Positions 1 to 64,000 of a stretch of 64,000 bases of DNA are shown here, one piece after another. The stretch's first letter is position 1. Each line of letters starts with the position of its first letter. Under the pieces are notes generated by a model. It saw nothing but the letters and a program-made list of their open reading frames with translations. It had not been told where the DNA came from and made no database searches. Source of the stretch: Solibacillus silvestris (GTDB taxonomy: Bacteria > Bacillota > Bacilli > Bacillales_A > Planococcaceae); the NCBI GenBank assembly GCA_001586195.1, contig CP014609.1, positions 904,001 to 968,000 on the forward strand. The letters run 5' to 3'. The position numbers and the translations under genes are program-made.

Positions 1-2
1 CG

Positions 3-551
3 AAATATAATAGAAATTTATTTTTGGCGCATATGTATAAGCCTAGATTGACTTTTTATGATAGTGAGTACCATCTGTTGCTATCGAATATTGAGAATAG
101 TTATTGTGACTACTTTAAAGATCATTTTGAAGAATTGCCGATTCAGCTGAAATTAGCGTTTCTGGAGTTTTCGTGCCTGAACATGAACATGAATCCTTCA
201 TACCTTTCATTATTTGAACAGTTATTGACGTCCGAGTGTCCGGGAATCCGTCTTCGAGCATTAAGAGCCATTTCATCGTATGGCAAAATTTCGCATGTGA
301 AGCATTACGAAGTGTTTGTTCATTCAGCCCTTTGGGAGGAGCGTCTATTGCTTGCCGAAATTTTACGTTTTGTCAAAGAGGATGATTCATACACTTATCT
401 GAAAGTGTTATTGCTTGATCCAAATAGCCATGTTCGAAAACAGGCAGCTTTATCACTGATGGATTTACCGGATGGACAGGTAATACTGCAGCAGGTTTCC
501 GACAGTGAAGAACATATCTCTCCGGCTACATCTGTGGAAGAAAGCCGGTAG
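3..551 (+). CDS. HEAT-repeat protein, 3' end (partial)
   Basis: The frame is open to the window edge, so this is the C-terminal part of a longer gene; the first possible start inside the window (TTG at 24) has no convincing RBS. The visible part is helical, with HEAT-like helix pairs (for example the stretch containing PGIRLRALRAISSYG, and later SHVRKQAALSLMDLPDG). Such repeats form alpha-solenoids that bind partner proteins. No signal peptide or membrane segment is visible in this fragment. Its partner and function cannot be told from here. Confidence 0.7.
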   Translation, partial: KYNRNLFLAHMYKPRLTFYDSEYHLLLSNIENSYCDYFKDHFEELPIQLKLAFLEFSCLNMNMNPSYLSLFEQLLTSECPGIRLRALRAISSYGKISHVKHYEVFVHSALWEERLLLAEILRFVKEDDSYTYLKVLLLDPNSHVRKQAALSLMDLPDGQVILQQVSDSEEHISPATSVEESR

Positions 552-722
552 TTTAACAAGTAGTTAAAAAAATAGGCTTTGTATAGCGTTTTATGCTATT
601 ATAAAACACGTTGATATTTTTCTTCATTTAGAGAATGAAGAGCATGCTACCGGTCGACTAAAAAGAGGCGATTCGCCGGAGTAAAATAGATAAGTGCTAA
701 CCTTGAAAGGATGATATAAATT

Positions 723-2072
723 ATGAGTTACGAACGTACGAAAACCGTATCTCTACATACATTAGGGTGTAAAGTAAACCACTATGAAACAGAAGCAATC
801 TGGCAGCTATTTAAAGAGCAGGGATATGAGCGTACAGAGTTCGATCATCAGGCGGACGTTTATGTTATTAATACATGTACAGTAACAAACACTGGCGATA
901 AAAAATCACGCCAAGTGATTCGCCGTGCTATCCGTCAAAATCCGGATGCGGTTATTTGCGTTACTGGCTGTTATGCACAAACTTCACCTGCTGAAATTAT
1001 GGCAATTCCAGGGGTCGATATCGTTGTAGGTACTCAGGACCGCGAGAAAATGCTTGGATATATTGATCAATACCGTAACGAGCGCCAGCCGATCAATGCG
1101 GTACGTAATATTATGAAAAACCGTGTGTATGAGGAATTGGATGTACCGGCATTTACTGACCGTACTCGTGCCTCACTGAAAATCCAGGAAGGCTGCAATA
1201 ACTTCTGTACGTTCTGTATCATTCCTTGGGCGCGCGGCTTAATGCGTTCACGTGATCCGGAAGAAGTTATTCGCCAGGCTCAGCAGCTTGTGGATGCAGG
1301 TTATTTGGAAATTGTCCTAACAGGTATTCACACAGGCGGATACGGACAAGACTTCAAAGACTATAACTTAGCACAGCTGTTACGTGATTTGGAAGCGCAA
1401 GTAAAAGGCTTGAAACGTTTACGTATTTCTTCAATTGAAGCATCTCAATTAACAGATGAAGTAATTGATGTATTACAAAACTCTGAAATTGTTGTAAACC
1501 ACTTACACATTCCGATTCAATCGGGTTCAGATACAGTTTTAAAACGTATGCGTCGTAAATATACGATGGAGTTTTTCGCAGAGCGTCTGGAAAAGCTGAA
1601 AATTGCTTTACCTGACTTAGCGGTTACTTCTGACGTAATCGTAGGTTTCCCGGGTGAAACAGAAGAAGAGTTCATGGAAACATACAACTTTATCCGCGAT
1701 CATAAATTCTCTGAGTTACATGTGTTCCCGTACTCTCAACGTACAGGTACACCTGCAGCAAGAATGGAAGACCAAGTTGATGAAGAAATCAAAAACGAAC
1801 GCGTTCACCGCTTGATTGCACTGAATGACCAACTTGCAAAAGAATATGCTTCTCGTTTTGAAGGGGAAGTGCTGGAAGTCATTCCGGAAGAGCGCTTTAA
1901 AGATAGCGACAATGAAAACCTATATGTCGGCTATACAACGAACTACTTAAAAGTAATTTTTGAAGGCACAGAAGAAATGGTCGGCCAGCTTGTAAAAGTT
2001 AAAGTTACTAAAGCAGGCTACCCGTACAACGAAGGACAATTCGTTCGCGTATTGGAAGGCCAGGCAATTTAA
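723..2072 (+). CDS. mtaB: tRNA t6A37 methylthiotransferase MtaB
   Basis: Radical-SAM enzyme that methylthiolates N6-threonylcarbamoyladenosine at position 37 of tRNAs reading ANN codons, giving ms2t6A. The N-terminal methylthiotransferase domain carries the three expected cluster ligands Cys16, Cys52 and Cys83. The radical-SAM CxxxCxxC motif is at Cys158, Cys162 and Cys165. A TRAM-like domain closes the 449-residue protein, which is the usual family length. The ATG is preceded by an AAAGGATG RBS. The 170 bases upstream hold a small GGCG-ATT-CGCC hairpin (667-677) and no gene. In B. subtilis this gene (yqeV) heads the same gene neighbourhood. Confidence 0.97.
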   Translation: MSYERTKTVSLHTLGCKVNHYETEAIWQLFKEQGYERTEFDHQADVYVINTCTVTNTGDKKSRQVIRRAIRQNPDAVICVTGCYAQTSPAEIMAIPGVDIVVGTQDREKMLGYIDQYRNERQPINAVRNIMKNRVYEELDVPAFTDRTRASLKIQEGCNNFCTFCIIPWARGLMRSRDPEEVIRQAQQLVDAGYLEIVLTGIHTGGYGQDFKDYNLAQLLRDLEAQVKGLKRLRISSIEASQLTDEVIDVLQNSEIVVNHLHIPIQSGSDTVLKRMRRKYTMEFFAERLEKLKIALPDLAVTSDVIVGFPGETEEEFMETYNFIRDHKFSELHVFPYSQRTGTPAARMEDQVDEEIKNERVHRLIALNDQLAKEYASRFEGEVLEVIPEERFKDSDNENLYVGYTTNYLKVIFEGTEEMVGQLVKVKVTKAGYPYNEGQFVRVLEGQAI

Positions 2073-2100
2073 ATATTGTGCTTGCGGAGTTAAATTTATG

Positions 2101-2140
2101 AAAAAAGAGAAATTGCAATGTGCAATTTCTCTTTTTTGTT
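2101..2140 (+). terminator. Rho-independent terminator after mtaB
   Basis: Perfect stem AGAGAAATTGCA / TGCAATTTCTCT (2106-2117 with 2121-2132), 3-base loop, flanked by an A-tract and a T-tract, so it could work in both directions. Confidence 0.9.
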
Positions 2141-2161
2141 TTGTACGACTTTACTTGATAT

Positions 2162-2345
2162 AAAAGGGTAATTAGTTGTTCGTAGTGAAGGCGGCGAGTG
2201 CAACTGTCGGCTTCGCCTTTCGTTGCAGAGCGAAGCGGAAGCGGAGAAGTAATTCAAAGCTTCCTGGGGGACAAGCACGATGCCTGAGACTACAGGCTCA
2301 GGCCGTGCCCCTGGAAAGCGTCCGCCGTAACGTAGAACAACGTGT
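2162..2345 (+). repeat. Structured dispersed repeat, family A, copy 1
   Basis: GC-richer intergenic segment without a credible gene. The core folds as GCACG (2275-2279), an AT bulge, GCCTGAG (2282-2288), the 8-base loop ACTACAGG, CTCAGGC (2297-2303) and CGTGC (2304-2308), inside an outer TTCC..GGGG / CCCC..GGAA pairing. It ends with GGAAAGCGTCCG. The same architecture with compensatory changes recurs at 17540-17640. An open frame across it is not codon-like and is not called. The rest of the 2141-2587 gap is AT-rich, with an inverted repeat TTAGT-N5-ACTAA near 2480-2495. Confidence 0.75.
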
Positions 2346-2587
2346 AAGAAGCAGATATAAAAATAGCCTATCTTTTTTACTTCAAATAAAATAGGGTAGA
2401 GAAAATAGTGTGCGCAAGTTTTTATAATCGGGCGAAACGTTATGTATTTTTTTACAGCATATTAATTTACAAATAGTTAGTCCTAAACTAATGGAAGTTT
2501 AAGTATATTAATTAGAGGACAAGCCAACACTATTATTTGGAACATTATGTTTATCCCGATTACAAGCAAAGAAGGTGAGCAATTTAT

Positions 2588-3127
2588 ATGAAGAAAATAT
2601 GGATGGCTGCTGCAATTCTATTTATTTTATATGGTTGTACGGAGAAAAAAGAAGAACCAACAGTAGAAAGTGAATCGGCTATGGTAGAAGTCAATATCCC
2701 TACGGAAGTAGCCCAGCATTACGGCTCGCTTAATATCGAGTTCAAAGCATCGAACGTTTATAAAACTATTCAGCCAAATGGTGCCGTTTCTTTAGAGATA
2801 AATAAGCAACAGTTAACTGAAATTGCGCAACAAACGGAACAATTCCTGGAGCAGTACAAAGAAACGAGTGAGCAAAGTACAGAAGATGGAATTACACATA
2901 TCGATGCTAATGAAGACTTTTCAAATTGGAAAATTGTATTATCGGATGATGCACTTTTAGACGAAGAAGCATTTGATTTGGCACAAGAGCATTTAATTAA
3001 AAATATTTTAACGTACCAGTTAGTCCACCGTAATATTCCTGAGTTAAATATTCAGTATGTCACAGATACCGGTGAACCTTTGGACAGAAAAATTATTCGT
3101 ACAGAATTTGCCTATTCAGACGAATAA
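2588..3127 (+). CDS. putative lipoprotein of unknown function
   Basis: 179 residues. The N-terminus is a lipoprotein signal: positively charged MKK, a hydrophobic stretch, then the lipobox LYGC with the acylated Cys at about 17. The mature part is acidic and rich in Glu and Gln, with no domain I recognise. It would be anchored on the outer face of the membrane. An AAGGTGAG RBS precedes the ATG. It lies upstream of deoC, but the 90-base gap gives no sign that the two form an operon. Confidence 0.75.
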   Translation: MKKIWMAAAILFILYGCTEKKEEPTVESESAMVEVNIPTEVAQHYGSLNIEFKASNVYKTIQPNGAVSLEINKQQLTEIAQQTEQFLEQYKETSEQSTEDGITHIDANEDFSNWKIVLSDDALLDEEAFDLAQEHLIKNILTYQLVHRNIPELNIQYVTDTGEPLDRKIIRTEFAYSDE

Positions 3128-3218
3128 TTTAAGTTGTCTGATAATTTGCGTCAATTAAAATACATGCTAAACTATAGATGTACGGACAACTAATGTTTAG
3201 TAAAAGGAGTAATGAGAA

Positions 3219-3887
3219 ATGACTCAAAATTATGCAGTAATGATTGATCATACTTTATTAAAAGCTGAATCTACAAAAGATCAAGTAGAAAAAATTTGTG
3301 CAGAAGCAAAGCAATATGGATTTGCTTCAGTATGTGTAAATCCTACATGGGTGAAATTCAGTGCAGAGCAATTAGCTGGGTCAGACGTAAAAGTATGTAC
3401 AGTTATCGGCTTCCCGTTAGGTGCTACAACATCTGCAGTAAAAGCATTTGAAACAAAAGATGCGATTGCAAACGGTGCTGGCGAAATCGATATGGTTATT
3501 AATATTGGTGCTCTAAAAGACGGAAATTACGATTTAGTTCGTGATGACATCAAAGCAGTAGTAGACGCTGCAAATGGTACATTAGTAAAAGTAATTATAG
3601 AAACTTGCCTATTAACGGATGAAGAAAAAGTAAAAGCTTGCGAACTTTCTGTTGAAGCAGGTGCAGATTTCGTTAAAACTTCTACTGGATTTTCAACAGG
3701 TGGAGCAACAGCGGAAGATATCGCTTTAATGCGTAAAACAGTCGGTCCGGATCTTGGTGTGAAAGCTTCCGGCGGTGTTCGCAGCTTAGAAGATATGCAA
3801 CGTATGATTGAAAATGGCGCGACTCGAATTGGTGCTTCTTCTGGTGTTGCTATTATGAATGGTCTAAAATCAGATTCTAATTACTAA
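3219..3887 (+). CDS. deoC: deoxyribose-phosphate aldolase
   Basis: Class I aldolase cleaving 2-deoxyribose 5-phosphate to glyceraldehyde 3-phosphate and acetaldehyde, the last step of deoxynucleoside catabolism. The Schiff-base lysine is Lys153 in FVKTSTGF; the supporting residues Asp91 and Lys182 (GVKASGG) are present. The length of 222 residues is normal. The RBS AAAGGAG precedes the ATG. Usual partners deoR, nupC and pdp are not adjacent. The cytidine deaminase gene cdd lies 10 kb away in the conserved block. Confidence 0.97.
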
Positions 3888-3901
3888 TTCGATAGTTTTT
3901 G

Positions 3902-3930
3902 TTGACTCTTTTTTAAGGATACGCTATACT
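3902..3930 (+). promoter_or_regulatory. sigma-A promoter of rpsU
   Basis: TTGACT (3902-3907), exactly 17 bases, then TATACT (3925-3930), in the correct position to transcribe rpsU. Confidence 0.8.
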
Positions 3931-3996
3931 ACTTTAGTACACATTAACTAACAGTTAATGCATGTATGACGTGTGTTCGGAGGGAGGGAAAGAGAG

Positions 3997-4170
3997 ATGT
4001 CAAAAACTGTCGTTCGCAAAAACGAATCGCTTGAAGATGCTCTTCGTCGCTTCAAACGTACTGTATCAAAATCAGGTACAATTCAGGAAGTTAGAAAGCG
4101 CGAGTTCTACGAAAAACCTAGCGTTAAACGTAAAAAGAAATCAGAAGCTGCACGTAAACGTAAGTGGTAA
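3997..4170 (+). CDS. rpsU: 30S ribosomal protein S21
   Basis: 57-residue basic protein of the small subunit, with the family's lysine- and arginine-rich tail ([14 protein letters not shown]). The start is ATG 3997, behind GGAGGGAGGG; an upstream in-frame non-ATG start would add eight residues and destroy the RBS, so it is rejected. In B. subtilis rpsU is followed by yqeY. Here yqeY is missing and nfeD follows after a terminator. Confidence 0.97.
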
Positions 4171-4236
4171 TTTTCCCTGTAAAAACCCTACGTTCATAAC
4201 ACGCAATTTTCAGATTTAACTGAGCAGACAAATGAT

Positions 4237-4275
4237 ATACCCCGCAGTTATTTATATAACTGCGGGGTATTTGCA
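4237..4275 (+). terminator. Rho-independent terminator after rpsU
   Basis: 15-bp perfect stem ATACCCCGCAGTTAT (4237-4251) with ATAACTGCGGGGTAT (4256-4270), 4-base loop, followed by T-rich sequence. Confidence 0.85.
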
Positions 4276-4424
4276 TTTGTTTTTATTCTTCAAATCAACC
4301 ATAATAGAGAAGAGAAAGAAAGCGTTTTCGAGAAATTTTTAATAATTAGCGATCAGTACCGTATAATTGGTATATGTTAGCAAATAATATAGGAGGAAGT
4401 TTTTTTTAGGTATTTAAAAAAAAT

Positions 4425-4450
4425 TGAAACTTTTCTTCATCTCATCCGTA
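4425..4450 (+). promoter_or_regulatory. sigma-W type ECF promoter of nfeD-floA
   Basis: TGAAAC (4425-4430), 16 bases, CGTA (4447-4450), the exact consensus spacing of B. subtilis sigma-W promoters. B. subtilis yqeZ-floA (yqfA)-yqfB is a known sigma-W operon. The promoter sits inside the longest open frame, which shows that translation must begin further down, at 4490. Confidence 0.88.
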
Positions 4451-4489
4451 GAATTAACTGTACATAACTTAGCTAAAGGGGTGATAAAA

Positions 4490-5818
4490 TTGAGACGAAC
4501 GAAAGGGATTAGTTGGATTTTTCTGATGGTCATGTCATTCGTATTAATGTTTCCTTCTTTAACAGCATTTGCAGATGGTAAAGTATATGAAATATCCATC
4601 AATAATGAAATTGAAAAAGGTTTGGTGGAGCATTTAAAGCGTGGATTCGATGAAGCAAAAAGTAATAACGCAGAAGCAATTATTCTGAATATGCATACAC
4701 CCGGCGGATTTGTTGCTGCGGCTTCGGAAATCGGCAGGCTGATGGATGCAATCGATATACCGATTATTGCATTCGTCAATTCGGATGCGCTGTCTGCTGG
4801 TGCGTATATTGCTTTACATGCTGATAAAATTTATATGACACCAAACGCAACAATGGGTGCTGCGGCGGTCATCGATTCTTCCGGAAACACAGCAGGAGAA
4901 AAGGCGGAAAGTGACTGGCTTGCCAAAATGACTTCGGCTGCCGAAAACTCCGGCAGGAATCCTATATATGCGCAGGCAATGGTCAGAAACGACTACGATT
5001 TGCCTGAACTAAGAGCCCCTAAAGGAAAGCTCCTCACTTTAACTGCAGAAGATGCGGAAAAAGTTAAGTACTCAGAAGGCACTGTTGCTTCGATAACGGA
5101 ACTGCTTGAAATCACCAACCTTGATGGCAGCGAAGTAGTAAAAGTTGAGCTAACATTTGCTGAAAAACTGGCACGCTTTATTACAAATCCGATTATCGTT
5201 CCTATTTTACTGTCGATTGCAAGTATCGGATTAGTTGTTGAGCTGTATTCACCAGGCTTTGGTGTTGCAGGGACAATGGGGCTTGCTTCATTAGGTATGT
5301 TCTTCTTTGGACATACGATTGCAGGTTTTGCCGGATATGAAACAGTCATCATTTTTGTAATCGGACTTATTTTACTCATTGCCGAGCTATTTGTACCAGG
5401 TGGTATAGTTGGTATTATCGGTGGCGCATTAATGATAGGAAGTTTGCTTTTTGCAGGGGAAAGCTTTGTTCATATGGCTTATTCGATTTTAATCGCAATG
5501 ATAATTGCAGGTATAGGAATGGTGATACTTATGAAATTCTTCGGGAAAAAGTTGCATATGTTCAACCGTCTCGTGCTGAGAGATGCAACGACGACGGAAG
5601 AAGGTTATGTTTCAAACAAAAACCGAATTGAATTAATAGGCAAAACAGGGCAGGCTATTACGCCGTTGCGACCATCAGGAACCGTTGTTGTTGACCAGGA
5701 ACGTCTTGATGTTGTAACACAAGGCGGTTATATTGATGCTGGTAAAACAGTTGAAGTAGTGAAAGTAGAAGGCTCTCGTATTGTCGTAAGAGAATTTATT
5801 GGAAGAGGTGGAGAATAA
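4490..5818 (+). CDS. NfeD family membrane protease-like protein (YqeZ type)
   Basis: Full-length NfeD. A signal/anchor segment (about 8-28) is followed by a ClpP/SppA-like serine protease domain with Ser102 in LSAGAY and Lys138 as the candidate Ser-Lys dyad. Four or five membrane segments come next (about 235-365), then a C-terminal OB-fold NfeD domain. I chose the TTG at 4490 because AAAGGGGTG lies 6 bases upstream and the sigma-W promoter excludes earlier starts. The resulting 442 residues match B. subtilis YqeZ. It is cotranscribed with floA two bases downstream; NfeD proteins act with flotillins and stomatins in membrane microdomains. Confidence 0.92.
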
Positions 5819-5820
5819 GT

Positions 5821-6828
5821 ATGAATATGTTGGCAGATGCAGGAACAATAACATTAATTGTCGGATTAGTCATTGCATTTATTATCCTGGCAGTATTTTT
5901 CACATTTGTTCCGGTTGCACTATGGATTAGTGCACTAGCAGCAGGTGTAAGAGTAAGTATTTTCACATTAGTCGGAATGCGTTTACGTCGAGTAATTCCG
6001 TCGCGTATTGTGAATCCTTTAATTAAGGCTCATAAAGCCGGTTTAGAAGTATCGATTAACCAATTGGAATCACACTATTTAGCAGGTGGTAACGTAGACC
6101 GTGTTGTCAATGCATTGATCGCGGCACACCGAGCGAATATTGAGTTAACATTTGAACGTGCAGCAGCAATCGACTTAGCTGGCCGTGACGTTTTAGAAGC
6201 GGTACAAATGTCGGTTAACCCGAAAGTAATTGAAACACCATTTATTGCCGGTGTTGCGATGAACGGGATTGAAGTAAAAGCAAAAGCGCGTATTACAGTA
6301 CGTGCAAACCTGGACCGCTTAGTCGGTGGTGCTGGTGAAGAAACAATCGTTGCCCGTGTTGGTGAAGGTATCGTATCGACACTAGGTTCTAGTGCATCAC
6401 ATTCAAAAGTACTGGAAAACCCGGATTTAATTTCTCAAACAGTTTTATCTAAAGGTTTAGACTCTGGTACGGCATTTGAAATTCTATCGATCGATATTGC
6501 GGACGTTGATATCGGTAAAAACATCGGTGCCGAGCTTCAAATCGAGCAAGCACAGGCAGATAAAAACATCGCTCAGGCAAAAGCCGAAGAGCGTCGTGCA
6601 ATGGCCGTAGCAAGTGAGCAAGAGATGATTGCAAAAGTTCAGGAAATGAAAGCAAAAGTAGTAGAAGCAGAGGCAGAAGTTCCGATGGCTCTTGCAGAAG
6701 CGCTACGTTCTGGCAACTTCGGTATTATGGATTACATGAACTACAAAAATATTCAGGCGGACACATCAATGCGTGATTCAATCTCAAAAGTTTCGAATGA
6801 CGACAACAAAGATCCGAAAAACAAATAA
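5821..6828 (+). CDS. floA: flotillin-like protein FloA
   Basis: 335-residue scaffold of functional membrane microdomains. It has an N-terminal hairpin membrane segment (about 10-45), an SPFH/band-7 domain, and an Ala/Glu/Lys-rich coiled coil (about 235-290) that drives oligomerisation. It follows nfeD by two bases and a further membrane-anchored gene by 23 bases, the layout of the B. subtilis sigma-W operon. A second flotillin, FloT, lies at 56.7 kb in this window. Confidence 0.96.
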
Positions 6829-6851
6829 TCGAGGAAAGGAGTGAGCACTAA

Positions 6852-7322
6852 ATGGAAGGAATTATCATTATGGTGATTGTCTTTATTGTCAGTTCTTTAT
6901 TGGGTAAAGGTAAAGAACAACAACAAAAAAAAGAATCAAAACAGATGCCGCCATTTAGCAGTCAACCTGCTCCTCGAAAACAGGAAGTTCAACGTCGAAC
7001 AGAGCAAAAACGTCCCAAATCGTTGGAGGATTTTGCGAATGAAGTATTCGGCCAGCTGAATGAAAAAGCAAAACCAGTAAGTCAAAAAATAGAACGAGAG
7101 CTCCCTAAACAAGTAGAAAAACCTGTTGAAGCTGCTCGCTCTATCGTGGAACCAGTAACTGACAAGATCCATAATCCTCGTTCATTAAAGGAGCGTCCAA
7201 TTGTTGCAATGGCCAAAAAAGAAGCAGAAGCCTTCCAAGTTGTTCCATCGAGCAAACGTGATTTAATGCAGGCCATTATTATGACAGAAGTTCTGGGCCC
7301 ACCTAAAGCAAGAAAAAAATAA
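6852..7322 (+). CDS. small membrane-anchored protein in the floA operon (yqfB position)
   Basis: 156 residues: one N-terminal membrane helix (about 2-18), then a long, charged, low-complexity linker rich in Lys, Gln, Glu and Pro, and a conserved-looking C-terminal tail (RDLMQAIIMTEVLGPP). It lies 23 bases after floA with a GGAAAGGAGTG RBS and ends at a terminator, so it is probably the third gene of the sigma-W operon. It occupies the place of B. subtilis yqfB, but I cannot confirm homology. A role with flotillin is inferred from position only. Confidence 0.75.
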   Translation: MEGIIIMVIVFIVSSLLGKGKEQQQKKESKQMPPFSSQPAPRKQEVQRRTEQKRPKSLEDFANEVFGQLNEKAKPVSQKIERELPKQVEKPVEAARSIVEPVTDKIHNPRSLKERPIVAMAKKEAEAFQVVPSSKRDLMQAIIMTEVLGPPKARKK

Positions 7323-7328
7323 TATGAG

Positions 7329-7369
7329 ACTACCTATTTCAACGTAATGTGGGATAGGTAGTTTTTTTA
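7329..7369 (+). terminator. terminator of the nfeD-floA operon
   Basis: ACTACCTAT (7329-7337) pairs with ATAGGTAGT (7354-7362), followed by seven T. Confidence 0.85.
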
Positions 7370-7440
7370 CATAGTATAGAAAACCAGTAACTAAATTTAT
7401 GCGGAAACGGGTATATCTATTATGAGAGGGGGATACAGAC

Positions 7441-7950
7441 ATGAAAAAAAGATGGATGTTATTGTTAATTCTTATTTTAGTATTGGCCGCATGCGGTAAG
7501 GAAGAGGAAGAAACACTTTTAGAGACGGATGGAACGTCTACTGTATATGAGAGTGAGGAGTCATTGACACATAGTATGGAAGGTGTCACTTTAAAGCTCG
7601 ACTATACGGTCAATAAGGTTTCCGCTGAGCCCGGAGAATTAATTCTTGAAATTAAAGGAACTATAGAAAATGAGTACAGTCAAATTGTCTACTATACGCC
7701 GGATTTTACAATTCAAACATTAGAGCAGGATGAAATAGAGCAGCTGTCGTCTTCTGTTGAGAACGAGCAAATTATGGTGAATCCTCAAATGGAAACAACT
7801 TTTAACGTGACTTATTTGATTCCTCAGCATATATACGATGAAAATAAATCACTGAATATGCGGGTTCCAGCTGCATTTAAGGAGCCGGAAAGCGAAAGTT
7901 CCGGTGATGCGTTAGGTGACTTTGCAAACTGGGAAATTCCGATCAAGTGA
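7441..7950 (+). CDS. putative lipoprotein of unknown function
   Basis: 169 residues with a clear lipoprotein signal: MKKRW, a Leu/Ile-rich core, lipobox LAAC with Cys at about 19. The mature part is acidic at first, then beta-rich, and could be an immunoglobulin-like fold. It ends in a serine/acidic tail. I do not recognise the family. It starts at ATG 7441 behind GAGAGGGGG. It is flanked by a terminator upstream and by a repeat element downstream, so it is probably monocistronic. Confidence 0.75.
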   Translation: MKKRWMLLLILILVLAACGKEEEETLLETDGTSTVYESEESLTHSMEGVTLKLDYTVNKVSAEPGELILEIKGTIENEYSQIVYYTPDFTIQTLEQDEIEQLSSSVENEQIMVNPQMETTFNVTYLIPQHIYDENKSLNMRVPAAFKEPESESSGDALGDFANWEIPIK

Positions 7951-7959
7951 AAACAATCA

Positions 7960-8106
7960 GCCATTAACGGGTAGTTTTACTACCCGTTAATGAGGGATAA
8001 AGTGAAACTTCAATCAGTGGGGGTCTTTCATCAACCCCCAACTGATTGTTAGTTAAACCAATCGGGCTTTAACGGGTAGTTTTACTACCCGTTAATGCGG
8101 GATAAA
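7960..8106 (+). repeat. Structured dispersed repeat, family D, copy 1
   Basis: Three hairpins in a row. The first is ATTAACGGGTAG..CTACCCGTTAAT (7963-7991), the second AATCAGTGGGGG..CCCCCAACTGATT (8012-8047), and the third TTAACGGGTAG..CTACCCGTTAA (8069-8095), followed by TGCGGGATAAA. The first and third are near-identical. The second and third, with the linker GTTAGTTAAACCAATCGGGC, recur in inverted orientation at 47637-47825. The element ends about 60 bases before the yqfC start. Confidence 0.8.
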
Positions 8107-8165
8107 ATTATCTATACATGCCTTCTTTTTTCCAAGCATATAGTGACGTAAAAAGGAGGCTTTTA

Positions 8166-8402
8166 TTGAAAAATTTATTTCCTAAAAACAATAAATTGCA
8201 AATCACCTCTTTTATGGATATCCGCTATGATGGTTCCTATACGATAGGTGATGTAACCCCGACTGAATATAACTGTACAACTAAAGATTTTACGATGTAT
8301 GTTCATGCAGGGGAAGTGGAAGTCCAGCATTTATTCGAAGAAGGTTTTTTAATTCAATGTAAAAATCTGCAGAAGCTTACGATTGAGCGGAATGCAAAAT
8401 GA
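8166..8402 (+). CDS. yqfC: YqfC-like sporulation protein
   Basis: Small YabP/YqfC-type beta protein, called from its tight coupling to yqfD and from the family-like pattern (hydrophobic strands, a GEVEV turn, GFLIQC). I chose TTG 8166, 6 bases behind a perfect AAAGGAGG, giving 78 residues. An ATG at 8118 would add 16 residues but has no RBS, and its frame runs through the RBS. A CATATAGT resembling a sigma-E -10 element lies at 8140-8147. YqfC and YqfD act in the mother cell during spore formation in B. subtilis. Confidence 0.72.
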   Translation: MKNLFPKNNKLQITSFMDIRYDGSYTIGDVTPTEYNCTTKDFTMYVHAGEVEVQHLFEEGFLIQCKNLQKLTIERNAK

Positions 8403-9508
8403 GTAAATCCTATAAAAAGCTTATAACAATTAAACTAAAGCAATCTAAAGAAGCTAGTGCTTTTATTATGCTGATGAAAGAGCATAAAATCCGGATTTTC
8501 AACTTGAATTTTAAACAGAGCGAAATAACTTTCCAAGTAGCGCATAGTAACTTGTCTTTAATGCGCAGACTAAGAAAAAAAGCGAAAGTTAAAATTACAG
8601 TCCGTTACAGCGAGCCGGAGAGAATTCTGCAAAAAGATATGGTTACGGCGATTGGCATCATCATGTTAATCGTCCTGCCGATCATACTGTCACGGTTTGT
8701 ATGGCAAGTTGAAGTTGATGCCGCCACAATCGAGCTGGAAGATGAAGTGGCACACTATCTGCAAAAGGAAATGGGTGTGGAGTTTCCTGTACCGAAAAAA
8801 ACGTTTTTATCCGATAATGAAATCAGACAGACGATGATGAAGGAGTTTCGGGAGTTTTCATGGGTACATATTATGAAAAATGGAAGTAAGATTACGATTA
8901 ATCCGCAATTGGCGCCAAAGATTGAGCCGGTACCAAAAGTAAATAAGAACCAGCATTTAGTGGCGAACAACAGTGGTGTCGTCACTCATTTCCAAATTGA
9001 GCGCGGAGTTCGTCAAGTTGAACAAAATATGACGGTATACAAGGGAGATATTCTCGTTTCAGGTGTTTTGCAGCATGGGGATAAAGAAATCATTGTTGGT
9101 GCAGAAGGCGAAGTGTTTGTTGATTACTGGCTTGAAACATCATTTTCTGTTCCTAAAACAATCGAAATTGAAGTATTGGATGATCATGGCTGGAAGTATG
9201 ACGTGAACTGGGAGAAAATCGGGACAGCAATAGAACAGATGTCTCTTGAACCGTTAAAGACTTTTGTAACGTATAAGCCTTATCGAATGTTTCATAAAAA
9301 GAAGGAAAAGATAAGTGAAAAGGATGTAGAAACGACTATCTTGCCATTGTTGCACGAAAAGATGATTTCTTCATTACCGCTTGAAACCGCCATAAAAGCA
9401 GAAAAACTTTTGCACGTCCACAGTGATGATGATACAGTTAAAGGGAAAGTCTTGTATTTAATTAATGAAAATATCGCACAATCACATCCAATTCACCAAG
9501 GAGAATGA
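8399..9508 (+). CDS. yqfD: sporulation protein YqfD
   Basis: 369-residue membrane protein of the YqfD family. A cytoplasmic N-terminal domain (about 1-80) and one membrane helix (about 85-102) are followed by a large external part containing a conserved VANNSGVVTHFQIERG region. The ATG overlaps the yqfC stop (ATGA), and the stop overlaps the phoH region, so yqfC-yqfD-phoH are translationally coupled. The B. subtilis homologue is sigma-E dependent and important for forespore-mother cell communication. Confidence 0.93.
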   Translation: MSKSYKKLITIKLKQSKEASAFIMLMKEHKIRIFNLNFKQSEITFQVAHSNLSLMRRLRKKAKVKITVRYSEPERILQKDMVTAIGIIMLIVLPIILSRFVWQVEVDAATIELEDEVAHYLQKEMGVEFPVPKKTFLSDNEIRQTMMKEFREFSWVHIMKNGSKITINPQLAPKIEPVPKVNKNQHLVANNSGVVTHFQIERGVRQVEQNMTVYKGDILVSGVLQHGDKEIIVGAEGEVFVDYWLETSFSVPKTIEIEVLDDHGWKYDVNWEKIGTAIEQMSLEPLKTFVTYKPYRMFHKKKEKISEKDVETTILPLLHEKMISSLPLETAIKAEKLLHVHSDDDTVKGKVLYLINENIAQSHPIHQGE

Positions 9509-9510
9509 GT

Positions 9511-10470
9511 ATGTCAGAAAAATATGTTGAGCTTCAAATAGACAATCCAAATGAAGCTGTAATGCTTTTAGGAATGTCAGATGCAAATATAACATTGATT
9601 GAAGAAACTTATAGCGTACAAATTATTACGCGTGGGGAAGTCATACAAATTGCAGGCGATGATTTAGAAAAGAAAAATCAAGCATATGCCGTTTTAGAAG
9701 CGTTATTGAAAGTTATACGAAAAAATATTAATATCGATCAGCGCGATGTGTCAACAGCCATTGAAATGGCCAGCAAAGGCACAATTGAATATTATGCGGA
9801 GTTATATGATGAAGAAATTGCGCGTAATACAAAAGGCAAGCCAATCCGTGCAAAAACGATTGGGCAACGTGAATACATCCGGGCAATCCGTCATAAAGAC
9901 CTGATTTTCGGAATTGGACCTGCCGGAACCGGTAAAACGTATTTAGCGGTTGTGATGGCTACACAGGCATTAAAAAATGGTCATGTAAAACGGATTATTT
10001 TAACACGTCCTGCCGTTGAAGCGGGAGAGTCATTAGGGTTTTTACCGGGGGACTTGAAGGAAAAGGTCGATCCGTATTTACGTCCGCTCTATGATGCACT
10101 TCATGACATTTATGGACAGGAGCAGACGCAGCGTCTAATAGAGCGCGGGACGATTGAAATCGCACCTTTAGCGTATATGCGTGGCCGTACATTGGATGAT
10201 GCATTCGTCATTTTAGACGAAGCTCAAAATACAACGCATCAGCAAATGAAGATGTTTTTAACGCGTTTAGGCTTTGGCTCAAAGATGGTCATTACAGGCG
10301 ATAAAACACAAATTGATTTACCTAAAAACACGGAGTCCGGTCTGATTATTGCAGAGCGTACATTACGTTATGTAAAAGATATTCATTTCCAAATACTTGA
10401 GCAAGGTGACGTAGTCCGTCACCCATTAGTAGCGAGAGTAATACAGGCTTACACGGAGCAGGAATTATAA
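9511..10470 (+). CDS. phoH: PhoH-like ATPase
   Basis: 319 residues, the exact B. subtilis PhoH length. An N-terminal KH-like region (about 1-75) precedes the PhoH ATPase domain with Walker A GPAGTGKT (136-143) and Walker B VILDEAQN (233-240). ATG 9511 is 7 bases behind AAGGAG; ATG 9505 is in frame but only one base from it. The family is linked to RNA metabolism, and ybeY follows two genes later. The last 22 codons plus stop are repeated at 10511-10579 with only synonymous differences. Confidence 0.95.
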   Translation: MSEKYVELQIDNPNEAVMLLGMSDANITLIEETYSVQIITRGEVIQIAGDDLEKKNQAYAVLEALLKVIRKNINIDQRDVSTAIEMASKGTIEYYAELYDEEIARNTKGKPIRAKTIGQREYIRAIRHKDLIFGIGPAGTGKTYLAVVMATQALKNGHVKRIILTRPAVEAGESLGFLPGDLKEKVDPYLRPLYDALHDIYGQEQTQRLIERGTIEIAPLAYMRGRTLDDAFVILDEAQNTTHQQMKMFLTRLGFGSKMVITGDKTQIDLPKNTESGLIIAERTLRYVKDIHFQILEQGDVVRHPLVARVIQAYTEQEL

Positions 10471-10510
10471 AGGGTAGTAATCCTCTGTACCGAAAGCGAA
10501 GCGTCAGGCA

Positions 10511-10579
10511 CAGGGCGACGTTGTCCGTCACCCATTAGTAGCGAGAGTCATTCAGGCTTACACAGAGCAGGAATTATAA
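10511..10579 (+). repeat. displaced second copy of the phoH 3' end
   Basis: 69-bp direct repeat of 10402-10470. Both copies translate to QGDVVRHPLVARVIQAYTEQ-E-L-stop. Six third-position differences (CAA/CAG, GGT/GGC, GTA/GTT, GTA/GTC, ATA/ATT, ACG/ACA) are all silent. The copies are separated by 40 bases containing a GC-rich hairpin-like segment with the core CGAAAGCG. The second copy is not translated. It looks like the att-side remnant left when an element integrates into a gene's 3' end and supplies a replacement. Confidence 0.85.
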
Positions 10580-10586
10580 AAAATGG

Positions 10587-10625
10587 AACTTTCAACTTTT
10601 ATTTAAAGGTTGAAAGTTTTTTATT
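10587..10625 (+). terminator. terminator after phoH
   Basis: AACTTTCAAC (10587-10596) pairs with GTTGAAAGTT (10609-10618), then a T-run. Confidence 0.85.
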
Positions 10626-10638
10626 GGGAAAAATAGCA

Positions 10639-10664
10639 TGAAACTTATTGGAAAAAACTCCGTA
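10639..10664 (+). promoter_or_regulatory. sigma-W type ECF promoter of pgpH
   Basis: TGAAAC (10639-10644), 16 bases, CGTA (10661-10664). It is followed by a 130-base leader with an AGAGGAGG that has no start codon after it and a small hairpin CCACCCATTAGTAGGTGG (10689-10706) before pgpH. Confidence 0.75.
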
Positions 10665-10794
10665 TATAAACTAAGAGGAGGAATTATTCCACCCATTAGT
10701 AGGTGGAAAGACATTTATTTGAAAAACATACGTACTTTTCGTAACACCCAACATATAAATTTGATAAAATGGACATAGAAACAAAGGGAGGTGC

Positions 10795-12909
10795 ATGATC
10801 ATAAAAAGATTTAACAAGCTCATCCAATTAATCAGCTTTCGCGCACTGTTATTCATCGTCCTTGCGGCTACTGCACTCCTGCAGTTTTTCCTGATGATTG
10901 ATAATGTTCGGGGCGTTACATATGATATCCAACTAACTGAATTATCACCGGAAACCATTCGTTCATCTAAAACAGTGGAAGATACGGTAAAGACAGAAAT
11001 AGAAAGGGAAAATGCGGAGAAAGCCGTAGACCCTGTATACATATATAAAGATGAAGTGCCAAGTCAGCGTGCAACTTTTGTGACAACCATTTTTGATATT
11101 GCATTGGAAGTGAAGAAGGATATTGCAGAGGCAGAGGAAGAAATACCCCAAGCCGAACAAATAAAAATGCTGCGTACCGGATTAAAAGATATATTTGATA
11201 ACCATCAAAATCTGATTTTATCGGATGCACAGTTGCTGAATGTATTAAGTGCATCACAAGCAAATCTTGAGTCTGCACGTGATGCATTGGCGACATTGGT
11301 TGAAGTGAACTTAAATTATCCGCTTCGTAAGGATAGCTTGCTGCCGTACCGTAATGAACTGGAAAGCAAGATCCGTCAGCAGCCTTCGATATCTGAAGGC
11401 TTAATGAGTGTGGCGATCGTTATTGGTCGTGCAGCTATTGTGGAAACAGAAGTACTGGATGAAGAAAAAACGGCCATTGCCAAACAGCAGGCAAAGGAAG
11501 CAGTTGAGCCAACACGTATTTTGCAAGGACAGATCATTGTCCAGGAAGGCGAAGTAATTACACGCGAAATTTATCGTCAGCTTGAACTATTAGGGATGCT
11601 GGACAGTGAAGAATCGATTAAACCAATTGCCGGATTAATTATTTTGATTTTACTGCAAATGTCTTTCCTGTTTGTTCTGTTTGATCGCACGGAAAAAGAC
11701 ATTGCTTCAAAGCGCAATGAACTGCTCGTGACGATTATTGTATATGTGATTGCGTTAATCATGATGAAACTGATCGCACTGATTTCAACGAATTTTGATC
11801 TGATGATTGCCTTTATATTCCCATCGGCATTAGTGACAATGCTAGTCCGCGTGTTAGCCAATGACCGCACCGCAAGTATTGTGACAATCATCACTGCTGC
11901 GTCTGCAGGCATCATCTTCCATGAAGGATTATCGGGTATTTTGCAGATGGATACAGCGCTTTACATTTTATTTGGCGGATTTGCGTCGATTATTTTTATG
12001 CGCAGCCTTGAAAAACGGACAGACATTTTGCAGGCGGTAGGTATCGTAACGCTTGTTAACATCGTATTTATCGCATTTTATATACTGATGGGACAGTCAG
12101 GATACGGAATGAAGGAAGTTGCATTTTATGTTGCTGCAGCGATTATTTCAGGTTTGTTATCCGGTGCTTTAATGATGGGTCTCCTTCCGTATTTCGAATC
12201 GGCTTTCGGACTTTTATCGGTCGTACGTCTGATCGAATTATCGAATCCGAATCACCCGTTGTTAAAGAAAATTTTGACGGAAACACCCGGTACGTATCAC
12301 CATAGTATAATGGTTGCCAATCTGGCTGAAGCAGCATGTGAAGCAATTGGGGCTGATGGCTTGCTAGCAAGAGTCGGTTGCTATTATCATGATGTAGGGA
12401 AAACGCGAAGACCTTTATTTTTCATTGAAAACCAAATGGGGACAAATCCTCATGATACGATGGCACCCGAAAGTAGTGCAGAAATTATTATTGCACATAC
12501 TACAGATGGGGCAGAGCTGTTGCGCAAGCATAAAATGCCTCAGGAAATCATCGATATTTGTCTACAGCATCATGGGACAAGCACATTGAAATTCTTTTTG
12601 TTTAAGGCTAAGGAAGAAGGGAAAGAATTGGACGAAAGTGTATTCCGATATCCGGGTCCAAAGCCACAGACGAAAGAGGCCGCAATCATTAGTATTGCGG
12701 ACAGTGTTGAAGCAGCAGTACGTTCAATGCAGCACCCAAATGCAGAGAAAATACAGAAGCTTGTGCAAACGATTATTCAGGATCGTGTACAGGATGACCA
12801 GTTTGATGAATGCGATATTTCATTAAAAGAACTGAAAAAGATAGAAGACGTATTATGTGAAACATTAAATGGAACGTTCCACTCGCGTATTGAATATCCA
12901 AAGGAATAG
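10795..12909 (+). CDS. pgpH: cyclic-di-AMP phosphodiesterase PgpH (YqfF)
   Basis: 704-residue 7TMR-HD family enzyme that hydrolyses the second messenger c-di-AMP. One N-terminal helix (about 15-35) is followed by a large extracellular 7TMR-HDED domain (about 45-270), seven membrane helices (about 275-480), and a cytoplasmic HD phosphohydrolase domain with HHS.MVANLAE and YYHDVGK metal-binding motifs. An AAAGGGAGG RBS lies close to the ATG. It heads a run to era and recO with tight gene spacing. The sigma-W type promoter upstream suggests induction by envelope stress. Confidence 0.95.
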
Positions 12910-12923
12910 TAGGAGGGAACAAC

Positions 12924-13395
12924 ATGTTATTAATTGATTTTTTAGATGAAACAAATGAAGTACAAGAATCCCACTTGGAGTTAGTGGAAAAACTCCTTCA
13001 GCATGCAGCGGAACAGGAAGGAATCGAGGATGGCTCGGAAGTGTCGGTGACATTTGTGACGAATGAAGCAATCCATGAAATTAACCGTGAATACCGCGAT
13101 AAAGACCAGCCTACTGATGTCATTTCTTTTGCATTGGAGGAAATGGGTGAAGGGGAACTGCAAATTATCGGTGAAGGGATTCCACGTATTTTAGGTGATA
13201 TTATCATCTCGACAGACCGTACTCGTGAACAGGCAGCTGAATATGGCCATACGTTTGAACGTGAGCTTGGCTTCCTGGCTGTCCATGGCTTTTTGCATCT
13301 GCTAGGCTATGATCATATGACACCGGAAGATGAAAAAGTTATGTTCGGGAAGCAAGATACGATTTTACAGTCATACGGCCTAGGTCGTGATATTA

Positions 13396-13409
<14 letters not shown>
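12924..13409 (+). CDS. ybeY: endoribonuclease YbeY
   Basis: 161-residue zinc metalloprotein for 16S rRNA 3' maturation and ribosome quality control. The H-x3-H-x5-H zinc motif is His121, His125 and His131 in [11 protein letters not shown]. The GGAGGGAAC RBS lies before ATG 12924. It follows pgpH by 14 bases, overlaps dgkA at its 3' end, and has the same neighbours as in B. subtilis. Confidence 0.97.
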
Positions 13410-15080
<1,671 letters not shown>

Positions 15081-15094
15081 TAGATAGCAGCAGA

Positions 15095-15136
15095 ACACAC
15101 CGATTTTCTTTAAGGGAAAATCGGTGTGTTTTTATA
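15095..15136 (+). terminator. terminator after era
   Basis: 15-bp perfect stem AACACACCGATTTTC (15095-15109) with GAAAATCGGTGTGTT (15117-15131), 7-base loop, T-run. Confidence 0.92.
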
Positions 15137-15149
15137 TGGAGTTTACTTT

Positions 15150-15395
15150 TTAGATGCGTTGTTCCACATTATCGGTGAAAAGTTCTACATTTGGCCGGAA
15201 ACTTTCTACTTTGCCTTCGAAACATTCTACATACTCTGATGAATTAGCGAATAAAATGAATAGGTTCTACATTTCAGCAGTTTTGTTCCACATTTCATTA
15301 AAAATTTTCTACATTCAGCCGGAAACATTCTAGCTTCCCCACAACATGTTCTACATTCACCCACAACTTGGCGAATAAATCCCCCACCCCAGGAC
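15150..15395. repeat. array of degenerate ~20-bp repeats (TTCTACATT type)
   Basis: About nine units with the core TTCTACATT or TTCCACATT (minus strand AATGTAGAA), spaced about 18-30 bases, several followed by CCGGAAAC-like spacers. There is no open reading frame of note on either strand. It fills the gap between the era terminator and the CapA-like gene. The layout resembles the TTCTAATA array at 62205-62570. Confidence 0.65.
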
Positions 15396-15480
15396 GACAA
15401 TGATTTTGTTCTTGATTATAGGCAATGTTCTGCTACCATTTAGTAAGGGAATATTTAACAGAAGTTAGAAGGTGAACGCA

Positions 15481-16647
15481 TTGAATAATTTAAATAAATT
15501 TTTATTGGCGCTTTGGGGGATTTCACTCGCTTTATTATTTATTGTCGTTGCGACAGTCGATCAGGACAAAACGATTATTGTCGCAGAAGGACAAATGAAT
15601 ATCGAAGAGCCCATCCCGTCGCCAACAATAAATATAGAGAATGATATAAAAGACAAAAACGAGCCAATTAGTGAACGTGAGCAACAAGCACCAAAAGAAT
15701 CGATTCGTCTTGCAATGGCGGGGGATATTTTACTGCACTTAAGGCTTGCGGAATATAATGATTTTACTTCATCTTTTTCAGCAGTGACACAGATGATGCA
15801 AAGCTATGATTTTCTGATTGCCAATCAGGAATCGCCTCCTGTCGGAAATGAATATCCACTAAGCGGCTATCCATTATTTTCGAGTCCGCCCCATATTATT
15901 CGGGATATTCAACATGCAGGAGTCGATTTAGTCACAATCGCCAATAATCATATTATCGATCAAGGGGAAAATGGAATGCGTACAGTCTTTAACAATCTTG
16001 AAGACTACCATATGCCTTATGTAGGGGCTTATAAAAATGAAGATGACAGGTCTACACAACGTATTATGGAAATCGGATCGATAAAAATTGGACTGCTTGC
16101 CTACACATATGGGACAAATGGACTTTATTTGCCACAGGAATCGCCGTTTCTCATAAATTATATTGATGAAGCGAAAATAAAAGCGGATGTCGAGGTATTA
16201 AAACAATCGGTCGATGTTGTAGCAATATCGATGCATTGGGGATCGGAATATGTGTATGAAGCAAATGACAACCAAAAGCACTATGCAGATATATTAAATG
16301 AAGCGGGAGCCGATATCATTTTCGGGACCCATCCGCATGTCCTGCAACCGTATGACAAGCTCATCAATGAACAGGGACAGGAGACACATATTTTTTATTC
16401 GCTCGGTAATTTCTTTTCAACAATTATAACGATCCCGAACACAATGATCGGCGGAATCGCGAGCCTTGAAATTACTAAGGAAGGCGACAGGATTACTATA
16501 GATGAACCTGAGCTTTATGCCACTTCTGTATTACTGGATGCAGATGGAATTTATCGGGTTTATCCATTAAAAGATGTGGAACAGCGCTCTGTAAAAGATT
16601 TGCAGTGGGTAAAGCAAATCATGGGCCAACATGTAACCGTTTATTAA
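15481..16647 (+). CDS. CapA family membrane-anchored metallophosphatase-like protein
   Basis: 388 residues. One N-terminal membrane anchor (about 7-25), a short linker, then a CapA/PGA-synthesis domain (about 75-330) with MAGDILL, IANQESP, TIANNHIIDQG, SMHWGSEY and GTHPHVLQP, the metal-site motifs of this calcineurin-like fold. TTG 15481 is 6 bases behind AGAAGGTGA; the GTG at 15472 lies inside that RBS. Family members take part in poly-gamma-glutamate capsule production or act as phosphatases. No capB or capC is adjacent, so the capsule role is not supported here. Confidence 0.85.
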   Translation: MNNLNKFLLALWGISLALLFIVVATVDQDKTIIVAEGQMNIEEPIPSPTINIENDIKDKNEPISEREQQAPKESIRLAMAGDILLHLRLAEYNDFTSSFSAVTQMMQSYDFLIANQESPPVGNEYPLSGYPLFSSPPHIIRDIQHAGVDLVTIANNHIIDQGENGMRTVFNNLEDYHMPYVGAYKNEDDRSTQRIMEIGSIKIGLLAYTYGTNGLYLPQESPFLINYIDEAKIKADVEVLKQSVDVVAISMHWGSEYVYEANDNQKHYADILNEAGADIIFGTHPHVLQPYDKLINEQGQETHIFYSLGNFFSTIITIPNTMIGGIASLEITKEGDRITIDEPELYATSVLLDADGIYRVYPLKDVEQRSVKDLQWVKQIMGQHVTVY

Positions 16648-16708
16648 ACTTTTCTAGCAATTGTGCGGTATAATAGAGATACGAAAGAAATAAAAGGATG
16701 TGCAACAG

Positions 16709-17482
16709 ATGCTACATAAATGGGAAGGCATCGTTTTAAAGGCGCGTGCTTATGGTGAATCCAATAAAATCGTGACTCTGATGACACGTGAAGCCGGTAA
16801 AGTTGCGTGTATGGCACGTGGAGCGAAAAAACCTACGAGTCGTTTGGCAGGTGTAACGCAAACATTTATGCATGGCTCGTTTTTAGTCCAGCGAACATCA
16901 GGCATGGGAACATTGCAGCAAGGGGAACATTTCAATTCGATGCGCCACATCCAAACAGATATTGTGGCAACAGCTTATGCAAGCTACATCGTGGAAATTG
17001 TCGATCGCCTCGTTGAAGAAGGCAGACCGGAACCTTATGCTTTTGATATATTAATTCAGGCATTGAATGCAATTGAAGAAGGGTATGATCCGGAAGCGAT
17101 TACATTGTTTGTCGATTGGAAAATGCTCCCGTTTGCAGGGATTCAGCCGATTTTGCATGCATGTGCAGGGTGTGGAGCTGTTGATGGAGAATTTGCGTTT
17201 TCATTTACACAAGGCGGATTTATATGTCATCGATGTTTCCATTTAGACCCGTATATTATCAGGTTGTCACCAACACAGCTCAAGCTGATTCGCATGTTTT
17301 ATACGGTGCCGATTGAGCAAGTCGGCAAGCTGGAGTTAAAACCGCAGACAAAACAATTTATCAAAAAAATTGTCACGACAATCTATGAAGAACAAACGGG
17401 AATTCGTCTGAAATCACGTAACTTCATCGAACAACTGGAGCGTACACCATTATTGCAGCGTGAAAAGAAGGAAGAGGAATAA
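16709..17482 (+). CDS. recO: DNA repair protein RecO
   Basis: Recombination mediator that works with RecR and loads RecA on SSB-coated DNA. It has an N-terminal OB fold and a helical C-terminal domain with a zinc ribbon, Cys152, Cys155, Cys173 and Cys176. ATG 16709 (MLHKWEGIVLK) matches the family start; GTG 16700 is in frame but abuts the AAAGGATG RBS. A TATAAT at 16669-16674 suggests its own promoter. In B. subtilis glyQ-glyS follow directly; here about 10 kb of other genes intervene. Confidence 0.95.
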   Translation: MLHKWEGIVLKARAYGESNKIVTLMTREAGKVACMARGAKKPTSRLAGVTQTFMHGSFLVQRTSGMGTLQQGEHFNSMRHIQTDIVATAYASYIVEIVDRLVEEGRPEPYAFDILIQALNAIEEGYDPEAITLFVDWKMLPFAGIQPILHACAGCGAVDGEFAFSFTQGGFICHRCFHLDPYIIRLSPTQLKLIRMFYTVPIEQVGKLELKPQTKQFIKKIVTTIYEEQTGIRLKSRNFIEQLERTPLLQREKKEEE

Positions 17483-17539
17483 AATTATTGCTATTCCATT
17501 TTAAGAGGGCAAAGTCTAGATTAAAAGAGTTGATTGAAA

Positions 17540-17640
17540 TGAAGGGGGGATCCCAGCGGAAACAGCCCGACGTCTGAGACTACAAGTTCAGACCGGGCCC
17601 GCGGAAAGCGTCCGACCCGAAATGGAAATCAACTCCTGTT
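17540..17640 (+). repeat. Structured dispersed repeat, family A, copy 2
   Basis: Folds like copy 1: GCGG outer arm, CCCG (17566-17569), AC bulge, GTCTGAG (17572-17578), loop ACTACAAG, TTCAGAC (17587-17593), CGGG (17594-17597), CCGC, then GGAAAGCGTCCG. Stem bases differ from copy 1 but pair in both, while the 8-base loop, 2-base bulge and 3' tail are kept. Confidence 0.8.
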
Positions 17641-17733
17641 TAAGCACCGGGAAAATTATTGCCTAGGAAATAAAGCGAGTCGAAAGCGTAGAATCGCGCA
17701 GACTTGCTTTCTTTTGTTAAGGAGGGAAACACA

Positions 17734-18534
17734 ATGCGCCAATTTGAAAATGAGCATTTAACCGTATTTCAAAGTGTGTTATATCAAACGACATCAGCGG
17801 TAATCAAAACAAAGCAGGCATTAATCGTAACCGATCCTAACTGGCTGCCGAACGAAATTGCCGAAATAAAAACCTATATCGAGTCGATTATTGAAGATCG
17901 GAAATTATATCTTATTTATACACATAGTGATTATGATCATATTATAGCAGCCGGCGCATTCCCGCATGCGACAACAATTGCAAGTGAAGCTTTTGTTAAG
18001 CGGGCGAATAAACAAGAGGTATTGGAACAAATCCGTCAGTTTGATGCTCAGTACTATATTGATAGAGATTATTCTATTAGGTATCCCCACATAGACATCG
18101 TGATTAAAGAAGATGGTCAAACACTTGAGCTGCCGGATATAACTTGTTGCTTTTACTTATCACCAGGGCATACGGTAGATGGATTATTTACAGTTGTGGA
18201 GCCGTTCGGTATTTTTTTGGCGGGGGATTATTTATCGGATGTCGAGTTTCCTTTTATAGAAGATTATGAAGCCTATTTAGCAACAATCCAAAAGGCGCAA
18301 AAAATTATATCGAATAAAAAAGTTGAAGTTATTGTGCCAGGACATGGGGCAACGACAAATAACCGAAGTGAAATTCAAAAACGTATTGATGCATCGTTAT
18401 TATATTTAAATAATTTATCAAGCGGTAATGTGGATGAATCGGAATTACAGAAACTTTATCCGTTTTATAAAGGATTAAAAGAAATGCACGAGCTTAATAA
18501 AAAAATATTCAACAAAAATAGCCACAGGATTTAA
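17734..18534 (+). CDS. MBL-fold metallo-hydrolase
   Basis: 266-residue metallo-beta-lactamase-fold protein. The first metal motif reads H64-S-D-Y-D-H69, so the second His of the usual HxHxDH is Asp. Later motifs SPGHTVDG, AGDYLSD and VPGHGAT supply the remaining ligands. No signal peptide. ATG 17734 follows a strong AAGGAGGG; the longer open frame to 17704 lacks an RBS. Substrate unknown; glyoxalase II-like or quorum lactonase-like chemistry is possible but unproven. A bidirectional terminator separates it from the opposing EcsC-like gene. Confidence 0.85.
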   Translation: MRQFENEHLTVFQSVLYQTTSAVIKTKQALIVTDPNWLPNEIAEIKTYIESIIEDRKLYLIYTHSDYDHIIAAGAFPHATTIASEAFVKRANKQEVLEQIRQFDAQYYIDRDYSIRYPHIDIVIKEDGQTLELPDITCCFYLSPGHTVDGLFTVVEPFGIFLAGDYLSDVEFPFIEDYEAYLATIQKAQKIISNKKVEVIVPGHGATTNNRSEIQKRIDASLLYLNNLSSGNVDESELQKLYPFYKGLKEMHELNKKIFNKNSHRI

Positions 18535-18567
18535 GAGATAGAGCTTAAATTCTTTGGCTATTTTTTT
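18514..18567. terminator. bidirectional terminator between convergent genes
   Basis: AAAAATAGCCA (18514-18524) pairs with TGGCTATTTTT (18555-18565), with an inner ATTTAAG/CTTAAAT stem. A- and T-tracts serve both strands. Confidence 0.85.
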
Positions 18568-18573
18568 GTGCAT

Positions 18574-19380
18574 CTAGCGGTTATCCAGTTCATTCATCCG
18601 CTCCAGCACTCGTCGCTTGCGGTACAGCATCATGCCTGCCTCGGCAATATCTTCAATCATTGACTTATTGATAAAGGCACCGAAAATCATACCTGCTACA
18701 GGAATCATTTGAAAGAGCTTTTTCATACCAAAATTGTCCCGGTACGTAAAGAAAACTTCCTGCCAGCCTTGTAACTGAGAAACCATATTTTCTGCCGCGT
18801 TAGGTTTTTCATAATGCTGTGCCAGCTCATTTAATATCGCTTCTTTGCCGACAACATCAGAAGAAGCAAATTGCAGACACTTTACGATGAAAATACGCTC
18901 GGCTTTTTCATTTGGATCATAACCATGGATCATCGCAATTTCCTGTAATGTTTTTAACGCAATCCCTAGAATGACAGGAATATCGAGCGCCAATGTAAAC
19001 ACACCACCAAAGCCGGCGGATGCTCCTTGTACGGTTGCAATATTTGCACGGTTTTTTTGTAGCTTTTCACTCAGTTCCACCATATCTTCAATTGGCATTT
19101 GTCCAATATCCTCCAATGTGGAAACCGAATGGAGCGTATGTTTTTGAATATGACGCATCATCGATTTTTCGCTTACTAAATATTTTCCGCCGGTTTGAAC
19201 ATAACTCACCAGTTCGTCGATTAAAACGGATATTTTCTCTTGAATGAATTTCGGTGTTAATTTATCGAGTATTTTAAATGGGATGCGGCCAATCTTTTCC
19301 CAAAACCATAAACCGCTTTGATCTTTCTCCCATTGTTGGATTGTTAATAAGTGATTTTCCAGCTGCTGTTGTGTTTCCAT
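18574..19380 (-). CDS. EcsC-like protein
   Basis: 268 residues resembling the EcsC protein family. The helical N-terminal half is followed by a glycine-rich hydrophobic segment (GASAGFGGVFTLALDIPVILGIAL, about 140-163) and a second hydrophobic stretch near the C-terminus (IPVAGMIFGAFIN). It is probably membrane-associated. Family function is not established. No ecsA/ecsB transporter genes are nearby. The start is ATG 19380 behind an AGGAGGGCG-type RBS. An exact sigma-W type promoter at 19414-19439 points to expression under envelope stress. Confidence 0.85.
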   Translation of the reverse strand: METQQQLENHLLTIQQWEKDQSGLWFWEKIGRIPFKILDKLTPKFIQEKISVLIDELVSYVQTGGKYLVSEKSMMRHIQKHTLHSVSTLEDIGQMPIEDMVELSEKLQKNRANIATVQGASAGFGGVFTLALDIPVILGIALKTLQEIAMIHGYDPNEKAERIFIVKCLQFASSDVVGKEAILNELAQHYEKPNAAENMVSQLQGWQEVFFTYRDNFGMKKLFQMIPVAGMIFGAFINKSMIEDIAEAGMMLYRKRRVLERMNELDNR

Positions 19381-19413
19381 GAGTCGCCCTCCTGATGGAC
19401 ATGTTACTTATTT

Positions 19414-19439
19414 TACGTTCCTAAATTAAAAAGGTTTCA
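19414..19439 (-). promoter_or_regulatory. sigma-W type ECF promoter of the EcsC-like gene
   Basis: On the minus strand TGAAAC (19439-19434), 16 bases, CGTA (19417-19414), about 35 bases before the start codon. Confidence 0.8.
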
Positions 19440-19444
19440 GCGAG

Positions 19445-19909
19445 TCATTCGAATTGTGTCAGCAATGGGATGATATCTTCTTTTAACCGCTCATAAAACT
19501 CTACTTCAAGTTTTAAGTGTTCATGATGGTGCATTTGTTCAAAAAGAGTAAACATCGCTTCGATTTTTTCTTTAGAAAAGCGGAAGTGGTGATTAAAGTG
19601 GTTGCGTTTATTATGGTCGCTTAAATGCATATAGCTCCGGATTATTGTAAATAATTGATGGTATTTTTTGTTTGCCAGTTCATACGCTTCTCGACTTAAC
19701 CGACCAAGTGCATTGCTCGGATCGTCAAATTTTCTGTAAAATGACTGTGCTTCACGATAAGTTTCAAGTTTCATATTCGCTGTGTAGAGGATGTGATGCT
19801 GTGCGCGGTGTTCCGGGCATTCAAAGTGGAGTATAGCTTTAACTAGATGTGAAATTTTATCGAATGTGTCTAAAGTTGTGGCGGTGCTGTCCTTTAACTG
19901 AAAAAACAT
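19445..19909 (-). CDS. helical hypothetical protein
   Basis: 154 residues, almost entirely alpha-helical by composition, His- and Phe-rich (segment HNKRNHFNHHFRF at about 100-112). No signal peptide or membrane segment, and no family I recognise. A strong GATGGAGGGG RBS precedes ATG 19909. It lies upstream of the EcsC-like gene on the same strand, separated by that gene's own promoter. Confidence 0.7.
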   Translation of the reverse strand: MFFQLKDSTATTLDTFDKISHLVKAILHFECPEHRAQHHILYTANMKLETYREAQSFYRKFDDPSNALGRLSREAYELANKKYHQLFTIIRSYMHLSDHNKRNHFNHHFRFSKEKIEAMFTLFEQMHHHEHLKLEVEFYERLKEDIIPLLTQFE

Positions 19910-20085
19910 GTAATCCCCTCCATCTATTCTTTATTAGATTATATCGTTTTCTTACACAAATTATCTAAATAATCAAAAAGTTAACAGGTTGAAATTGTAT
20001 ATTTATCAAGAAATAGATAGAAAAATGATAAGTTCTCGATAATGTACATTTTTTCTGCAATAAGCAATGATATTGTACAAAAGTT

Positions 20086-20115
20086 TTGACAATTCGGAAA
20101 AATGTATTTTATAAT
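20086..20115 (+). promoter_or_regulatory. promoter of the catabolic operon
   Basis: TTGACA (20086-20091), 18-base spacer, TATAAT (20110-20115). Two TGTACA palindromes flank the region just upstream (20043-20048 and 20074-20079) and could be an operator, which is inference. The rest of the 19910-20164 gap is AT-rich without genes. Confidence 0.75.
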
Positions 20116-20164
20116 ATCGTTATTAGAAAGTCGTTACACAATATGCGTAATTGGAGGTAAAATT

Positions 20165-21307
20165 ATGAATCTACCGAATGTACAATTTACAGAAGAACAA
20201 AAGCAGTTTAGACAGGAAGTGCGAAGTTTTTTAAAGCAACATATTGAAGACGGGACATTTGAAACACGCTGTGACTCATGGCTTAGCGGCTCTGACCCTT
20301 CTTTTTCAAAACTAGTGGCAGAGCAGGGATGGATCGGAATGACCTGGCCGAAGCAATATGGTGGCAGTGAGCGCAGTACAATTGACCGCTATATTTTAAC
20401 GGAAGAGTTTTTGGCATTTGGCGCGCCGGTAGCTGCACACTGGTTTGCAGATCGTCAGACAGGACCATTGCTGCTGCGTTTTGGTACAGACTACCAGAAG
20501 GAATTTTTCCTGCCGAAAATTGTGAAAGGTGAATGCTTTTTCGCGATCGGTTTAAGTGAACCGAACAGTGGATCGGATTTGGCATCCGTTGCAACACGCG
20601 CGGAAAAAGTAGAGGGCGGCTGGATTGTGAATGGTGCAAAAACTTGGTCCAGTAATGCTCATGATGCACATTACATGGTAACGCTCATACGTACAGAACC
20701 ATTAGGTGAGAAAAAGCATGAAGGTCTTTCGCAATTTATAATCGATTTAAAAGGTGAAGGTGTGACGATTGCGCCAATTCGTTATTTAACAGGAGAACCG
20801 CATTTTAACGATATCTACTTGGATAATGTATTTGTTCCGGATGAGATGGTAGTAGGGACACTAGGTAACGGGTGGAAGCAAGGTTTGGCAGAGCTGGCAT
20901 TTGAACGCAGTGGGCCTGAGCGAATTTTAAGTACATTCCCGCTTTTAAACGAGGTAATTGAACAACTGAAGATTAAGAGAGATCTAGTGGGTCTGGAAGA
21001 AGCGACGAAGCTTGTTGCCGAACTGTGGTCATTACGCAACTTATCAATTGGGGTTGCAAAAGTATTGGAAGAAGGCGGCGAAGTTGCAGTACCGGCAGCA
21101 CTTGTAAAAAGTATCGGCACGAAGTTTGAACAGAAAATTCCTGAAATCATCCGCCTGATGCTTGATGTGTATCCAAACTTGCATAGCGACAATAGGGTCG
21201 AGCGATATTTGGCTGAATCTATTTTACATGCACCAGGCTTTACAATTCGTGGCGGAACATCAGAAGTTCTGTATGGAATTTTAGCGAAGGGGGTTATTGC
21301 ACAATGA
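20165..21307 (+). CDS. acyl-CoA dehydrogenase, subunit 1 of a likely heteromeric enzyme
   Basis: 380 residues with the complete acyl-CoA dehydrogenase fold. FAD/substrate motif GLSEPNSGSDLAS is at 129-141, and the C-terminal motif is RGGTSEVLYG. Glu247 in AFERSGPER lies where the catalytic base sits in two-subunit dehydrogenases of the steroid side-chain type (family knowledge from memory). ATG 20165 is placed 6-8 bases behind GGAGG; the longer open frame begins within the promoter. The stop overlaps the second dehydrogenase gene (ATGA). First gene of the island operon; the natural acyl-CoA is unknown. Confidence 0.9.
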   Translation: MNLPNVQFTEEQKQFRQEVRSFLKQHIEDGTFETRCDSWLSGSDPSFSKLVAEQGWIGMTWPKQYGGSERSTIDRYILTEEFLAFGAPVAAHWFADRQTGPLLLRFGTDYQKEFFLPKIVKGECFFAIGLSEPNSGSDLASVATRAEKVEGGWIVNGAKTWSSNAHDAHYMVTLIRTEPLGEKKHEGLSQFIIDLKGEGVTIAPIRYLTGEPHFNDIYLDNVFVPDEMVVGTLGNGWKQGLAELAFERSGPERILSTFPLLNEVIEQLKIKRDLVGLEEATKLVAELWSLRNLSIGVAKVLEEGGEVAVPAALVKSIGTKFEQKIPEIIRLMLDVYPNLHSDNRVERYLAESILHAPGFTIRGGTSEVLYGILAKGVIAQ

Positions 21308-22356
21308 GCGAAATTAAAGAAATGGTCTTAGAAGTAGTTGAAAAGATTTTTAAAGATAAAGTCGAAAAAGAAACGGTTGATCTTTTGGAGCAGAATAAGT
21401 GGGCCGAAGATGTTTGGCAGCTGTTGCTAGATAATGAACTCCATCAGGTAGTGGTAAGTGAAGAAGATGGAGGAGCAGGTGGGGATATTGAAGATTTATT
21501 GGCACTGTATGAACTTTTAGGGAAATATGCTGTACCTGTTCCGTTTATTGAGCATACGTTAGCCCATTTTTTATTGCAGCAAGTGGACCTAAAAGGATTT
21601 GAGCAGTTAACTACCTACAGCATTACAACCCCGCTGCAATTAAAGGACAATGCTTTATCCGGTACATTAAAGCATGTCGGGTGGGCCCAGTATGCCGAAA
21701 AAATTGTGGCGGTTGCACAGGAAGAGGAGCAGCAGTTTATCATTGTTGCCGACTTACAAGATGCACTGATGAAAAACAGCACCAACTTGGCAGCCGAACC
21801 ACGTTCAGAAGTCGTTTTCGAAAATATGAAAGCGCTTCAAAAAGTGCCGATTTCAACAAAGCAGTATGACCAATTTAAAAAGTTAGTTACAGCGGCATCT
21901 GTCAGCAAAATGAGCGGAGCACTAACAACCGCATTCCAGCTGAGTGTTCAGTTTAGCAAAGAACGCGAACAATTCGGCCGTCCAATTCACCGGTTCCAGC
22001 TTGTGCAGCAGCATTTAGCGAATATGGCAGGAGAACAGACGCTTATGACAGTGGCAGTCAATAATATTCAAACATTATTGGCAGCTGGGCGAGAAGAAAG
22101 CGAAGTGGCGTATGCACGCTTGCGAATGGATGATGCGAGTCGTGTGGTGGCAACTTCTGCGCACCAAGTTCATGCAGCGATCGGTGTGACACATGAACAT
22201 CGCCTCCACCAGTATACGCGCCGCTTATGGGCTTGGCGAGATGAAGAATTTACGGCACGCTACTGGAAAAAACAGTTGGCACAGCAACTGCTGAAAACAA
22301 AAATAGACTTGTGGGAAAGCATTACAGATGAAGTAGAAACGCATGTACATGCATAA
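21304..22356 (+). CDS. acyl-CoA dehydrogenase, subunit 2
   Basis: 350 residues, more divergent and shorter than its neighbour. The middle beta domain is poorly conserved and lacks a SEPNSGSD-like motif. The C-terminal helical domain keeps the FAD-contacting REQFGRPIHRFQLVQ motif (about 220-234) and AAIGVTHEHRLHQYTRR. This division of FAD and substrate residues between adjacent genes is typical of alpha2beta2 acyl-CoA dehydrogenases. Four-base overlap with the first subunit supports stoichiometric coupling. Confidence 0.87.
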   Translation: MSEIKEMVLEVVEKIFKDKVEKETVDLLEQNKWAEDVWQLLLDNELHQVVVSEEDGGAGGDIEDLLALYELLGKYAVPVPFIEHTLAHFLLQQVDLKGFEQLTTYSITTPLQLKDNALSGTLKHVGWAQYAEKIVAVAQEEEQQFIIVADLQDALMKNSTNLAAEPRSEVVFENMKALQKVPISTKQYDQFKKLVTAASVSKMSGALTTAFQLSVQFSKEREQFGRPIHRFQLVQQHLANMAGEQTLMTVAVNNIQTLLAAGREESEVAYARLRMDDASRVVATSAHQVHAAIGVTHEHRLHQYTRRLWAWRDEEFTARYWKKQLAQQLLKTKIDLWESITDEVETHVHA

Positions 22357-22368
22357 GGAGGAAAAACA

Positions 22369-23175
22369 ATGTCGGATTTATTATTTGAAGTGAAGGACCA
22401 TATTGCAACAATAACACTGAATCGCCCGGAAAGTTTAAATGCATTTAGCGAAGAAATGATCCTTTCTTGGATTAAAGCGCTGGAAGAAGTGCGTGACAAT
22501 GATGACATTCGAGCAGTCATTTTGAAAGGAAACGGCAAAGCATTTTGCGCAGGCGGAGATATAAAAGCAATGGTGGCGGGCCAGGGCTTTTACCATAGTG
22601 AGGATGATATTACTTCAACAGCGTTGGCCCGGAAAAATTCGTTATGGAAAAAGGTGCAGCGCGTACCTTTATTACTTGAAGAAATCGATAAACCGGTCAT
22701 TGCGCAGATGCATGGCTTTGCAATGGGTGCAGGACTTGATATGGCATTGATGTGTGATATCCGTATTGCTGCACAGTCTGCGAAGTTCTCTGAAAGCTAT
22801 ATTAATGTAGGAATTGTTCCTGGTGATGGCGGTGCTTACTTTTTACCTCGCCTCGTCGGTATCGACAAAGCACTTGACATGTTATGGACAGCGCGTGTTT
22901 TAACGGCAGAGGAAGCAAAGGAAGCACGTCTCGTAACATTTGTTGTGAATGATGAGGACTTGGAAAGCTTTACACAAAGTTATGCGGAGAAACTGGCAAA
23001 TGGTCCAATTGAAACGATCAAAATTATTAAGCGTGCTGTTTATCAAAGCCAATCAATGAGTCTTCGTTCTTCACTTGACTATATTTCGTCAAAAATGGGC
23101 TTAGTAACAGAATTACCAGCATACGAAGAAGGAGTCAAAGCAATAGTAGAAAAACGAAGAGCCGTTTTCAAATAA
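22369..23175 (+). CDS. crotonase-superfamily protein with atypical active site
   Basis: 268-residue enoyl-CoA hydratase/isomerase-fold protein. The CoA/oxyanion-hole motifs are present (AFCAGGD at 59-65, HGFAMGAG at 115-122). The two catalytic glutamates of classical hydratases are absent: Asp124 and Tyr144 occupy those places by alignment, and an Asp is found in PGDGG (151-155). It may therefore catalyse a different crotonase reaction (isomerase, hydrolase or C-C cleavage). The AAGGAGG RBS and 12-base gap place it in the operon. Confidence 0.85.
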   Translation: MSDLLFEVKDHIATITLNRPESLNAFSEEMILSWIKALEEVRDNDDIRAVILKGNGKAFCAGGDIKAMVAGQGFYHSEDDITSTALARKNSLWKKVQRVPLLLEEIDKPVIAQMHGFAMGAGLDMALMCDIRIAAQSAKFSESYINVGIVPGDGGAYFLPRLVGIDKALDMLWTARVLTAEEAKEARLVTFVVNDEDLESFTQSYAEKLANGPIETIKIIKRAVYQSQSMSLRSSLDYISSKMGLVTELPAYEEGVKAIVEKRRAVFK

Positions 23176-23199
23176 TACAGTGCACATGGGGGGACGCGG

Positions 23200-24159
23200 A
23201 TGAAGAAAAAATTTCTCGCAATAGTATCAATGGCTGCTATGTTGCTAGTAGGTTGCCAAAGTAATGCTGAGCGTTATGGGGAGCCGCTTATTTTTACAAC
23301 AGGTACAACAACAGGTGTTTTCTATTCACTTGGAGCAGGTATCTCAACGATGTGGACAAATGAACTGGAAAAGCGTGTTGCTTCTCAAGCATCAAATGGG
23401 AGTATTGAAAACTTGAATTTAATGCGTAAAGGTGAGGCGAATATTTCATTTACGACGGTGAATATTGCCTATGAAGCATACAACGGTGTAGGAAGCTTTG
23501 AAGGAAAACAATATGAAGAAGTTCGCATATTAGGGAACTTATATCCTAATATCAGTCATATTATTGTGAAAAACGATGAGAAATACAATTCGATTGAAGA
23601 TTTAAAAGGAACAAGCTTCGTATTCGGAGCTGCGGGAAGTGCGACTGAGGTAGAATCCCGTCTCGTCCTTGAAGCACACGGTATTGGAGAAAAGGATATT
23701 AAAGCAAACTATGTTGGCTTTACAGAAGCGACAGATTTAATGCGAAATGGTCAGGTGGAAGGTGTCAATATATACACAGGTGTACCGGCAGCTGCTGCGA
23801 CAGAGCTGATCTCAACAGTAGATTCAAAAGTTTTAAGCTTTTCTGACAGCGCCATTGACCATTTAGTAGAGGAATACCCTTGGAACTTTGCTTATACGAT
23901 CGAGCCAAACACTTATGATAAACAGCCGGAAGCGATACAAACTGTCGGTCAGTACAGCACGATCGTAATTGACGAAAGTGTGAATGAAGAAACCGTTTAT
24001 CAGTTGACGAAAGAGCTGTGGGAAAACTTGAACTCACTGCAAAAATCATTCAGCATTGCGAAGCAGTTCAGTCCGGAAAGCGCGGTTGCGGGAACGGCAG
24101 ATATACCGCTACATCCGGGTGCAGAGCGCTATTATCGTGAAATTGGTGTAATCGATTAA
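23200..24159 (+). CDS. TAXI family TRAP transporter solute-binding lipoprotein
   Basis: 319 residues, lipobox LVGC at Cys19. The TAXI-type start TTGTTTGVFYSLGAGI is followed by SIEDLKG and GAAGSATEV motifs of this periplasmic-binding fold. It would be tethered to the membrane and deliver a carboxylate-type ligand to the adjacent TRAP permease. It follows the crotonase gene by 24 bases with a GGGGGACG RBS. TAXI ligands are poorly known (glutamate, 2-oxoglutarate and others), so the ligand cannot be assigned. Confidence 0.92.
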   Translation: MKKKFLAIVSMAAMLLVGCQSNAERYGEPLIFTTGTTTGVFYSLGAGISTMWTNELEKRVASQASNGSIENLNLMRKGEANISFTTVNIAYEAYNGVGSFEGKQYEEVRILGNLYPNISHIIVKNDEKYNSIEDLKGTSFVFGAAGSATEVESRLVLEAHGIGEKDIKANYVGFTEATDLMRNGQVEGVNIYTGVPAAAATELISTVDSKVLSFSDSAIDHLVEEYPWNFAYTIEPNTYDKQPEAIQTVGQYSTIVIDESVNEETVYQLTKELWENLNSLQKSFSIAKQFSPESAVAGTADIPLHPGAERYYREIGVID

Positions 24160-24184
24160 AAGTAAAGGACAAGGAGGGGACGGT

Positions 24185-26146
24185 ATGACAGAAAAAGTAC
24201 TTGAAAAAGATGAAATTCAACAATTAATGGACCTTGAAGATAAAAATATCAATTCCCGTAATTATGTTGGTATATTTGGAAAAATCGTGATTGGTGTTGC
24301 AATCATCTGGTCCATCTTCCAAATATATATGAGCAGTATCGGTGTGATGGAAGCGACAAAATTTCGTGCGTGGCATTTAGGGTTTTTGCTTTTATTTAGT
24401 TTTATTTATTATCCTGCTACAAAGAAAAGTGTTGGGACGAGAAAGTTGCCTACATGGTTTGACAGCATCTGTATTACATTATCAATTTTCGTGACACTTT
24501 ATTTCGTTATTATTTACGATATTTTAGTTCGAGACCGTGCAGGAGAAAATACGATTCTTGATTTATGGGTCGGCGGGATAGCGATCGTATTATTATTTGA
24601 GGCTGCACGTCGCGTTGTCGGCAATGCGCTGACATTAATTGCACTGTTTTTCCTTGCCTACAATTTCTTTGGAGCCTATATACCAGGAATTTTAGGGCAT
24701 TACGGATTTAGCCTTGAGCGGATCATCAACATTATGTTCTGGGGCGGGCAAGGAATTTTCGGAACGGCTCTTGGTGTTTCGGCAACATATATTTTTATTT
24801 TCGTACTGTTTGGTGCTTTTTTAAAAAACAGCGGGTTTTCGGATTTTATCAATGACTTGGCACTGACAATTGCGGGCCGTACAGCAGGCGGACCTGCTAA
24901 AGTTGCAGTATTTGCAAGTGCGTTGATGGCCACAATCAGCGGGAGTGCAGTAAGTAATGTTGTAACAACTGGTACAGTGACAATCCCGATGATGAAAAAG
25001 GCCGGCTATTCGAAAAAATTTGCCGGGGCTGTTGAGGCGGTAGCTTCGACAGGTGGCTTAATTGCACCACCGGTAATGGGTGCCGCAGCCTTTATTATGG
25101 CGGAGTATTTAGGTGTTGCGTATTCGGTTGTTATGCTGGCGGCAGTTGTACCAGCAATACTTTACTATTTAACATTGTTTATGATTGTGCACTTTGAAGC
25201 GAAAAAAATGGGGTTATCGGGTATTTCAAAAGAGAATATTCCGGTAGCAATGCAAGTTCTTAAAAACGGGGGGCACTTATTAATCCCTTTATTTATTTTA
25301 TTATTTATGCTGTTTGCAGGCTATTCGCCGTTATATGCGGCAATCTTCGCGCTATTTTCTATCGTGCCGACAGCAGCCATTCGCAAACATACACGTATGA
25401 ATCTGAAAGCGGTTATCGATTCTGTTGTTGAAGGGGTCAAAGGAGCGATTAGTGTAGGAATTGCCTGTGCGATCGTAGGGATTGTTATTGCGACGATCAC
25501 GCTAACAAGTATCGGTTTGATCATCGGAAACAACGTATTAAGTTTTGCTGGAGACAGTGTCATGCTGGCAGCTATTTTAACAGCGGTAATCAGTATTATT
25601 TTAGGAATGGGGATTCCGGCAACAGCTGCCTATATTATTGTTGCAACAATTTCTGTACCGATTTTAACACAATTAGGTGTACCTGCGATTGCAGCACATA
25701 TGTTTGCCTTCTACTTTGCTGCTTTATCAAGTATTACTCCACCTGTAGCATTGGCACCATATGCCGCAGCAGGTATCGCTGGCGAATCGCCGAATAAAGT
25801 ATCATTTGAATCGGTTCGTCTCGGGTTGATCGGATTTATTGTACCGTTCTTCTTTATTTTTAACCCGGCGCTGCTGCTAACAGGCGGTACAATCGGAGAA
25901 TACATTTTTGCAGCGATTACGGCTTGTATCGGTGGTGTATCGATTGCTGCCGGTATTAAAGGCTATTTATTCCGACACACGTATTTCATCGAGCGCCTCG
26001 TCTTTTTTGGCGCTGGGATTGCGTTAATGGATACTACATTAATTTATAACTTAATCGCGTTAGCAGTCATTGCCGTTGCTGTTGCGACACAAATCATTTT
26101 GAAGCAGCCGGAACGGAAAATTGCACCATCGTTAATAAAAGAGTAG
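24185..26146 (+). CDS. TRAP transporter fused permease (DctQM type)
   Basis: 653 residues with about 16 membrane helices: an N-terminal four-helix DctQ-like part (to about 180) fused to a DctM-like part. The DctM part has conserved GSAVSNVVTTGTVTIP and SSITPPVALAPYAAAGIAG segments and a C-terminal extension. Fusion of the small and large permease subunits is usual for TAXI systems. It imports its ligand using an ion gradient. It sits 25 bases after the binding-protein gene with an AAGGAGGGG RBS. Confidence 0.93.
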   Translation: MTEKVLEKDEIQQLMDLEDKNINSRNYVGIFGKIVIGVAIIWSIFQIYMSSIGVMEATKFRAWHLGFLLLFSFIYYPATKKSVGTRKLPTWFDSICITLSIFVTLYFVIIYDILVRDRAGENTILDLWVGGIAIVLLFEAARRVVGNALTLIALFFLAYNFFGAYIPGILGHYGFSLERIINIMFWGGQGIFGTALGVSATYIFIFVLFGAFLKNSGFSDFINDLALTIAGRTAGGPAKVAVFASALMATISGSAVSNVVTTGTVTIPMMKKAGYSKKFAGAVEAVASTGGLIAPPVMGAAAFIMAEYLGVAYSVVMLAAVVPAILYYLTLFMIVHFEAKKMGLSGISKENIPVAMQVLKNGGHLLIPLFILLFMLFAGYSPLYAAIFALFSIVPTAAIRKHTRMNLKAVIDSVVEGVKGAISVGIACAIVGIVIATITLTSIGLIIGNNVLSFAGDSVMLAAILTAVISIILGMGIPATAAYIIVATISVPILTQLGVPAIAAHMFAFYFAALSSITPPVALAPYAAAGIAGESPNKVSFESVRLGLIGFIVPFFFIFNPALLLTGGTIGEYIFAAITACIGGVSIAAGIKGYLFRHTYFIERLVFFGAGIALMDTTLIYNLIALAVIAVAVATQIILKQPERKIAPSLIKE

Positions 26147-26165
26147 AAGAATTGAGGTGATGGGG

Positions 26166-27305
26166 ATGCGCCCATTGGATAATGTTAAAATATTGGATTT
26201 ATCGCGTGTGTATGCTGCTCCGGCAGGAACGATGATTTTAGCGGATTTAGGTGCTGAAGTCATTCGGGTCGAGCATCCGGCTGGTTCGGATAGTATGCGT
26301 GGTTGGGGACCATTTATAAATGGGGAAAGCACGTATTATATTTGTGCGAATCGCAATAAAAAATCAATCACATTAAATTTAAAAGACCAGTCCGATAAAG
26401 AAGTACTGCTTGATTTAGTAAAAAAAGCGGATGTCATTATCGATAATTTTAAAGCGGGCGATATGAAGAAGATGGGGCTCGATTATGAGCAGCTTAAGCA
26501 AATTAATCCGCGAATTATTCAATGCTCGGTGACCGGATTTGGTCAGACCGGGCCGCTCGCTGCAGAGCCGGGATTTGATCCGGTTATTCAGGCAATGAGC
26601 GGATTAATGGATGTAACGGGACATCCTGATGGAGAAGCGACAAAAGTAGGGGTGCCAATTGCAGATATTTTAACATCCCACTATGTTGTAATTGGGATAC
26701 TGTCGGCATTAAGAATGCGTGACATGACGGGCAAAGGTCAATTTATTGATCTGGCACTGCTAGATGTACAAATGAGTTCACTCGCTAATGTTGCAAGCGC
26801 ATATTTGAATACCGGTTTCAAGTCGAACCGTCTTGGCAACCAGCATAATAACGTAGCGCCATATCAGGTGTTTGAATGTTCGGATGGCCCGCTCATGTTT
26901 TGTGTCGGCACTGAAGATCAGTTCAAAAAGTTTTGCCAGATGATTAATCGCGAGGGCTGGGTGACAGATGAGCGATTTAAAACAAATTCATTGCGCAAAC
27001 AAAATGAAGACGTACTAGCAGCATATATTTCCGATATTACCAAAACGAAAACCCGTGATGAATGGCTCGAGCTTTTGCAGCAGTATAAAATTCCTGGCGG
27101 ACGTGTCAACACAATAGAGGAGGCGTTTCAGCAGCCGCAAGTTGTCGCCCGGAATCTAGTAGGCGAAATCGAACATCCGTCATACGGGACAGTGAAATTT
27201 GTGAAAAACCCTTTACAACATTCGGAGCTTAATATTTCCTATGAATACGGGGCACCGCAGTTAGGGGAACATACGGATGATTTGTTGAAAATTAATAAAA
27301 ATTAG
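26166..27305 (+). CDS. CaiB/BaiF class III CoA transferase
   Basis: 379 residues of the formyl-CoA:oxalate/carnitine CoA transferase family, which moves CoA from a donor acyl-CoA to a free acid. The N-terminal signature is VKILDLSRVYAAPAG. The probable catalytic Asp is at about 167 in VPIADIL, and the GKGQ segment follows. ATG 26166 is 6 bases behind GAGGTG; GTG 26157 overlaps that RBS. Following the importer genes, it is the likely activating enzyme for the imported acid. Confidence 0.92.
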   Translation: MRPLDNVKILDLSRVYAAPAGTMILADLGAEVIRVEHPAGSDSMRGWGPFINGESTYYICANRNKKSITLNLKDQSDKEVLLDLVKKADVIIDNFKAGDMKKMGLDYEQLKQINPRIIQCSVTGFGQTGPLAAEPGFDPVIQAMSGLMDVTGHPDGEATKVGVPIADILTSHYVVIGILSALRMRDMTGKGQFIDLALLDVQMSSLANVASAYLNTGFKSNRLGNQHNNVAPYQVFECSDGPLMFCVGTEDQFKKFCQMINREGWVTDERFKTNSLRKQNEDVLAAYISDITKTKTRDEWLELLQQYKIPGGRVNTIEEAFQQPQVVARNLVGEIEHPSYGTVKFVKNPLQHSELNISYEYGAPQLGEHTDDLLKINKN

Positions 27306-27453
27306 GAATTGTTGGGCCAAAATTGGTGATTCCTATTGATTGATATCTATTGTTGGTGAAAAAGTTAGGTGAAAAGTTTTATGACTTTTAACATAGCCCC
27401 TTCTTTTTTATATGAATGAGTTTTGCTACTATTAGGAAAAGGGGGGCTTTTGG

Positions 27454-28227
27454 GTGGAACAACAAAAATTTGAAAAAATGTATTTAATGCAAACAGTTCA
27501 AAAAACAATTGTAATATTGCGTGCCTTTACGAAAGAACAGCCAAAGCTTTCTTTAACTGAATTAAATAAAAAGACAGGAATCGGGCTATCTAGCTTGCAA
27601 CGCTTTGTTGCCACACTAGTGTATGAAGGTTTTTTAATCCGGGATGATCGGACGAAGCAGTATCAGCTTGGCCTATCGTTAATCCACTTAGGGAAGCTAG
27701 TTGAGGAAGAATCAAGCATCATTACGATTGCACAGCCCATTCTCCAGCAGCTGAACAAAGCGACGAAAGAAAGTATTTCGATGAGCATTATTGACGGTAA
27801 TGAGCGCCGCTGTATTATGAATATCGAGAGTTCATATGCTTTATCGGCACGTAATCATGTTGGGGATACTTCACCGCTCTATGCCGGAGCCTCTGCTAAA
27901 TCATTGCTGGCCTTTTTACCGCAGGAAGAAATTGATCAGTATTTGGATGAAGTGGCGATGGAGCACGTAACGGAAAATACGGTTGTCGATCGCGAGCAGT
28001 TGTTGGAGCAGCTGCAGGAAATTCGAAAACAGCAATATGTTTTTACACGTGCAGAACGTATTATCGGTGCCTGCTCATTCAGTACGGCGATAATTTCTAA
28101 CGGGCGGCCGGTTGCATCGATTGCAATTATTATTCCGGAAGCGCGCTTTGATGAAGAGCAGTTTGATGAATTACGTGAACTCATTTTACATGCAAAATTC
28201 GATATTGAAAAACAGCTGAATAAATAA
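27454..28227 (+). CDS. IclR family transcriptional regulator
   Basis: 257 residues: N-terminal winged helix (about 15-75; LTELNKKTGIGLSSLQRFVATL) and the IclR effector-binding domain (about 85-250). GTG 27454 is 7-8 bases behind AAAGGGGGG. It lies 148 bases after the CoA transferase gene, so it may have its own promoter. It is the likely local regulator of the island, sensing the substrate or a product; this is inference from position. Confidence 0.9.
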   Translation: MEQQKFEKMYLMQTVQKTIVILRAFTKEQPKLSLTELNKKTGIGLSSLQRFVATLVYEGFLIRDDRTKQYQLGLSLIHLGKLVEEESSIITIAQPILQQLNKATKESISMSIIDGNERRCIMNIESSYALSARNHVGDTSPLYAGASAKSLLAFLPQEEIDQYLDEVAMEHVTENTVVDREQLLEQLQEIRKQQYVFTRAERIIGACSFSTAIISNGRPVASIAIIIPEARFDEEQFDELRELILHAKFDIEKQLNK

Positions 28228-28267
28228 AACAATCCAACCGGGTGTAGAACGGTTGGATTGTTTTTTG
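28228..28267 (+). terminator. terminator after the IclR gene
   Basis: AACAATCCAACC (28228-28239) pairs with GGTTGGATTGTT (28251-28262), T-run follows. Confidence 0.9.
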
Positions 28268-28269
28268 TT

Positions 28270-28313
28270 AAATTAAAAAACACTTTCTGCTCAAAACGAA
28301 CAGAAAGTGTTTT
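28270..28313 (-). terminator. terminator of glyS
   Basis: AAAACACTTTCTG/CAGAAAGTGTTTT stem (28277-28289 with 28301-28313). On the minus strand it is followed by TTTTTTAATTT. Confidence 0.88.
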
Positions 28314-28319
28314 ATAAAA

Positions 28320-29708
28320 TTAGAATTGTAAATGTTTTTCGATATAAGCTTTTACTTCAGCGATCGGCATACGGATTTGTTCCATTGAATCGCGGTGACG
28401 AACTGTTACTTGACCGTCTTCTTTTGAATCGAAATCGTACGTAATACAGAATGGTGTACCGATTTCATCTTGGCGGCGGTAACGTTTACCGATCGATTGT
28501 GACTCATCGTAATCAACCGGGAATGCTTTACGCAAGTCAGCCCAAACGTCGCCAGCTTCTTCAGATAACTTTTTAGAAAGTGGCAATACTGCTGCTTTAA
28601 ATGGAGCTAGAGCAGGGTGGAAGCGTAATACTGTACGCGTATCATCGCCCTCTAATTGCTCTTCTTCATATGCATCACATAAGAATGCCAATGTTACACG
28701 GTCTGCACCTAATGATGGCTCGATGCAGTATGGTACATAGCGCTCATTTGAAACAGGATCGATGTAAGTGAAATCTTCACCTGAATGTTCCATATGCTGC
28801 TTTAAGTCGTAATCTGTACGGTCTGCGATACCCCATAGTTCGCCCCATCCGAATGGGAAGCGGAATTCGATATCTGTTGTCGCATTTGAATAGTGTGAAA
28901 GCTCATCATCTTCATGGTCACGTAAACGCATTGAATCTTCTTTCATACCTAATGCAAGAAGCCAGTTTTTACAGAACTCTTTCCAGTATGAGTGCCATTC
29001 AAGATCTTCACCCGGTTTACAGAAGAATTCAAGTTCCATTTGTTCGAATTCACGAGTACGGAATGTGAAGTTACCTGGTGTGATCTCATTTCGGAAAGAT
29101 TTACCGATTTGTGCGATACCGAATGGTGTTTTTTTACGCATTGAACGCTGAACGTTTTTAAAGTTTACGAAAATACCTTGTGCTGTTTCAGGACGAAGGT
29201 AGATTTCGTTTGAAGAAGATTCAGTTACACCTTGGTGCGTTTTGAACATTAAGTTGAATTGGCGGATATCTGTGAAGTCGATTTTTCCGCAGTCAGGACA
29301 AGCTACTTCAAGCTCTTCCATTTTTTCTTTCATTTGATCGAAAGTCATACCGTCAACGATAATTTCTTTGCCTGTTTTTGTTAAAGAAGCATCTTCAATC
29401 AATTTATCTGCACGGTGACGCGCTTTACATGCTTTACAGTCGATCATCGGGTCGTTGAAGTTACCTACGTGACCAGATGCAACCCATGCTTTAGGATTCA
29501 TCAAAATTGCAGCATCCAAGCCTACGTTATGTTCTGATTCCTGAACGAATTTTAGCCACCAAGCTTTTTTTACGTTGTTTTTAAGTTCTACACCAAGTGG
29601 ACCGTAATCCCAAGTGTTTGCTAAACCACCATAAATATCAGATCCAGGAAATACGAATCCGCGGTGTTTTGCTAATGATACAATTGTCTCCATTGATTTT
29701 TCTGCCAT
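28320..29708 (-). CDS. glyS: glycyl-tRNA synthetase (alpha2, class II)
   Basis: 462-residue homodimeric GlyRS, charging tRNA-Gly. Class II core motifs are present (FRNEITPG motif 2 region, [28 protein letters not shown] motif 3), with a zinc-type Cys insertion (CKACKARH) and an anticodon-binding domain at the end. B. subtilis has the unrelated glyQ-glyS tetrameric enzyme at this locus; the single-gene form is as in Staphylococcus. ATG 29708 follows AGGAGG. Expression is controlled by the T-box upstream. Confidence 0.97.
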
Positions 29709-29730
29709 GAAAAAAACCTCCTATAAATAT

Positions 29731-29917
29731 TTAATCAATTATGCCTCGGCATAATTGCGTCCAGATTTTTAGACCCTCAGGATGTGGGTCAGTAAGCCGT
29801 TGTCACAGAATGTGACGTATTTAGGCTGACTTCTTTTTTCATCTAAAAAATCTGTGACATCTGCCAGAGCTTATTTTTATTCAGCGAGTGTATAAACACC
29901 CGCTGAATAAAAATAAA
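29731..29917 (-). repeat. Structured dispersed element, family C, copy 1 (glyS leader)
   Basis: Read in the glyS direction: hairpin TTATTTTTATTCAGCG..CGCTGAATAAAAATAA (29916-29871), then GGCAGATGTCAC, and an AGATTTTTTAGA/TCTAAAAATCT stem. The stem encloses smaller hairpins (GTCACA/TGTGAC; GTCAG/CTGAC). GGACGC and the palindrome CAATTATGCCGAGGCATAATTG (29757-29736, one internal mismatch pair) follow. The element ends about 27 bases before the glyS start. The same layout, with covarying bases, precedes cobU. Confidence 0.82.
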
Positions 29918-29918
29918 A

Positions 29919-30158
29919 GCACCCGTCTCCGGGCACAAAAGCTCTGCCCGGGGACGAGTGCATCAAGACGATGTACCCGCGGTTCCACCCCGCTTGTTTT
30001 TAAATAAATAAAAACCTCTTTTATAAAAATAGCTCAGGGGTGCCGTTTCTCAATTCAATGTAGGCTTGCACTATCCCTACTCGCTTATGTTAGAATTGAT
30101 ACTTATAAATCCCTTCATCGCTTACATATTAATAATCATAAACAACAAGTGAGTTGTT
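29919..30158 (-). promoter_or_regulatory. glycine T-box riboswitch of glyS
   Basis: Leader RNA that senses uncharged tRNA-Gly. On the minus strand the T-box core GGGTGGAACCGCGG lies at 29990-29977. The probable GGC specifier codon is at 30044-30042 in AAACGGCACC. A strong terminator pairs 29961-29944 with 29935-29919 (GCACTCGTCCCCGGGCA type stem) and a T-rich tract follows. Uncharged tRNA-Gly would stabilise the antiterminator and allow glyS transcription. Confidence 0.92.
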
Positions 30159-30165
30159 CGGTAAT

Positions 30166-30194
30166 ATTGTAGCATGGGTTTGTTTTCTTCGCAA
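30166..30194 (-). promoter_or_regulatory. sigma-A promoter of the glyS T-box transcript
   Basis: Minus strand TTGCGA (30194-30189), 17 bases, TACAAT (30171-30166). A divergent TATAAT for ccpN lies at 30212-30217; with a 17-base spacer its -35 would be the same 30189-30194 block. Confidence 0.8.
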
Positions 30195-30251
30195 TATAGA
30201 AGGAAATAGTATATAATAATTAATGAAAAAGTATAACATTATTTGAAGCGG

Positions 30252-30890
30252 GTGAGTCCAATCGAACTCAATAAACGTCAAGATGTAATCTTGCAAATTG
30301 TAAAAGAAAATGGCCCTATTACGGGCGAACATATCGCAGAGCGCCTTGGATTAACGCGCGCTACTTTGAGACCTGATCTAGCTATACTAACGATGGCTGG
30401 ATTTTTAGATGCGCGTCCACGTGTGGGCTACTTCTATGCAGGAAAAAAAACAACGGCAGCCTTTACGGAATCAATGCTGAATTTAAAAGTGAAAGATTTC
30501 CAGTCAATCCCGGTAGTTGTTCCCGATGATATGACGGTGTATGATGCGATTATCCATATGTTTTCCGAGGATGTCGGAACACTATTCGTTATTGATAAAG
30601 ATGAAATATTACAAGGTGTGCTATCTCGAAAAGATTTACTGCGTTCCAGTATCGGAACACAGGATTTAAATAAAATGCCTGTGCATATAATAATGACGAG
30701 AATGCCGAACATCGCCTATTGTGTTAATTCGGATTCATTAATCGTGGCGGCTAAAAAGTTAATAGAACGAGAAATCGATTCCATGCCGGTTGTTGAAGAA
30801 ACAGAGCGGGGATTAGTCATTACCGGGCGGTTAACGAAGACGAATATTACACGTGCGTTTATTTCGTTAGCAGAAACGCATGATTTATAG
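30252..30890 (+). CDS. ccpN: CcpN-type regulator with HTH and CBS pair
   Basis: 213 residues. N-terminal winged helix (about 1-60; GEHIAERLGLTRATLRPDLAIL) followed by two CBS domains (about 75-205). CcpN represses gluconeogenic genes (gapB, pckA) in B. subtilis in response to cell energy state. I prefer GTG 30252 because the resulting MSPIELNKRQ matches the B. subtilis start; TTG 30243 is possible and neither has a strong RBS. It is followed by ppsR 8 bases later, as in other Bacillales. Confidence 0.94.
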   Translation: MSPIELNKRQDVILQIVKENGPITGEHIAERLGLTRATLRPDLAILTMAGFLDARPRVGYFYAGKKTTAAFTESMLNLKVKDFQSIPVVVPDDMTVYDAIIHMFSEDVGTLFVIDKDEILQGVLSRKDLLRSSIGTQDLNKMPVHIIMTRMPNIAYCVNSDSLIVAAKKLIEREIDSMPVVEETERGLVITGRLTKTNITRAFISLAETHDL

Positions 30891-30898
30891 GTGATCTC

Positions 30899-31711
30899 AT
30901 GAAAAAATTGACTATATTTGTTGTGTCAGATTCGGTCGGTGAAACTGGAGAAGCTGCTGTGAAAGCAGTAGTAAGCCAGTTTCGGCCAAATTTCGAAAAA
31001 GTAAGGATTCGAAAGTTTCCTCATATTGCGAATGTTGATGTACTGGAAAAAATTGTCCAAATTGCGATTGCAAATGAGGCAACCATTGTTTTTACGCTAG
31101 TTGAAAAGCAGATGAGACAGGCACTTCAAAAAATTGCAAGTGAATATAAAGTGCATGCAATCGACTTATTGGGGTCGATGCTTGATTTGATCGAAACTTC
31201 TTTTGATGAAATGCCATTGCAAAAGCCTGGACTTGTACATCAATTGGATGATGATTATTTTAAAAAGATCGAAGCGATTGAATTTGCTGTTAAATATGAT
31301 GACGGCCAGGACCCGCGCGGCATTTTGTTGGCGGATATTGTGTTGGTCGGTGTATCAAGAACATCCAAAACTCCTTTATCGCAATATTTGGCGCATAAAC
31401 GATATAAAGTGGCAAACGTGCCGCTTGTTCCGGAAGTGGAACCCCCTATAGAATTAATGCAAATCGATCCGAAAAAATGTTTTGGGTTAGTCATTACACC
31501 GGAAAAGCTCAATAATATCCGGAAAGAGCGCTTAATAACTTTAGGATTAACGGAAAATGCATTTTATGCGCAACATAGTAGAATTGAGCAGGAAATTAGC
31601 TATTTTTATAGTATTGTTGATAAAATAGGTTGTCGAACGATTGATGTGACGAATCGTGCTGTCGAAGAAACAGCGCACAAAATAATTGATATGCTAGAGC
31701 TTGATTGTTGA
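30899..31711 (+). CDS. ppsR: pyruvate, phosphate dikinase regulatory protein (PpsR/YqfL type)
   Basis: 270 residues of the DUF299 bifunctional kinase/pyrophosphorylase family, which reversibly phosphorylates PPDK or PEP synthase. The P-loop GVSRTSKT is at 151-158 and the N-terminal motif is VVSDSVGETGE. It is coupled to ccpN, consistent with joint control of gluconeogenesis. RBS GGTGATC is modest. Confidence 0.94.
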   Translation: MKKLTIFVVSDSVGETGEAAVKAVVSQFRPNFEKVRIRKFPHIANVDVLEKIVQIAIANEATIVFTLVEKQMRQALQKIASEYKVHAIDLLGSMLDLIETSFDEMPLQKPGLVHQLDDDYFKKIEAIEFAVKYDDGQDPRGILLADIVLVGVSRTSKTPLSQYLAHKRYKVANVPLVPEVEPPIELMQIDPKKCFGLVITPEKLNNIRKERLITLGLTENAFYAQHSRIEQEISYFYSIVDKIGCRTIDVTNRAVEETAHKIIDMLELDC

Positions 31712-31723
31712 TAGCAACTGAAG

Positions 31724-31757
31724 CCGCCTCTCCAAAAAGGAAGAGGAGGTTTTTTTG
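31724..31757 (+). terminator. terminator after ppsR
   Basis: CCgCCTCT pairs with AGAGGaGG around a short loop, followed by seven T. The following gap to 32023 is very AT-rich; it holds TATAAT-like blocks near 31905 and 31975, presumably dnaG promoters, and no gene. Confidence 0.8.
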
Positions 31758-32023
31758 GTGGAATAATATTCGCGTTTTTTTAGAAACTAAGTGAACTATA
31801 CTTTTGTTTCAGAAAACCTTTTGTATTTTGCTGAATTTCGACATTTATAGTTATATTCTGATTATTTTTTTGAAATTATATAGCAAGTATAGTCTTTTTG
31901 TTTTATAATAATAAAATTGTGGTAAAAATATTTATTATAGGGTAATTACAAATTTATTAAAGAATTTTGTCGTATTATAGAGGAAATTTGTAATTTATCT
32001 CGAATACTGTAGATGGTGATAAT

Positions 32024-33853
32024 ATGGCTGGAAAAATACCCGAACATGTGATTGAACAAATTCGTTCGCAGTCCGATATAGTCGATGTCATTAGCGATTA
32101 TATGCAGTTAACGAAAAGAGGGCGCAACTATTTTGGATTATGTCCATTCCATGGTGAGCAAACACCCTCTTTTTCCGTATCCAGCGATAAACAGATATTT
32201 CACTGTTTTGGCTGTGGGGCAGGAGGAAACGCCATTACCTTTGTAATGGATATGGAACATCTGTCGTTTCCGGATGCACTCATTAAACTAAGTCAACGTG
32301 CGGGAATCCCGCTTGAAATGGAATTGTCGACCGATCAATCGATGTCGAATTCGCCCATTTCAAAAAAAGAGCAGCAAATGCGAGAGGCTCATACGTTTGC
32401 AGTGGAGTTTTATCATCATATTTTAATGAATACAGAAGATGGCGAACCTGCATTAAATTATTTGCTTGAAAGAGGATTTACACGTGAGCAAATCGAAACA
32501 CATCAGATAGGATGGGCGTTACCGAACTGGGACACGCTGTCCATCTTACTGGAGCGCAAAGGATATGATCCGGAAGAAATGGCCGAAAGCGGTCTGATCA
32601 TTCGTAAAGAAAGTGATGATAGCTACTTTGACCGTTTCCGGGGACGGATTATGTTTCCGATTCGAGATGAAAATGGAAAAACGATTGCATTTTCAGGCAG
32701 GATTTTGAATTCCGATGGCGAAGATGCTAAGTACTTAAATAGTCCTGAAACGCCGATCTTCCATAAAAGTCAAGTACTTTATAATTTGGATAAGGCGCGG
32801 GCATCCATTCGTAAATCAAGACAAGTAATTTTAATGGAAGGCTTTATTGATGTTTTAGCAGCAAACCAGGCGGGCATATACAATGCTGTAGCAACGATGG
32901 GTACGTCTCTTACGCCCCAGCATATTACAAAGCTCAAACGCTTAGTTCAGCAAATTACGATTTGCTATGATGGTGATAATGCTGGTTTTGAGGCTGCCAA
33001 GCGCGCTGCACAAATGCTTCATCAAGAACAGATTAAAGTTGAGGTCGCTGTTTTACCAGATAAACTTGATCCGGACGAATATATTCGTACACACGGACAA
33101 GAGGCATTTAAAAATCAAATAATAGAAAAGCCGCACGCGTATATTGCATTTATGATGATGCATGCGAAACGCGGCAAAAATTTCCAATTTGAAAATGACA
33201 CACTTCAATACATTCAAGAAGTTCTGGAAACATTAAAAAATAATACTTCTCCAACTGAACGTGATTTATACATTCGCCAATTGGCAAATGAAACAAATAT
33301 TTCCCATGAGGCAATCAGCACCCAATTAAGAAAAATGGTCGCGGATAATGTAAAAGAGCAGAAACGCGATCAAAAAATGGTGGAAGAACCAACTGTCCTA
33401 CTCCAAAGGGAGCGTAAAAAAGACGCAACAGACCGTGCCGAAAGTATACTTTTAGCACATATGTTGCATGATGTAAATATTGTGAATAAAGTTCTCAGAG
33501 AGGGAAATAACGAACCTTTCATCCATGAGGAATATTTATCCGTATTTGTACGTTTAATTGGTTTTTATGAAGAATATGAAATGGCTGATTTCCATCGATT
33601 CGTCGAAGTGTTGGATGATCATGATTTACGAAAAATCGTGATGGATGCTGCGTTACTTGAGCGTGACCCTGATAATGGTGAAGCGGAAATAATTGATTGT
33701 TTAAAGCAAATCGAAAAACGCCGATTAGAACTTAAGATTGAACAATTAAAGCACGATCAAAAAGAAGCAGAAAAAATGCATGAGCATAGACGAGCACTTG
33801 AGATTGCCCAACAAATAATTAACTTAAATAGAAAGATAAAAATGGGCGTTTAA
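32024..33853 (+). CDS. dnaG: DNA primase
   Basis: 609-residue replication primase. The CHC2 zinc ribbon is Cys40, His43, Cys61 and Cys64. The Toprim catalytic core (about 260-345) contains LMEGFIDV and the acidic DGDNAG. The C-terminal helicase-binding domain follows. ATG 32024 follows GGTGAT. It is separated from sigA by 30 bases, the conserved macromolecular-synthesis operon. Confidence 0.98.
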   Translation: MAGKIPEHVIEQIRSQSDIVDVISDYMQLTKRGRNYFGLCPFHGEQTPSFSVSSDKQIFHCFGCGAGGNAITFVMDMEHLSFPDALIKLSQRAGIPLEMELSTDQSMSNSPISKKEQQMREAHTFAVEFYHHILMNTEDGEPALNYLLERGFTREQIETHQIGWALPNWDTLSILLERKGYDPEEMAESGLIIRKESDDSYFDRFRGRIMFPIRDENGKTIAFSGRILNSDGEDAKYLNSPETPIFHKSQVLYNLDKARASIRKSRQVILMEGFIDVLAANQAGIYNAVATMGTSLTPQHITKLKRLVQQITICYDGDNAGFEAAKRAAQMLHQEQIKVEVAVLPDKLDPDEYIRTHGQEAFKNQIIEKPHAYIAFMMMHAKRGKNFQFENDTLQYIQEVLETLKNNTSPTERDLYIRQLANETNISHEAISTQLRKMVADNVKEQKRDQKMVEEPTVLLQRERKKDATDRAESILLAHMLHDVNIVNKVLREGNNEPFIHEEYLSVFVRLIGFYEEYEMADFHRFVEVLDDHDLRKIVMDAALLERDPDNGEAEIIDCLKQIEKRRLELKIEQLKHDQKEAEKMHEHRRALEIAQQIINLNRKIKMGV

Positions 33854-33883
33854 CGCGATTTGTTTTTAGAAGGAGGAAGGTTT

Positions 33884-35011
33884 ATGGCGGACAAGTCAAA
33901 ACATTCAAAAGATACGGTAGTGAACGGGGTTTCATTAGAGCAGGTAAAAAAGCAACTTTTAGCTAAAGCAAAACAGGTTGGCGAAATGTCAATGAAGGAA
34001 ATCTCTGATACATTAGCATTTTTTGAACTGGAGAACGAAGAGATTTTCAACTTTGCCGATGAAATCGAAAAAAATGATGTAACAGTTGAAGGAAAAGAAG
34101 AATTTGAAGAAGAAGCACTTTCTAAGCAAGAATCAAGTGAAGAAGCTTTCGACTTAAATGATTTAAGTGTTCCTCCTGGCGTTAAAATTAATGACCCGGT
34201 ACGTATGTATTTAAAAGAAATCGGACGTGTGGATTTACTTTCCGCAGATCAGGAAATTCGTTTGGCGGAACGTATTGAACAAGGTGACGAAGAAGCACGT
34301 AAACGTCTGGCAGAAGCTAATTTACGTCTTGTAGTTTCGATTGCTAAACGCTATGTAGGTCGTGGAATGTTGTTCTTGGATCTTATTCAAGAAGGAAATA
34401 TGGGTCTGATTAAAGCAGTTGAAAAATTTGACCACCGTAAAGGGTTCAAGTTCTCGACTTATGCAACTTGGTGGATTCGTCAAGCGATTACACGTGCGAT
34501 TGCAGACCAGGCCCGCACAATCCGTATTCCAGTACACATGGTTGAAACAATCAACAAATTAATCCGTGTACAACGTCAGCTTCTTCAGGATTTAGGCCGT
34601 GAACCATCTCCGGAGGAAATTGGAGAAGAAATGGATTTAACACCTGAAAAAGTTCGTGAAATTTTAAAAATTGCACAAGAGCCTGTATCATTGGAAACTC
34701 CAATTGGGGAAGAAGATGATTCACATTTAGGTGATTTCATCGAAGACTCAGAAGCACAATCTCCTTCTGATCATGCAGCATATGAGTTATTGAAGGAACA
34801 GTTGGAAGACGTGCTGGATACATTAACAGACCGTGAAGAAAACGTATTGCGTTTACGTTTTGGTTTAGATGACGGCCGTACGCGAACTTTGGAAGAAGTA
34901 GGTAAAGTGTTTGGCGTTACACGTGAACGTATTCGTCAAATCGAGGCGAAAGCATTACGTAAACTTCGTCATCCATCTCGCTCAAAACGCTTAAAAGATT
35001 TCTTAGAATAA
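33884..35011 (+). CDS. sigA: RNA polymerase primary sigma factor SigA
   Basis: 375-residue housekeeping sigma-70 factor. N-terminal acidic region, region 1.2 ([11 protein letters not shown]), region 2 with the -10 recognition helix [18 protein letters not shown], region 3, and region 4.2 with the HTH ([20 protein letters not shown]). ATG 33884 lies behind AGAAGGAGGAAGG. It is cotranscribed with dnaG and ends at a strong terminator. Confidence 0.98.
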
Positions 35012-35020
35012 GCTAAACAG

Positions 35021-35058
35021 GAAAAAGATGAAGGAGTATTTTACTCTTCATCTTTTTT
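35021..35058 (+). terminator. terminator after sigA
   Basis: AAAAAGATGAAG..CTTCATCTTTTT stem with inner GAGTA/TACTC and a T-run. Confidence 0.9.
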
Positions 35059-35182
35059 TGTGTAAATATAGCAGGTAATTACTATTTTCCAAGAATAATG
35101 GTATTGCTTTTTACCGATGTTGTTTATTCGTGAATTATTTACAATATGATGTAGCATATAAATACAGATTTGGAGCGAAACG

Positions 35183-35737
35183 ATGTCAAATCCAAAGAAA
35201 CAAATTATTATGAATGAAATCACGTTCTGGAAACAAAATAAAATGTTACCAGAACATTATTGCGATTTTTTGATGTCCCTTTATTCGGAAGGAAATCATC
35301 AAGAAGAGATTGAAGGAAAATCAAAAAATGCCGTCATAAATGTCGAAAAACGAAAAAACCGCAATCTATCGATGTTCTTTCCAATCAGTGCATTTGTTAT
35401 GTTGTTGCTACTGTTTACAATGCAGTTCGAATGGGTTGTCATTGCTGTTGCCGCAGTTTTTGCAACAGGCTGTCTGATCGGGGCTATCTATTTTGCAAAA
35501 AGAAACCATCTCATGGCAGTGATGCTGCAGCTGGCGACCGCTTTAGCGATTTTAGGTGTAACATTGAAAGTGAGTACAACATATTTTGCCGGCAATAATG
35601 AAATGCTTTATATCATCCTTATTGTGAACTGTCTATTCTGGCTGTTAAGCGGTGTCGTGCTGAAAATTATTTATTTTACGATCTCAGGCGTTCTTGGGTT
35701 AATTGCCATTATTAGTGCATGGATTTACTTCCTGTAG
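35183..35737 (+). CDS. membrane protein of unknown function
   Basis: 184 residues. A soluble N-terminal domain (about 1-65; EITFWKQNKMLPEHYCDFLMSLY) is followed by four to five membrane helices (about 66-184). The N-terminal pattern resembles DUF2157-type proteins, but I cannot confirm this. TTGGAGCG serves as RBS. It sits alone between sigA and an acyl-CoA dehydrogenase gene. Confidence 0.75.
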   Translation: MSNPKKQIIMNEITFWKQNKMLPEHYCDFLMSLYSEGNHQEEIEGKSKNAVINVEKRKNRNLSMFFPISAFVMLLLLFTMQFEWVVIAVAAVFATGCLIGAIYFAKRNHLMAVMLQLATALAILGVTLKVSTTYFAGNNEMLYIILIVNCLFWLLSGVVLKIIYFTISGVLGLIAIISAWIYFL

Positions 35738-35923
35738 GAACATCAAAATAATACATAAACTTATACTATTCTTTTAAGCTATGCAGAAGAAATGAAACTT
35801 TTCTGCATGGCTTTTTTGTATTGTTTTACAAAATACTCTGCAAAATACATATATTTTCTGTAAAAATACATATTTTTAGATTACAATAGAATTGAAATGA
35901 AATAGGCTGAGAGGATGAATGGT

Positions 35924-37060
35924 ATGCATTTTGATTTAACAACTGAGCAAGCGATGTTACAAAAGATGATACGAGAGTTTTCGGATGAAGTAGTGGCACC
36001 AGGAGCAATCGAGCGTGATAAAACGAAAGCCTTCCCAGTAGAAATATTCAAAGAACTATCCAATATGGGCATTATGGGTCTGCCATTTCCAGAACAATAT
36101 GGCGGGGCGGGTGCAGATACAATCAGCTTTGCGATCGTTACCGAAGAGTTGAGCCGTACATGTGCTTCTACAGGAATTACATATTCGGCACATATTTCAT
36201 TAGGTGGTGCACCATTGCATTTATTCGGTACAGAAGCGCAGAAGGAAAAATACTTAACGCCGATCTGTACAGGTGAATCATTCGGCGCATTCGGTTTAAC
36301 AGAGCCTAATGCCGGTTCTGATGCAGGTGGGACAGAAACTACCGCTGTGTTGGATAATGGAGAATTTGTCATTAACGGGTCGAAAGTTTTTATTACAAAT
36401 GCAAGTTATGCCAAACATTTAGCGTTAACAGCTATTACAAATCGAGATGGAAACAAAAAAGAAATCAGCGCCATAATTGTACCGACTGATGCAAAAGGGT
36501 TTACGATTAAGTCGGAATACGAAAAAATGGGCTTAAATGCTTCGAATACAACGGAATTGATTTTAGAAAATGTCCGCGTTCCGGAAGAAAATTTACTTGG
36601 AGTCCGGGGGAATGGCTTTAAACAATTTTTAACGACGCTTGACGGAGGCCGGATCGGTATTGCGGCAATGGCAGTTGGAATTGCACAAGGCGCATTAAAT
36701 AAAGCGGTTCAATATGCAAAAGAACGTAAGCAATTCGGAAAGGCACTGGCAGATTTTCAGGCAACGCAGTTTAAATTGGCTGATATGGAGGTAAAAATAC
36801 AATTAGCGCGGACATTTGTGTATAAAGCGGCATGGTTGAAGGATCAGGGGCGTCCATTCGGCAAAGAGGCTGCTATCGCCAAATACTACGCTTCCGAGAT
36901 GGCAATGGAAGTTTGCGATGAAGCCATTCAAATTCATGGCGGCTACGGCTATATGAAAGAATATGAAGTGGAACGCTTTTTACGGGATGCAAAACTGTTG
37001 GAAATTGGGGAAGGTACGTCTGAAGTACAGAAAATGGTAATTGCAAGACATATATTATGA
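35924..37060 (+). CDS. acyl-CoA dehydrogenase (short-chain/MmgC type)
   Basis: 378-residue homomeric-type flavoprotein with all family motifs: GAFGLTEPNAGSDAGG, REGKQFG-like RKQFGKALADFQ, and EIGEGTSEVQ containing the catalytic Glu of the short-chain/branched-chain class. It oxidises acyl-CoA to enoyl-CoA and passes electrons to ETF. ATG 35924 is 9 bases after GAGAGG; ATG 35915 is too close. No ETF or thiolase is adjacent. Confidence 0.93.
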   Translation: MHFDLTTEQAMLQKMIREFSDEVVAPGAIERDKTKAFPVEIFKELSNMGIMGLPFPEQYGGAGADTISFAIVTEELSRTCASTGITYSAHISLGGAPLHLFGTEAQKEKYLTPICTGESFGAFGLTEPNAGSDAGGTETTAVLDNGEFVINGSKVFITNASYAKHLALTAITNRDGNKKEISAIIVPTDAKGFTIKSEYEKMGLNASNTTELILENVRVPEENLLGVRGNGFKQFLTTLDGGRIGIAAMAVGIAQGALNKAVQYAKERKQFGKALADFQATQFKLADMEVKIQLARTFVYKAAWLKDQGRPFGKEAAIAKYYASEMAMEVCDEAIQIHGGYGYMKEYEVERFLRDAKLLEIGEGTSEVQKMVIARHIL

Positions 37061-37210
37061 TAGAAATAGCAAATTGGTAAAATTGTTACAAAGCTAGTAA
37101 AACTTGTCCGTAAACTCTTTCGGTTTTCCATAGAATCAAGTACAATTAATATTGTTTACTAGGCTAATGTCTAGCATGAAATAGAATATTTAATGAGGGA
37201 GGGGAACGCA

Positions 37211-37549
37211 ATGAGAAACAATCCACTTATTCCTTACGTACTTATCATGGCATTCGGTATCGGACTAATTTTCTTCATGTCATTTGAGGGTGCAGCTGAT
37301 AAAAACAGTGCGGACGGCGAACATTCAGGGGAAACTGCTGAATTAAATGGTGAAGATATTGCTCAAAAGAACTGTATTTCGTGCCACGGTGGTGATTTAA
37401 CTGGTGGTGGAGGTCCTTCAATCGTTGGATTAGATGCTGAGCATATTAAAGACTTCGCATTAAATGGTTCGGATAACGGTATGATGCCGCCAGTTCTTAA
37501 AAACGAAGCGGAAGCAGATGCGGTAGCTGAGTATATTTCAGGTTTATAA
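37211..37549 (+). CDS. cccA: membrane-anchored cytochrome c550
   Basis: 112 residues. N-terminal membrane anchor (about 8-25), acidic linker, then a c-type haem domain with CISCH (Cys55, Cys58, His59) and a Met axial ligand at 92 or 93 (GMMPP). B. subtilis cccA also lies just after sigA. ATG 37211 behind GAGGGGAACG; the longer open frame upstream overlaps the RBS. It carries electrons on the outer membrane face. Confidence 0.95.
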   Translation: MRNNPLIPYVLIMAFGIGLIFFMSFEGAADKNSADGEHSGETAELNGEDIAQKNCISCHGGDLTGGGGPSIVGLDAEHIKDFALNGSDNGMMPPVLKNEAEADAVAEYISGL

Positions 37550-37558
37550 TGAATAATC

Positions 37559-37598
37559 AAGTGCAGAAATGGAGTAATCCTGTTCTGCACTTTTTTGT
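37559..37598 (+). terminator. terminator after cccA
   Basis: AAGTGCAGAA (37559-37568) pairs with TTCTGCACTT (37583-37592), T-run. Confidence 0.88.
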
Positions 37599-37675
37599 AT
37601 TCTGGAAAGAGACGTTTTTCTGAAAGTTCTATATAATAGGGGTAGTTTGTGATATAGAAAAGAGGATATATAAAT

Positions 37676-38371
37676 ATGAACGCACAAAAACTTTCAAAAC
37701 GACTGGAAACTGTCGCTTCATTTGTACCGACAGGAGCAATTGTAGCGGATATCGGAAGTGACCATGCCTACCTGCCATGTTATTTAGTGCATAAAGGTAT
37801 TGCTGCACGTGCAGTAGCGGGTGAGGTTGTAAAAGGACCTTATGAATCAGCTGTAAAACAAGTTCGCACTGAAGGCTTAACAGATAAAATTACAGTACGC
37901 ATGGCAGATGGTCTGGCGGCTGTTGAAGAAGCGGATGAAATTACAGCCGTTACAATTGCAGGGATGGGCGGACCATTGATCGTGTCCATTTTAGAAAAGC
38001 ATCCACAAGCTTTAAAATCGGTAACCCGTTTAATTTTACAGCCGAATATTCATGCAAAGGCCATCCGTGAATGGGCCATGGAAAATGGCTGGGCAATCCA
38101 GGATGAAGTCATTTTAGAAGAGGATGGGAAAATTTATGAGGTCCTTGTATTACAGCGCGGTGAAATGAAATTAAACGAAGCGCAAACTTTGCTTGGACCG
38201 AAGCTGATGGAAACAAAAGTACCTGTTTTCATTGAAAAGTGGTCACGTGAAATCGCGAATTGGCAACGTGTTCAACAAGCAATTTCAGAAGCGGAAAAAA
38301 CACCTGATAATCAGGAAAAGTATGAACAACTTACACATTACATTAAAATGGTACAGGAGGCGATTGCGTGA
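37676..38371 (+). CDS. trmK: tRNA (adenine22-N1)-methyltransferase TrmK
   Basis: 231 residues. Rossmann methyltransferase domain with SAM motif VADIGSDHAYLP (about 24-35) and ITAVTIAGMGGPLI, plus a C-terminal coiled coil. It makes m1A22 in tRNAs. Its stop overlaps the GTG of the Nif3-like gene. The same pair occurs in B. subtilis (yqfN-yqfO). Confidence 0.95.
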   Translation: MNAQKLSKRLETVASFVPTGAIVADIGSDHAYLPCYLVHKGIAARAVAGEVVKGPYESAVKQVRTEGLTDKITVRMADGLAAVEEADEITAVTIAGMGGPLIVSILEKHPQALKSVTRLILQPNIHAKAIREWAMENGWAIQDEVILEEDGKIYEVLVLQRGEMKLNEAQTLLGPKLMETKVPVFIEKWSREIANWQRVQQAISEAEKTPDNQEKYEQLTHYIKMVQEAIA

Positions 38372-39489
38372 AATCCGTAAATGGCAACGAGATTATCCAA
38401 GTATTTGAATCATGGTCACCTAAAAAATATGCATGCATGCCGAATGATCCGATCGGCTTGGCCATTGGTACGTTAAATAAGCCTGTCACAAAAGTGCTTG
38501 TAACACTTGACGTGACAAATGAAGTCGTAGATGAAGCGATCGACAATGGTTGTGAGCTTATTATTGCCCATCATCCGCCGATCTTTATGAAGCTCTCAAA
38601 CTTGCGTACAGATAATCCGAAAGGGGCACTGTATGAAAAGTGTCTGAAAAATGATATCGCTGTATATGCAGCGCACACGAATCTCGATGTAGCGCCGGGC
38701 GGGGTCAATGATTTACTGGCAGATGCTTTGCAACTGGAAAACCGCAAAATTCTAGAAGTGTCGTTCGAAGAAAAAATGATGAAGCTAGCCGTATTCGTTC
38801 CTGTGGATGATGCAGATGCTTTGCGTGATGTGCTGGCTAAAGCCGGAGCCGGTCGTTTAGGCCATTATGAGGCATGCAGCTATACATTGGAAGGTAAAGG
38901 CCGTTTTCGTGCAACAGAAGGAGCAGATCCGGCTGTAGGGGAGATCGGTGAGCTTCACATCGAGGAAGAGGAAAAAGTGGAAGTCGTGTTCCCGCAATCG
39001 ATGAAAAATAAAATATTAAAGGCGATGCTAAACAACCACCCGTACGAAGAGCCTGCTTATGATCTGTTTACGATGGACGTTGACACAAATAAACAGGGGC
39101 TTGGCCGAATTGGTAAGTTAAAACAACCGATGACATTACGGGAATTTGCCCAATTAGTGAAGGTACAGTTGGACGTGCCTTGTCTGCGTGCTGTTGGACC
39201 TTTGGACCGTGTTGTCCAGAAGGTTGCAGTTGTTGGAGGAGACGGCAATAAATATATTCGTGCTGCAAAATTTGCGGGGGCTGATGTATTTGTAACAGGA
39301 GATATCGGCTTCCATATGGCGCAGGATGCAGAAGTGGAAGGCTTAAGCATTATCGATCCAGGTCACCATGTTGAAAAGGTCATGATTAAAGGCGTTGCAG
39401 AAAAAATGGCTTCTTTATGTGCGGATCAAAAATTGCCTGTTGAATTTATCCAATCCAAAATCAATACAGAACCGTTTCAGTTTATTTAA
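38368..39489 (+). CDS. yqfO: Nif3-like dinuclear metal centre protein (YqfO)
   Basis: 373 residues. NIF3/DUF34 fold with metal-binding motifs IIAHHPPIF, AAHTNLD and HHVEK. A PII/CutA1-like insertion occupies about residues 130-230, the longer YqfO version rather than short Nif3. Related to GTP cyclohydrolase I type 2-like proteins; the activity is unproven. GTG 38368 overlaps the trmK stop behind CAGGAGGCG. Confidence 0.94.
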   Translation: MKSVNGNEIIQVFESWSPKKYACMPNDPIGLAIGTLNKPVTKVLVTLDVTNEVVDEAIDNGCELIIAHHPPIFMKLSNLRTDNPKGALYEKCLKNDIAVYAAHTNLDVAPGGVNDLLADALQLENRKILEVSFEEKMMKLAVFVPVDDADALRDVLAKAGAGRLGHYEACSYTLEGKGRFRATEGADPAVGEIGELHIEEEEKVEVVFPQSMKNKILKAMLNNHPYEEPAYDLFTMDVDTNKQGLGRIGKLKQPMTLREFAQLVKVQLDVPCLRAVGPLDRVVQKVAVVGGDGNKYIRAAKFAGADVFVTGDIGFHMAQDAEVEGLSIIDPGHHVEKVMIKGVAEKMASLCADQKLPVEFIQSKINTEPFQFI

Positions 39490-39501
39490 TCAGGAACAAC
39501 A

Positions 39502-39544
39502 AAAAATCTCAATTTTCTCCGGTAGAAGAAAATTGAGATTTTTT
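39502..39544. terminator. bidirectional terminator between yqfO and ispH
   Basis: AAAAATCTCAATTTTCT (39502-39518) pairs with AGAAAATTGAGATTTTT (39527-39543); T-tracts serve both strands. Confidence 0.9.
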
Positions 39545-39562
39545 AGGTTCGCTTATTTGGCG

Positions 39563-40531
39563 TTAGTAAGGCATAATTTTTTCAACTGGTTTTGGAGCTT
39601 TAATTTTCGGTAAAATTTTGTCCAAAGTTACGGAGCGTACGATTTCATGTGTTGCAGGATCATTTTTGTCGAACTTCTCCAAGAATGAAATGACTTCCTT
39701 AACGATTGGTGTCGGTGTTGAAGCGCCTGCTGTTACTGCTACTGTTTCAACGTTTTCCAGCCATTCAATTTGCAGCTCTGAAATATCCGAAATGCGGTAA
39801 GATGGTGTTCCGGCAATCTCTACTGATACTTGTGTTAAACGGTTCGAGTTGTTCGATTTTGGATCGCCTACAACGATTAATAAATCGGAAGCACCGGCCT
39901 GTTCAGCTACTGCTTCTTGACGGACTTGTGTCGCCAGGCAAATTTCTTTATGCACTTCGACATGAGGGAATTTTTCTTTTAAACTATCCATCAGAAAAGC
40001 GACATCCCATTGGCTCATTGTCGTTTGGTTTGTTACGAGAATTTTTTCATTTTCAAAAGCAAGCTTATCGATATCGTTCATCGATTGAACTAGGTGAACA
40101 TGGTCTGGTGCAACACCGATTGCGCCTTCCGGTTCAGGATGTCCTTTTTTACCGATATAAATAATATCGTAGCCTTCTGCTGTTTTTTCGCGGATTAAGT
40201 CATGTGTCACCGTAACGTCCGGGCAAGTCGCGTCAATTGATACGAGTCCTTTACGTTTCGCGATTTCACGGATTTCAGGTGATACACCGTGTGCCGTGAA
40301 TATAACTGTGCCTTGCTCTACCTGTTCAATTATTTCTTTACGGTTGTCGCCATCAAGCGTAATGATGCCATCTTGTTCAAATGCATCTGTAACATGTTTA
40401 TTGTGTACAATCATACCTAAAATGTAGATTGGTCTTGGTAATGTAGGATCAAGTGCGGCATTGCGTGCAATGACCATAGCGTCTACTACCCCATAGCAGT
40501 ATCCACGCGGATTAATTTTAACAACTTTCAT
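39563..40531 (-). CDS. ispH: 4-hydroxy-3-methylbut-2-enyl diphosphate reductase
   Basis: 322-residue iron-sulphur enzyme making IPP and DMAPP in the last step of the MEP pathway. Cluster cysteines are Cys12 (RGYCYGV), Cys103 (ATCPDV) and Cys198 (EICLATQ). Substrate histidines lie in VHNKHV and TAHGV. It is on the minus strand between yqfO and a DUF1450 gene, as in B. subtilis (yqfP). RBS AAAGGAG. Confidence 0.97.
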
Positions 40532-40727
40532 TTATACGTAACTCCTTTCAAAGCCCTGTAATTTCATTATATAGGACGTGTATGCTTAATTCAAAGTTCG
40601 CTTACTGAAATCTCTAGTAAATTCGATGGAAATGCCGCGATATAGCGAAGTAATTGCGTAAGTACAGAATTTTGTGAACGTTTGCTATAATAGCAGAAAT
40701 AAATAAAACGTAAAGTGGGGAAATGGG

Positions 40728-41006
40728 ATGGCGTTTTCTTTTTTTAGGAGGAATAAATCAGTAACTTTAAAAAATCAGGTGGAGTTTTGCATGACGAATT
40801 TATCGCTCGGCGCAGCAGATGTATATGATGTGCTGCTGGAGCGGGAAGATATTGAATTAACGGAATCCGGCTGTACTTCAAACTGTGAAATTTGCGAATG
40901 TCATCTATTTGCGATTGTAAATGGTGAACTAATCAAAGCAGAAGATGCCGAAACACTCTTACAAAATGTGGTAAAAGAGCTGAAAGAAAATTCAGTTTTG
41001 TTTTAA
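40728..41006 (+). CDS. DUF1450 (YuzB-like) small Cys-rich protein
   Basis: 92 residues. A short FRRNK-containing N-terminus is followed by the DUF1450 pattern: VEFCMTNL, ESGCTSNCEICECHLFAIVNGE. The four clustered cysteines recall thioredoxin-like [2Fe-2S] ferredoxins, though metal binding is not shown. ATG 40728 has GTGGGGAAAT upstream; an internal ATG exists near 40791. TATAAT lies at about 40687. Function unknown. Confidence 0.82.
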   Translation: MAFSFFRRNKSVTLKNQVEFCMTNLSLGAADVYDVLLEREDIELTESGCTSNCEICECHLFAIVNGELIKAEDAETLLQNVVKELKENSVLF

Positions 41007-41117
41007 ACTACATAGCCGGGGAAAAAATATTACATAAATAGTTTTATGTGAACGAAACAATCGAAAACTTTTCACTAAAACTTTATAACAATATTTCAAT
41101 AGAGGAGTGTTTCTTTC

Positions 41118-41990
41118 ATGACAAACGTTGAAAATAAACAAGTTGGCGGTACACCCGCACAAACTCAGCCATCACAACCTGGAATCGAAAGCAAAATGAA
41201 CCCATTACCAACACAGCCTTATGAATATTCGGGAAGCGATAAGTTAAAAGGCAAAGTGGCAATTATTACGGGCGGTGATTCAGGAATTGGCCGAGCGGTT
41301 GCCCTTGCCTACGCAAAAGAAGGGGCAAATCTTGTTATAAACTATTTGGAAAAAGAGCAATCCGATGCAGAAGAAACGAAACAACTGGTTGAAAAAGAAG
41401 GCGTTCAGGCGATTCTTGTTGAAGGGGATATCGGTGATTATGAAACAAGTAAAAAACTTGTAAAGACAGCACTTGACCATTTCCAGCAAATTAATATTGT
41501 CGTAAATAATGCAGCGGTACAATATCCTGTCGATTCATTTTTAGATATTACGGTCGAACAATGGGACAAAACATTCCGTACAAATTTGGATGGTATTTTT
41601 TATTTATGCAAAGAAGCTGTTCCGCATTTGGGGCAGGGAGATTCTATTATATGTACGACATCGGTCAATGCCTACCGAGGCCATTCGATTTTAATTGATT
41701 ATACATCGACAAAAGGTGCGATTGTAGGCTTTGTCAGAAGTTTAGCACAAAATATAGCTGATCGAGGAATCCGCGTAAATATGGTCGCACCAGGACCGAT
41801 TTGGACACCATTAATTCCTTCTACATTCGATGCGGATCAAGTAGCGGAATTCGGTACTGAAACACCATTAAAACGCCCAGGACAGCCGAGTGAGCTTGCT
41901 GGGGCATATGTGCTGCTGGCATCCCAGGACGGAACATATATTACCGGCCAATGTATCCATGTAAATGGCGGCGGCACTATGTGTTCATAA
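41118..41990 (+). CDS. SDR family oxidoreductase (YhdF/YhxC-like)
   Basis: 290 residues. A Gln/Pro-rich N-terminal tail (about 1-40) is followed by a classical short-chain dehydrogenase: TGGDSGIGRA cofactor loop, NNAA, catalytic Ser with YTSTK. The tailed form is the general-stress SDR type of Bacilli. No sigma-B promoter is evident. RBS AGAGGAGTG. Substrate unknown. Confidence 0.92.
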   Translation: MTNVENKQVGGTPAQTQPSQPGIESKMNPLPTQPYEYSGSDKLKGKVAIITGGDSGIGRAVALAYAKEGANLVINYLEKEQSDAEETKQLVEKEGVQAILVEGDIGDYETSKKLVKTALDHFQQINIVVNNAAVQYPVDSFLDITVEQWDKTFRTNLDGIFYLCKEAVPHLGQGDSIICTTSVNAYRGHSILIDYTSTKGAIVGFVRSLAQNIADRGIRVNMVAPGPIWTPLIPSTFDADQVAEFGTETPLKRPGQPSELAGAYVLLASQDGTYITGQCIHVNGGGTMCS

Positions 41991-42041
41991 GCATGATCCA
42001 AGGAGTATATTGATTCAGTAAGTATACACGGTTAAAAATAG

Positions 42042-42119
42042 AAAGCTACTCCATTACGCATATGAGAGGACTCGTAATAGAAACGAATCTGCACTCATTT
42101 GCTTGGGGTAGCTTTTATT
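42042..42119. terminator. probable terminator between SDR gene and yqfQ
   Basis: AAAGCTACTCC (42042-42052) pairs with GGGGTAGCTTT (42105-42115) across a 52-base loop. A-rich and T-rich flanks suit both convergent genes. Confidence 0.6.
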
Positions 42120-42122
42120 TTG

Positions 42123-42647
42123 TTATTCAAAAGGTGGTTGAAATATTTTCGGTAATGATGGTTTTGTCGTAATTTTCTCCTCAACTGGCTCCTGTTCTCG
42201 CCGGTTGCCTCGTGGATTTCCTCTTTCTCTCATTCTTTCTCTCTCTCTTGGCCGTTCCTGCGGCATTGAAACAGTAGAAGACTCCAGCGGGTCGGAAGTT
42301 TCTTTAAATCCTTTATATAAACGCCATAAAGCGGGCAGATTTTTAAACATTGGGGCTGCCTGCTGAATATATGGTGTGAACTTTTGGGCATTACTAAATA
42401 AAGAGTTTGCTCCTGATAAAAACCCTTCGAGCTTCGGTGCACCTGCTGCACCTTGCACAGCTGCCTGAGGTGGAATTGGCATTTGGTTCATAAATTGACC
42501 AGCTCCAGGAATAGCTCCTATTCCAGGAATCGGACCTCCTCCTGGACTCGGGCCTCGCATCATGTATGGTGCATACATTGGAAAACGTGGTGCAACCGGC
42601 ATTTGATTCATCATTCCTTGAGGTGGGAAGTAATAAGGTGGGCGCAT
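42123..42647 (-). CDS. yqfQ: YqfQ/VrrA-family protein
   Basis: 174 residues of low complexity. Pro/Gly/Met-rich N-terminus (about 1-70), a short hydrophobic middle (PYIQQAAPMFKNLPALWRLYKG) and an Arg/Glu-rich tail (about 130-150) rich in RERERM-type repeats. It matches the position of B. subtilis yqfQ between ispH and the helicase gene. ATG 42647 is behind AAAGGAG; the longer frame to 42674 lacks an RBS. Possible spore protein, not demonstrated. Confidence 0.82.
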   Translation of the reverse strand: MRPPYYFPPQGMMNQMPVAPRFPMYAPYMMRGPSPGGGPIPGIGAIPGAGQFMNQMPIPPQAAVQGAAGAPKLEGFLSGANSLFSNAQKFTPYIQQAAPMFKNLPALWRLYKGFKETSDPLESSTVSMPQERPRERERMRERGNPRGNRREQEPVEEKITTKPSLPKIFQPPFE

Positions 42648-42805
42648 AATAAACTCCTTTCTAAAAATCGACATGATATTTCAATTTTCTTTCATAAATT
42701 CGTCCCAACAGTTTGACGTTGAAACTATTTACCGTTATGATATGCAGATGGTCACTTAAATGTACGAATTATGGTACAATAGGAAAGATGTAAGGAGGTA
42801 CGTGA

Positions 42806-44116
42806 ATGTCAAAATATACTGATTATCAATTCAAGCCATTTTTGCAGGACGCCATTGCAAAGCTTGGATTTACAGAGCCGACACCCATTCAAAAAGAAAT
42901 GATTCCACTCGTATTAAAAGGTAAGAGTGCAATCGGACAAGCTCATACAGGAACAGGAAAAACACATAGTTTTTTATTGCCGATCGTAGAGCGTATTGTA
43001 GAAGAAAAACAAGAAGTACAGGCGGTTATCACGTCGCCGACACGAGAACTGGCACAACAAATTTTTGATGCGTTAAACCAGCTTGTTGAAGGAACGGAAA
43101 TTTCAACAAAATTATTTATCGGCGGTACGGACAAACAACGTACAATCGACCGATTAAAAACACAGCCTCAAATCGTTGTAGGTACACCGGGTCGTATTAA
43201 AGATTTGGTGAAAGAAAATGCATTGCTTGTTCACACTGCGCCGATTTTAGTTGTCGATGAAGCAGATCTGGCATTTGACATGGGCTTCATTGAAGATATT
43301 GACGGCTTTGCGTCGCATATGCCTGAAAAGCTTGAAATGTTCGTGTTCTCAGCGACAATTCCAGAAAAATTAAAACCATTCCTAAAGAAATACATGGATT
43401 CACCGATCCATATTCATATGAATGATAAACGTCCGGTGGCGGAAGGCATTGACTTTGTATTAGTACCTGTACGTTCGAAGGCACGTAATACACGTTTACT
43501 TGAAGTAATTAAGGGAATCAATCCATTCCTTGCTGTTATTTTCTGTAACACACGTAAAAATGCAGAATCGGTAGCGAGCTTTTTAGCGGAACAAGGTATC
43601 CGTGCAGGACAAATCCACGGAGATTTAAGTCCGCGTGACCGTAAAAAAATGATGAAGCAAGTACGTGATCTTGAGTTCCAATATATCGTAGCAACAGATT
43701 TAGCTGCACGTGGTATTGATATTCAAGGGATTTCGCATGTTATCAACTATGAAATTCCGGAAGATCTTGAGTTCTTCATTCACCGTGTTGGTCGTACAGC
43801 ACGTGCCGGCTCAAAAGGAACAGCGATTACGTTATTCCAGCCGGAAGATGAGGATGCAGTAGTACGCATCGAAAAAATGGGGATTCCATTTGTACAAAAA
43901 GATATTAAAAATGGCGAATGGTCTGACTTAAAAGACCGTCACCAGCGTGCAAGCCGTAAAGGTGAGCGTAAAGAAGATGAAATCGATGCAAAAGCCAAGG
44001 CCCTAGTACGTAAGCCGAAGAAAGTTAAACCAGGCTATAAACGTAATATGAAGTGGGAAATGGAAAAAGTGAAAAAACGCGAACGCCGTATTAAAGCGCG
44101 CCGCAACAATAACTAA
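42806..44116 (+). CDS. cshB: DEAD-box RNA helicase CshB
   Basis: 436 residues. Q motif, Walker A AHTGTGKT, PTRELAQQ, VDEAD, SAT, and the C-terminal helicase domain ending HRVGRTARAG. A highly basic tail (about 385-436; KKVKPGYKRNMKWEMEK) follows. CshB takes part in cold-shock RNA remodelling and mRNA decay. TACAAT at about 42776 and GTAAGGAGGTACG RBS precede it. Same place as B. subtilis yqfR. Confidence 0.95.
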   Translation: MSKYTDYQFKPFLQDAIAKLGFTEPTPIQKEMIPLVLKGKSAIGQAHTGTGKTHSFLLPIVERIVEEKQEVQAVITSPTRELAQQIFDALNQLVEGTEISTKLFIGGTDKQRTIDRLKTQPQIVVGTPGRIKDLVKENALLVHTAPILVVDEADLAFDMGFIEDIDGFASHMPEKLEMFVFSATIPEKLKPFLKKYMDSPIHIHMNDKRPVAEGIDFVLVPVRSKARNTRLLEVIKGINPFLAVIFCNTRKNAESVASFLAEQGIRAGQIHGDLSPRDRKKMMKQVRDLEFQYIVATDLAARGIDIQGISHVINYEIPEDLEFFIHRVGRTARAGSKGTAITLFQPEDEDAVVRIEKMGIPFVQKDIKNGEWSDLKDRHQRASRKGERKEDEIDAKAKALVRKPKKVKPGYKRNMKWEMEKVKKRERRIKARRNNN

Positions 44117-44127
44117 TTACACAAGGG

Positions 44128-44160
44128 GCTGCTTAGAATGATTTTTCTATGCAGCCTGTT
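44128..44160 (+). terminator. hairpin after cshB
   Basis: GGCTGCttag..ctatGCAGCC hairpin; only a weak T-stretch follows, so termination is uncertain and nfo may be cotranscribed. Confidence 0.45.
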
Positions 44161-44185
44161 TATTCGTTAAATGGAGGAAAGTAGA

Positions 44186-45073
44186 ATGTTATTAGGTTCA
44201 CATGTTTCGATGAGCGGAAAAAAAATGCTGCTAGGTGCCAGCGAAGAAGCATTAAGCTATGGTGCCAATACTTTTATGATCTATACAGGCGCACCTCAAA
44301 ATACGCGCAGAAAGCCGATTGAAGAGCTGAATATTATGAAGGGCCTGCTCCATATGAAAGAGAACGGACTATCCAACATTGTTGTCCATGCACCGTATAT
44401 TATCAATTTAGGGAATACGACAAAACCGGAAACTTTTGAGCTTGGCGTAAACTTTTTGCAGGAAGAAATTAAACGTACTGCTGCATTGGAAGCGACACAA
44501 ATCGTACTGCATCCTGGTGCGCATGTCGGTGCAGGTGTTGATGCGGGTATTGAACGGATTGTAGAAGGTTTAAATGAAGTGCTGACACAGGACTACCCAG
44601 TACAGATCGCATTGGAAACGATGGCGGGCAAAGGCACTGAAATCGGTCGTACATTTGAAGAATTGGCACGTATTATCGATGGTGTGACAAACAATGAGCG
44701 CCTGTCGATTTGTATGGACACATGCCATATTCATGACGCCGGCTACGACGTTACAGGTGACTTTGACGGAGTGTTAAATGAATTTGATAAAGTCATCGGG
44801 TTGGATCGTTTAAAAGTACTGCACATTAATGATTCAAAAAATGTGCGCGGTGCTGGAAAAGACCGTCATGAAAATATCGGTTTTGGTGAAATCGGTTTTG
44901 AGGCAATGCACTATATTGTTCATCATCCACAGTTAATGCATTTACCGAAAATACTGGAAACACCATTTGTCGGTCCGGATGCAAAAAACAAAAAAGCGCC
45001 ATATTTACATGAAATTGCGATGCTTCGCAATAGTGAATTCCAGCCAGCATTAATTGATGCAATGCGCGAATAA
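44186..45073 (+). CDS. nfo: deoxyribonuclease IV (AP endonuclease)
   Basis: 295 residues. Zinc-dependent TIM-barrel endonuclease of base-excision repair. Metal motifs include [38 protein letters not shown] and HINDSK. ATG 44186 behind GGAGGAAAG; the frame from 44171 would run through the RBS. B. subtilis yqfS homologue. Confidence 0.96.
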
Positions 45074-45084
45074 TAAGAATAAGT

Positions 45085-45127
45085 AAAACATACTTGGCAC
45101 AAATTTGATGCAAAGTATGTTTTTTTG
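45085..45127 (+). terminator. terminator after nfo
   Basis: AAAACATACTT (45085-45095) pairs with AAGTATGTTTT (45113-45123), inner GCA/TGC, T-run. Confidence 0.85.
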
Positions 45128-45199
45128 CGTTTTTTATGACATAATTTGTTATAATGAGTTAACTGTAAATTAGCAATATTCAAAAGGAGGTATCAGTTG

Positions 45200-46618
45200 A
45201 TGAAAAAAATATTTCAGCTCGTCATTTTGTTAGCGTTATTCTTTTCATTGCCTATTCAAAGTTTCGCATCGATCAATGGTGCGGTTACAACACATTTAGG
45301 GAAAAGTAATGCAGCAGTGACGATTCGTGACGCAGAGAGCGGGAAAATCGTCTATTCCCAAAACGGGGACAAACTGATGCGACCGGCTTCCAATATGAAA
45401 TTAGTTTCGGGTGCTGCCGCATTGTCGATTTTAGGCGAGGACTATCGTTTTAAAACAAATTTATATATCGATGGCATTATTGTCAACGATACATTAAATG
45501 GAAATGTTTACATAAAAGGCAGTGGCGATCCGACATTAAAAAAAGATGACTTTTTAGAGTTTGCAAAAGAATTGAAGCGCATTGGCATTCGTACAATCAA
45601 TGGTCATTTAATCGGTGATGATACAGCATTTTCCGGCAGTACATTGCCACCGGGTGTTCTAAAGTCGGATGAGACGTATTACTTCGGTGCACGTACTTCT
45701 GCGATTACGATGTCACAAAACAATGACTTTGATGCGAGTACAGTCATTATTACTGCAAAGCCTGGTAAAGTTGGAGCAAAACCGAGCTATTCGATTGAAC
45801 CGAATTTAAGCGGTATGGTCATTTCCAACCAAGCAAAAACAGTTAGTAAAGGAAGTCGTAATACAATCACAATCAAGCGTGCCTACAATACAAACCGTAT
45901 TATCATTTCCGGAAACCTGCCACAAGGGAGCAGTAAGAAGGAATGGGTAACATTGCAAGACCCGTCGAAAAACACAATGCAGGCAATTAAGCAGACGCTG
46001 CAAGGGACAGGTTTAAAATTTGTGAAGAGTTCGAAAGTGGAATTAGGAAAAGTTCCGCAAAAGGCAACATTGCTTTACACGAATGAATCACGCATGTTGG
46101 CAGCCATTTTCCCGGCATTTATGAAACTGAGCAACAACAGTATTGCCGATATTCTTGTAAAGGCAATGGGTAAGCAGCAGCTAGGTGAAGGCAGTACGAA
46201 CAAAGGTGCCACGTTACTGAAAAAATACAGTGATTCATTGGATATTCCTGTGAACAACTGGCGTTTTGCAGATGGTTCTGGATTGTCCAATTCAAACCGT
46301 GTAACGTCAAACGGGCTTTCGCAGTTATTGTACAAAGTTCAAAAAGAATCTTATTTCGGTACATTTTTTGATTCGTTGCCAGTCGCCGGCAATAAAGATC
46401 GCATGGTCGGCGGTACATTAAAAAGCCGTTTAACAAACAGTGCTTTGCAAAATAGAATTTATGCAAAAACAGGCTATATCCCGAATGTATATACATTATC
46501 AGGTTATATGAAAGGCCAAAGCGGAAAACAATATATCTTCTCGATCCTACTGGAAAATAAATCAAGTGGAAATGTATATATTGACCGTACAATGGCAGCG
46601 CTTGTAAAAAACTTATAG
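45200..46618 (+). CDS. D-alanyl-D-alanine carboxypeptidase/endopeptidase (PBP4 type)
   Basis: 472-residue class C low-molecular-weight penicillin-binding protein (peptidase S13). Signal peptide (about 1-24, cleavage after SFA). Catalytic SxxK is Ser64-Lys67 in PASNMK, SxN is SNN near 310 and KTG lies in YAKTGYI near 425. It trims peptidoglycan peptides outside the cell. ATG 45200 behind AAAGGAGG; TTG 45197 is an alternative. The pcp gene follows 13 bases later. Confidence 0.94.
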   Translation: MKKIFQLVILLALFFSLPIQSFASINGAVTTHLGKSNAAVTIRDAESGKIVYSQNGDKLMRPASNMKLVSGAAALSILGEDYRFKTNLYIDGIIVNDTLNGNVYIKGSGDPTLKKDDFLEFAKELKRIGIRTINGHLIGDDTAFSGSTLPPGVLKSDETYYFGARTSAITMSQNNDFDASTVIITAKPGKVGAKPSYSIEPNLSGMVISNQAKTVSKGSRNTITIKRAYNTNRIIISGNLPQGSSKKEWVTLQDPSKNTMQAIKQTLQGTGLKFVKSSKVELGKVPQKATLLYTNESRMLAAIFPAFMKLSNNSIADILVKAMGKQQLGEGSTNKGATLLKKYSDSLDIPVNNWRFADGSGLSNSNRVTSNGLSQLLYKVQKESYFGTFFDSLPVAGNKDRMVGGTLKSRLTNSALQNRIYAKTGYIPNVYTLSGYMKGQSGKQYIFSILLENKSSGNVYIDRTMAALVKNL

Positions 46619-46631
46619 AGGGGCAAGACAG

Positions 46632-47249
46632 ATGGAGAAATTACTTTTAACAGGATTTGAACCGTTTTTATCAAATCCGATCAACCCTACAATGGAAGTG
46701 GTACAGGCACTGAACGGAAAATCAATCGGTCAGTATGAAATTATTGGCCATGTATTGTCTGTCGATTTTGCAAAAGCACCGGAACAGTTTTTGGCACTGG
46801 TCGAAGAAGTAAAGCCGACGATTATCGTTTCATTAGGCTTAGCAGCGGGCATTACGAAAATTTCTCCGGAACGTGTTGCATTGAATGTAAAAGATGGGGA
46901 AAAGGACAATGCAGGGAATGCATTTGAGGATGCACCGATCAAAGAAGATGGGGATGTTGCGTATTTGTCGACATTGCCGATCCGTAAAATTGTCAACCGT
47001 TTAAATTCTGCAGGTTATCCGACAGCAATATCCAATTCTGCCGGAACATATTTATGTAATAATATTATGTATGAAGGTTTGTACTACGCTGCAAAGAATG
47101 AAGCAATCCGAGCTGCAGGATTTATTCATATACCTGCATCATTCGAGCTGGCGATCGAACACGGCCGGATTCCGGGCTGGTCAATGCGTGATTTAACAGC
47201 GGCCATTGAACTGGCACTCGATGTATGTGTAGGTAAGAATGCTGGATAA
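46632..47249 (+). CDS. pcp: pyrrolidone-carboxylate peptidase
   Basis: 205-residue cysteine peptidase removing N-terminal pyroglutamate. Catalytic residues are Glu80 (SPERVALN), Cys142 (GTYLCNNIMY) and His166 (FIHIPAS). GAGGGGCAAG RBS. Probably cotranscribed with the PBP4-type gene upstream. Cytoplasmic, no signal peptide. Confidence 0.95.
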   Translation: MEKLLLTGFEPFLSNPINPTMEVVQALNGKSIGQYEIIGHVLSVDFAKAPEQFLALVEEVKPTIIVSLGLAAGITKISPERVALNVKDGEKDNAGNAFEDAPIKEDGDVAYLSTLPIRKIVNRLNSAGYPTAISNSAGTYLCNNIMYEGLYYAAKNEAIRAAGFIHIPASFELAIEHGRIPGWSMRDLTAAIELALDVCVGKNAG

Positions 47250-47282
47250 GGCATTTAAAGTAATGGGAAAATAATAAGACAA

Positions 47283-47317
47283 AAAAATCAGCCGTGTTGC
47301 GGCTGATTTTTGTTTTT
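47283..47317 (+). terminator. terminator after pcp
   Basis: AAAAATCAGCCG (47283-47294) pairs with CGGCTGATTTTT (47300-47311), followed by GTTTTT. Confidence 0.9.
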
Positions 47318-47379
47318 AAAAGATTGGAAAATAATTTACGGAGCATTACAAAAAAATGTGTTCTGAAAAACCGTCTAAA

Positions 47380-47628
47380 TTACAAACCGACTAACTTCAT
47401 TAATTTTTTATAACGTCTATCCCCAAGCAGCTTCTGAATTTTTTTTAAAACTTCTTTTGGAACGCCGGTAAGAGCCCAGCTGATATTGGCATGCTTCAGA
47501 ATTTTTTGCAGCTTCTGAACTTCTTCTATGCTCAATTCAAGTCCCTGCTGTTTGGCGAAATCCTGCAGTTGCCTGTCATTCATTCCTTTTAAGTTATCAA
47601 GCCATTGTAGCATTTGAATTATCTTCAT
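47380..47628 (-). CDS. DUF2624-like small protein (YqfT position)
   Basis: 82 residues, helical, without cysteines, with a basic C-terminus (DRRYKKLMKLVGL). Length, position between nfo and the zur operon, and the MKIIQ start agree with B. subtilis YqfT (DUF2624). Start uncertain: ATG 47628 abuts GAAAGG; a downstream ATG at 47613 has better spacing. A frame to 47649 would begin inside repeat D. The repeat lies immediately upstream, so the native leader has been replaced or displaced. Confidence 0.7.
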   Translation of the reverse strand: MKIIQMLQWLDNLKGMNDRQLQDFAKQQGLELSIEEVQKLQKILKHANISWALTGVPKEVLKKIQKLLGDRRYKKLMKLVGL

Positions 47629-47636
47629 CCTTTCAA

Positions 47637-47826
47637 GTTTATCCCGCATTAACGGGTAATAATTTATCTGCCTCGAAAGCGTAGCGGCAGAGCCAAGACT
47701 CCCGCCTCTAAACCTAATCAGATCGAAAAGGATAGGTGGGAGGTCAACTACCCGTAAAAGCCCGATTGGTTAAACTAACTTTCAGTGGGGGATGAAAAAA
47801 ATCCCCACTGATTGAAGTTCAACCTT
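47637..47826 (-). repeat. Structured dispersed repeat, family D, copy 2
   Basis: Inverted relative to copy 1. On the minus strand: AACTTCAATCAGTGGGGA..TCCCCCACTGAAAG hairpin, GTTAGTTTAACCAATCGGGC, CGGGTAGTT, then a ~90-base insert with nested hairpins (CTCCC..GGGAG and CTGCC..GGCAG around CGAAAGCGTAGCGG on the plus strand), then TACCCGTTAATGCGGGATAAA. It ends next to the DUF2624 start. Confidence 0.8.
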
Positions 47827-47832
47827 AATCCC

Positions 47833-47861
47833 TTTACATAAACAAAAAACTGCATTATACT
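47833..47861 (+). promoter_or_regulatory. promoter of znuC-znuB-zur
   Basis: TTTACA (47833-47838), 17 bases, TATACT (47856-47861). Confidence 0.82.
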
Positions 47862-47870
47862 AACTTGATG

Positions 47871-47893
47871 TAAATCGTAATGATTTTGAATTA
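47871..47893 (+). promoter_or_regulatory. Zur box
   Basis: TAAATCGTAATGATTTTGAATTA-type site, closely matching the Bacillus Zur operator (AAATCGTAAT-N-ATTACGATTT) in its left half and partly in its right half. It lies just downstream of the -10, where bound Zur-Zn would block transcription. Confidence 0.8.
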
Positions 47894-47909
47894 GAAAGAA
47901 GCGAACGAA

Positions 47910-48656
47910 ATGAAAAAACCATTGATAGAATTGAAGGATGTTTCCTTTCAATATGAATACACACAAGCATTGAAAAATATTTCACTACGTGTCAATGAAG
48001 GCGATTTTTTAGCATTAATTGGGCAAAACGGCTCCGGTAAATCGACACTTTTGAAATTGATTTTAGGACTGTTAAAGCCTATGTCAGGGGAAATTAAATT
48101 ATTTGGCGAACAAGCAAGCCATTTTAAACACCGCGAATGGATTGGCTATGTTTCTCAAAAATCCAATGCCTTTAACTCGGGGTTTCCTGCAACGGTCGAA
48201 GAAGTCGTGAAAAGTGGTTTATCGCAAAAGGTAGGGCTGTTTAAACGCTATCCAAAAGATGCGGATATTTTAGTGAAAAGTGCTTTAAAAGATGTCGGCA
48301 TGGATAAATTTCTAAAACGGAATATTGGACAGCTTTCCGGCGGGCAGCAGCAGCGTGTGTTCATTGCACGTGCTTTAGTATCCGATCCGAAGCTTCTTAT
48401 TTTGGATGAACCGACAGTCGGAATTGACCGAGAAAATGTGCAGGCATTCTATGATATGCTCGCACATTTAAATAAGCATCACAATATGACGATGATTTTA
48501 GTTACACATGATGTGGACACGGTTTCGGATCGTGTCAGTCATGTAGCGTGCTTAAATCAGTCGATTCATTTCCACGGGTACAAAAATGATTTTGATACGA
48601 TTTCGGAAGAACAGATTGCTAGCTGGAACGGCCACTCTGTTCGAAAGATTCACTAA
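47910..48656 (+). CDS. znuC: zinc ABC transporter ATP-binding protein
   Basis: 248 residues. Walker A GQNGSGKST, signature LSGGQQQR, Walker B LLILDEPTVG, switch His in VTHDVD. It energises the adjacent permease. The Zur box and terminal zur gene indicate zinc uptake rather than manganese. No znuA (binding protein) gene is in this cluster, so the binding protein must be elsewhere, as in some Bacilli. Confidence 0.93.
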   Translation: MKKPLIELKDVSFQYEYTQALKNISLRVNEGDFLALIGQNGSGKSTLLKLILGLLKPMSGEIKLFGEQASHFKHREWIGYVSQKSNAFNSGFPATVEEVVKSGLSQKVGLFKRYPKDADILVKSALKDVGMDKFLKRNIGQLSGGQQQRVFIARALVSDPKLLILDEPTVGIDRENVQAFYDMLAHLNKHHNMTMILVTHDVDTVSDRVSHVACLNQSIHFHGYKNDFDTISEEQIASWNGHSVRKIH

Positions 48657-48671
48657 GAGGAGCAGGCCGTT

Positions 48672-49538
48672 ATGATAGAAGCTATATTAAACTATGAATT
48701 TTTGCAAAATGCCTTTTTCTCAGGGCTTGTTATTGGAGTAATTGCACCATTGCTTGGTGTATTTATCGTAGTAAGACGTTTATCGCTAATTGCGGATGCA
48801 CTGTCGCATGTAACACTGGCGGGGATTGCCGGGAGCCTGTACTTGAGCCAATCGTTTGCAGCGCTGGCTTTGCTGAACCCGATTTATTTAGGGATTATCG
48901 CATCTGTAAGTGGTTCGATCTTAATTGAACGATTACGCCGACTATATAAACATTATGAAGAACTTGCGATACCAATTATTATGTCGGGCGGAATCGGTGT
49001 GAGTGCCATTTTAATATCACTTGCAAGCGGATTTAATACCGATTTAATGAGCTATTTATTTGGCTCTGTATCGGCTGTATCACGTCAGGATCTATATGTT
49101 GTGCTGGCAATTGCAGTCGTAGTTGTATTATTTTTAGTTTTATTTTTTAAAGAGCTTTTCGTATTGTCATTCGATGAGGAATATGCGAAAGCAAGCGGTT
49201 TACCTGCGAAATGGATTCATTTATTGTTCATGATCGTTGTCGCACTCGTTATCGCAGCAAGTATGCGTATTGTCGGGATTTTGCTTGTTTCAAGCTTAAT
49301 GACATTGCCGGTAGCTGCAGCGATGCGTTTAGCTCGCGGTTTTAAAGAGGCGATTATTTTAGCGATTGTATTTGGAGAGCTGGCAGTAGTAATCGGACTC
49401 ATTTCTGCATTTTACCTGAACTTGGCACCGGGTGGAACAATTGTTGTCACATCTATTTTGATCTTGCTATTAGTAATTTTAATCAAAAAGCTTGTTTTGA
49501 AATTCACAATTAAATCGGAAGGGGAAGAGATACTGTGA
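48672..49538 (+). CDS. znuB: zinc ABC transporter permease
   Basis: 288-residue ABC-3 family permease with about eight membrane helices. Conserved segments LIADALSHVTLAG and ASMRIVGILLVSSLMTLPVAAA. The stop overlaps the GTG of zur. 15 bases after znuC with an AAGAGGAGCAGG RBS. Confidence 0.93.
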   Translation: MIEAILNYEFLQNAFFSGLVIGVIAPLLGVFIVVRRLSLIADALSHVTLAGIAGSLYLSQSFAALALLNPIYLGIIASVSGSILIERLRRLYKHYEELAIPIIMSGGIGVSAILISLASGFNTDLMSYLFGSVSAVSRQDLYVVLAIAVVVVLFLVLFFKELFVLSFDEEYAKASGLPAKWIHLLFMIVVALVIAASMRIVGILLVSSLMTLPVAAAMRLARGFKEAIILAIVFGELAVVIGLISAFYLNLAPGGTIVVTSILILLLVILIKKLVLKFTIKSEGEEIL

Positions 49539-49945
49539 ATGCAGCGCGCGCGTGGGAAATATTAAAGGATAATGGCTATAAAAAGACGGATAAACGAGAG
49601 TTGATTTTGGGTATGTTTGCATCTACAGACAAATATTTGACTGCCCGTGATTTGTTATCAGTATTGAAAAAAGATTTCCCTGGGATGAGTTTCGATACAA
49701 TTTACCGTAACCTCGCTACTTTCGTGGAGCTTGATATTCTAGAAGAAACAGAATTAAACGGTGAGCGTAACTTCCGTATGCATTGTGAGTCGGATCATCA
49801 TCACCACCATTTTATTTGCCGTGATTGCGGGAATGTAAAGGAACTGTCTGTTTGCCCGATGGAAATGCTCGGTGAAAAGCTGCCGGGTTATGCTGTAGAA
49901 GCACACAAATTTGAGATTTATGGCAAATGTCCGGATTGTTTGTAA
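49535..49945 (+). CDS. zur: zinc uptake regulator Zur (Fur family)
   Basis: 136 residues. N-terminal winged helix (about 1-80) and a dimerisation domain with a structural zinc site of two CxxC pairs (CRDC at about 97-100 and CPDC near the end) and the His-rich regulatory region SDHHHHHF. GTG 49535 overlaps the znuB stop. Zur and the transporter share the Zur-box promoter, giving negative feedback. Confidence 0.95.
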   Translation: MNAARAWEILKDNGYKKTDKRELILGMFASTDKYLTARDLLSVLKKDFPGMSFDTIYRNLATFVELDILEETELNGERNFRMHCESDHHHHHFICRDCGNVKELSVCPMEMLGEKLPGYAVEAHKFEIYGKCPDCL

Positions 49946-49952
49946 ATTTCCA

Positions 49953-49980
49953 TTGCATATTTTTGTTAATATGCTAAAGT
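49953..49980 (+). promoter_or_regulatory. promoter of the cobalamin-riboswitch transcript
   Basis: TTGCAT (49953-49958), 16 bases, TAAAGT (49975-49980), just upstream of the riboswitch. Confidence 0.6.
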
Positions 49981-49999
49981 GATTAAGACAAATTGAATA

Positions 50000-50292
50000 A
50001 ATTTGCAGGAAAAAGATGCATTATGCATAAATGGGAATTCGGTGTAAATCCGAAGCTATTTCCGTAACTGTAAGCGTTGATGAAAATAAGTGTGAGACCA
50101 CTGCTAATATAGCGGGAAGGTACTTATGAGTAAAGTGAAACGCAGAGCCAGGAGACCAATCTTTTTCTTATCGTAACATCCCTCTTCGGAATTAAAGAGA
50201 ATGTACGGCAGTCACTGATCGAATGAGCATCCTTTTGCAGCACTCTTTTTTGATTTTTGAAGCCATCCATTTTCTTGGGTGGCTTTTTTTCG
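50000..50292 (+). promoter_or_regulatory. cobalamin (B12) riboswitch with terminator
   Basis: Aptamer elements in order: GGGAATTCGGTGTAAATCCG (50033-50052), CCGTAACTGTAAGC (50062-50075), the GACCACTGC block (50096-50104) and the B12-box AGAGCCAGGAGACC (50145-50158). A terminator follows: AAGCCATCCA..TGGGTGGCTTTTTTT (50258-50288). Bound cobalamin should reduce expression of the adenosyltransferase-like and BtuF-like genes downstream. Confidence 0.93.
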
Positions 50293-50338
50293 TACACTCG
50301 TAATTTCGTGAGGCACTACTTGAAGTGAGGAGAATTTT

Positions 50339-50896
50339 ATGAAAAAGGATATCCGTTTTTCCTGTTATCCGTTTATGCGGGAAAAATCAAGCTGCGTCGA
50401 CTATGAAATCCGCACCGATTCTTTAACAACGCGAATCGGTACAGTCTTTCCGACGTTAGTTGATGATGCTTCCGGTCAGCTCGTTTTGGAAGATTTGAGG
50501 AGAATCCAACCGTTAGCTTATCATGTCAATGGTTCGGTACGAGGTAAATTAGCCATTACATTTGAGGATTTGCAATGGCTAAGCGATCGATACGATTTTT
50601 ATGTAAGTGAAGTTGGAGAAGCGATTCAGCAGTTTGTACTGCCACAAGGAATCGAAAGTGCAGCAAGACTGCATATTTGCCGCAGTGAGGCGAAAAAGTC
50701 TTACAGGGCATTACATAAAGTGAGCGAGGAAAGAGAAGTGGATGAAATTTTGTTTGATTTTCTCGGGCTGCTTGCCAATGTGTTTTTTGTCATGGCGGTC
50801 TATATGAATCAGCAGCATCAACAAGAGGAAATTCCATTTATCTCAAAATCTTATCCGACGAAAAAGAAAAAAGGGGTTACAACAAATGAAATTTAA
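50339..50896 (+). CDS. divergent cobalamin adenosyltransferase-like protein
   Basis: 185 residues. The C-terminal half (about 95-165) resembles PduO-type ATP:cob(I)alamin adenosyltransferases: FVLPQGIESAARLHICRSEAKKSYRAL, then DEILFDFLGLLANVFFVMAVYMNQ. The usual arginine-rich active-site helix is changed to CRSEAKKSYR. It is behind the B12 riboswitch and overlaps the BtuF-like gene by 11 bases, which supports a cobalamin role. Whether it is catalytic or only binds cobalamin is open. Confidence 0.72.
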   Translation: MKKDIRFSCYPFMREKSSCVDYEIRTDSLTTRIGTVFPTLVDDASGQLVLEDLRRIQPLAYHVNGSVRGKLAITFEDLQWLSDRYDFYVSEVGEAIQQFVLPQGIESAARLHICRSEAKKSYRALHKVSEEREVDEILFDFLGLLANVFFVMAVYMNQQHQQEEIPFISKSYPTKKKKGVTTNEI

Positions 50897-51839
50897 GAAC
50901 AAATGGATCGTTGCTTTAGCGGCAACATTCTTATTAGCAGCATGCGGATCAAATGATGAAAAGTCTGAAAATGATGTGAAAAAAGAAGAGCAAGCCGGTT
51001 CGAAAAGTGAAGGTGCACCGTATACAGTTGTTGATGATCGTGGTGTTGAAGTAACATTCGATGAAGTACCGGAAACGATTATTTCCCTGCAGCCTAGCAA
51101 TACAGAAATTTTGTTTGAACTGGGTGTCGGTGAACAAATTATCGGGGCAACAGAATATGATACATATCCGGAAGCCGCACAAAAAATTGAGCGTGTGTCG
51201 ACTTCAACTGCCATCAATGCAGAGCGAATTCTGGAATTAAATCCGGATGTCGTTGTTGCCTATACAATCGGGGAGGAAGCACAAATTGCCCAATTGGAAG
51301 ATGCAGGTTTAAAAGTGTTTGTAATTGCTTCGGCTGCGACATTTGATGATGTTTATTCGGATATTATCCAACTGTCCGAAGTAATGGATGTAAAAGAAAA
51401 AGGCGAAGAAATTGTAGCAGACATTAAAGCACAAATCGAAACAGTACAAGAAAAAACAGCGACAATCGATACGAAGAAAAAAGCATATTATGAAGTTTCG
51501 CCAGCTCCGGATCTTTGGACTACCGGCAGCAGTACGTTCCAGCAGGAAATAATGGATCACGCCAATGTTGAAAATATTTTTGCTGATCAGACGAGCTGGA
51601 TTAGTGTGACGGAAGAAGATGTCATTACTCGTAATCCTGAAATTATTATTACACCGGCAACCTATATGGAAAATGCAGTTGATGAGATTCTAGGACGCAC
51701 TGGTTGGGATAAAATACAGGCAGTTTCAGAAAAGGCGGTTTATCTAGTCGATGGAGATATTATGTCCCGTCCTGGACCGCGTATTGGTGAAGCCGTTGAA
51801 ATTATGGCACAATCAGTATACCCGGAACTATTTAAATAA
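50886..51839 (+). CDS. btuF: BtuF-like cobalamin/corrinoid-binding lipoprotein
   Basis: 317 residues. Lipobox LAAC (Cys20), acidic linker, then a helical-backbone periplasmic-binding fold (TIISLQPSNTEILFELGVGEQIIGATEYDTYP). The family includes vitamin B12 and iron-siderophore binders. The upstream riboswitch and downstream cob genes make corrinoid binding most likely. No btuC or btuD permease/ATPase gene is in the window. Confidence 0.88.
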   Translation: MKFKNKWIVALAATFLLAACGSNDEKSENDVKKEEQAGSKSEGAPYTVVDDRGVEVTFDEVPETIISLQPSNTEILFELGVGEQIIGATEYDTYPEAAQKIERVSTSTAINAERILELNPDVVVAYTIGEEAQIAQLEDAGLKVFVIASAATFDDVYSDIIQLSEVMDVKEKGEEIVADIKAQIETVQEKTATIDTKKKAYYEVSPAPDLWTTGSSTFQQEIMDHANVENIFADQTSWISVTEEDVITRNPEIIITPATYMENAVDEILGRTGWDKIQAVSEKAVYLVDGDIMSRPGPRIGEAVEIMAQSVYPELFK

Positions 51840-51853
51840 GTATAGAATAGAAG

Positions 51854-51883
51854 GACATGCCTAAGTTTAGGCATGTCTTTTTC
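51854..51883 (+). terminator. terminator after btuF
   Basis: GACATGCC..GGCATGTC stem within 51854-51877, followed by TTTTT. It separates btuF from the cob operon. Confidence 0.85.
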
Positions 51884-52018
51884 AATTAACTTCATTCAGC
51901 GGGTATCACTGAATGAAGTTAATTGGCTTCCGGCGGATGTCACGACTTCGGTAATGAATTCTTTGCGCTTTAGCGCAAAGTCGAATACGGACGCAATTAC
52001 GCCGAGGCGTAATTGATA
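51884..52018 (+). repeat. Structured dispersed element, family C, copy 2 (cobU leader)
   Basis: Read toward cobU: hairpin AACTTCATTCAGCGGG..CACTGAATGAAGTT (51888-51921), GGCGGATGTCAC, a hairpin region with CTTTGCGC..GCGCAAAG, GGACGC and the palindrome CAATTACGCCGAGGCGTAATTG (51993-52014). It ends 20-25 bases before the cobU start. Same order, orientation and spacing as copy 1 before glyS. Confidence 0.82.
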
Positions 52019-52036
52019 AAATAAGGGGGGATACGA

Positions 52037-52579
52037 TTGATTTTTATAACCGGTGGTGTGCGCAGCGGCAAAAGTGCTTTTGCAGAAAAATTTGCTAGGC
52101 AGTTAGGTGAAGAAAAGACGCTCTACTATGTGGCGACAGGTGTATCCTTTGATGAGGAAATGGAAAAACGAATTATCCGCCATCAGCAAGACCGCGAAAA
52201 TCAGAACGCCCATTGGAACACAGTTGAAATGCAAGTACAGATTCCTTTTACGATCGAGCAACTTTCAAATAATGATGTTGTGCTTTTTGAATGTGTGACA
52301 ACATGGCTTTCGAATGTACTGTATACATATAAACAAATAAATGAAAATAGCGAGTATATCGATAATTGTATCGAATCACTGCAAAAGCAATTGCTAACTT
52401 GGCGGAAGCAAGGTGCTACAATAATAGTTGTATCAAATGAAGTGCTGGATGAACTGCCATCACAGTATGATGAGGTAAATTTGTACCGCAAATTGCTAGG
52501 TGAGCTTCATCAATGGATTGTCCAAAATAGTGATGAAGCATATGAAGTACAATTTCAGCTTGTACAGCGTTGGAAGTAA
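52037..52579 (+). CDS. cobU: adenosylcobinamide kinase / guanylyltransferase CobU
   Basis: 180 residues. P-loop GGVRSGKS (6-13), then the CobU patterns YYVATG and RIIRHQQDR with the guanylylated-His region. It phosphorylates adenosylcobinamide and transfers GMP to it. The C-terminal third lacks the usual G(I/V)VP..R..RD..G motif, which instead is found in the second CobU-like protein at 53886. TTG 52037 behind AAGGGGGG. First gene of the operon. Confidence 0.9.
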   Translation: MIFITGGVRSGKSAFAEKFARQLGEEKTLYYVATGVSFDEEMEKRIIRHQQDRENQNAHWNTVEMQVQIPFTIEQLSNNDVVLFECVTTWLSNVLYTYKQINENSEYIDNCIESLQKQLLTWRKQGATIIVVSNEVLDELPSQYDEVNLYRKLLGELHQWIVQNSDEAYEVQFQLVQRWK

Positions 52580-52591
52580 GGAGGAACCAAG

Positions 52592-53365
52592 TTGAAAAAT
52601 AGTTGGAACGGTTTTTTGTTAGCTTGGCAATTTTTTTCGGCAGTGCCGATAAAAAAACAGCTGGATATGAATGCCAAGTCTGTTACATGGATGTATGGAT
52701 TTTTGCCGATTGTCGGTTTACTTATCGGGTCCATCATTAGTGGTGGTGTATTTATACTATCTCGCTATAGTGAGGTTTCGGAGTTGCTGTTGGCGATTTT
52801 GATTGTGATCGGATTGATCGTTCTGACAGGTGGACTGCATTTAGACGGCTGGATCGATATGAGCGATGCGTTCTTTTCCTATGGAGAAAAGGAGAAACGG
52901 CTGGAGATATTAGATGATCCGCGAACAGGCGCTTTTGGGGTACTTAGTGTTTTTGGTTTACTTGTATTAAAAATCGGCATTATTTATGAAATGTTGACGT
53001 ATGGGCAATTGGCGATTGTGCCATTTTTAATCTTTATTCCTTTTATAGCGCGAATGGGGATGCTGCTCTATTTTGTAACGATGCAGCCGGCAAAAGAAAA
53101 GGGACTCGCTGCTTATTTTAAAGGGATCGTCATTCGAAATAAGCTTGTTTTTCTGATCGTTTTACAAAGTATTCTAGCATTTGTAAGCTGGTTTTACATT
53201 GGCGTATTCAGCTTATTTATTTTAGTTATCGTGATGCTGGTCGCCGTTGTTATTTACCGGAAATGGTCAAGGAAACATTTTGGCGGTGTAACAGGCGATT
53301 TACTCGGTGCGCTCGGTGAAGGATTGGAGGTTGTCCTATGGCTCACGATATTACTGTGCATTTAA
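52592..53365 (+). CDS. cobS: adenosylcobinamide-GDP ribazoletransferase CobS
   Basis: 257-residue integral membrane enzyme joining adenosylcobinamide-GDP to alpha-ribazole (or its phosphate) to finish the cobalamin nucleotide loop. Conserved motifs GGLHLDGWIDMSDAFFSYG, DPRTGAFGV and FGGVTGDLLGALGE. About six membrane helices. TTG 52592 behind AAGGAGGAACC. Its 3' end overlaps cobC by 28 bases. Confidence 0.95.
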   Translation: MKNSWNGFLLAWQFFSAVPIKKQLDMNAKSVTWMYGFLPIVGLLIGSIISGGVFILSRYSEVSELLLAILIVIGLIVLTGGLHLDGWIDMSDAFFSYGEKEKRLEILDDPRTGAFGVLSVFGLLVLKIGIIYEMLTYGQLAIVPFLIFIPFIARMGMLLYFVTMQPAKEKGLAAYFKGIVIRNKLVFLIVLQSILAFVSWFYIGVFSLFILVIVMLVAVVIYRKWSRKHFGGVTGDLLGALGEGLEVVLWLTILLCI

Positions 53366-53943
53366 TCAGGCACGAAAAAACGAAAGCAAATACAGAACGG
53401 AAATATATTGGCTGGACAGATGAGCCGATACTGAAAAAAGTGGAAGCTGAGATCGTTTTACAGCCAGGTATTGTTTATGGGAGCGATTTACGGAGATGCC
53501 GTGAAACTTCACAATGTTATTTTCCGAATGCCGAATTTATCGCTTCTCAAAATTTGCGTGAGCTGCATTTTGGGGACTTTGAAATGTGTACATATGAACA
53601 ATTGCAGCATAATGGAATATACCGGGCTTGGATTGATGACCCCAATAATCATCCGATTCCAAACGGTGAAACCTTTTTCCAGTTCAAGCAGCGTGTATTG
53701 AAAGGCTTTCGTGAAATTGTAAATGAAAAGAAAGAATATACGCTTATCGTACACGGAGGAGTGATTCGGTTATTACTTGCCGTTTACGGGGTGAAAGCGC
53801 AATCCTTTCAGCAAACAGTGGCCAATCATCGAACGATCTACTCACTTGGCTGGAATACGATAGAGGAATTCATAGGAGGTGCGAGATGTACGTTATACTC
53901 GGAGGCGCACATAACGGTAAACGAAAATATGCAGAAAAAGTGA
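53338..53943 (+). CDS. cobC: histidine phosphatase family protein (CobC-like)
   Basis: 201 residues of the phosphoglycerate mutase/histidine phosphatase fold: catalytic R11-H12-E13 and the second His in IVHGGVIR near 139. In cobalamin pathways CobC removes the phosphate from alpha-ribazole phosphate or from the phosphorylated end product. Overlaps with cobS and with the next gene (58 bases) show tight operon packing. Confidence 0.85.
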   Translation: MAHDITVHLIRHEKTKANTERKYIGWTDEPILKKVEAEIVLQPGIVYGSDLRRCRETSQCYFPNAEFIASQNLRELHFGDFEMCTYEQLQHNGIYRAWIDDPNNHPIPNGETFFQFKQRVLKGFREIVNEKKEYTLIVHGGVIRLLLAVYGVKAQSFQQTVANHRTIYSLGWNTIEEFIGGARCTLYSEAHITVNENMQKK

Positions 53944-54314
53944 TCGCGCAGTTACCGGAAAAAGAACTGATTATTTATGAAGGATACTTACCACAACCGG
54001 AAGAAATAAAAGAAAACGAGCGTTACATAATAAGCAATTTTGAACAGATGATTTTACCGTATCTTCATGAATCCGAAGAAAAGGTGGCACAGCAAATTTT
54101 CGGACAGATTATGCAAATTGCTGAACAGGCAGAACTGATCTGTATTTGTACAGATACGAGCCGCGGTGTTGTCCCGCTTGAAAAAGAAGCACGGCAATTA
54201 AGAGATACTTGCGGTCGGCTATATCAGAAGCTTTGCAATGAGGCACAGACGGTCATTCGTGTATGGTACGGCATACCTCAAATTTTAAAAGGAGATTCTC
54301 ATGAGCAAAACTAA
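53886..54314 (+). CDS. second, shortened CobU-like protein
   Basis: 142 residues. N-terminal P-loop-like GGAHNGKRKYAE and a C-terminal part with the CobU signature DTSRGVVPLEKEARQLRDTCGRLYQ and VWYGIP. The central section with the guanylylated histidine region is missing or strongly altered. ATG 53886 behind TAGGAGGTGCG, inside cobC. It may complement the preceding CobU, whose own C-terminus is degenerate, or act as a separate nucleotide-binding protein. Confidence 0.72.
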   Translation: MYVILGGAHNGKRKYAEKVIAQLPEKELIIYEGYLPQPEEIKENERYIISNFEQMILPYLHESEEKVAQQIFGQIMQIAEQAELICICTDTSRGVVPLEKEARQLRDTCGRLYQKLCNEAQTVIRVWYGIPQILKGDSHEQN

Positions 54315-54795
54315 ATTACGTTTAATTATTTTAACAGCATTAATTGCGGCTATTTGTGTAATTGGCAGTTTTATTAAAGTTCCGGTAGGGGTTGTGGCAA
54401 CAGCTGCACTCGATTCTGCTCCTGCTTTAATTAGTGCAATCTTTCTACCGCCAGTCTTTGCAGGCGCGGCAGGAGCACTCGGGCATGTCGCGACAGGATT
54501 TACATCCGGTTTCCCGCTAGGCATTTTACATCTTTTAATTGCGGCGGAAATGTTTGTGATTGTTGCGATCTTTGCAGTTATGCATCAAAAAGGCCTTAAA
54601 ATTTTTAAATGGATATTTGTCATTATCGCAAATGGTATTATTGCACCGATTCCATTTTATTTTCTTATTTCTCCGGCATTTTACATCGGCTCGATTGCCT
54701 CATTAACAATTGCGACAGCTGTAAACTGCCTGATCGCAATACTTGTCATGCCTGTATTGAAAACAGTCGTACAGCGAGTAGGGGTTAATGTATGA
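54301..54795 (+). CDS. cblT: ECF transporter S component, probable alpha-ribazole uptake (CblT-like)
   Basis: 164-residue substrate-binding membrane protein with about five to six helices and Gly/Ala-rich loops (PPVFAGAAGALGHVATGFTSG). S components recruit the shared EcfA-EcfA'-EcfT module. Firmicutes encode CblT (alpha-ribazole uptake) next to CblS (alpha-ribazole kinase), and the next gene fits CblS. Symbol given on context; a cobinamide or other vitamin substrate is not excluded. Overlaps both neighbours. Confidence 0.72.
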   Translation: MSKTKLRLIILTALIAAICVIGSFIKVPVGVVATAALDSAPALISAIFLPPVFAGAAGALGHVATGFTSGFPLGILHLLIAAEMFVIVAIFAVMHQKGLKIFKWIFVIIANGIIAPIPFYFLISPAFYIGSIASLTIATAVNCLIAILVMPVLKTVVQRVGVNV

Positions 54796-55466
54796 GAAAC
54801 TCGATAGAAGTGAACGGGTTAGTCGTTTCGATTGATAATTCGGGTTGTATCGGCACAAAAGAGCATGATATTGTACAGGTACCCAATGAAGTGACCGCCT
54901 ATTTTACAGCACGTACTGCTATTTTAGAGCAACTTTGCGCGGGTGCCATCCCGGTTCAATTATTAATGGCCAATTTCTCGGGCGATGAAGTATGGTCAGA
55001 GTATGAGCAAGGGTTTAAAAGAGCATTTTCCGAAATGGGGCTGGGAATGCCTCCTTTAATGGGCTCGAGTGAAACGAATTTCCAGTCGCTTCAGTCGGCG
55101 GTCTCTCTTACGATGCTTGGAAAAAAACAATTCGAACGGAATACGGATCGTTGTGAGTTTTATGTTATCGGCGAACCGCTTGTCGGAAATGATGTGATAG
55201 AAAACCCACATAAAATTGCACAGTTAAATGAGGTGTATGAAGGACTGATCAATGGCTTCATCCAAGTAATATGGCCAACAGGTTCTAAGGGAGTTGGGGC
55301 AGAAATTACACGTTTTACCGGAGAGTGTTATACAGCCGATGTCAATTTAACCGATTCTGCAGGTCCGTCATGTGCGGTTTTGGCTGCTGTGAAAAAGGAG
55401 CATGAAGAAACGTTCTTACATAGCATAACAGCACCTGTTAATAAACTTATAAAAGTAAAAGAGTGA
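54792..55466 (+). CDS. cblS: probable alpha-ribazole kinase (CblS-like)
   Basis: 224 residues resembling the ATP-binding part of AIR-synthase/ThiL-like enzymes: IDNSGCIGTKEHD near the N-terminus, LMANFSGDEVW, and a GSSETN loop. Its overlap with the CblT-like gene and place at the end of a cobU-cobS-cobC operon suggest it phosphorylates imported alpha-ribazole. That would spare CobT and allow lower-ligand salvage. Assignment is from memory of the Listeria/Geobacillus cblTS system. Confidence 0.68.
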   Translation: MRNSIEVNGLVVSIDNSGCIGTKEHDIVQVPNEVTAYFTARTAILEQLCAGAIPVQLLMANFSGDEVWSEYEQGFKRAFSEMGLGMPPLMGSSETNFQSLQSAVSLTMLGKKQFERNTDRCEFYVIGEPLVGNDVIENPHKIAQLNEVYEGLINGFIQVIWPTGSKGVGAEITRFTGECYTADVNLTDSAGPSCAVLAAVKKEHEETFLHSITAPVNKLIKVKE

Positions 55467-55541
55467 TTGGGTAGAAATTTGCTCGAAAACTAATGAAACT
55501 GCTAGAATAAAATATTTTTTGACGGAAATTAAAAAATACTA

Positions 55542-55568
55542 AATTTTCTAAAAATAACATGGTATGAT
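55542..55568 (+). promoter_or_regulatory. CodY-like box overlapping the ilvE promoter
   Basis: AATTTTCTAAAAATA (55542-55556) matches 13 of 15 positions of the CodY motif AATTTTCWGAAAATT. It overlaps the -35 region of a promoter whose -10 is TATGAT (55563-55568). Confidence 0.65.
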
Positions 55569-55608
55569 ATAGTGTATCAACTTAAAATTAGTTAAGGAGC
55601 ATGAGATT

Positions 55609-56679
55609 ATGACAACATACCAAATTACAACTGAGTTATCAACAAATAGAAAACAAAAAACACCTGCAGAACAGCTTGGTTTTGGTAAGATTTTTACTGA
55701 CCATATGTTTGTTATGGATTATGAAGATGGAAAAGGATGGCATAATGCGACGATTACACCATATGCTCCGATTACATTAAGTCCTGCTGCGATGGTATTC
55801 CACTATGGACAAGCGGTATTTGAAGGTTTAAAAGCATATATGACAGAAGATGGTGAAGTACAGCTATTCCGCCCGGACCGTAACTTCCAGCGATTAAATT
55901 CTTCCAATGCACGCCTTTGCATTCCGCCGATTGATGAGGATTTTGCATTAGAAGCATTAAAAGAATTACTTCGAGTAGATCGCGAGTGGGTTCCGACAGC
56001 GCCAGGTACATCACTTTATATTCGACCATTTATTATTGCGACAGAGAGCTATTTAGGTGTAAACCCTGCGAAAAGCTATAAATTTATGATTATTATGTCA
56101 CCGGTTGGCTCTTATTATAAAGAAGGCATTAACCCGGTTAAAATTTTAGTAGAACAGCAATATGTTCGTGCCGTAGTTGGCGGTACAGGTGAAGCGAAAA
56201 CAGCCGGCAACTATGCGTCGAGCTTAAAAGGTTCAGAAATTGCTGCGCAACAAGGCTATTCTCAAACATTATGGCTGGACGGGAAAGAAAATAAATACGT
56301 AGAAGAAGTCGGCAGTATGAACATCTTCTTTAAAATTTCAGGAAAAGTAATTACGCCTGCATTAAACGGCAGTATTTTACCAGGGATTACACGCGATTCG
56401 ATGATTGAAGTATTAAAATCAAAAAATATCCCGATTGAAGAGCGAGCAATTGCCTTTGAAGAAGTTGTGGAAGCTGCTAAAAACGGCACATTGGAAGAGG
56501 CGTTCGGTACAGGAACTGCCGCTGTAATTTCGCCGGTAGGGGAGCTGAAATGGCTGGATGATGTCATTTCTGTCAACAATGGCCAAATCGGTGAAGTAAC
56601 ACAAATGCTTTACGATACATTAACAGGCATCCAGTACGGTAAAGTTGCCGATACATTTGGCTGGACGGTTAAAATCTAA
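55609..56679 (+). CDS. ilvE: branched-chain amino acid aminotransferase
   Basis: 356-residue fold-type IV PLP enzyme interconverting Leu, Ile, Val and their 2-oxo acids. PLP lysine is Lys197 in GEAKTAGNYA; other motifs are FHYGQAVFEGLKAY, YIRPF, EEVGSMNIFF and GILPGITR-like ILPGITRDS. AAGGAGCATG RBS. Monogenic, bounded by a terminator. The CodY-like box implies repression in rich medium. Confidence 0.96.
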   Translation: MTTYQITTELSTNRKQKTPAEQLGFGKIFTDHMFVMDYEDGKGWHNATITPYAPITLSPAAMVFHYGQAVFEGLKAYMTEDGEVQLFRPDRNFQRLNSSNARLCIPPIDEDFALEALKELLRVDREWVPTAPGTSLYIRPFIIATESYLGVNPAKSYKFMIIMSPVGSYYKEGINPVKILVEQQYVRAVVGGTGEAKTAGNYASSLKGSEIAAQQGYSQTLWLDGKENKYVEEVGSMNIFFKISGKVITPALNGSILPGITRDSMIEVLKSKNIPIEERAIAFEEVVEAAKNGTLEEAFGTGTAAVISPVGELKWLDDVISVNNGQIGEVTQMLYDTLTGIQYGKVADTFGWTVKI

Positions 56680-56686
56680 TAAAAAG

Positions 56687-56729
56687 AAAATACAGCATTT
56701 TCCGTTATGGAAGAATGCTGTATTTTTTA
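56687..56729. terminator. terminator after ilvE (possibly bidirectional)
   Basis: AAAATACAGCATT (56687-56699) pairs with AATGCTGTATTTT (56714-56726), inner TTCC/GGAA, T-run; the minus-strand side also has A/T tracts serving floT. Confidence 0.88.
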
Positions 56730-56738
56730 TTGAACAAC

Positions 56739-58277
56739 TTATTTTTCAAGTACTTCTTCAACTCGTGAGAAGTCTTCGCGAGAAATTATTGCCGATTTTT
56801 CAAACGCATTTTTTCCGACGTATGTTTCGATTAGTTCTTTTACATCGATACCGGAAGATGCTTTTAATGTTTCCTGCAAGCCAGCCATTAAATCCGTCGC
56901 ATAGCCCGTTACTTTACCAGCGCCGCCGTTTGTACCGCCTCCTGTATCCACAACTGTAATCTTGTCGATATTCGAAAGTGGACTAGCAACTTGTTTTGCG
57001 TATTCTGGTAACATTTTAACAATCATATCAAGGACAGCTGCCTGACCGTACTGTTCAAACGCTTCCGCAATTTTCTCTTTCGCTTCCGCTTCCGCAAGAC
57101 CGCGTAGACGGATAATTTCTGCTTCAGCCGTACCTTGTGCACGCTCTGCATCTGCTTTCGCAAGACCATCTAAACGAATGCGCTCTGCTTCAGCTTGTGC
57201 CTGTGCTTCAATACGGTATTTCTCCGCATCTGCCTGCGCAAGCTCTTTACGTTTTTGTGCTTCGGCATTTTGTTCGATCGCATAACGATCAGCATCTGCC
57301 TTTTTCTTCACTTCTGAATCGTATTGCTTTTCACGACGCAGAATTTCTTTTTCTTCTAATTCGATTTGCTTTTGACGCTCAATAATTCGTACTTGCATTT
57401 CCTGTTCCGTTACTTCCTGTTTAGCACGTGCAGATTCCAATTCGTACGCCTGATCGGCACGGGCTTTTGCAATGTCCTGCTCGCGGCGGTATTCTGCCAC
57501 TTTTAACTGATTATTTTTCTCGGCTTCTGCAATCTCAGTAGCGCGCTCTAATTCGGCCTGTTGCGCTTCCTGAGCTGCTTGAGCACGTTTAATACGTGTT
57601 TCTTTATCTGCTTCAGCAGTTGCGATATCGGCATCACGTTTCACTTGAGCGATTCGTGGTTTACCTAGAGAGTCCAAATAGCCGTTTTTATCGCGCACAT
57701 CTTTAATCGTAAATGATACAATGATCAAGCCCATTTTCGCTAAATCCTGAGATGCGACACGTTGTACTTCCTGCGAGAATTTATCACGGTTTTTATAGAT
57801 TTCTTCTACCGTCATCGAACCTAAAATCGAACGTAAGTGACCTTCCAGTACTTCGCGTGCTTCACTTTCGCGTTCCTGTTTATCTTTTCCTAAAAATTGC
57901 TCGGCCGCTGTTGCAATTTCCGAAATTGAGCCACCGATTTTAATGATTGCTGTCCCATCTGCCATTACAGGAACACCTTGTTCTGTATAAACTTCCGGAG
58001 TCGTTACTTCTAATTTACTTGAAAGTAGACTTAATGGTTTTGCCTGCTGGAAAACCGGGAATACAAATGTACCACCACCGCGGATAATTTTAATACGATT
58101 TCCTGAATCGTCGGTATGTACATTTTTGCTGCCTAAATAACTACCTGTTACGATTAATGCTTCATCCGGACCAGCTGTGCGATATTTCATAATATAGACG
58201 GCTACAAGAGCGACAATTAGAAATACGACTACCCCAACTGCTATTAAAATTCCAGATATACCTGCTAAACCTGACAT
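56739..58277 (-). CDS. floT: flotillin FloT
   Basis: 512 residues. N-terminal membrane anchor (about 8-30), SPFH domain (about 35-215), long Glu/Ala-rich coiled coil (about 215-420) and a C-terminal oligomerisation region. It is the larger flotillin of lipid-raft-like microdomains in Bacilli. ATG 58277 follows GGGAGGAATT. It is cotranscribed with the NfeD-like gene 18 bases upstream, as yuaF-floT (yuaG) in B. subtilis. Confidence 0.96.
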   Translation of the reverse strand: MSGLAGISGILIAVGVVVFLIVALVAVYIMKYRTAGPDEALIVTGSYLGSKNVHTDDSGNRIKIIRGGGTFVFPVFQQAKPLSLLSSKLEVTTPEVYTEQGVPVMADGTAIIKIGGSISEIATAAEQFLGKDKQERESEAREVLEGHLRSILGSMTVEEIYKNRDKFSQEVQRVASQDLAKMGLIIVSFTIKDVRDKNGYLDSLGKPRIAQVKRDADIATAEADKETRIKRAQAAQEAQQAELERATEIAEAEKNNQLKVAEYRREQDIAKARADQAYELESARAKQEVTEQEMQVRIIERQKQIELEEKEILRREKQYDSEVKKKADADRYAIEQNAEAQKRKELAQADAEKYRIEAQAQAEAERIRLDGLAKADAERAQGTAEAEIIRLRGLAEAEAKEKIAEAFEQYGQAAVLDMIVKMLPEYAKQVASPLSNIDKITVVDTGGGTNGGAGKVTGYATDLMAGLQETLKASSGIDVKELIETYVGKNAFEKSAIISREDFSRVEEVLEK

Positions 58278-58295
58278 AAAAATTCCTCCCTGTTT

Positions 58296-58826
58296 CTAAA
58301 AATGAATTTCTTCTTTCTCATAAATCGCGACCATTGCTGTACCATCACGCATCTCAATAATTAAAACCTGTGTGTCATACGGTATCTCTACTTGATGATA
58401 ACTTGCTGCACGCTTTGATATAATGCCGTTTGCCGTTTCGATCACCATTTCCCCAAAACCATCAAGAGGAACGGGCACAATCACTTTTCCTGTCTGACCT
58501 TCAAGCGATTCATCTGTATAGGCAAGGGACACTTCTGCTGAACGTAAAGGAACAAGCAGGAAAAAATAGAGAAGCGCTGTCAATAAACTCGCAATTAAAA
58601 GAGCAATGATGAATATGATGAAACTTGTTAATCCTGTAAACTGTTCCAGCAAGTAACCCGCAGCCGAAGTGAATGTAATAAACGATAGGATTACAGCCGG
58701 GTCAAAAAATGGCGTTCCATCGATGGACACATCTGCAATATCTGCAAAAAATAAGTAAAGAATAGTGCAACACCCAATAACGATTAAGATGAATAAATAA
58801 ATGGTTTCAATGGAATAACCAAACAA
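58296..58826 (-). CDS. yuaF: NfeD-like membrane protein (YuaF)
   Basis: 176 residues. Three membrane helices (about 8-27, 42-62, 66-95) and a C-terminal OB-fold NfeD domain. It lacks the protease domain of the full-length NfeD at 4490. TTG 58826 is 7 bases behind AAGGAGGTGG. It forms an operon with floT under a sigma-W type promoter, the B. subtilis arrangement. Confidence 0.9.
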   Translation of the reverse strand: MFGYSIETIYLFILIVIGCCTILYLFFADIADVSIDGTPFFDPAVILSFITFTSAAGYLLEQFTGLTSFIIFIIALLIASLLTALLYFFLLVPLRSAEVSLAYTDESLEGQTGKVIVPVPLDGFGEMVIETANGIISKRAASYHQVEIPYDTQVLIIEMRDGTAMVAIYEKEEIHF

Positions 58827-58859
58827 GTTGCCACCTCCTTCATGCTATTTATATAAATT

Positions 58860-58885
58860 TACGGATGAATTGGGAAAAAGTTTCA
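58860..58885 (-). promoter_or_regulatory. sigma-W type ECF promoter of yuaF-floT
   Basis: Minus strand TGAAAC (58885-58880), 16 bases, CGTA (58863-58860), nearly identical to the nfeD-floA promoter (both TGAAACTTTT...ATCCGTA). Confidence 0.9.
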
Positions 58886-58950
58886 ATTTTTTCTAAAAAT
58901 AAAAAATGTATGCCAATTTAAGTGATTGACATACATAATGCGCAGATAAT

Positions 58951-60393
58951 TTACTTCATTTGGAACTCATTTTTAATCTGAATCGTTAGCGGACTGGTTT
59001 GTTCTATGTAATCCATCATTAAATCGGGAATGAATTTATCCGCTTCTCGAATAGGCTGTTTTTGAAACATCGGCAACTGGTGCGCCCCTGTAGCACGGTA
59101 ACTATTGACGGCAACTTCAAAGATCTCATTATCCTGAATGGGATTTCCTTCAAAAGTCAGCTTTGTGACGCGTTGACCAGTTTGTTGGCGTAAATCAATT
59201 GTATAATCAATGCCGCCCCACAGATCATAAATATACGGCTGAGGCTCCGGATAGTTCACAGCCATACTAAAATCGATTTGCCCTTGGTCATTTAGCGCAA
59301 AGACAGCTGCACTTTGTTCAATCGCCCGGCGGATTTCAGCACCTGTCATTTGGATGACGAGCAGTCGGTTTGCTCGGGGGAGATTATGTAAAACATCTTC
59401 ACGGGTTATTCTCTGAGGAAAGCCCCCTTGTGAATGGTAGGGCAATTCAATAACAGAAATTTGGGCACCGGTGTAATGAAGCTGCATATCATGTAGCATT
59501 TGTGTATATGCGGTCATTTTTGTGCGGGGCGTAAAAAAGTCTGCATAGGTCAGCGCTTTATCCGCTGTTCCGATCGGTTGCTTTTTCCAGGCCTCAAATC
59601 CGTGGAAGGACTGCATTTTTAAGGCAGGATCAACTTGGATGATAGCCGGTTCAAAAGAAAACGTATCATCTTCCACAGTGACATCAATTTGTGCAAAGCA
59701 ATGTGCATTTGCACCAGGTTGAACAACAGCGACACCATTTTGTACTGTGGCAATTTCCAGATGCTGATGTCCTGTAATGAATAGATCAATGCCTTCTATT
59801 TCTTGAAGCATACGATAGCCTTCGTTTTCACCTTGTTCCAGATCTATTAGGTGACCGCTATGAAGATCACGTTCAAAACCGCCGTGATAGCTTAAAATGA
59901 CAAGCTGTGCCTGTTCAATTTCGCGGACGTGCTTAACGGTTTTTTTCGCACATTCAAATGAGTTTTCAAAATGCAGATGCTTTGTCGATTCACATTCATC
60001 CCAGTTTTTTGTGAAATGAGTTGTGATCCCTATGACAGCAATACGTAGCCCGTTTATTTCCTTAATAACATACGGTTGAGCAAACCCCGGGATATTTGCG
60101 GCAATCCAAGGAAAACTGCATGCATCACGGATCGATTGTATTTTTTCGGAAGAATAGTTGAATTCATGATTCCCGAAAACTGCGACATCATAGCCGAGTT
60201 TGTTCGCAAGTTCGATTTGCGGGTGCTGTTTTTCGACAATATAATCATAATAATAGCTTAAATGACTGCCCTGCAAAAAATCGCCATTATCGATTAACAG
60301 CGCGGGCTGTCTAGCAGCAATCATTTGCGCAAGCTGTGATAAACGTTCTGTATGTCCATGGATATCGCTCGTCGCAATAATAGTAAATTTCAT
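58951..60393 (-). CDS. bifunctional metallophosphatase/5'-nucleotidase family protein
   Basis: 480 residues. Metallophosphoesterase domain (about 1-250) with TSDIHGH, LIDNGDFLQG, FGNHEFN, ILSYHGGFE and TGHQHLE metal motifs. A 5'-nucleotidase C-terminal domain (about 290-450) follows. No signal peptide, so probably cytoplasmic, unlike secreted UshA/YfkN types. Likely hydrolyses nucleotides or cyclic nucleotides; substrate unassigned. Monogenic on the minus strand. Confidence 0.9.
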   Translation of the reverse strand: MKFTIIATSDIHGHTERLSQLAQMIAARQPALLIDNGDFLQGSHLSYYYDYIVEKQHPQIELANKLGYDVAVFGNHEFNYSSEKIQSIRDACSFPWIAANIPGFAQPYVIKEINGLRIAVIGITTHFTKNWDECESTKHLHFENSFECAKKTVKHVREIEQAQLVILSYHGGFERDLHSGHLIDLEQGENEGYRMLQEIEGIDLFITGHQHLEIATVQNGVAVVQPGANAHCFAQIDVTVEDDTFSFEPAIIQVDPALKMQSFHGFEAWKKQPIGTADKALTYADFFTPRTKMTAYTQMLHDMQLHYTGAQISVIELPYHSQGGFPQRITREDVLHNLPRANRLLVIQMTGAEIRRAIEQSAAVFALNDQGQIDFSMAVNYPEPQPYIYDLWGGIDYTIDLRQQTGQRVTKLTFEGNPIQDNEIFEVAVNSYRATGAHQLPMFQKQPIREADKFIPDLMMDYIEQTSPLTIQIKNEFQMK

Positions 60394-60513
60394 TGAGATA
60401 ACTTCCTTAATATTTCATTTTCCTTATTATAGCGTGAATTATTGCACAACAGTTCTGAAAGTGCTTAAATAAATATATGAGCAGTTTACGCTAAATTATA
60501 GGAGTTGGTAATC

Positions 60514-60846
60514 ATGATTACAGTAACAAACCGTATCCAAGTAAAAAAAGGTTTTGCCGAAAAAATGGCCCCACAATTTGTACAACCAGGTCCATTACAG
60601 GAATTTGAAGGTTTCCAAAAAGTAGAAGTATTAGTTTCGACGCAATTTGAAGAATATGATGAAATGAGCGTTGTTATGTACTGGGATTCAAAAGAAAACT
60701 TTGCTGTATGGCGTGAAAGTGATGCATTCAAACAATCTCATAAACGTCCATCTGAAGGTGAAGGCGGCGGCCACCACCAAGGTGAGTCACCAATGCTAGG
60801 TTCACAAATCGTGATTGCCGAAGTAGCAGGCACAATCTCAAAATAG
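60514..60846 (+). CDS. IsdG/HmoA-type haem-degrading monooxygenase
   Basis: 110 residues of the ABM ferredoxin-like fold. Asn6, Trp66 and His76 match the Asn-Trp-His catalytic triad of IsdG enzymes at almost identical spacing. A His-rich loop (GGGHHQG) follows. ATG 60514 behind TAGGAGTTGG. It would open haem to release iron. No isd surface or transport genes are adjacent. Confidence 0.9.
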   Translation: MITVTNRIQVKKGFAEKMAPQFVQPGPLQEFEGFQKVEVLVSTQFEEYDEMSVVMYWDSKENFAVWRESDAFKQSHKRPSEGEGGGHHQGESPMLGSQIVIAEVAGTISK

Positions 60847-60853
60847 TTCAAAG

Positions 60854-60888
60854 GGGTGTCCTAATGTTTTCGTTAGGACACCTTTATT
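60854..60888 (+). terminator. terminator after the haem monooxygenase gene
   Basis: GGTGTCCTAA (60854-60863) pairs with TTAGGACACC (60873-60882), then TTTATT. Confidence 0.82.
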
Positions 60889-60966
60889 ACTATACATACT
60901 TTTGAATGAAATACATATTATCGATGCATTCACAAATAGTGAATGAAAAACAGAAGGGTGTTTTAA

Positions 60967-61668
60967 ATGTCGAACATGGAGCAGTATTTTTATGACGGGC
61001 AGTTTTTGAAATGCTATGAAGAAGCGAAACGCCAATCACAAAGCGGCGAAAATGAACAGGCAACTCAATTTTTAAAAGTCTTCGAAAAATACGAGTATGA
61101 AAAATTTCCGAAACCGACCGTACAGATTTCGCAAAGTGTCGAACGTGCGAATGAAAGCTATCCTGAAAATGATGAGCTTGAGCAATTGCGGGCAATCAAG
61201 GATGAACAGCAGTTTTCAGCAAAAGTCAAACAGCTTGAAGATGATGCACGATCAGCCGATGCGGAACGGAAAGCGCAGTCGTTTTATGTACAGGGGCATC
61301 TTTTTTTAATGGCACACCATTATGATGAAAGTGTGCACTGCTTTATGGAAGCGGTGAGGCATCATCCGAACAAGGCGTTGTTTTACGGGATAGCTGGACA
61401 GACGATGAACCGTTTTAACTGGTCGCCGTTTGATGTGATGGTCTATATTGAGCGGGCAATCGAACTGGATCCGGAAAATGCAAGATGGTACTGGAATAAG
61501 GCGCTCGTTTTAACACAGCTTTACAAAGATTTGAATGCCGAACCGTTTTTGGAAAATGCTTTGATTGCCATTGAAAAGGCAATTGAGAAATGCCGCGAAG
61601 ATCAAACATCGCTACGTTCAGGCATCGACACAACATTGGAAAATTTGAAAGAATATCTTTTCAATTAA
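60967..61668 (+). CDS. TPR-repeat protein of unknown function
   Basis: 233 residues, soluble and helical. A linker region (about 1-95) precedes TPR-like motifs (AQSFYVQGHLFLMAHHYDESVHCFMEAV and AIELDPENARWYWNKALVLTQL). A protein-interaction role is likely. ATG 60967 with AGAAGGGTG upstream; a second in-frame ATG is three codons on. Followed 28 bases later by a small membrane-anchored gene, so the pair may be an operon. Confidence 0.78.
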   Translation: MSNMEQYFYDGQFLKCYEEAKRQSQSGENEQATQFLKVFEKYEYEKFPKPTVQISQSVERANESYPENDELEQLRAIKDEQQFSAKVKQLEDDARSADAERKAQSFYVQGHLFLMAHHYDESVHCFMEAVRHHPNKALFYGIAGQTMNRFNWSPFDVMVYIERAIELDPENARWYWNKALVLTQLYKDLNAEPFLENALIAIEKAIEKCREDQTSLRSGIDTTLENLKEYLFN

Positions 61669-61696
61669 ACAAGGACCGGCAGATGGAGGAAAAAGC

Positions 61697-62128
61697 ATGA
61701 AGTTTTTATCTTGGAAAGGTATTTCGATCTACTTAACAATCATTCTATTTTTACTCATTTTTATTCAGATTCTGGACTGGAATAAAGGGAATGATAAAGA
61801 GGCCCAATATGCAGTAGAACTGGAAAAAGCGTATATAGATCTGGTCGATTTTCAGACGTATATTTTGAACGATGAAGTGCAGATCGATGACAACAGGCAT
61901 GTGTTGACGATGTATGAAAAAAACTTTCAATATCAGCTAAGCATGTTCATTGATATTTTCGGTAATAAAAAAGTGGATGATTTAAACCTATTTGATTCCT
62001 ATAAACAAATCGATGAGGCATTATCATCATTTTATGAAGCGGAAAATGCGGAACAGCAGGGACAGGCACATGAACAGTTGATCGATGCGAAACATGCACT
62101 GTTTACTATATTGAATGATTTGAAATAA
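61697..62128 (+). CDS. small membrane-anchored protein of unknown function
   Basis: 143 residues. N-terminal membrane helix (about 8-27) and an acidic helical external or cytoplasmic part (about 35-143). No family recognised. ATG 61697 behind ATGGAGGAAAAAG. It follows the TPR gene and ends at a terminator. Confidence 0.72.
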   Translation: MKFLSWKGISIYLTIILFLLIFIQILDWNKGNDKEAQYAVELEKAYIDLVDFQTYILNDEVQIDDNRHVLTMYEKNFQYQLSMFIDIFGNKKVDDLNLFDSYKQIDEALSSFYEAENAEQQGQAHEQLIDAKHALFTILNDLK

Positions 62129-62139
62129 TATGGTCTGGG

Positions 62140-62183
62140 GCTCACGAACGCTTTGCAAGGAAGCGGGGCGTGGGCTTTTTTAA
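62140..62183 (+). terminator. probable terminator
   Basis: GCTCACG (62140-62146) pairs with CGTGGGC (62169-62175), inner GC-rich pairing, followed by TTTTTT. Confidence 0.65.
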
Positions 62184-62204
62184 AGCTGAAGTATTCATTA
62201 ACAC

Positions 62205-62575
62205 TACGGACGCTAATAAACCCGGCTCTTCACAAACAAAAGTCGAAAGTTCTAATATCCGTGCTGGAAGTTCTAATAAAACCGAAAAAGTTCTAATATA
62301 TGGGCGATCTTCAAATATATGATGCGGTTTTTCTAATAAGTGTATCCGATTTTCTAATATCGCTGTCAGAAGTTCTAATATACCACTCCGATTATCTAAT
62401 AAACTGAAAAAAGTTCTAATATAACAATGCCGGTGCATTCCAAAGCTCCCCTGAAACCCTATAAAAACCGGTTCTAAGGCCAAAAACACTTGATTTTCTA
62501 ATAAAGCCATCAGAAGTTCTAATATGTCACTCCGATTATCTAATAAACCGAAAAAAGTTCTAATAAATCAACGAA
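62205..62575. repeat. array of degenerate ~20-bp repeats (TTCTAATA type)
   Basis: About 14 units with the core TTCTAATA/TTCTAATAT (minus strand TATTAGAA), typically as AAGTTCTAATA or TTATCTAATAAA, spaced 17-24 bases, with an interruption near 62425-62490. One long block recurs: CAGAAGTTCTAATATaccACTCCGATTATCTAATAAAC at 62370-62413 and again at 62511-62550. The minus strand is open across it but the sequence is not gene-like. Confidence 0.7.
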
Positions 62576-62613
62576 AGGCGTACGCCATACCCCCTTAAAG
62601 CCCCTGCCACCCC

Positions 62614-62656
62614 CAAAAAAACCGCCCCAAAAGTTATCAACTAACCTTCAGGGCAG
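62614..62656 (-). terminator. terminator of the liaR downstream gene
   Basis: Minus strand CTGCCC..GGGCGG-type stem (62656-62651 with 62627-62622), followed by a T-run. Confidence 0.65.
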
Positions 62657-62672
62657 CTTCAGCCATTCGCTA

Positions 62673-62987
62673 CTATTTCTTCTTTTTATCCTTCACAAAC
62701 GCAAACACGATTAATCCTAACTGAATCACAACGATTGCGATAAAAATGTAAAAGTTTTTCGAAGAACTTGCTAAATTTAGTTCATCTGCCAAAATTCCTG
62801 CAATCGACTGCAATTGTGCACTTAATAAAATAATGAGCGCACCAATAAATAACATGATCTTAGGATTAATACTAAAGCCCAGCAGCACGATAATGAACAA
62901 AGCTGAGAAAATCAGCAATAGGGTGAACAGGGGATCCAGTAATGTGAGTGTCCCGTCTTTTGCGAAGTTTTCGTACGTAAATGTCAT
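62673..62987 (-). CDS. small membrane protein downstream of liaR
   Basis: 104 residues with three membrane helices (about 20-40, 42-62, 78-97) and a Lys-rich cytoplasmic end (KDKKKK). ATG 62987 behind AAGGAGAATT, 12 bases after the response-regulator stop, so probably cotranscribed. No family recognised. It could be a target or accessory of the two-component system. Confidence 0.72.
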   Translation of the reverse strand: MTFTYENFAKDGTLTLLDPLFTLLLIFSALFIIVLLGFSINPKIMLFIGALIILLSAQLQSIAGILADELNLASSSKNFYIFIAIVVIQLGLIVFAFVKDKKKK

Positions 62988-62999
62988 GAATAATTCTCC

Positions 63000-63629
63000 T
63001 TACTTTACTAAGCCATTTTGAAATGCATAGACGACAGCCTGTGTGCGGTCCTGCACTTCGAGTTTACTTAAAATGTTGCTGACATGGGTTTTGACCGTTT
63101 TTAATGCGATAAACAGTTCTTCCGCGATTTCCTGATTGGCAAGGCCGCGAGCCATACATAATAGGACTTCCATTTCCCGGTCTGTTAAATGGTTATGCAG
63201 GGCAGGTGTGGTACCGCGCATACGTGCCATTACCCGTGTCGTTGCTTCCGGCTCAAGAACCGTTTCTCCGTCCATCGTTTTCCGGATTGCGTCGGCAATC
63301 TGTTTGGCGTTGCTCGTTTTCAGTATATAGCTGACAGCGCCTGCTTCAAGGGCAGGGTATAATTTATCGTCATCGATAAAGCTCGTGACAATCATTACTT
63401 TTGCTTGCGGCCATTGTGCCAGAATTTCTGCAGTCGCTTCAGCACCCGTTTTAATCGGCATCACATTATCCATCAGCACAATATCCGGCTTCAATGCCAA
63501 CACTTTATCAATCGCTTCCTCACCGTTTGTCGCTTCACCGATGACTTCGATATCCGGTTGTGCCGATAAATACGCAGCAACGCCGATTCGAACCATTTCG
63601 TGATCATCTACTATGACAACTTTAATCAT
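63000..63629 (-). CDS. liaR: LiaR/VraR-type response regulator
   Basis: 209 residues. Receiver domain with phospho-acceptor Asp54 (VLMDNVMP) and the acidic pair Asp8-Asp9. NarL/FixJ-type HTH (about 145-205; LTDREMEVLLCMARGLANQEIAEELFIALKTVKTHVSNIL). The closest recognisable family is LiaR/VraR, which responds to cell-wall antibiotics. It overlaps the kinase gene by 8 bases. Symbol by similarity; liaF would lie beyond the window. Confidence 0.85.
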   Translation of the reverse strand: MIKVVIVDDHEMVRIGVAAYLSAQPDIEVIGEATNGEEAIDKVLALKPDIVLMDNVMPIKTGAEATAEILAQWPQAKVMIVTSFIDDDKLYPALEAGAVSYILKTSNAKQIADAIRKTMDGETVLEPEATTRVMARMRGTTPALHNHLTDREMEVLLCMARGLANQEIAEELFIALKTVKTHVSNILSKLEVQDRTQAVVYAFQNGLVK

Positions 63630-64000
63630 TCATTTGTTCCTCCTTTTTAAGCGGAACTTTCACTTCGACTATTGTTCCTTCATCCGGTACAGAGACAATC
63701 TTATACGTACAGCCAATTTCGACAGCGCGTTCGGCAATATTGCGCAGCCCGTACGAAGTCGTTTTATCTCCCTCCAAATTAAAGCCAAGGCCATTATCCT
63801 GAATGCGCAAAATCGCAAGCTGATCACGTGCGATTAATAACAGCTCGACTTCTGTTGCTTTTGCATGCCGTAAAGTATTTGATAAAGCTTCTTGGGCAAT
63901 ACGGAATAAATGATCTTCCTCCGCTTTCGATAATCCGATTTCTTCGATCTGGTAATCAATATTGAAATACACTTTTTCCTGTAATTCTACAATTAGATCT
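63622..64000 (-). CDS. liaS: LiaS/VraS-type sensor histidine kinase, C-terminal part (partial)
   Basis: The frame is open to the window end, so the gene's 5' part is missing; the GTG at 63972 is internal. The visible 125 residues hold the HATPase domain of HPK7-type kinases: LFRIAQEALSNTLRHAKAT (N box), IQDNGLGF (G1) and SYGLRNIAERA (G2). It phosphorylates the overlapping response regulator. DHp and sensor domains lie outside. Confidence 0.88.
   Translation of the reverse strand, partial: DLIVELQEKVYFNIDYQIEEIGLSKAEEDHLFRIAQEALSNTLRHAKATEVELLLIARDQLAILRIQDNGLGFNLEGDKTTSYGLRNIAERAVEIGCTYKIVSVPDEGTIVEVKVPLKKEEQMND

Follow-up and report, generated by a model that had tools for sequence, protein, structure and literature searches.

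According to the portions of the literature cited here, insertion sequences of the IS200/IS605 type use a T-rich pentanucleotide target with 5′-only specificity and without duplication (PMC4227781), have a guide at the foot of a hairpin and act on the lagging-strand template (PMC6006769), and show a lagging-strand bias (PMC7290912). The cited part of the last source also names non-autonomous derivatives of the PATE type. The bcr1-bcr3 repeats are reported as B. cereus group elements; as portrayed in the relevant sections of two sources (PMC6542083 and PMC3446304), they are MITE-like, 100-400 bp long, associated with a TTTAT motif and present in UTRs, with up to 130 copies of bcr1. REP and REPIN sequences, for which HUH mobilisation by TnpA_REP (RAYT) is proposed, are high-copy extragenic palindromes, the REPs being short (21-65 nt) with a GTAG-type guide (PMC6006769, section cited). 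Finally, Rfam catalogues the Bacillaceae-1 RNA (RF01690) as an sRNA.

The element described here is a real, mobile, structured, gene-less and dispersed repeat of Lysinibacillus- and Sporosarcina-like bacteria that has traits in common with each of these systems; its likeness to the bcr repeats was judged by description only. No description of the family was found in the literature searched, in which subscription journals are mostly outside coverage. Our starting point was a stretch of 64,000 nt from Solibacillus silvestris (the window), in which a first-pass annotation from the sequence alone had noted an ordered set of parts common to 29731-29917 (minus strand) and 51884-52018 (plus strand), in the same orientation to the downstream gene and ending close to its start. 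Both copies were confirmed, with all parts in place, and the gaps from element end to start codon are 25 nt (glyS ATG) and 19 nt (cobU TTG). Their features are listed below, where model R1 is a covariance model built from 40 copies:

29734..29912, minus strand: element, glyS copy, 179 nt, 3′ of target TTTAT; model R1 match G000:933734-933871, minus strand
29913..29917, minus strand: presumed target pentanucleotide TTTAT of the glyS copy, within the T-tract after the T-box terminator hairpin
29871..29912, minus strand: hairpin 1, glyS copy; 3′ foot (ATAA) complementary to the target
29843..29870, minus strand: 5′ box GCTCTGGCAGATGTCAC and 5′ strand of helix 2, glyS copy
29774..29840, minus strand: inner module RF01690 Bacillaceae-1 RNA, glyS copy; 64.3 bits, gathering 35
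29734..29770, minus strand: 3′ strand of helix 2, GGACGC, palindrome (29737-29756) and terminal GAT, glyS copy
29947..30127, minus strand: T-box leader of glyS, upstream context outside the element; 72.1 bits, E 1.2e-15, below the gathering score of 93
28320..29708, minus strand: glyS, downstream gene, 462 aa, ATG 29708; Pfam tRNA-synt_2b and HGTP_anticodon (class II tRNA synthetase core, anticodon-binding domain)
51890..52017, plus strand: element, cobU copy, 128 nt, 3′ of ATTAA 51885-51889; model R1 match G000:955926-956017, plus strand
51890..51925, plus strand: hairpin 1, cobU copy; stem extends into the target
51926..52017, plus strand: 5′ box, helix 2, GGACGC, palindrome 51995-52014 and GAT, cobU copy
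51961-51980, plus strand: short CTTTGCG hairpin in helix 2 of the cobU copy, standing where the glyS copy has RF01690
51854..51882, plus strand: intrinsic-terminator-like hairpin and T-run directly 5′ of the cobU copy (context, read by eye)
52037..52579, plus strand: cobU, downstream gene, TTG 52037; PF02283 CobU, 140.8 bits

The left edges of both copies were read by eye from the target rule (see below) and from alignments of filled and empty sites. The glyS copy begins with T, where the usual base is C, and lies outside the 129-copy target count given below. A cobalamin riboswitch (window 49997-50178, plus strand, 100.2 bits) was also seen ~2 kb upstream of cobU.

Across the family, the order of parts is hairpin 1, GCCTCyGGCgGATGTCAC, helix 2 with a changeable tip, GGACGC, AATTAyGCCGAGGCrTAATT and GAT. 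The arms of hairpin 1 are variable and its loop is often enlarged, while the right end is a palindrome ending in TTGAT. The structure was examined on 40 alignment rows picked for diversity and for a short helix-2 spacer (25-45 nt), with shuffling as the control. Its pairs are formed in 96.3% of cells compared to 86.7% after shuffling, and 0/500 shuffles score as high. Pairs changed on both sides number 6/11 in helix 2 with its GTC/GAC extension, 5/5 in the tip hairpin and 1/9 in the palindrome; covariation is thus strong in helix 2 and weak in the palindrome, as judged on cells that are not independent events because the changes partly follow genera. The number of pair types is not above that of the shuffles (218/500 as high). 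The expectation of a structured element with covariation is therefore supported. As for the compensatory T-A/C-G change that had been reported for the outer pair of the palindrome, the compensation stands, although the pair is an inner one: at positions 12-21 of the 3′ box, CG occurs in 114, TA in 51, CA in 10 and TG in 5 copies, with two others, among 182 distinct copies kept of 193. An alternative long pairing, GCCTC(c)GGCG/CGCCGAGGC, is formed in 91.7% of cells with 1/9 pairs changed on both sides and is unsupported on A1; old glyS residents retain part of it, with compensation.

Copies are often incomplete or altered. With overlapping loci included, 92/283 3′ boxes have no 5′ box inside 250 nt and 21/212 5′ boxes have no 3′ box. 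At least six copies (L069, L124, L132, L133, L136 and L145) lack exactly the middle (GCCTCC|GGACGC), as if it were a removable unit. A second type of right end, near GGACAAGAGTTAGCCGAGG...GTAATTGAT, is found in G007 and G011 (L251, L267, L273 and L188), and in L269 the right end is altered yet still palindromic. Hairpin-1 loops often contain a unit like CAGAAGTCCCCCACTTCTATAAGTGGGGGATGAATG (L033, L039 and L148), which by eye resembles the sequence 5′ of a tnpB gene in G011 (L311), a locus that the pattern search did not score. In addition, many copies, e.g. L138 and L160, have an SD-like AAGGAG in a bulge of helix 2.

In the genome of the window (G000), the 20-nt right-end pattern GGACGCAATTANGCCGAGGC gives 18 matches at up to 3 mismatches, and the reversed pattern gives 0. 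The covariance-model search that had been suggested as a check was run with R1 and returned 19 matches there. Among 16 genomes of the genus, copy numbers at up to 2 mismatches range from 0 (G012) to 146 (G011), with 55 in G001, 57 in G002 and 130 in G007; the reversed-pattern control is 0 in all of them. Across the order, R1 is present in 159/261 genomes and 13/19 genera, and all listed matches fall in one family. It should be noted that the order-wide scan scored the best 16 candidates per genome, so that per-genome counts are lower bounds; G042, G072 and G219 have at least 16 matches each. In another scan, hosts named among the matches listed include Lysinibacillus, Sporosarcina, Psychrobacillus, Metasolibacillus, Solibacillus and Planococcus. 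Element repeats also occur on ‘Arthrobacter’ contigs (NZ_JADHDX01; L056, L062, L082, L084, L103 and L107); the six loci have 39-44% GC, which is too low for Arthrobacter, and the assembly is thus probably misnamed or mixed. A Bacteroidales match (L058) lies inside a 621-aa ORF and looks like chance. With window 51930-52030 as the sole query, no plasmid or phage match was found.

In order to compare filled and empty sites, we used 400 kb around glyS in four genomes, in which 15 of the 16 elements tried could be aligned. Sites that are filled in one species are empty in another. For elements 5, 12, 13 and 15, both junctions are readable to the base and show no target duplication and a right end at GAT; the other junction pairs are too diverged or contain indels for reading at this level. 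An empty cobU site was seen in G010, while the near relatives G005, G006, G009, G010 and G014, and also G012, lack the element at glyS. The TTTAT pentanucleotide is also found in the element-free glyS leaders of these five near relatives. The filled and empty sites, together with the 0-146 copies per genus genome, bear out the proposal of a MITE-like, mobile element, and copy numbers and empty sites rule out both a chance likeness of two copies and a purely vertical leader.

In the 129 copies whose hairpin 1 is readable by script, the target, namely the five bases 5′ of the element, is TTTAA in 37, TTTAT in 30 and ATTAA in 14. Its edge is sharp at -5, base -6 being near random, and the right flank is merely A+T-rich (333 sites). 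The bases that follow the 3′ arm of hairpin 1 (TTAAA, ATAAA, TTAAG and similar), referred to here as the guide, are complementary to the target and vary together with it. In the same 129 copies, guide and target form a mean of 3.92 of 5 pairs, compared to 3.28 when guides are permuted between copies (highest value of 1000 permutations: 3.43). The copies in this test are not independent because subfamilies share guide and target; part of the signal reflects subfamily structure, and stem changes that arose later could strengthen it. The complementarity, as read from the sequences, concerns the left end only.

The strand of the copies was compared with replication by assuming the origin at position 1 and the terminus near the middle. 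In G011 (138 of 147 copies), the ratio is 99:39 to 100:38 with the terminus close to the midpoint and 96:42 for the most distant terminus position used; it is 42:15 or 41:16 in G002 (57 copies) and 69:34 in G007 (103 of 130 copies). The favoured strand in these three genomes is the lagging-strand template, and copies follow the direction of replication 2:1 to 3:1; no such bias was found for 12 of the 19 copies in the genome of the window (6:6). In G007, 45 copies beside leading-strand genes run with and 18 against the gene direction, and beside lagging-strand genes 4 run with the genes and 7 against them, i.e. with the fork. Replication therefore explains the strand bias in G007 at least as well as transcription does.

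The orientation to genes agrees with the first-pass annotation, which had named random orientation without significant covariation as the pattern that would speak against it: covariation is present, and in tandem gaps the ratio of co-oriented to opposing copies is 88:13 in one count and 92:14 in a second count over the own, genus and contig sets. The ratio in G007 is 49:25 (p 0.0016 vs. 92:14). The stronger co-orientation outside G007 suggests a later loss of copies that oppose transcription, although the comparison is suggestive only because the sets were drawn differently and include some orthologous sites. Copies also often lie just before a start, as had been surmised: the 3′ end is within 45 nt of a co-directional start at 10/18 loci of the own genome and 25/103 copies of G007 (p 0.011). 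A stricter count, from which ORFs beginning at or inside the 3′ end of the element (two own loci) are dropped, gives 8/18 and 20/103 (p 0.032), the two sets having been drawn and matched differently.

RF01690 matches the glyS copy above its gathering score and has no match in the cobU copy. A catalogued match, which had likewise been held to count against the first reading, thus exists, but only for an inner, optional module present in one copy of the pair; it is this module, and not the whole element, that belongs to RF01690. RF01690 is present in 16/16 genus genomes with up to 107 matches (best 150 candidates per genome scored). The genome of the window has 39 loci, of which 30 were inspected by script and by eye; each of the 30 is embedded in a larger repeat, with at least three repeat families represented. 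By script, 18 are in the GGAAAGCGTCC repeat (marker downstream, GACTCC type), 5 in the glyS/cobU element and 7 unplaced; by eye, the latter comprise two variants of the GGAAAGCGTCC repeat (L497 and L503), four copies of a third repeat, ‘AAAGTGAAACTTCAATCAG...’ (L500, L506, L508 and L510), and a further repeat (L507) with look-alikes in G015 (L353 and L368). As read, each host repeat family carries its own RF01690 subtype. The Rfam ‘sRNA’ is recast in this way, at least in this genome, as a module of dispersed repeats. At orthologous sites, one species has RF01690 where another has a short hairpin (L028/L045; L009 and L023/L031; L022/L037), a swap for which gene conversion among copies is as good an explanation as insertion. 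In some cases one module interrupts another, and RF01690 matches are stretched by inserts in L047 and L143.

The leader of glyS, a gene with a single match per genome in 16/16 genus genomes, was read in all of them. The full element is found in G000, G007 and G008, and minimal forms that keep GCCTCT..AGAGGC in G001 and G002; the minimal form of G013 has GCCTTA..TAAGGC, with both sides changed in a compensated manner. G011 has a 3′ fragment, G003, G004 and G015 have other hairpins, and the remaining six leaders (G005, G006, G009, G010, G012 and G014) contain no recognisable element. In the glyS tree, G000 and the five near relatives without the element at this site meet in an open fork, and gain and loss are therefore indistinguishable. 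A fair case can be made for long residence of the element in the glyS leader, and it is expected in the glyS mRNA because of its position 3′ of the T-box terminator and 5′ of the SD.

We also searched for an enzyme that mobilises the element. Y1_Tnp (PF01797) has no match in six high-copy genomes, namely: G001, G002 and G007; and G042, G072 and G219. It is present in 9/16 genus genomes and 11/14 others, and G206, which has many near-equal copies, contains a PF01797 fragment only. The element box is absent at all 20 Y1 loci of the genus. Among 30 further Y1 loci, one (L455) has a 5′ box ~1.5 kb off, at the edge of the stretch, and among 29 TnpB loci the element is nearby at two (L321 and L334), as a neighbour and not as the ends; an autonomous parent with the same ends was not found at any of these loci. 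TnpB itself was rejected as the mover because G007 (130 copies), G001 and G002 are all without a PF07282 match. A reverse transcriptase common to high-copy genomes was rejected as well: RVT_1 has no match in G002 (57 copies), and the enzymes read in G007 and G011 are matched by the defence family Drt2 and the one in G219 by UG17, likewise a defence family. These assignments cover G007, G011 and G219; G042, G072 and G206 carry further reverse transcriptases. The defence enzymes (Drt2 in G007 and G011, UG17 in G219) are located as follows:

L484, 1210-2598, minus strand: defence reverse transcriptase
L485, 1207-2613, minus strand: defence reverse transcriptase
L482, 1285-2691, plus strand: defence reverse transcriptase

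No recurrent neighbouring transposase was found among the clusters listed for 883 flanking ORFs, and no ORF-bearing hairpin 1 or long version of the element was seen (arms readable in 168/268 boxes); seven pairs of hairpin-1 arms more than 190 nt apart look like chance. The enzyme has either been lost, or comes and goes, or is of another kind than those searched.

Taken together, we consider it reasonably probable that this is a non-autonomous mobile element of ~120-400 bp, moving as DNA in an IS200/IS605-like (‘peel-and-paste’) manner. The end hairpins would be recognised by a single-strand transposase that acts in trans and exists today or existed in the past, and the cut would fall where guide and target pair. 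An inserted copy would often end up within a transcription unit, copies opposing transcription would be lost more often, and some survivors, such as that of glyS, could persist as structured 5′ leader segments. Modules, RF01690 among them, may dock in the loop of helix 2 and could be gained or lost there through insertion or through gene conversion from one copy to another. With PATE-type derivatives the element shares the T-rich 5′ pentanucleotide target, specified on that side only, the lack of target duplication (four pairs), the hairpin ends with a target-complementary guide (by sequence, at the left end and in another geometry) and the bias towards the lagging-strand template (G002, G007 and G011; own genome 6:6). 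It differs from them in that hairpin 1 lies between target and guide (the guide is 3′ of hairpin 1, which is not the published IS608 geometry), in the modular inner loops, in the absence of a host Y1 HUH transposase gene from the six high-copy genomes, and in that no autonomous parent with the same ends was found. We do not assign the element to IS200/IS605, given that several hosts have no match to the transposase. The element also differs from REP/REPIN sequences, since its guide is TTAAA/ATAAA and not of the GTAG type, and PF01797, which should catch RAYTs, has no match in the six high-copy hosts.

Movement through RNA by retro-element logic, with the folded RNA as the transposing form and RF01690 as a shared recognition domain comparable to the common core domains of SINEs, would agree with the occurrence of RF01690 in at least three unrelated repeat families, with the covariation and with the bias to the sense of transcription. 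We nevertheless regard this route as improbable, given the absence of an RVT_1 match in G002, the defence assignments of the enzymes in G007, G011 and G219, and the lack of an RF01690-sized insert in helix 2 of most copies (the spacer is 25-45 nt, i.e. below that size, in 120/174 distinct copies). Furthermore, replication-strand bias and guide-target pairing fit single-stranded DNA better, although group II introns can show a similar replication-strand bias. We consider a conventional double-strand MITE derived from a DDE insertion sequence highly improbable: the element is short, non-coding and present in many copies with no transposase gene seen inside, as such a MITE would be, but the readable pairs show no target duplication, the left and right ends differ, the target is 5′-only and the strands are biased. 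In a wider reading, which we find rather unlikely, these would be family-wide self-guided hairpin repeats that base-pair with pentanucleotides; their mover would be neither a resident Y1 HUH transposase nor any reverse transcriptase shared by the high-copy genomes that were examined, and RF01690 would be a shared plug-in domain connecting unrelated mobile repeats. If the mover is indeed a new enzyme, the repeats would lead to it; the readable guide-target code in a gene-less element is of interest in itself.

A leader function is possible, and a related account, of which we are doubtful, takes the element as mobile with retained copies that might act as cis leader RNA (in mRNA protection or processing, or in RBS access) and be kept by selection. 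The restructured glyS residents (full, minimal and compensated G013 forms) would suit it, as would the position of the glyS copy after the T-box, hence presumably in the mRNA, the larger share of near-start copies in the own genome (10/18) than in G007 (25/103), and the co-orientation of 92:14 compared to 49:25. In the part of PMC3446304 cited, bcr repeats of B. cereus are often transcribed in UTRs, but the mRNA decay rate is correlated with bcr3 only and not with bcr1 or bcr2. Against selection for such a role, the glyS leader contains no recognisable element in 6/16 genomes, other hairpins in three and a 3′ fragment in G011; a minority of G007 copies abut a start (25/103, or 20/103 by the stricter count), replication accounts for their strand choice no less well than gene direction does, and the flanking genes are diverse. 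The element also scatters ready-made folded segments into mRNA leaders, a possible route to new leader RNAs.

Other host repeats of RF01690 are also represented in the window. Two copies of the GGAAAGCGTCC-type repeat are located at 2263-2324 and 17553-17614, and elsewhere in the genome the loop of this repeat holds RF01690. Copies at 7946-8106 and 47635-47827 were read as the third repeat (AAAGTGAAACTTCAATCAGTGGGG ... CCCGTTAATGCGGGATAAA), which elsewhere is also an RF01690 host. In RF01690-like units, further modules are nested in the RUCCU loops (L157, L140, L147 and L063).
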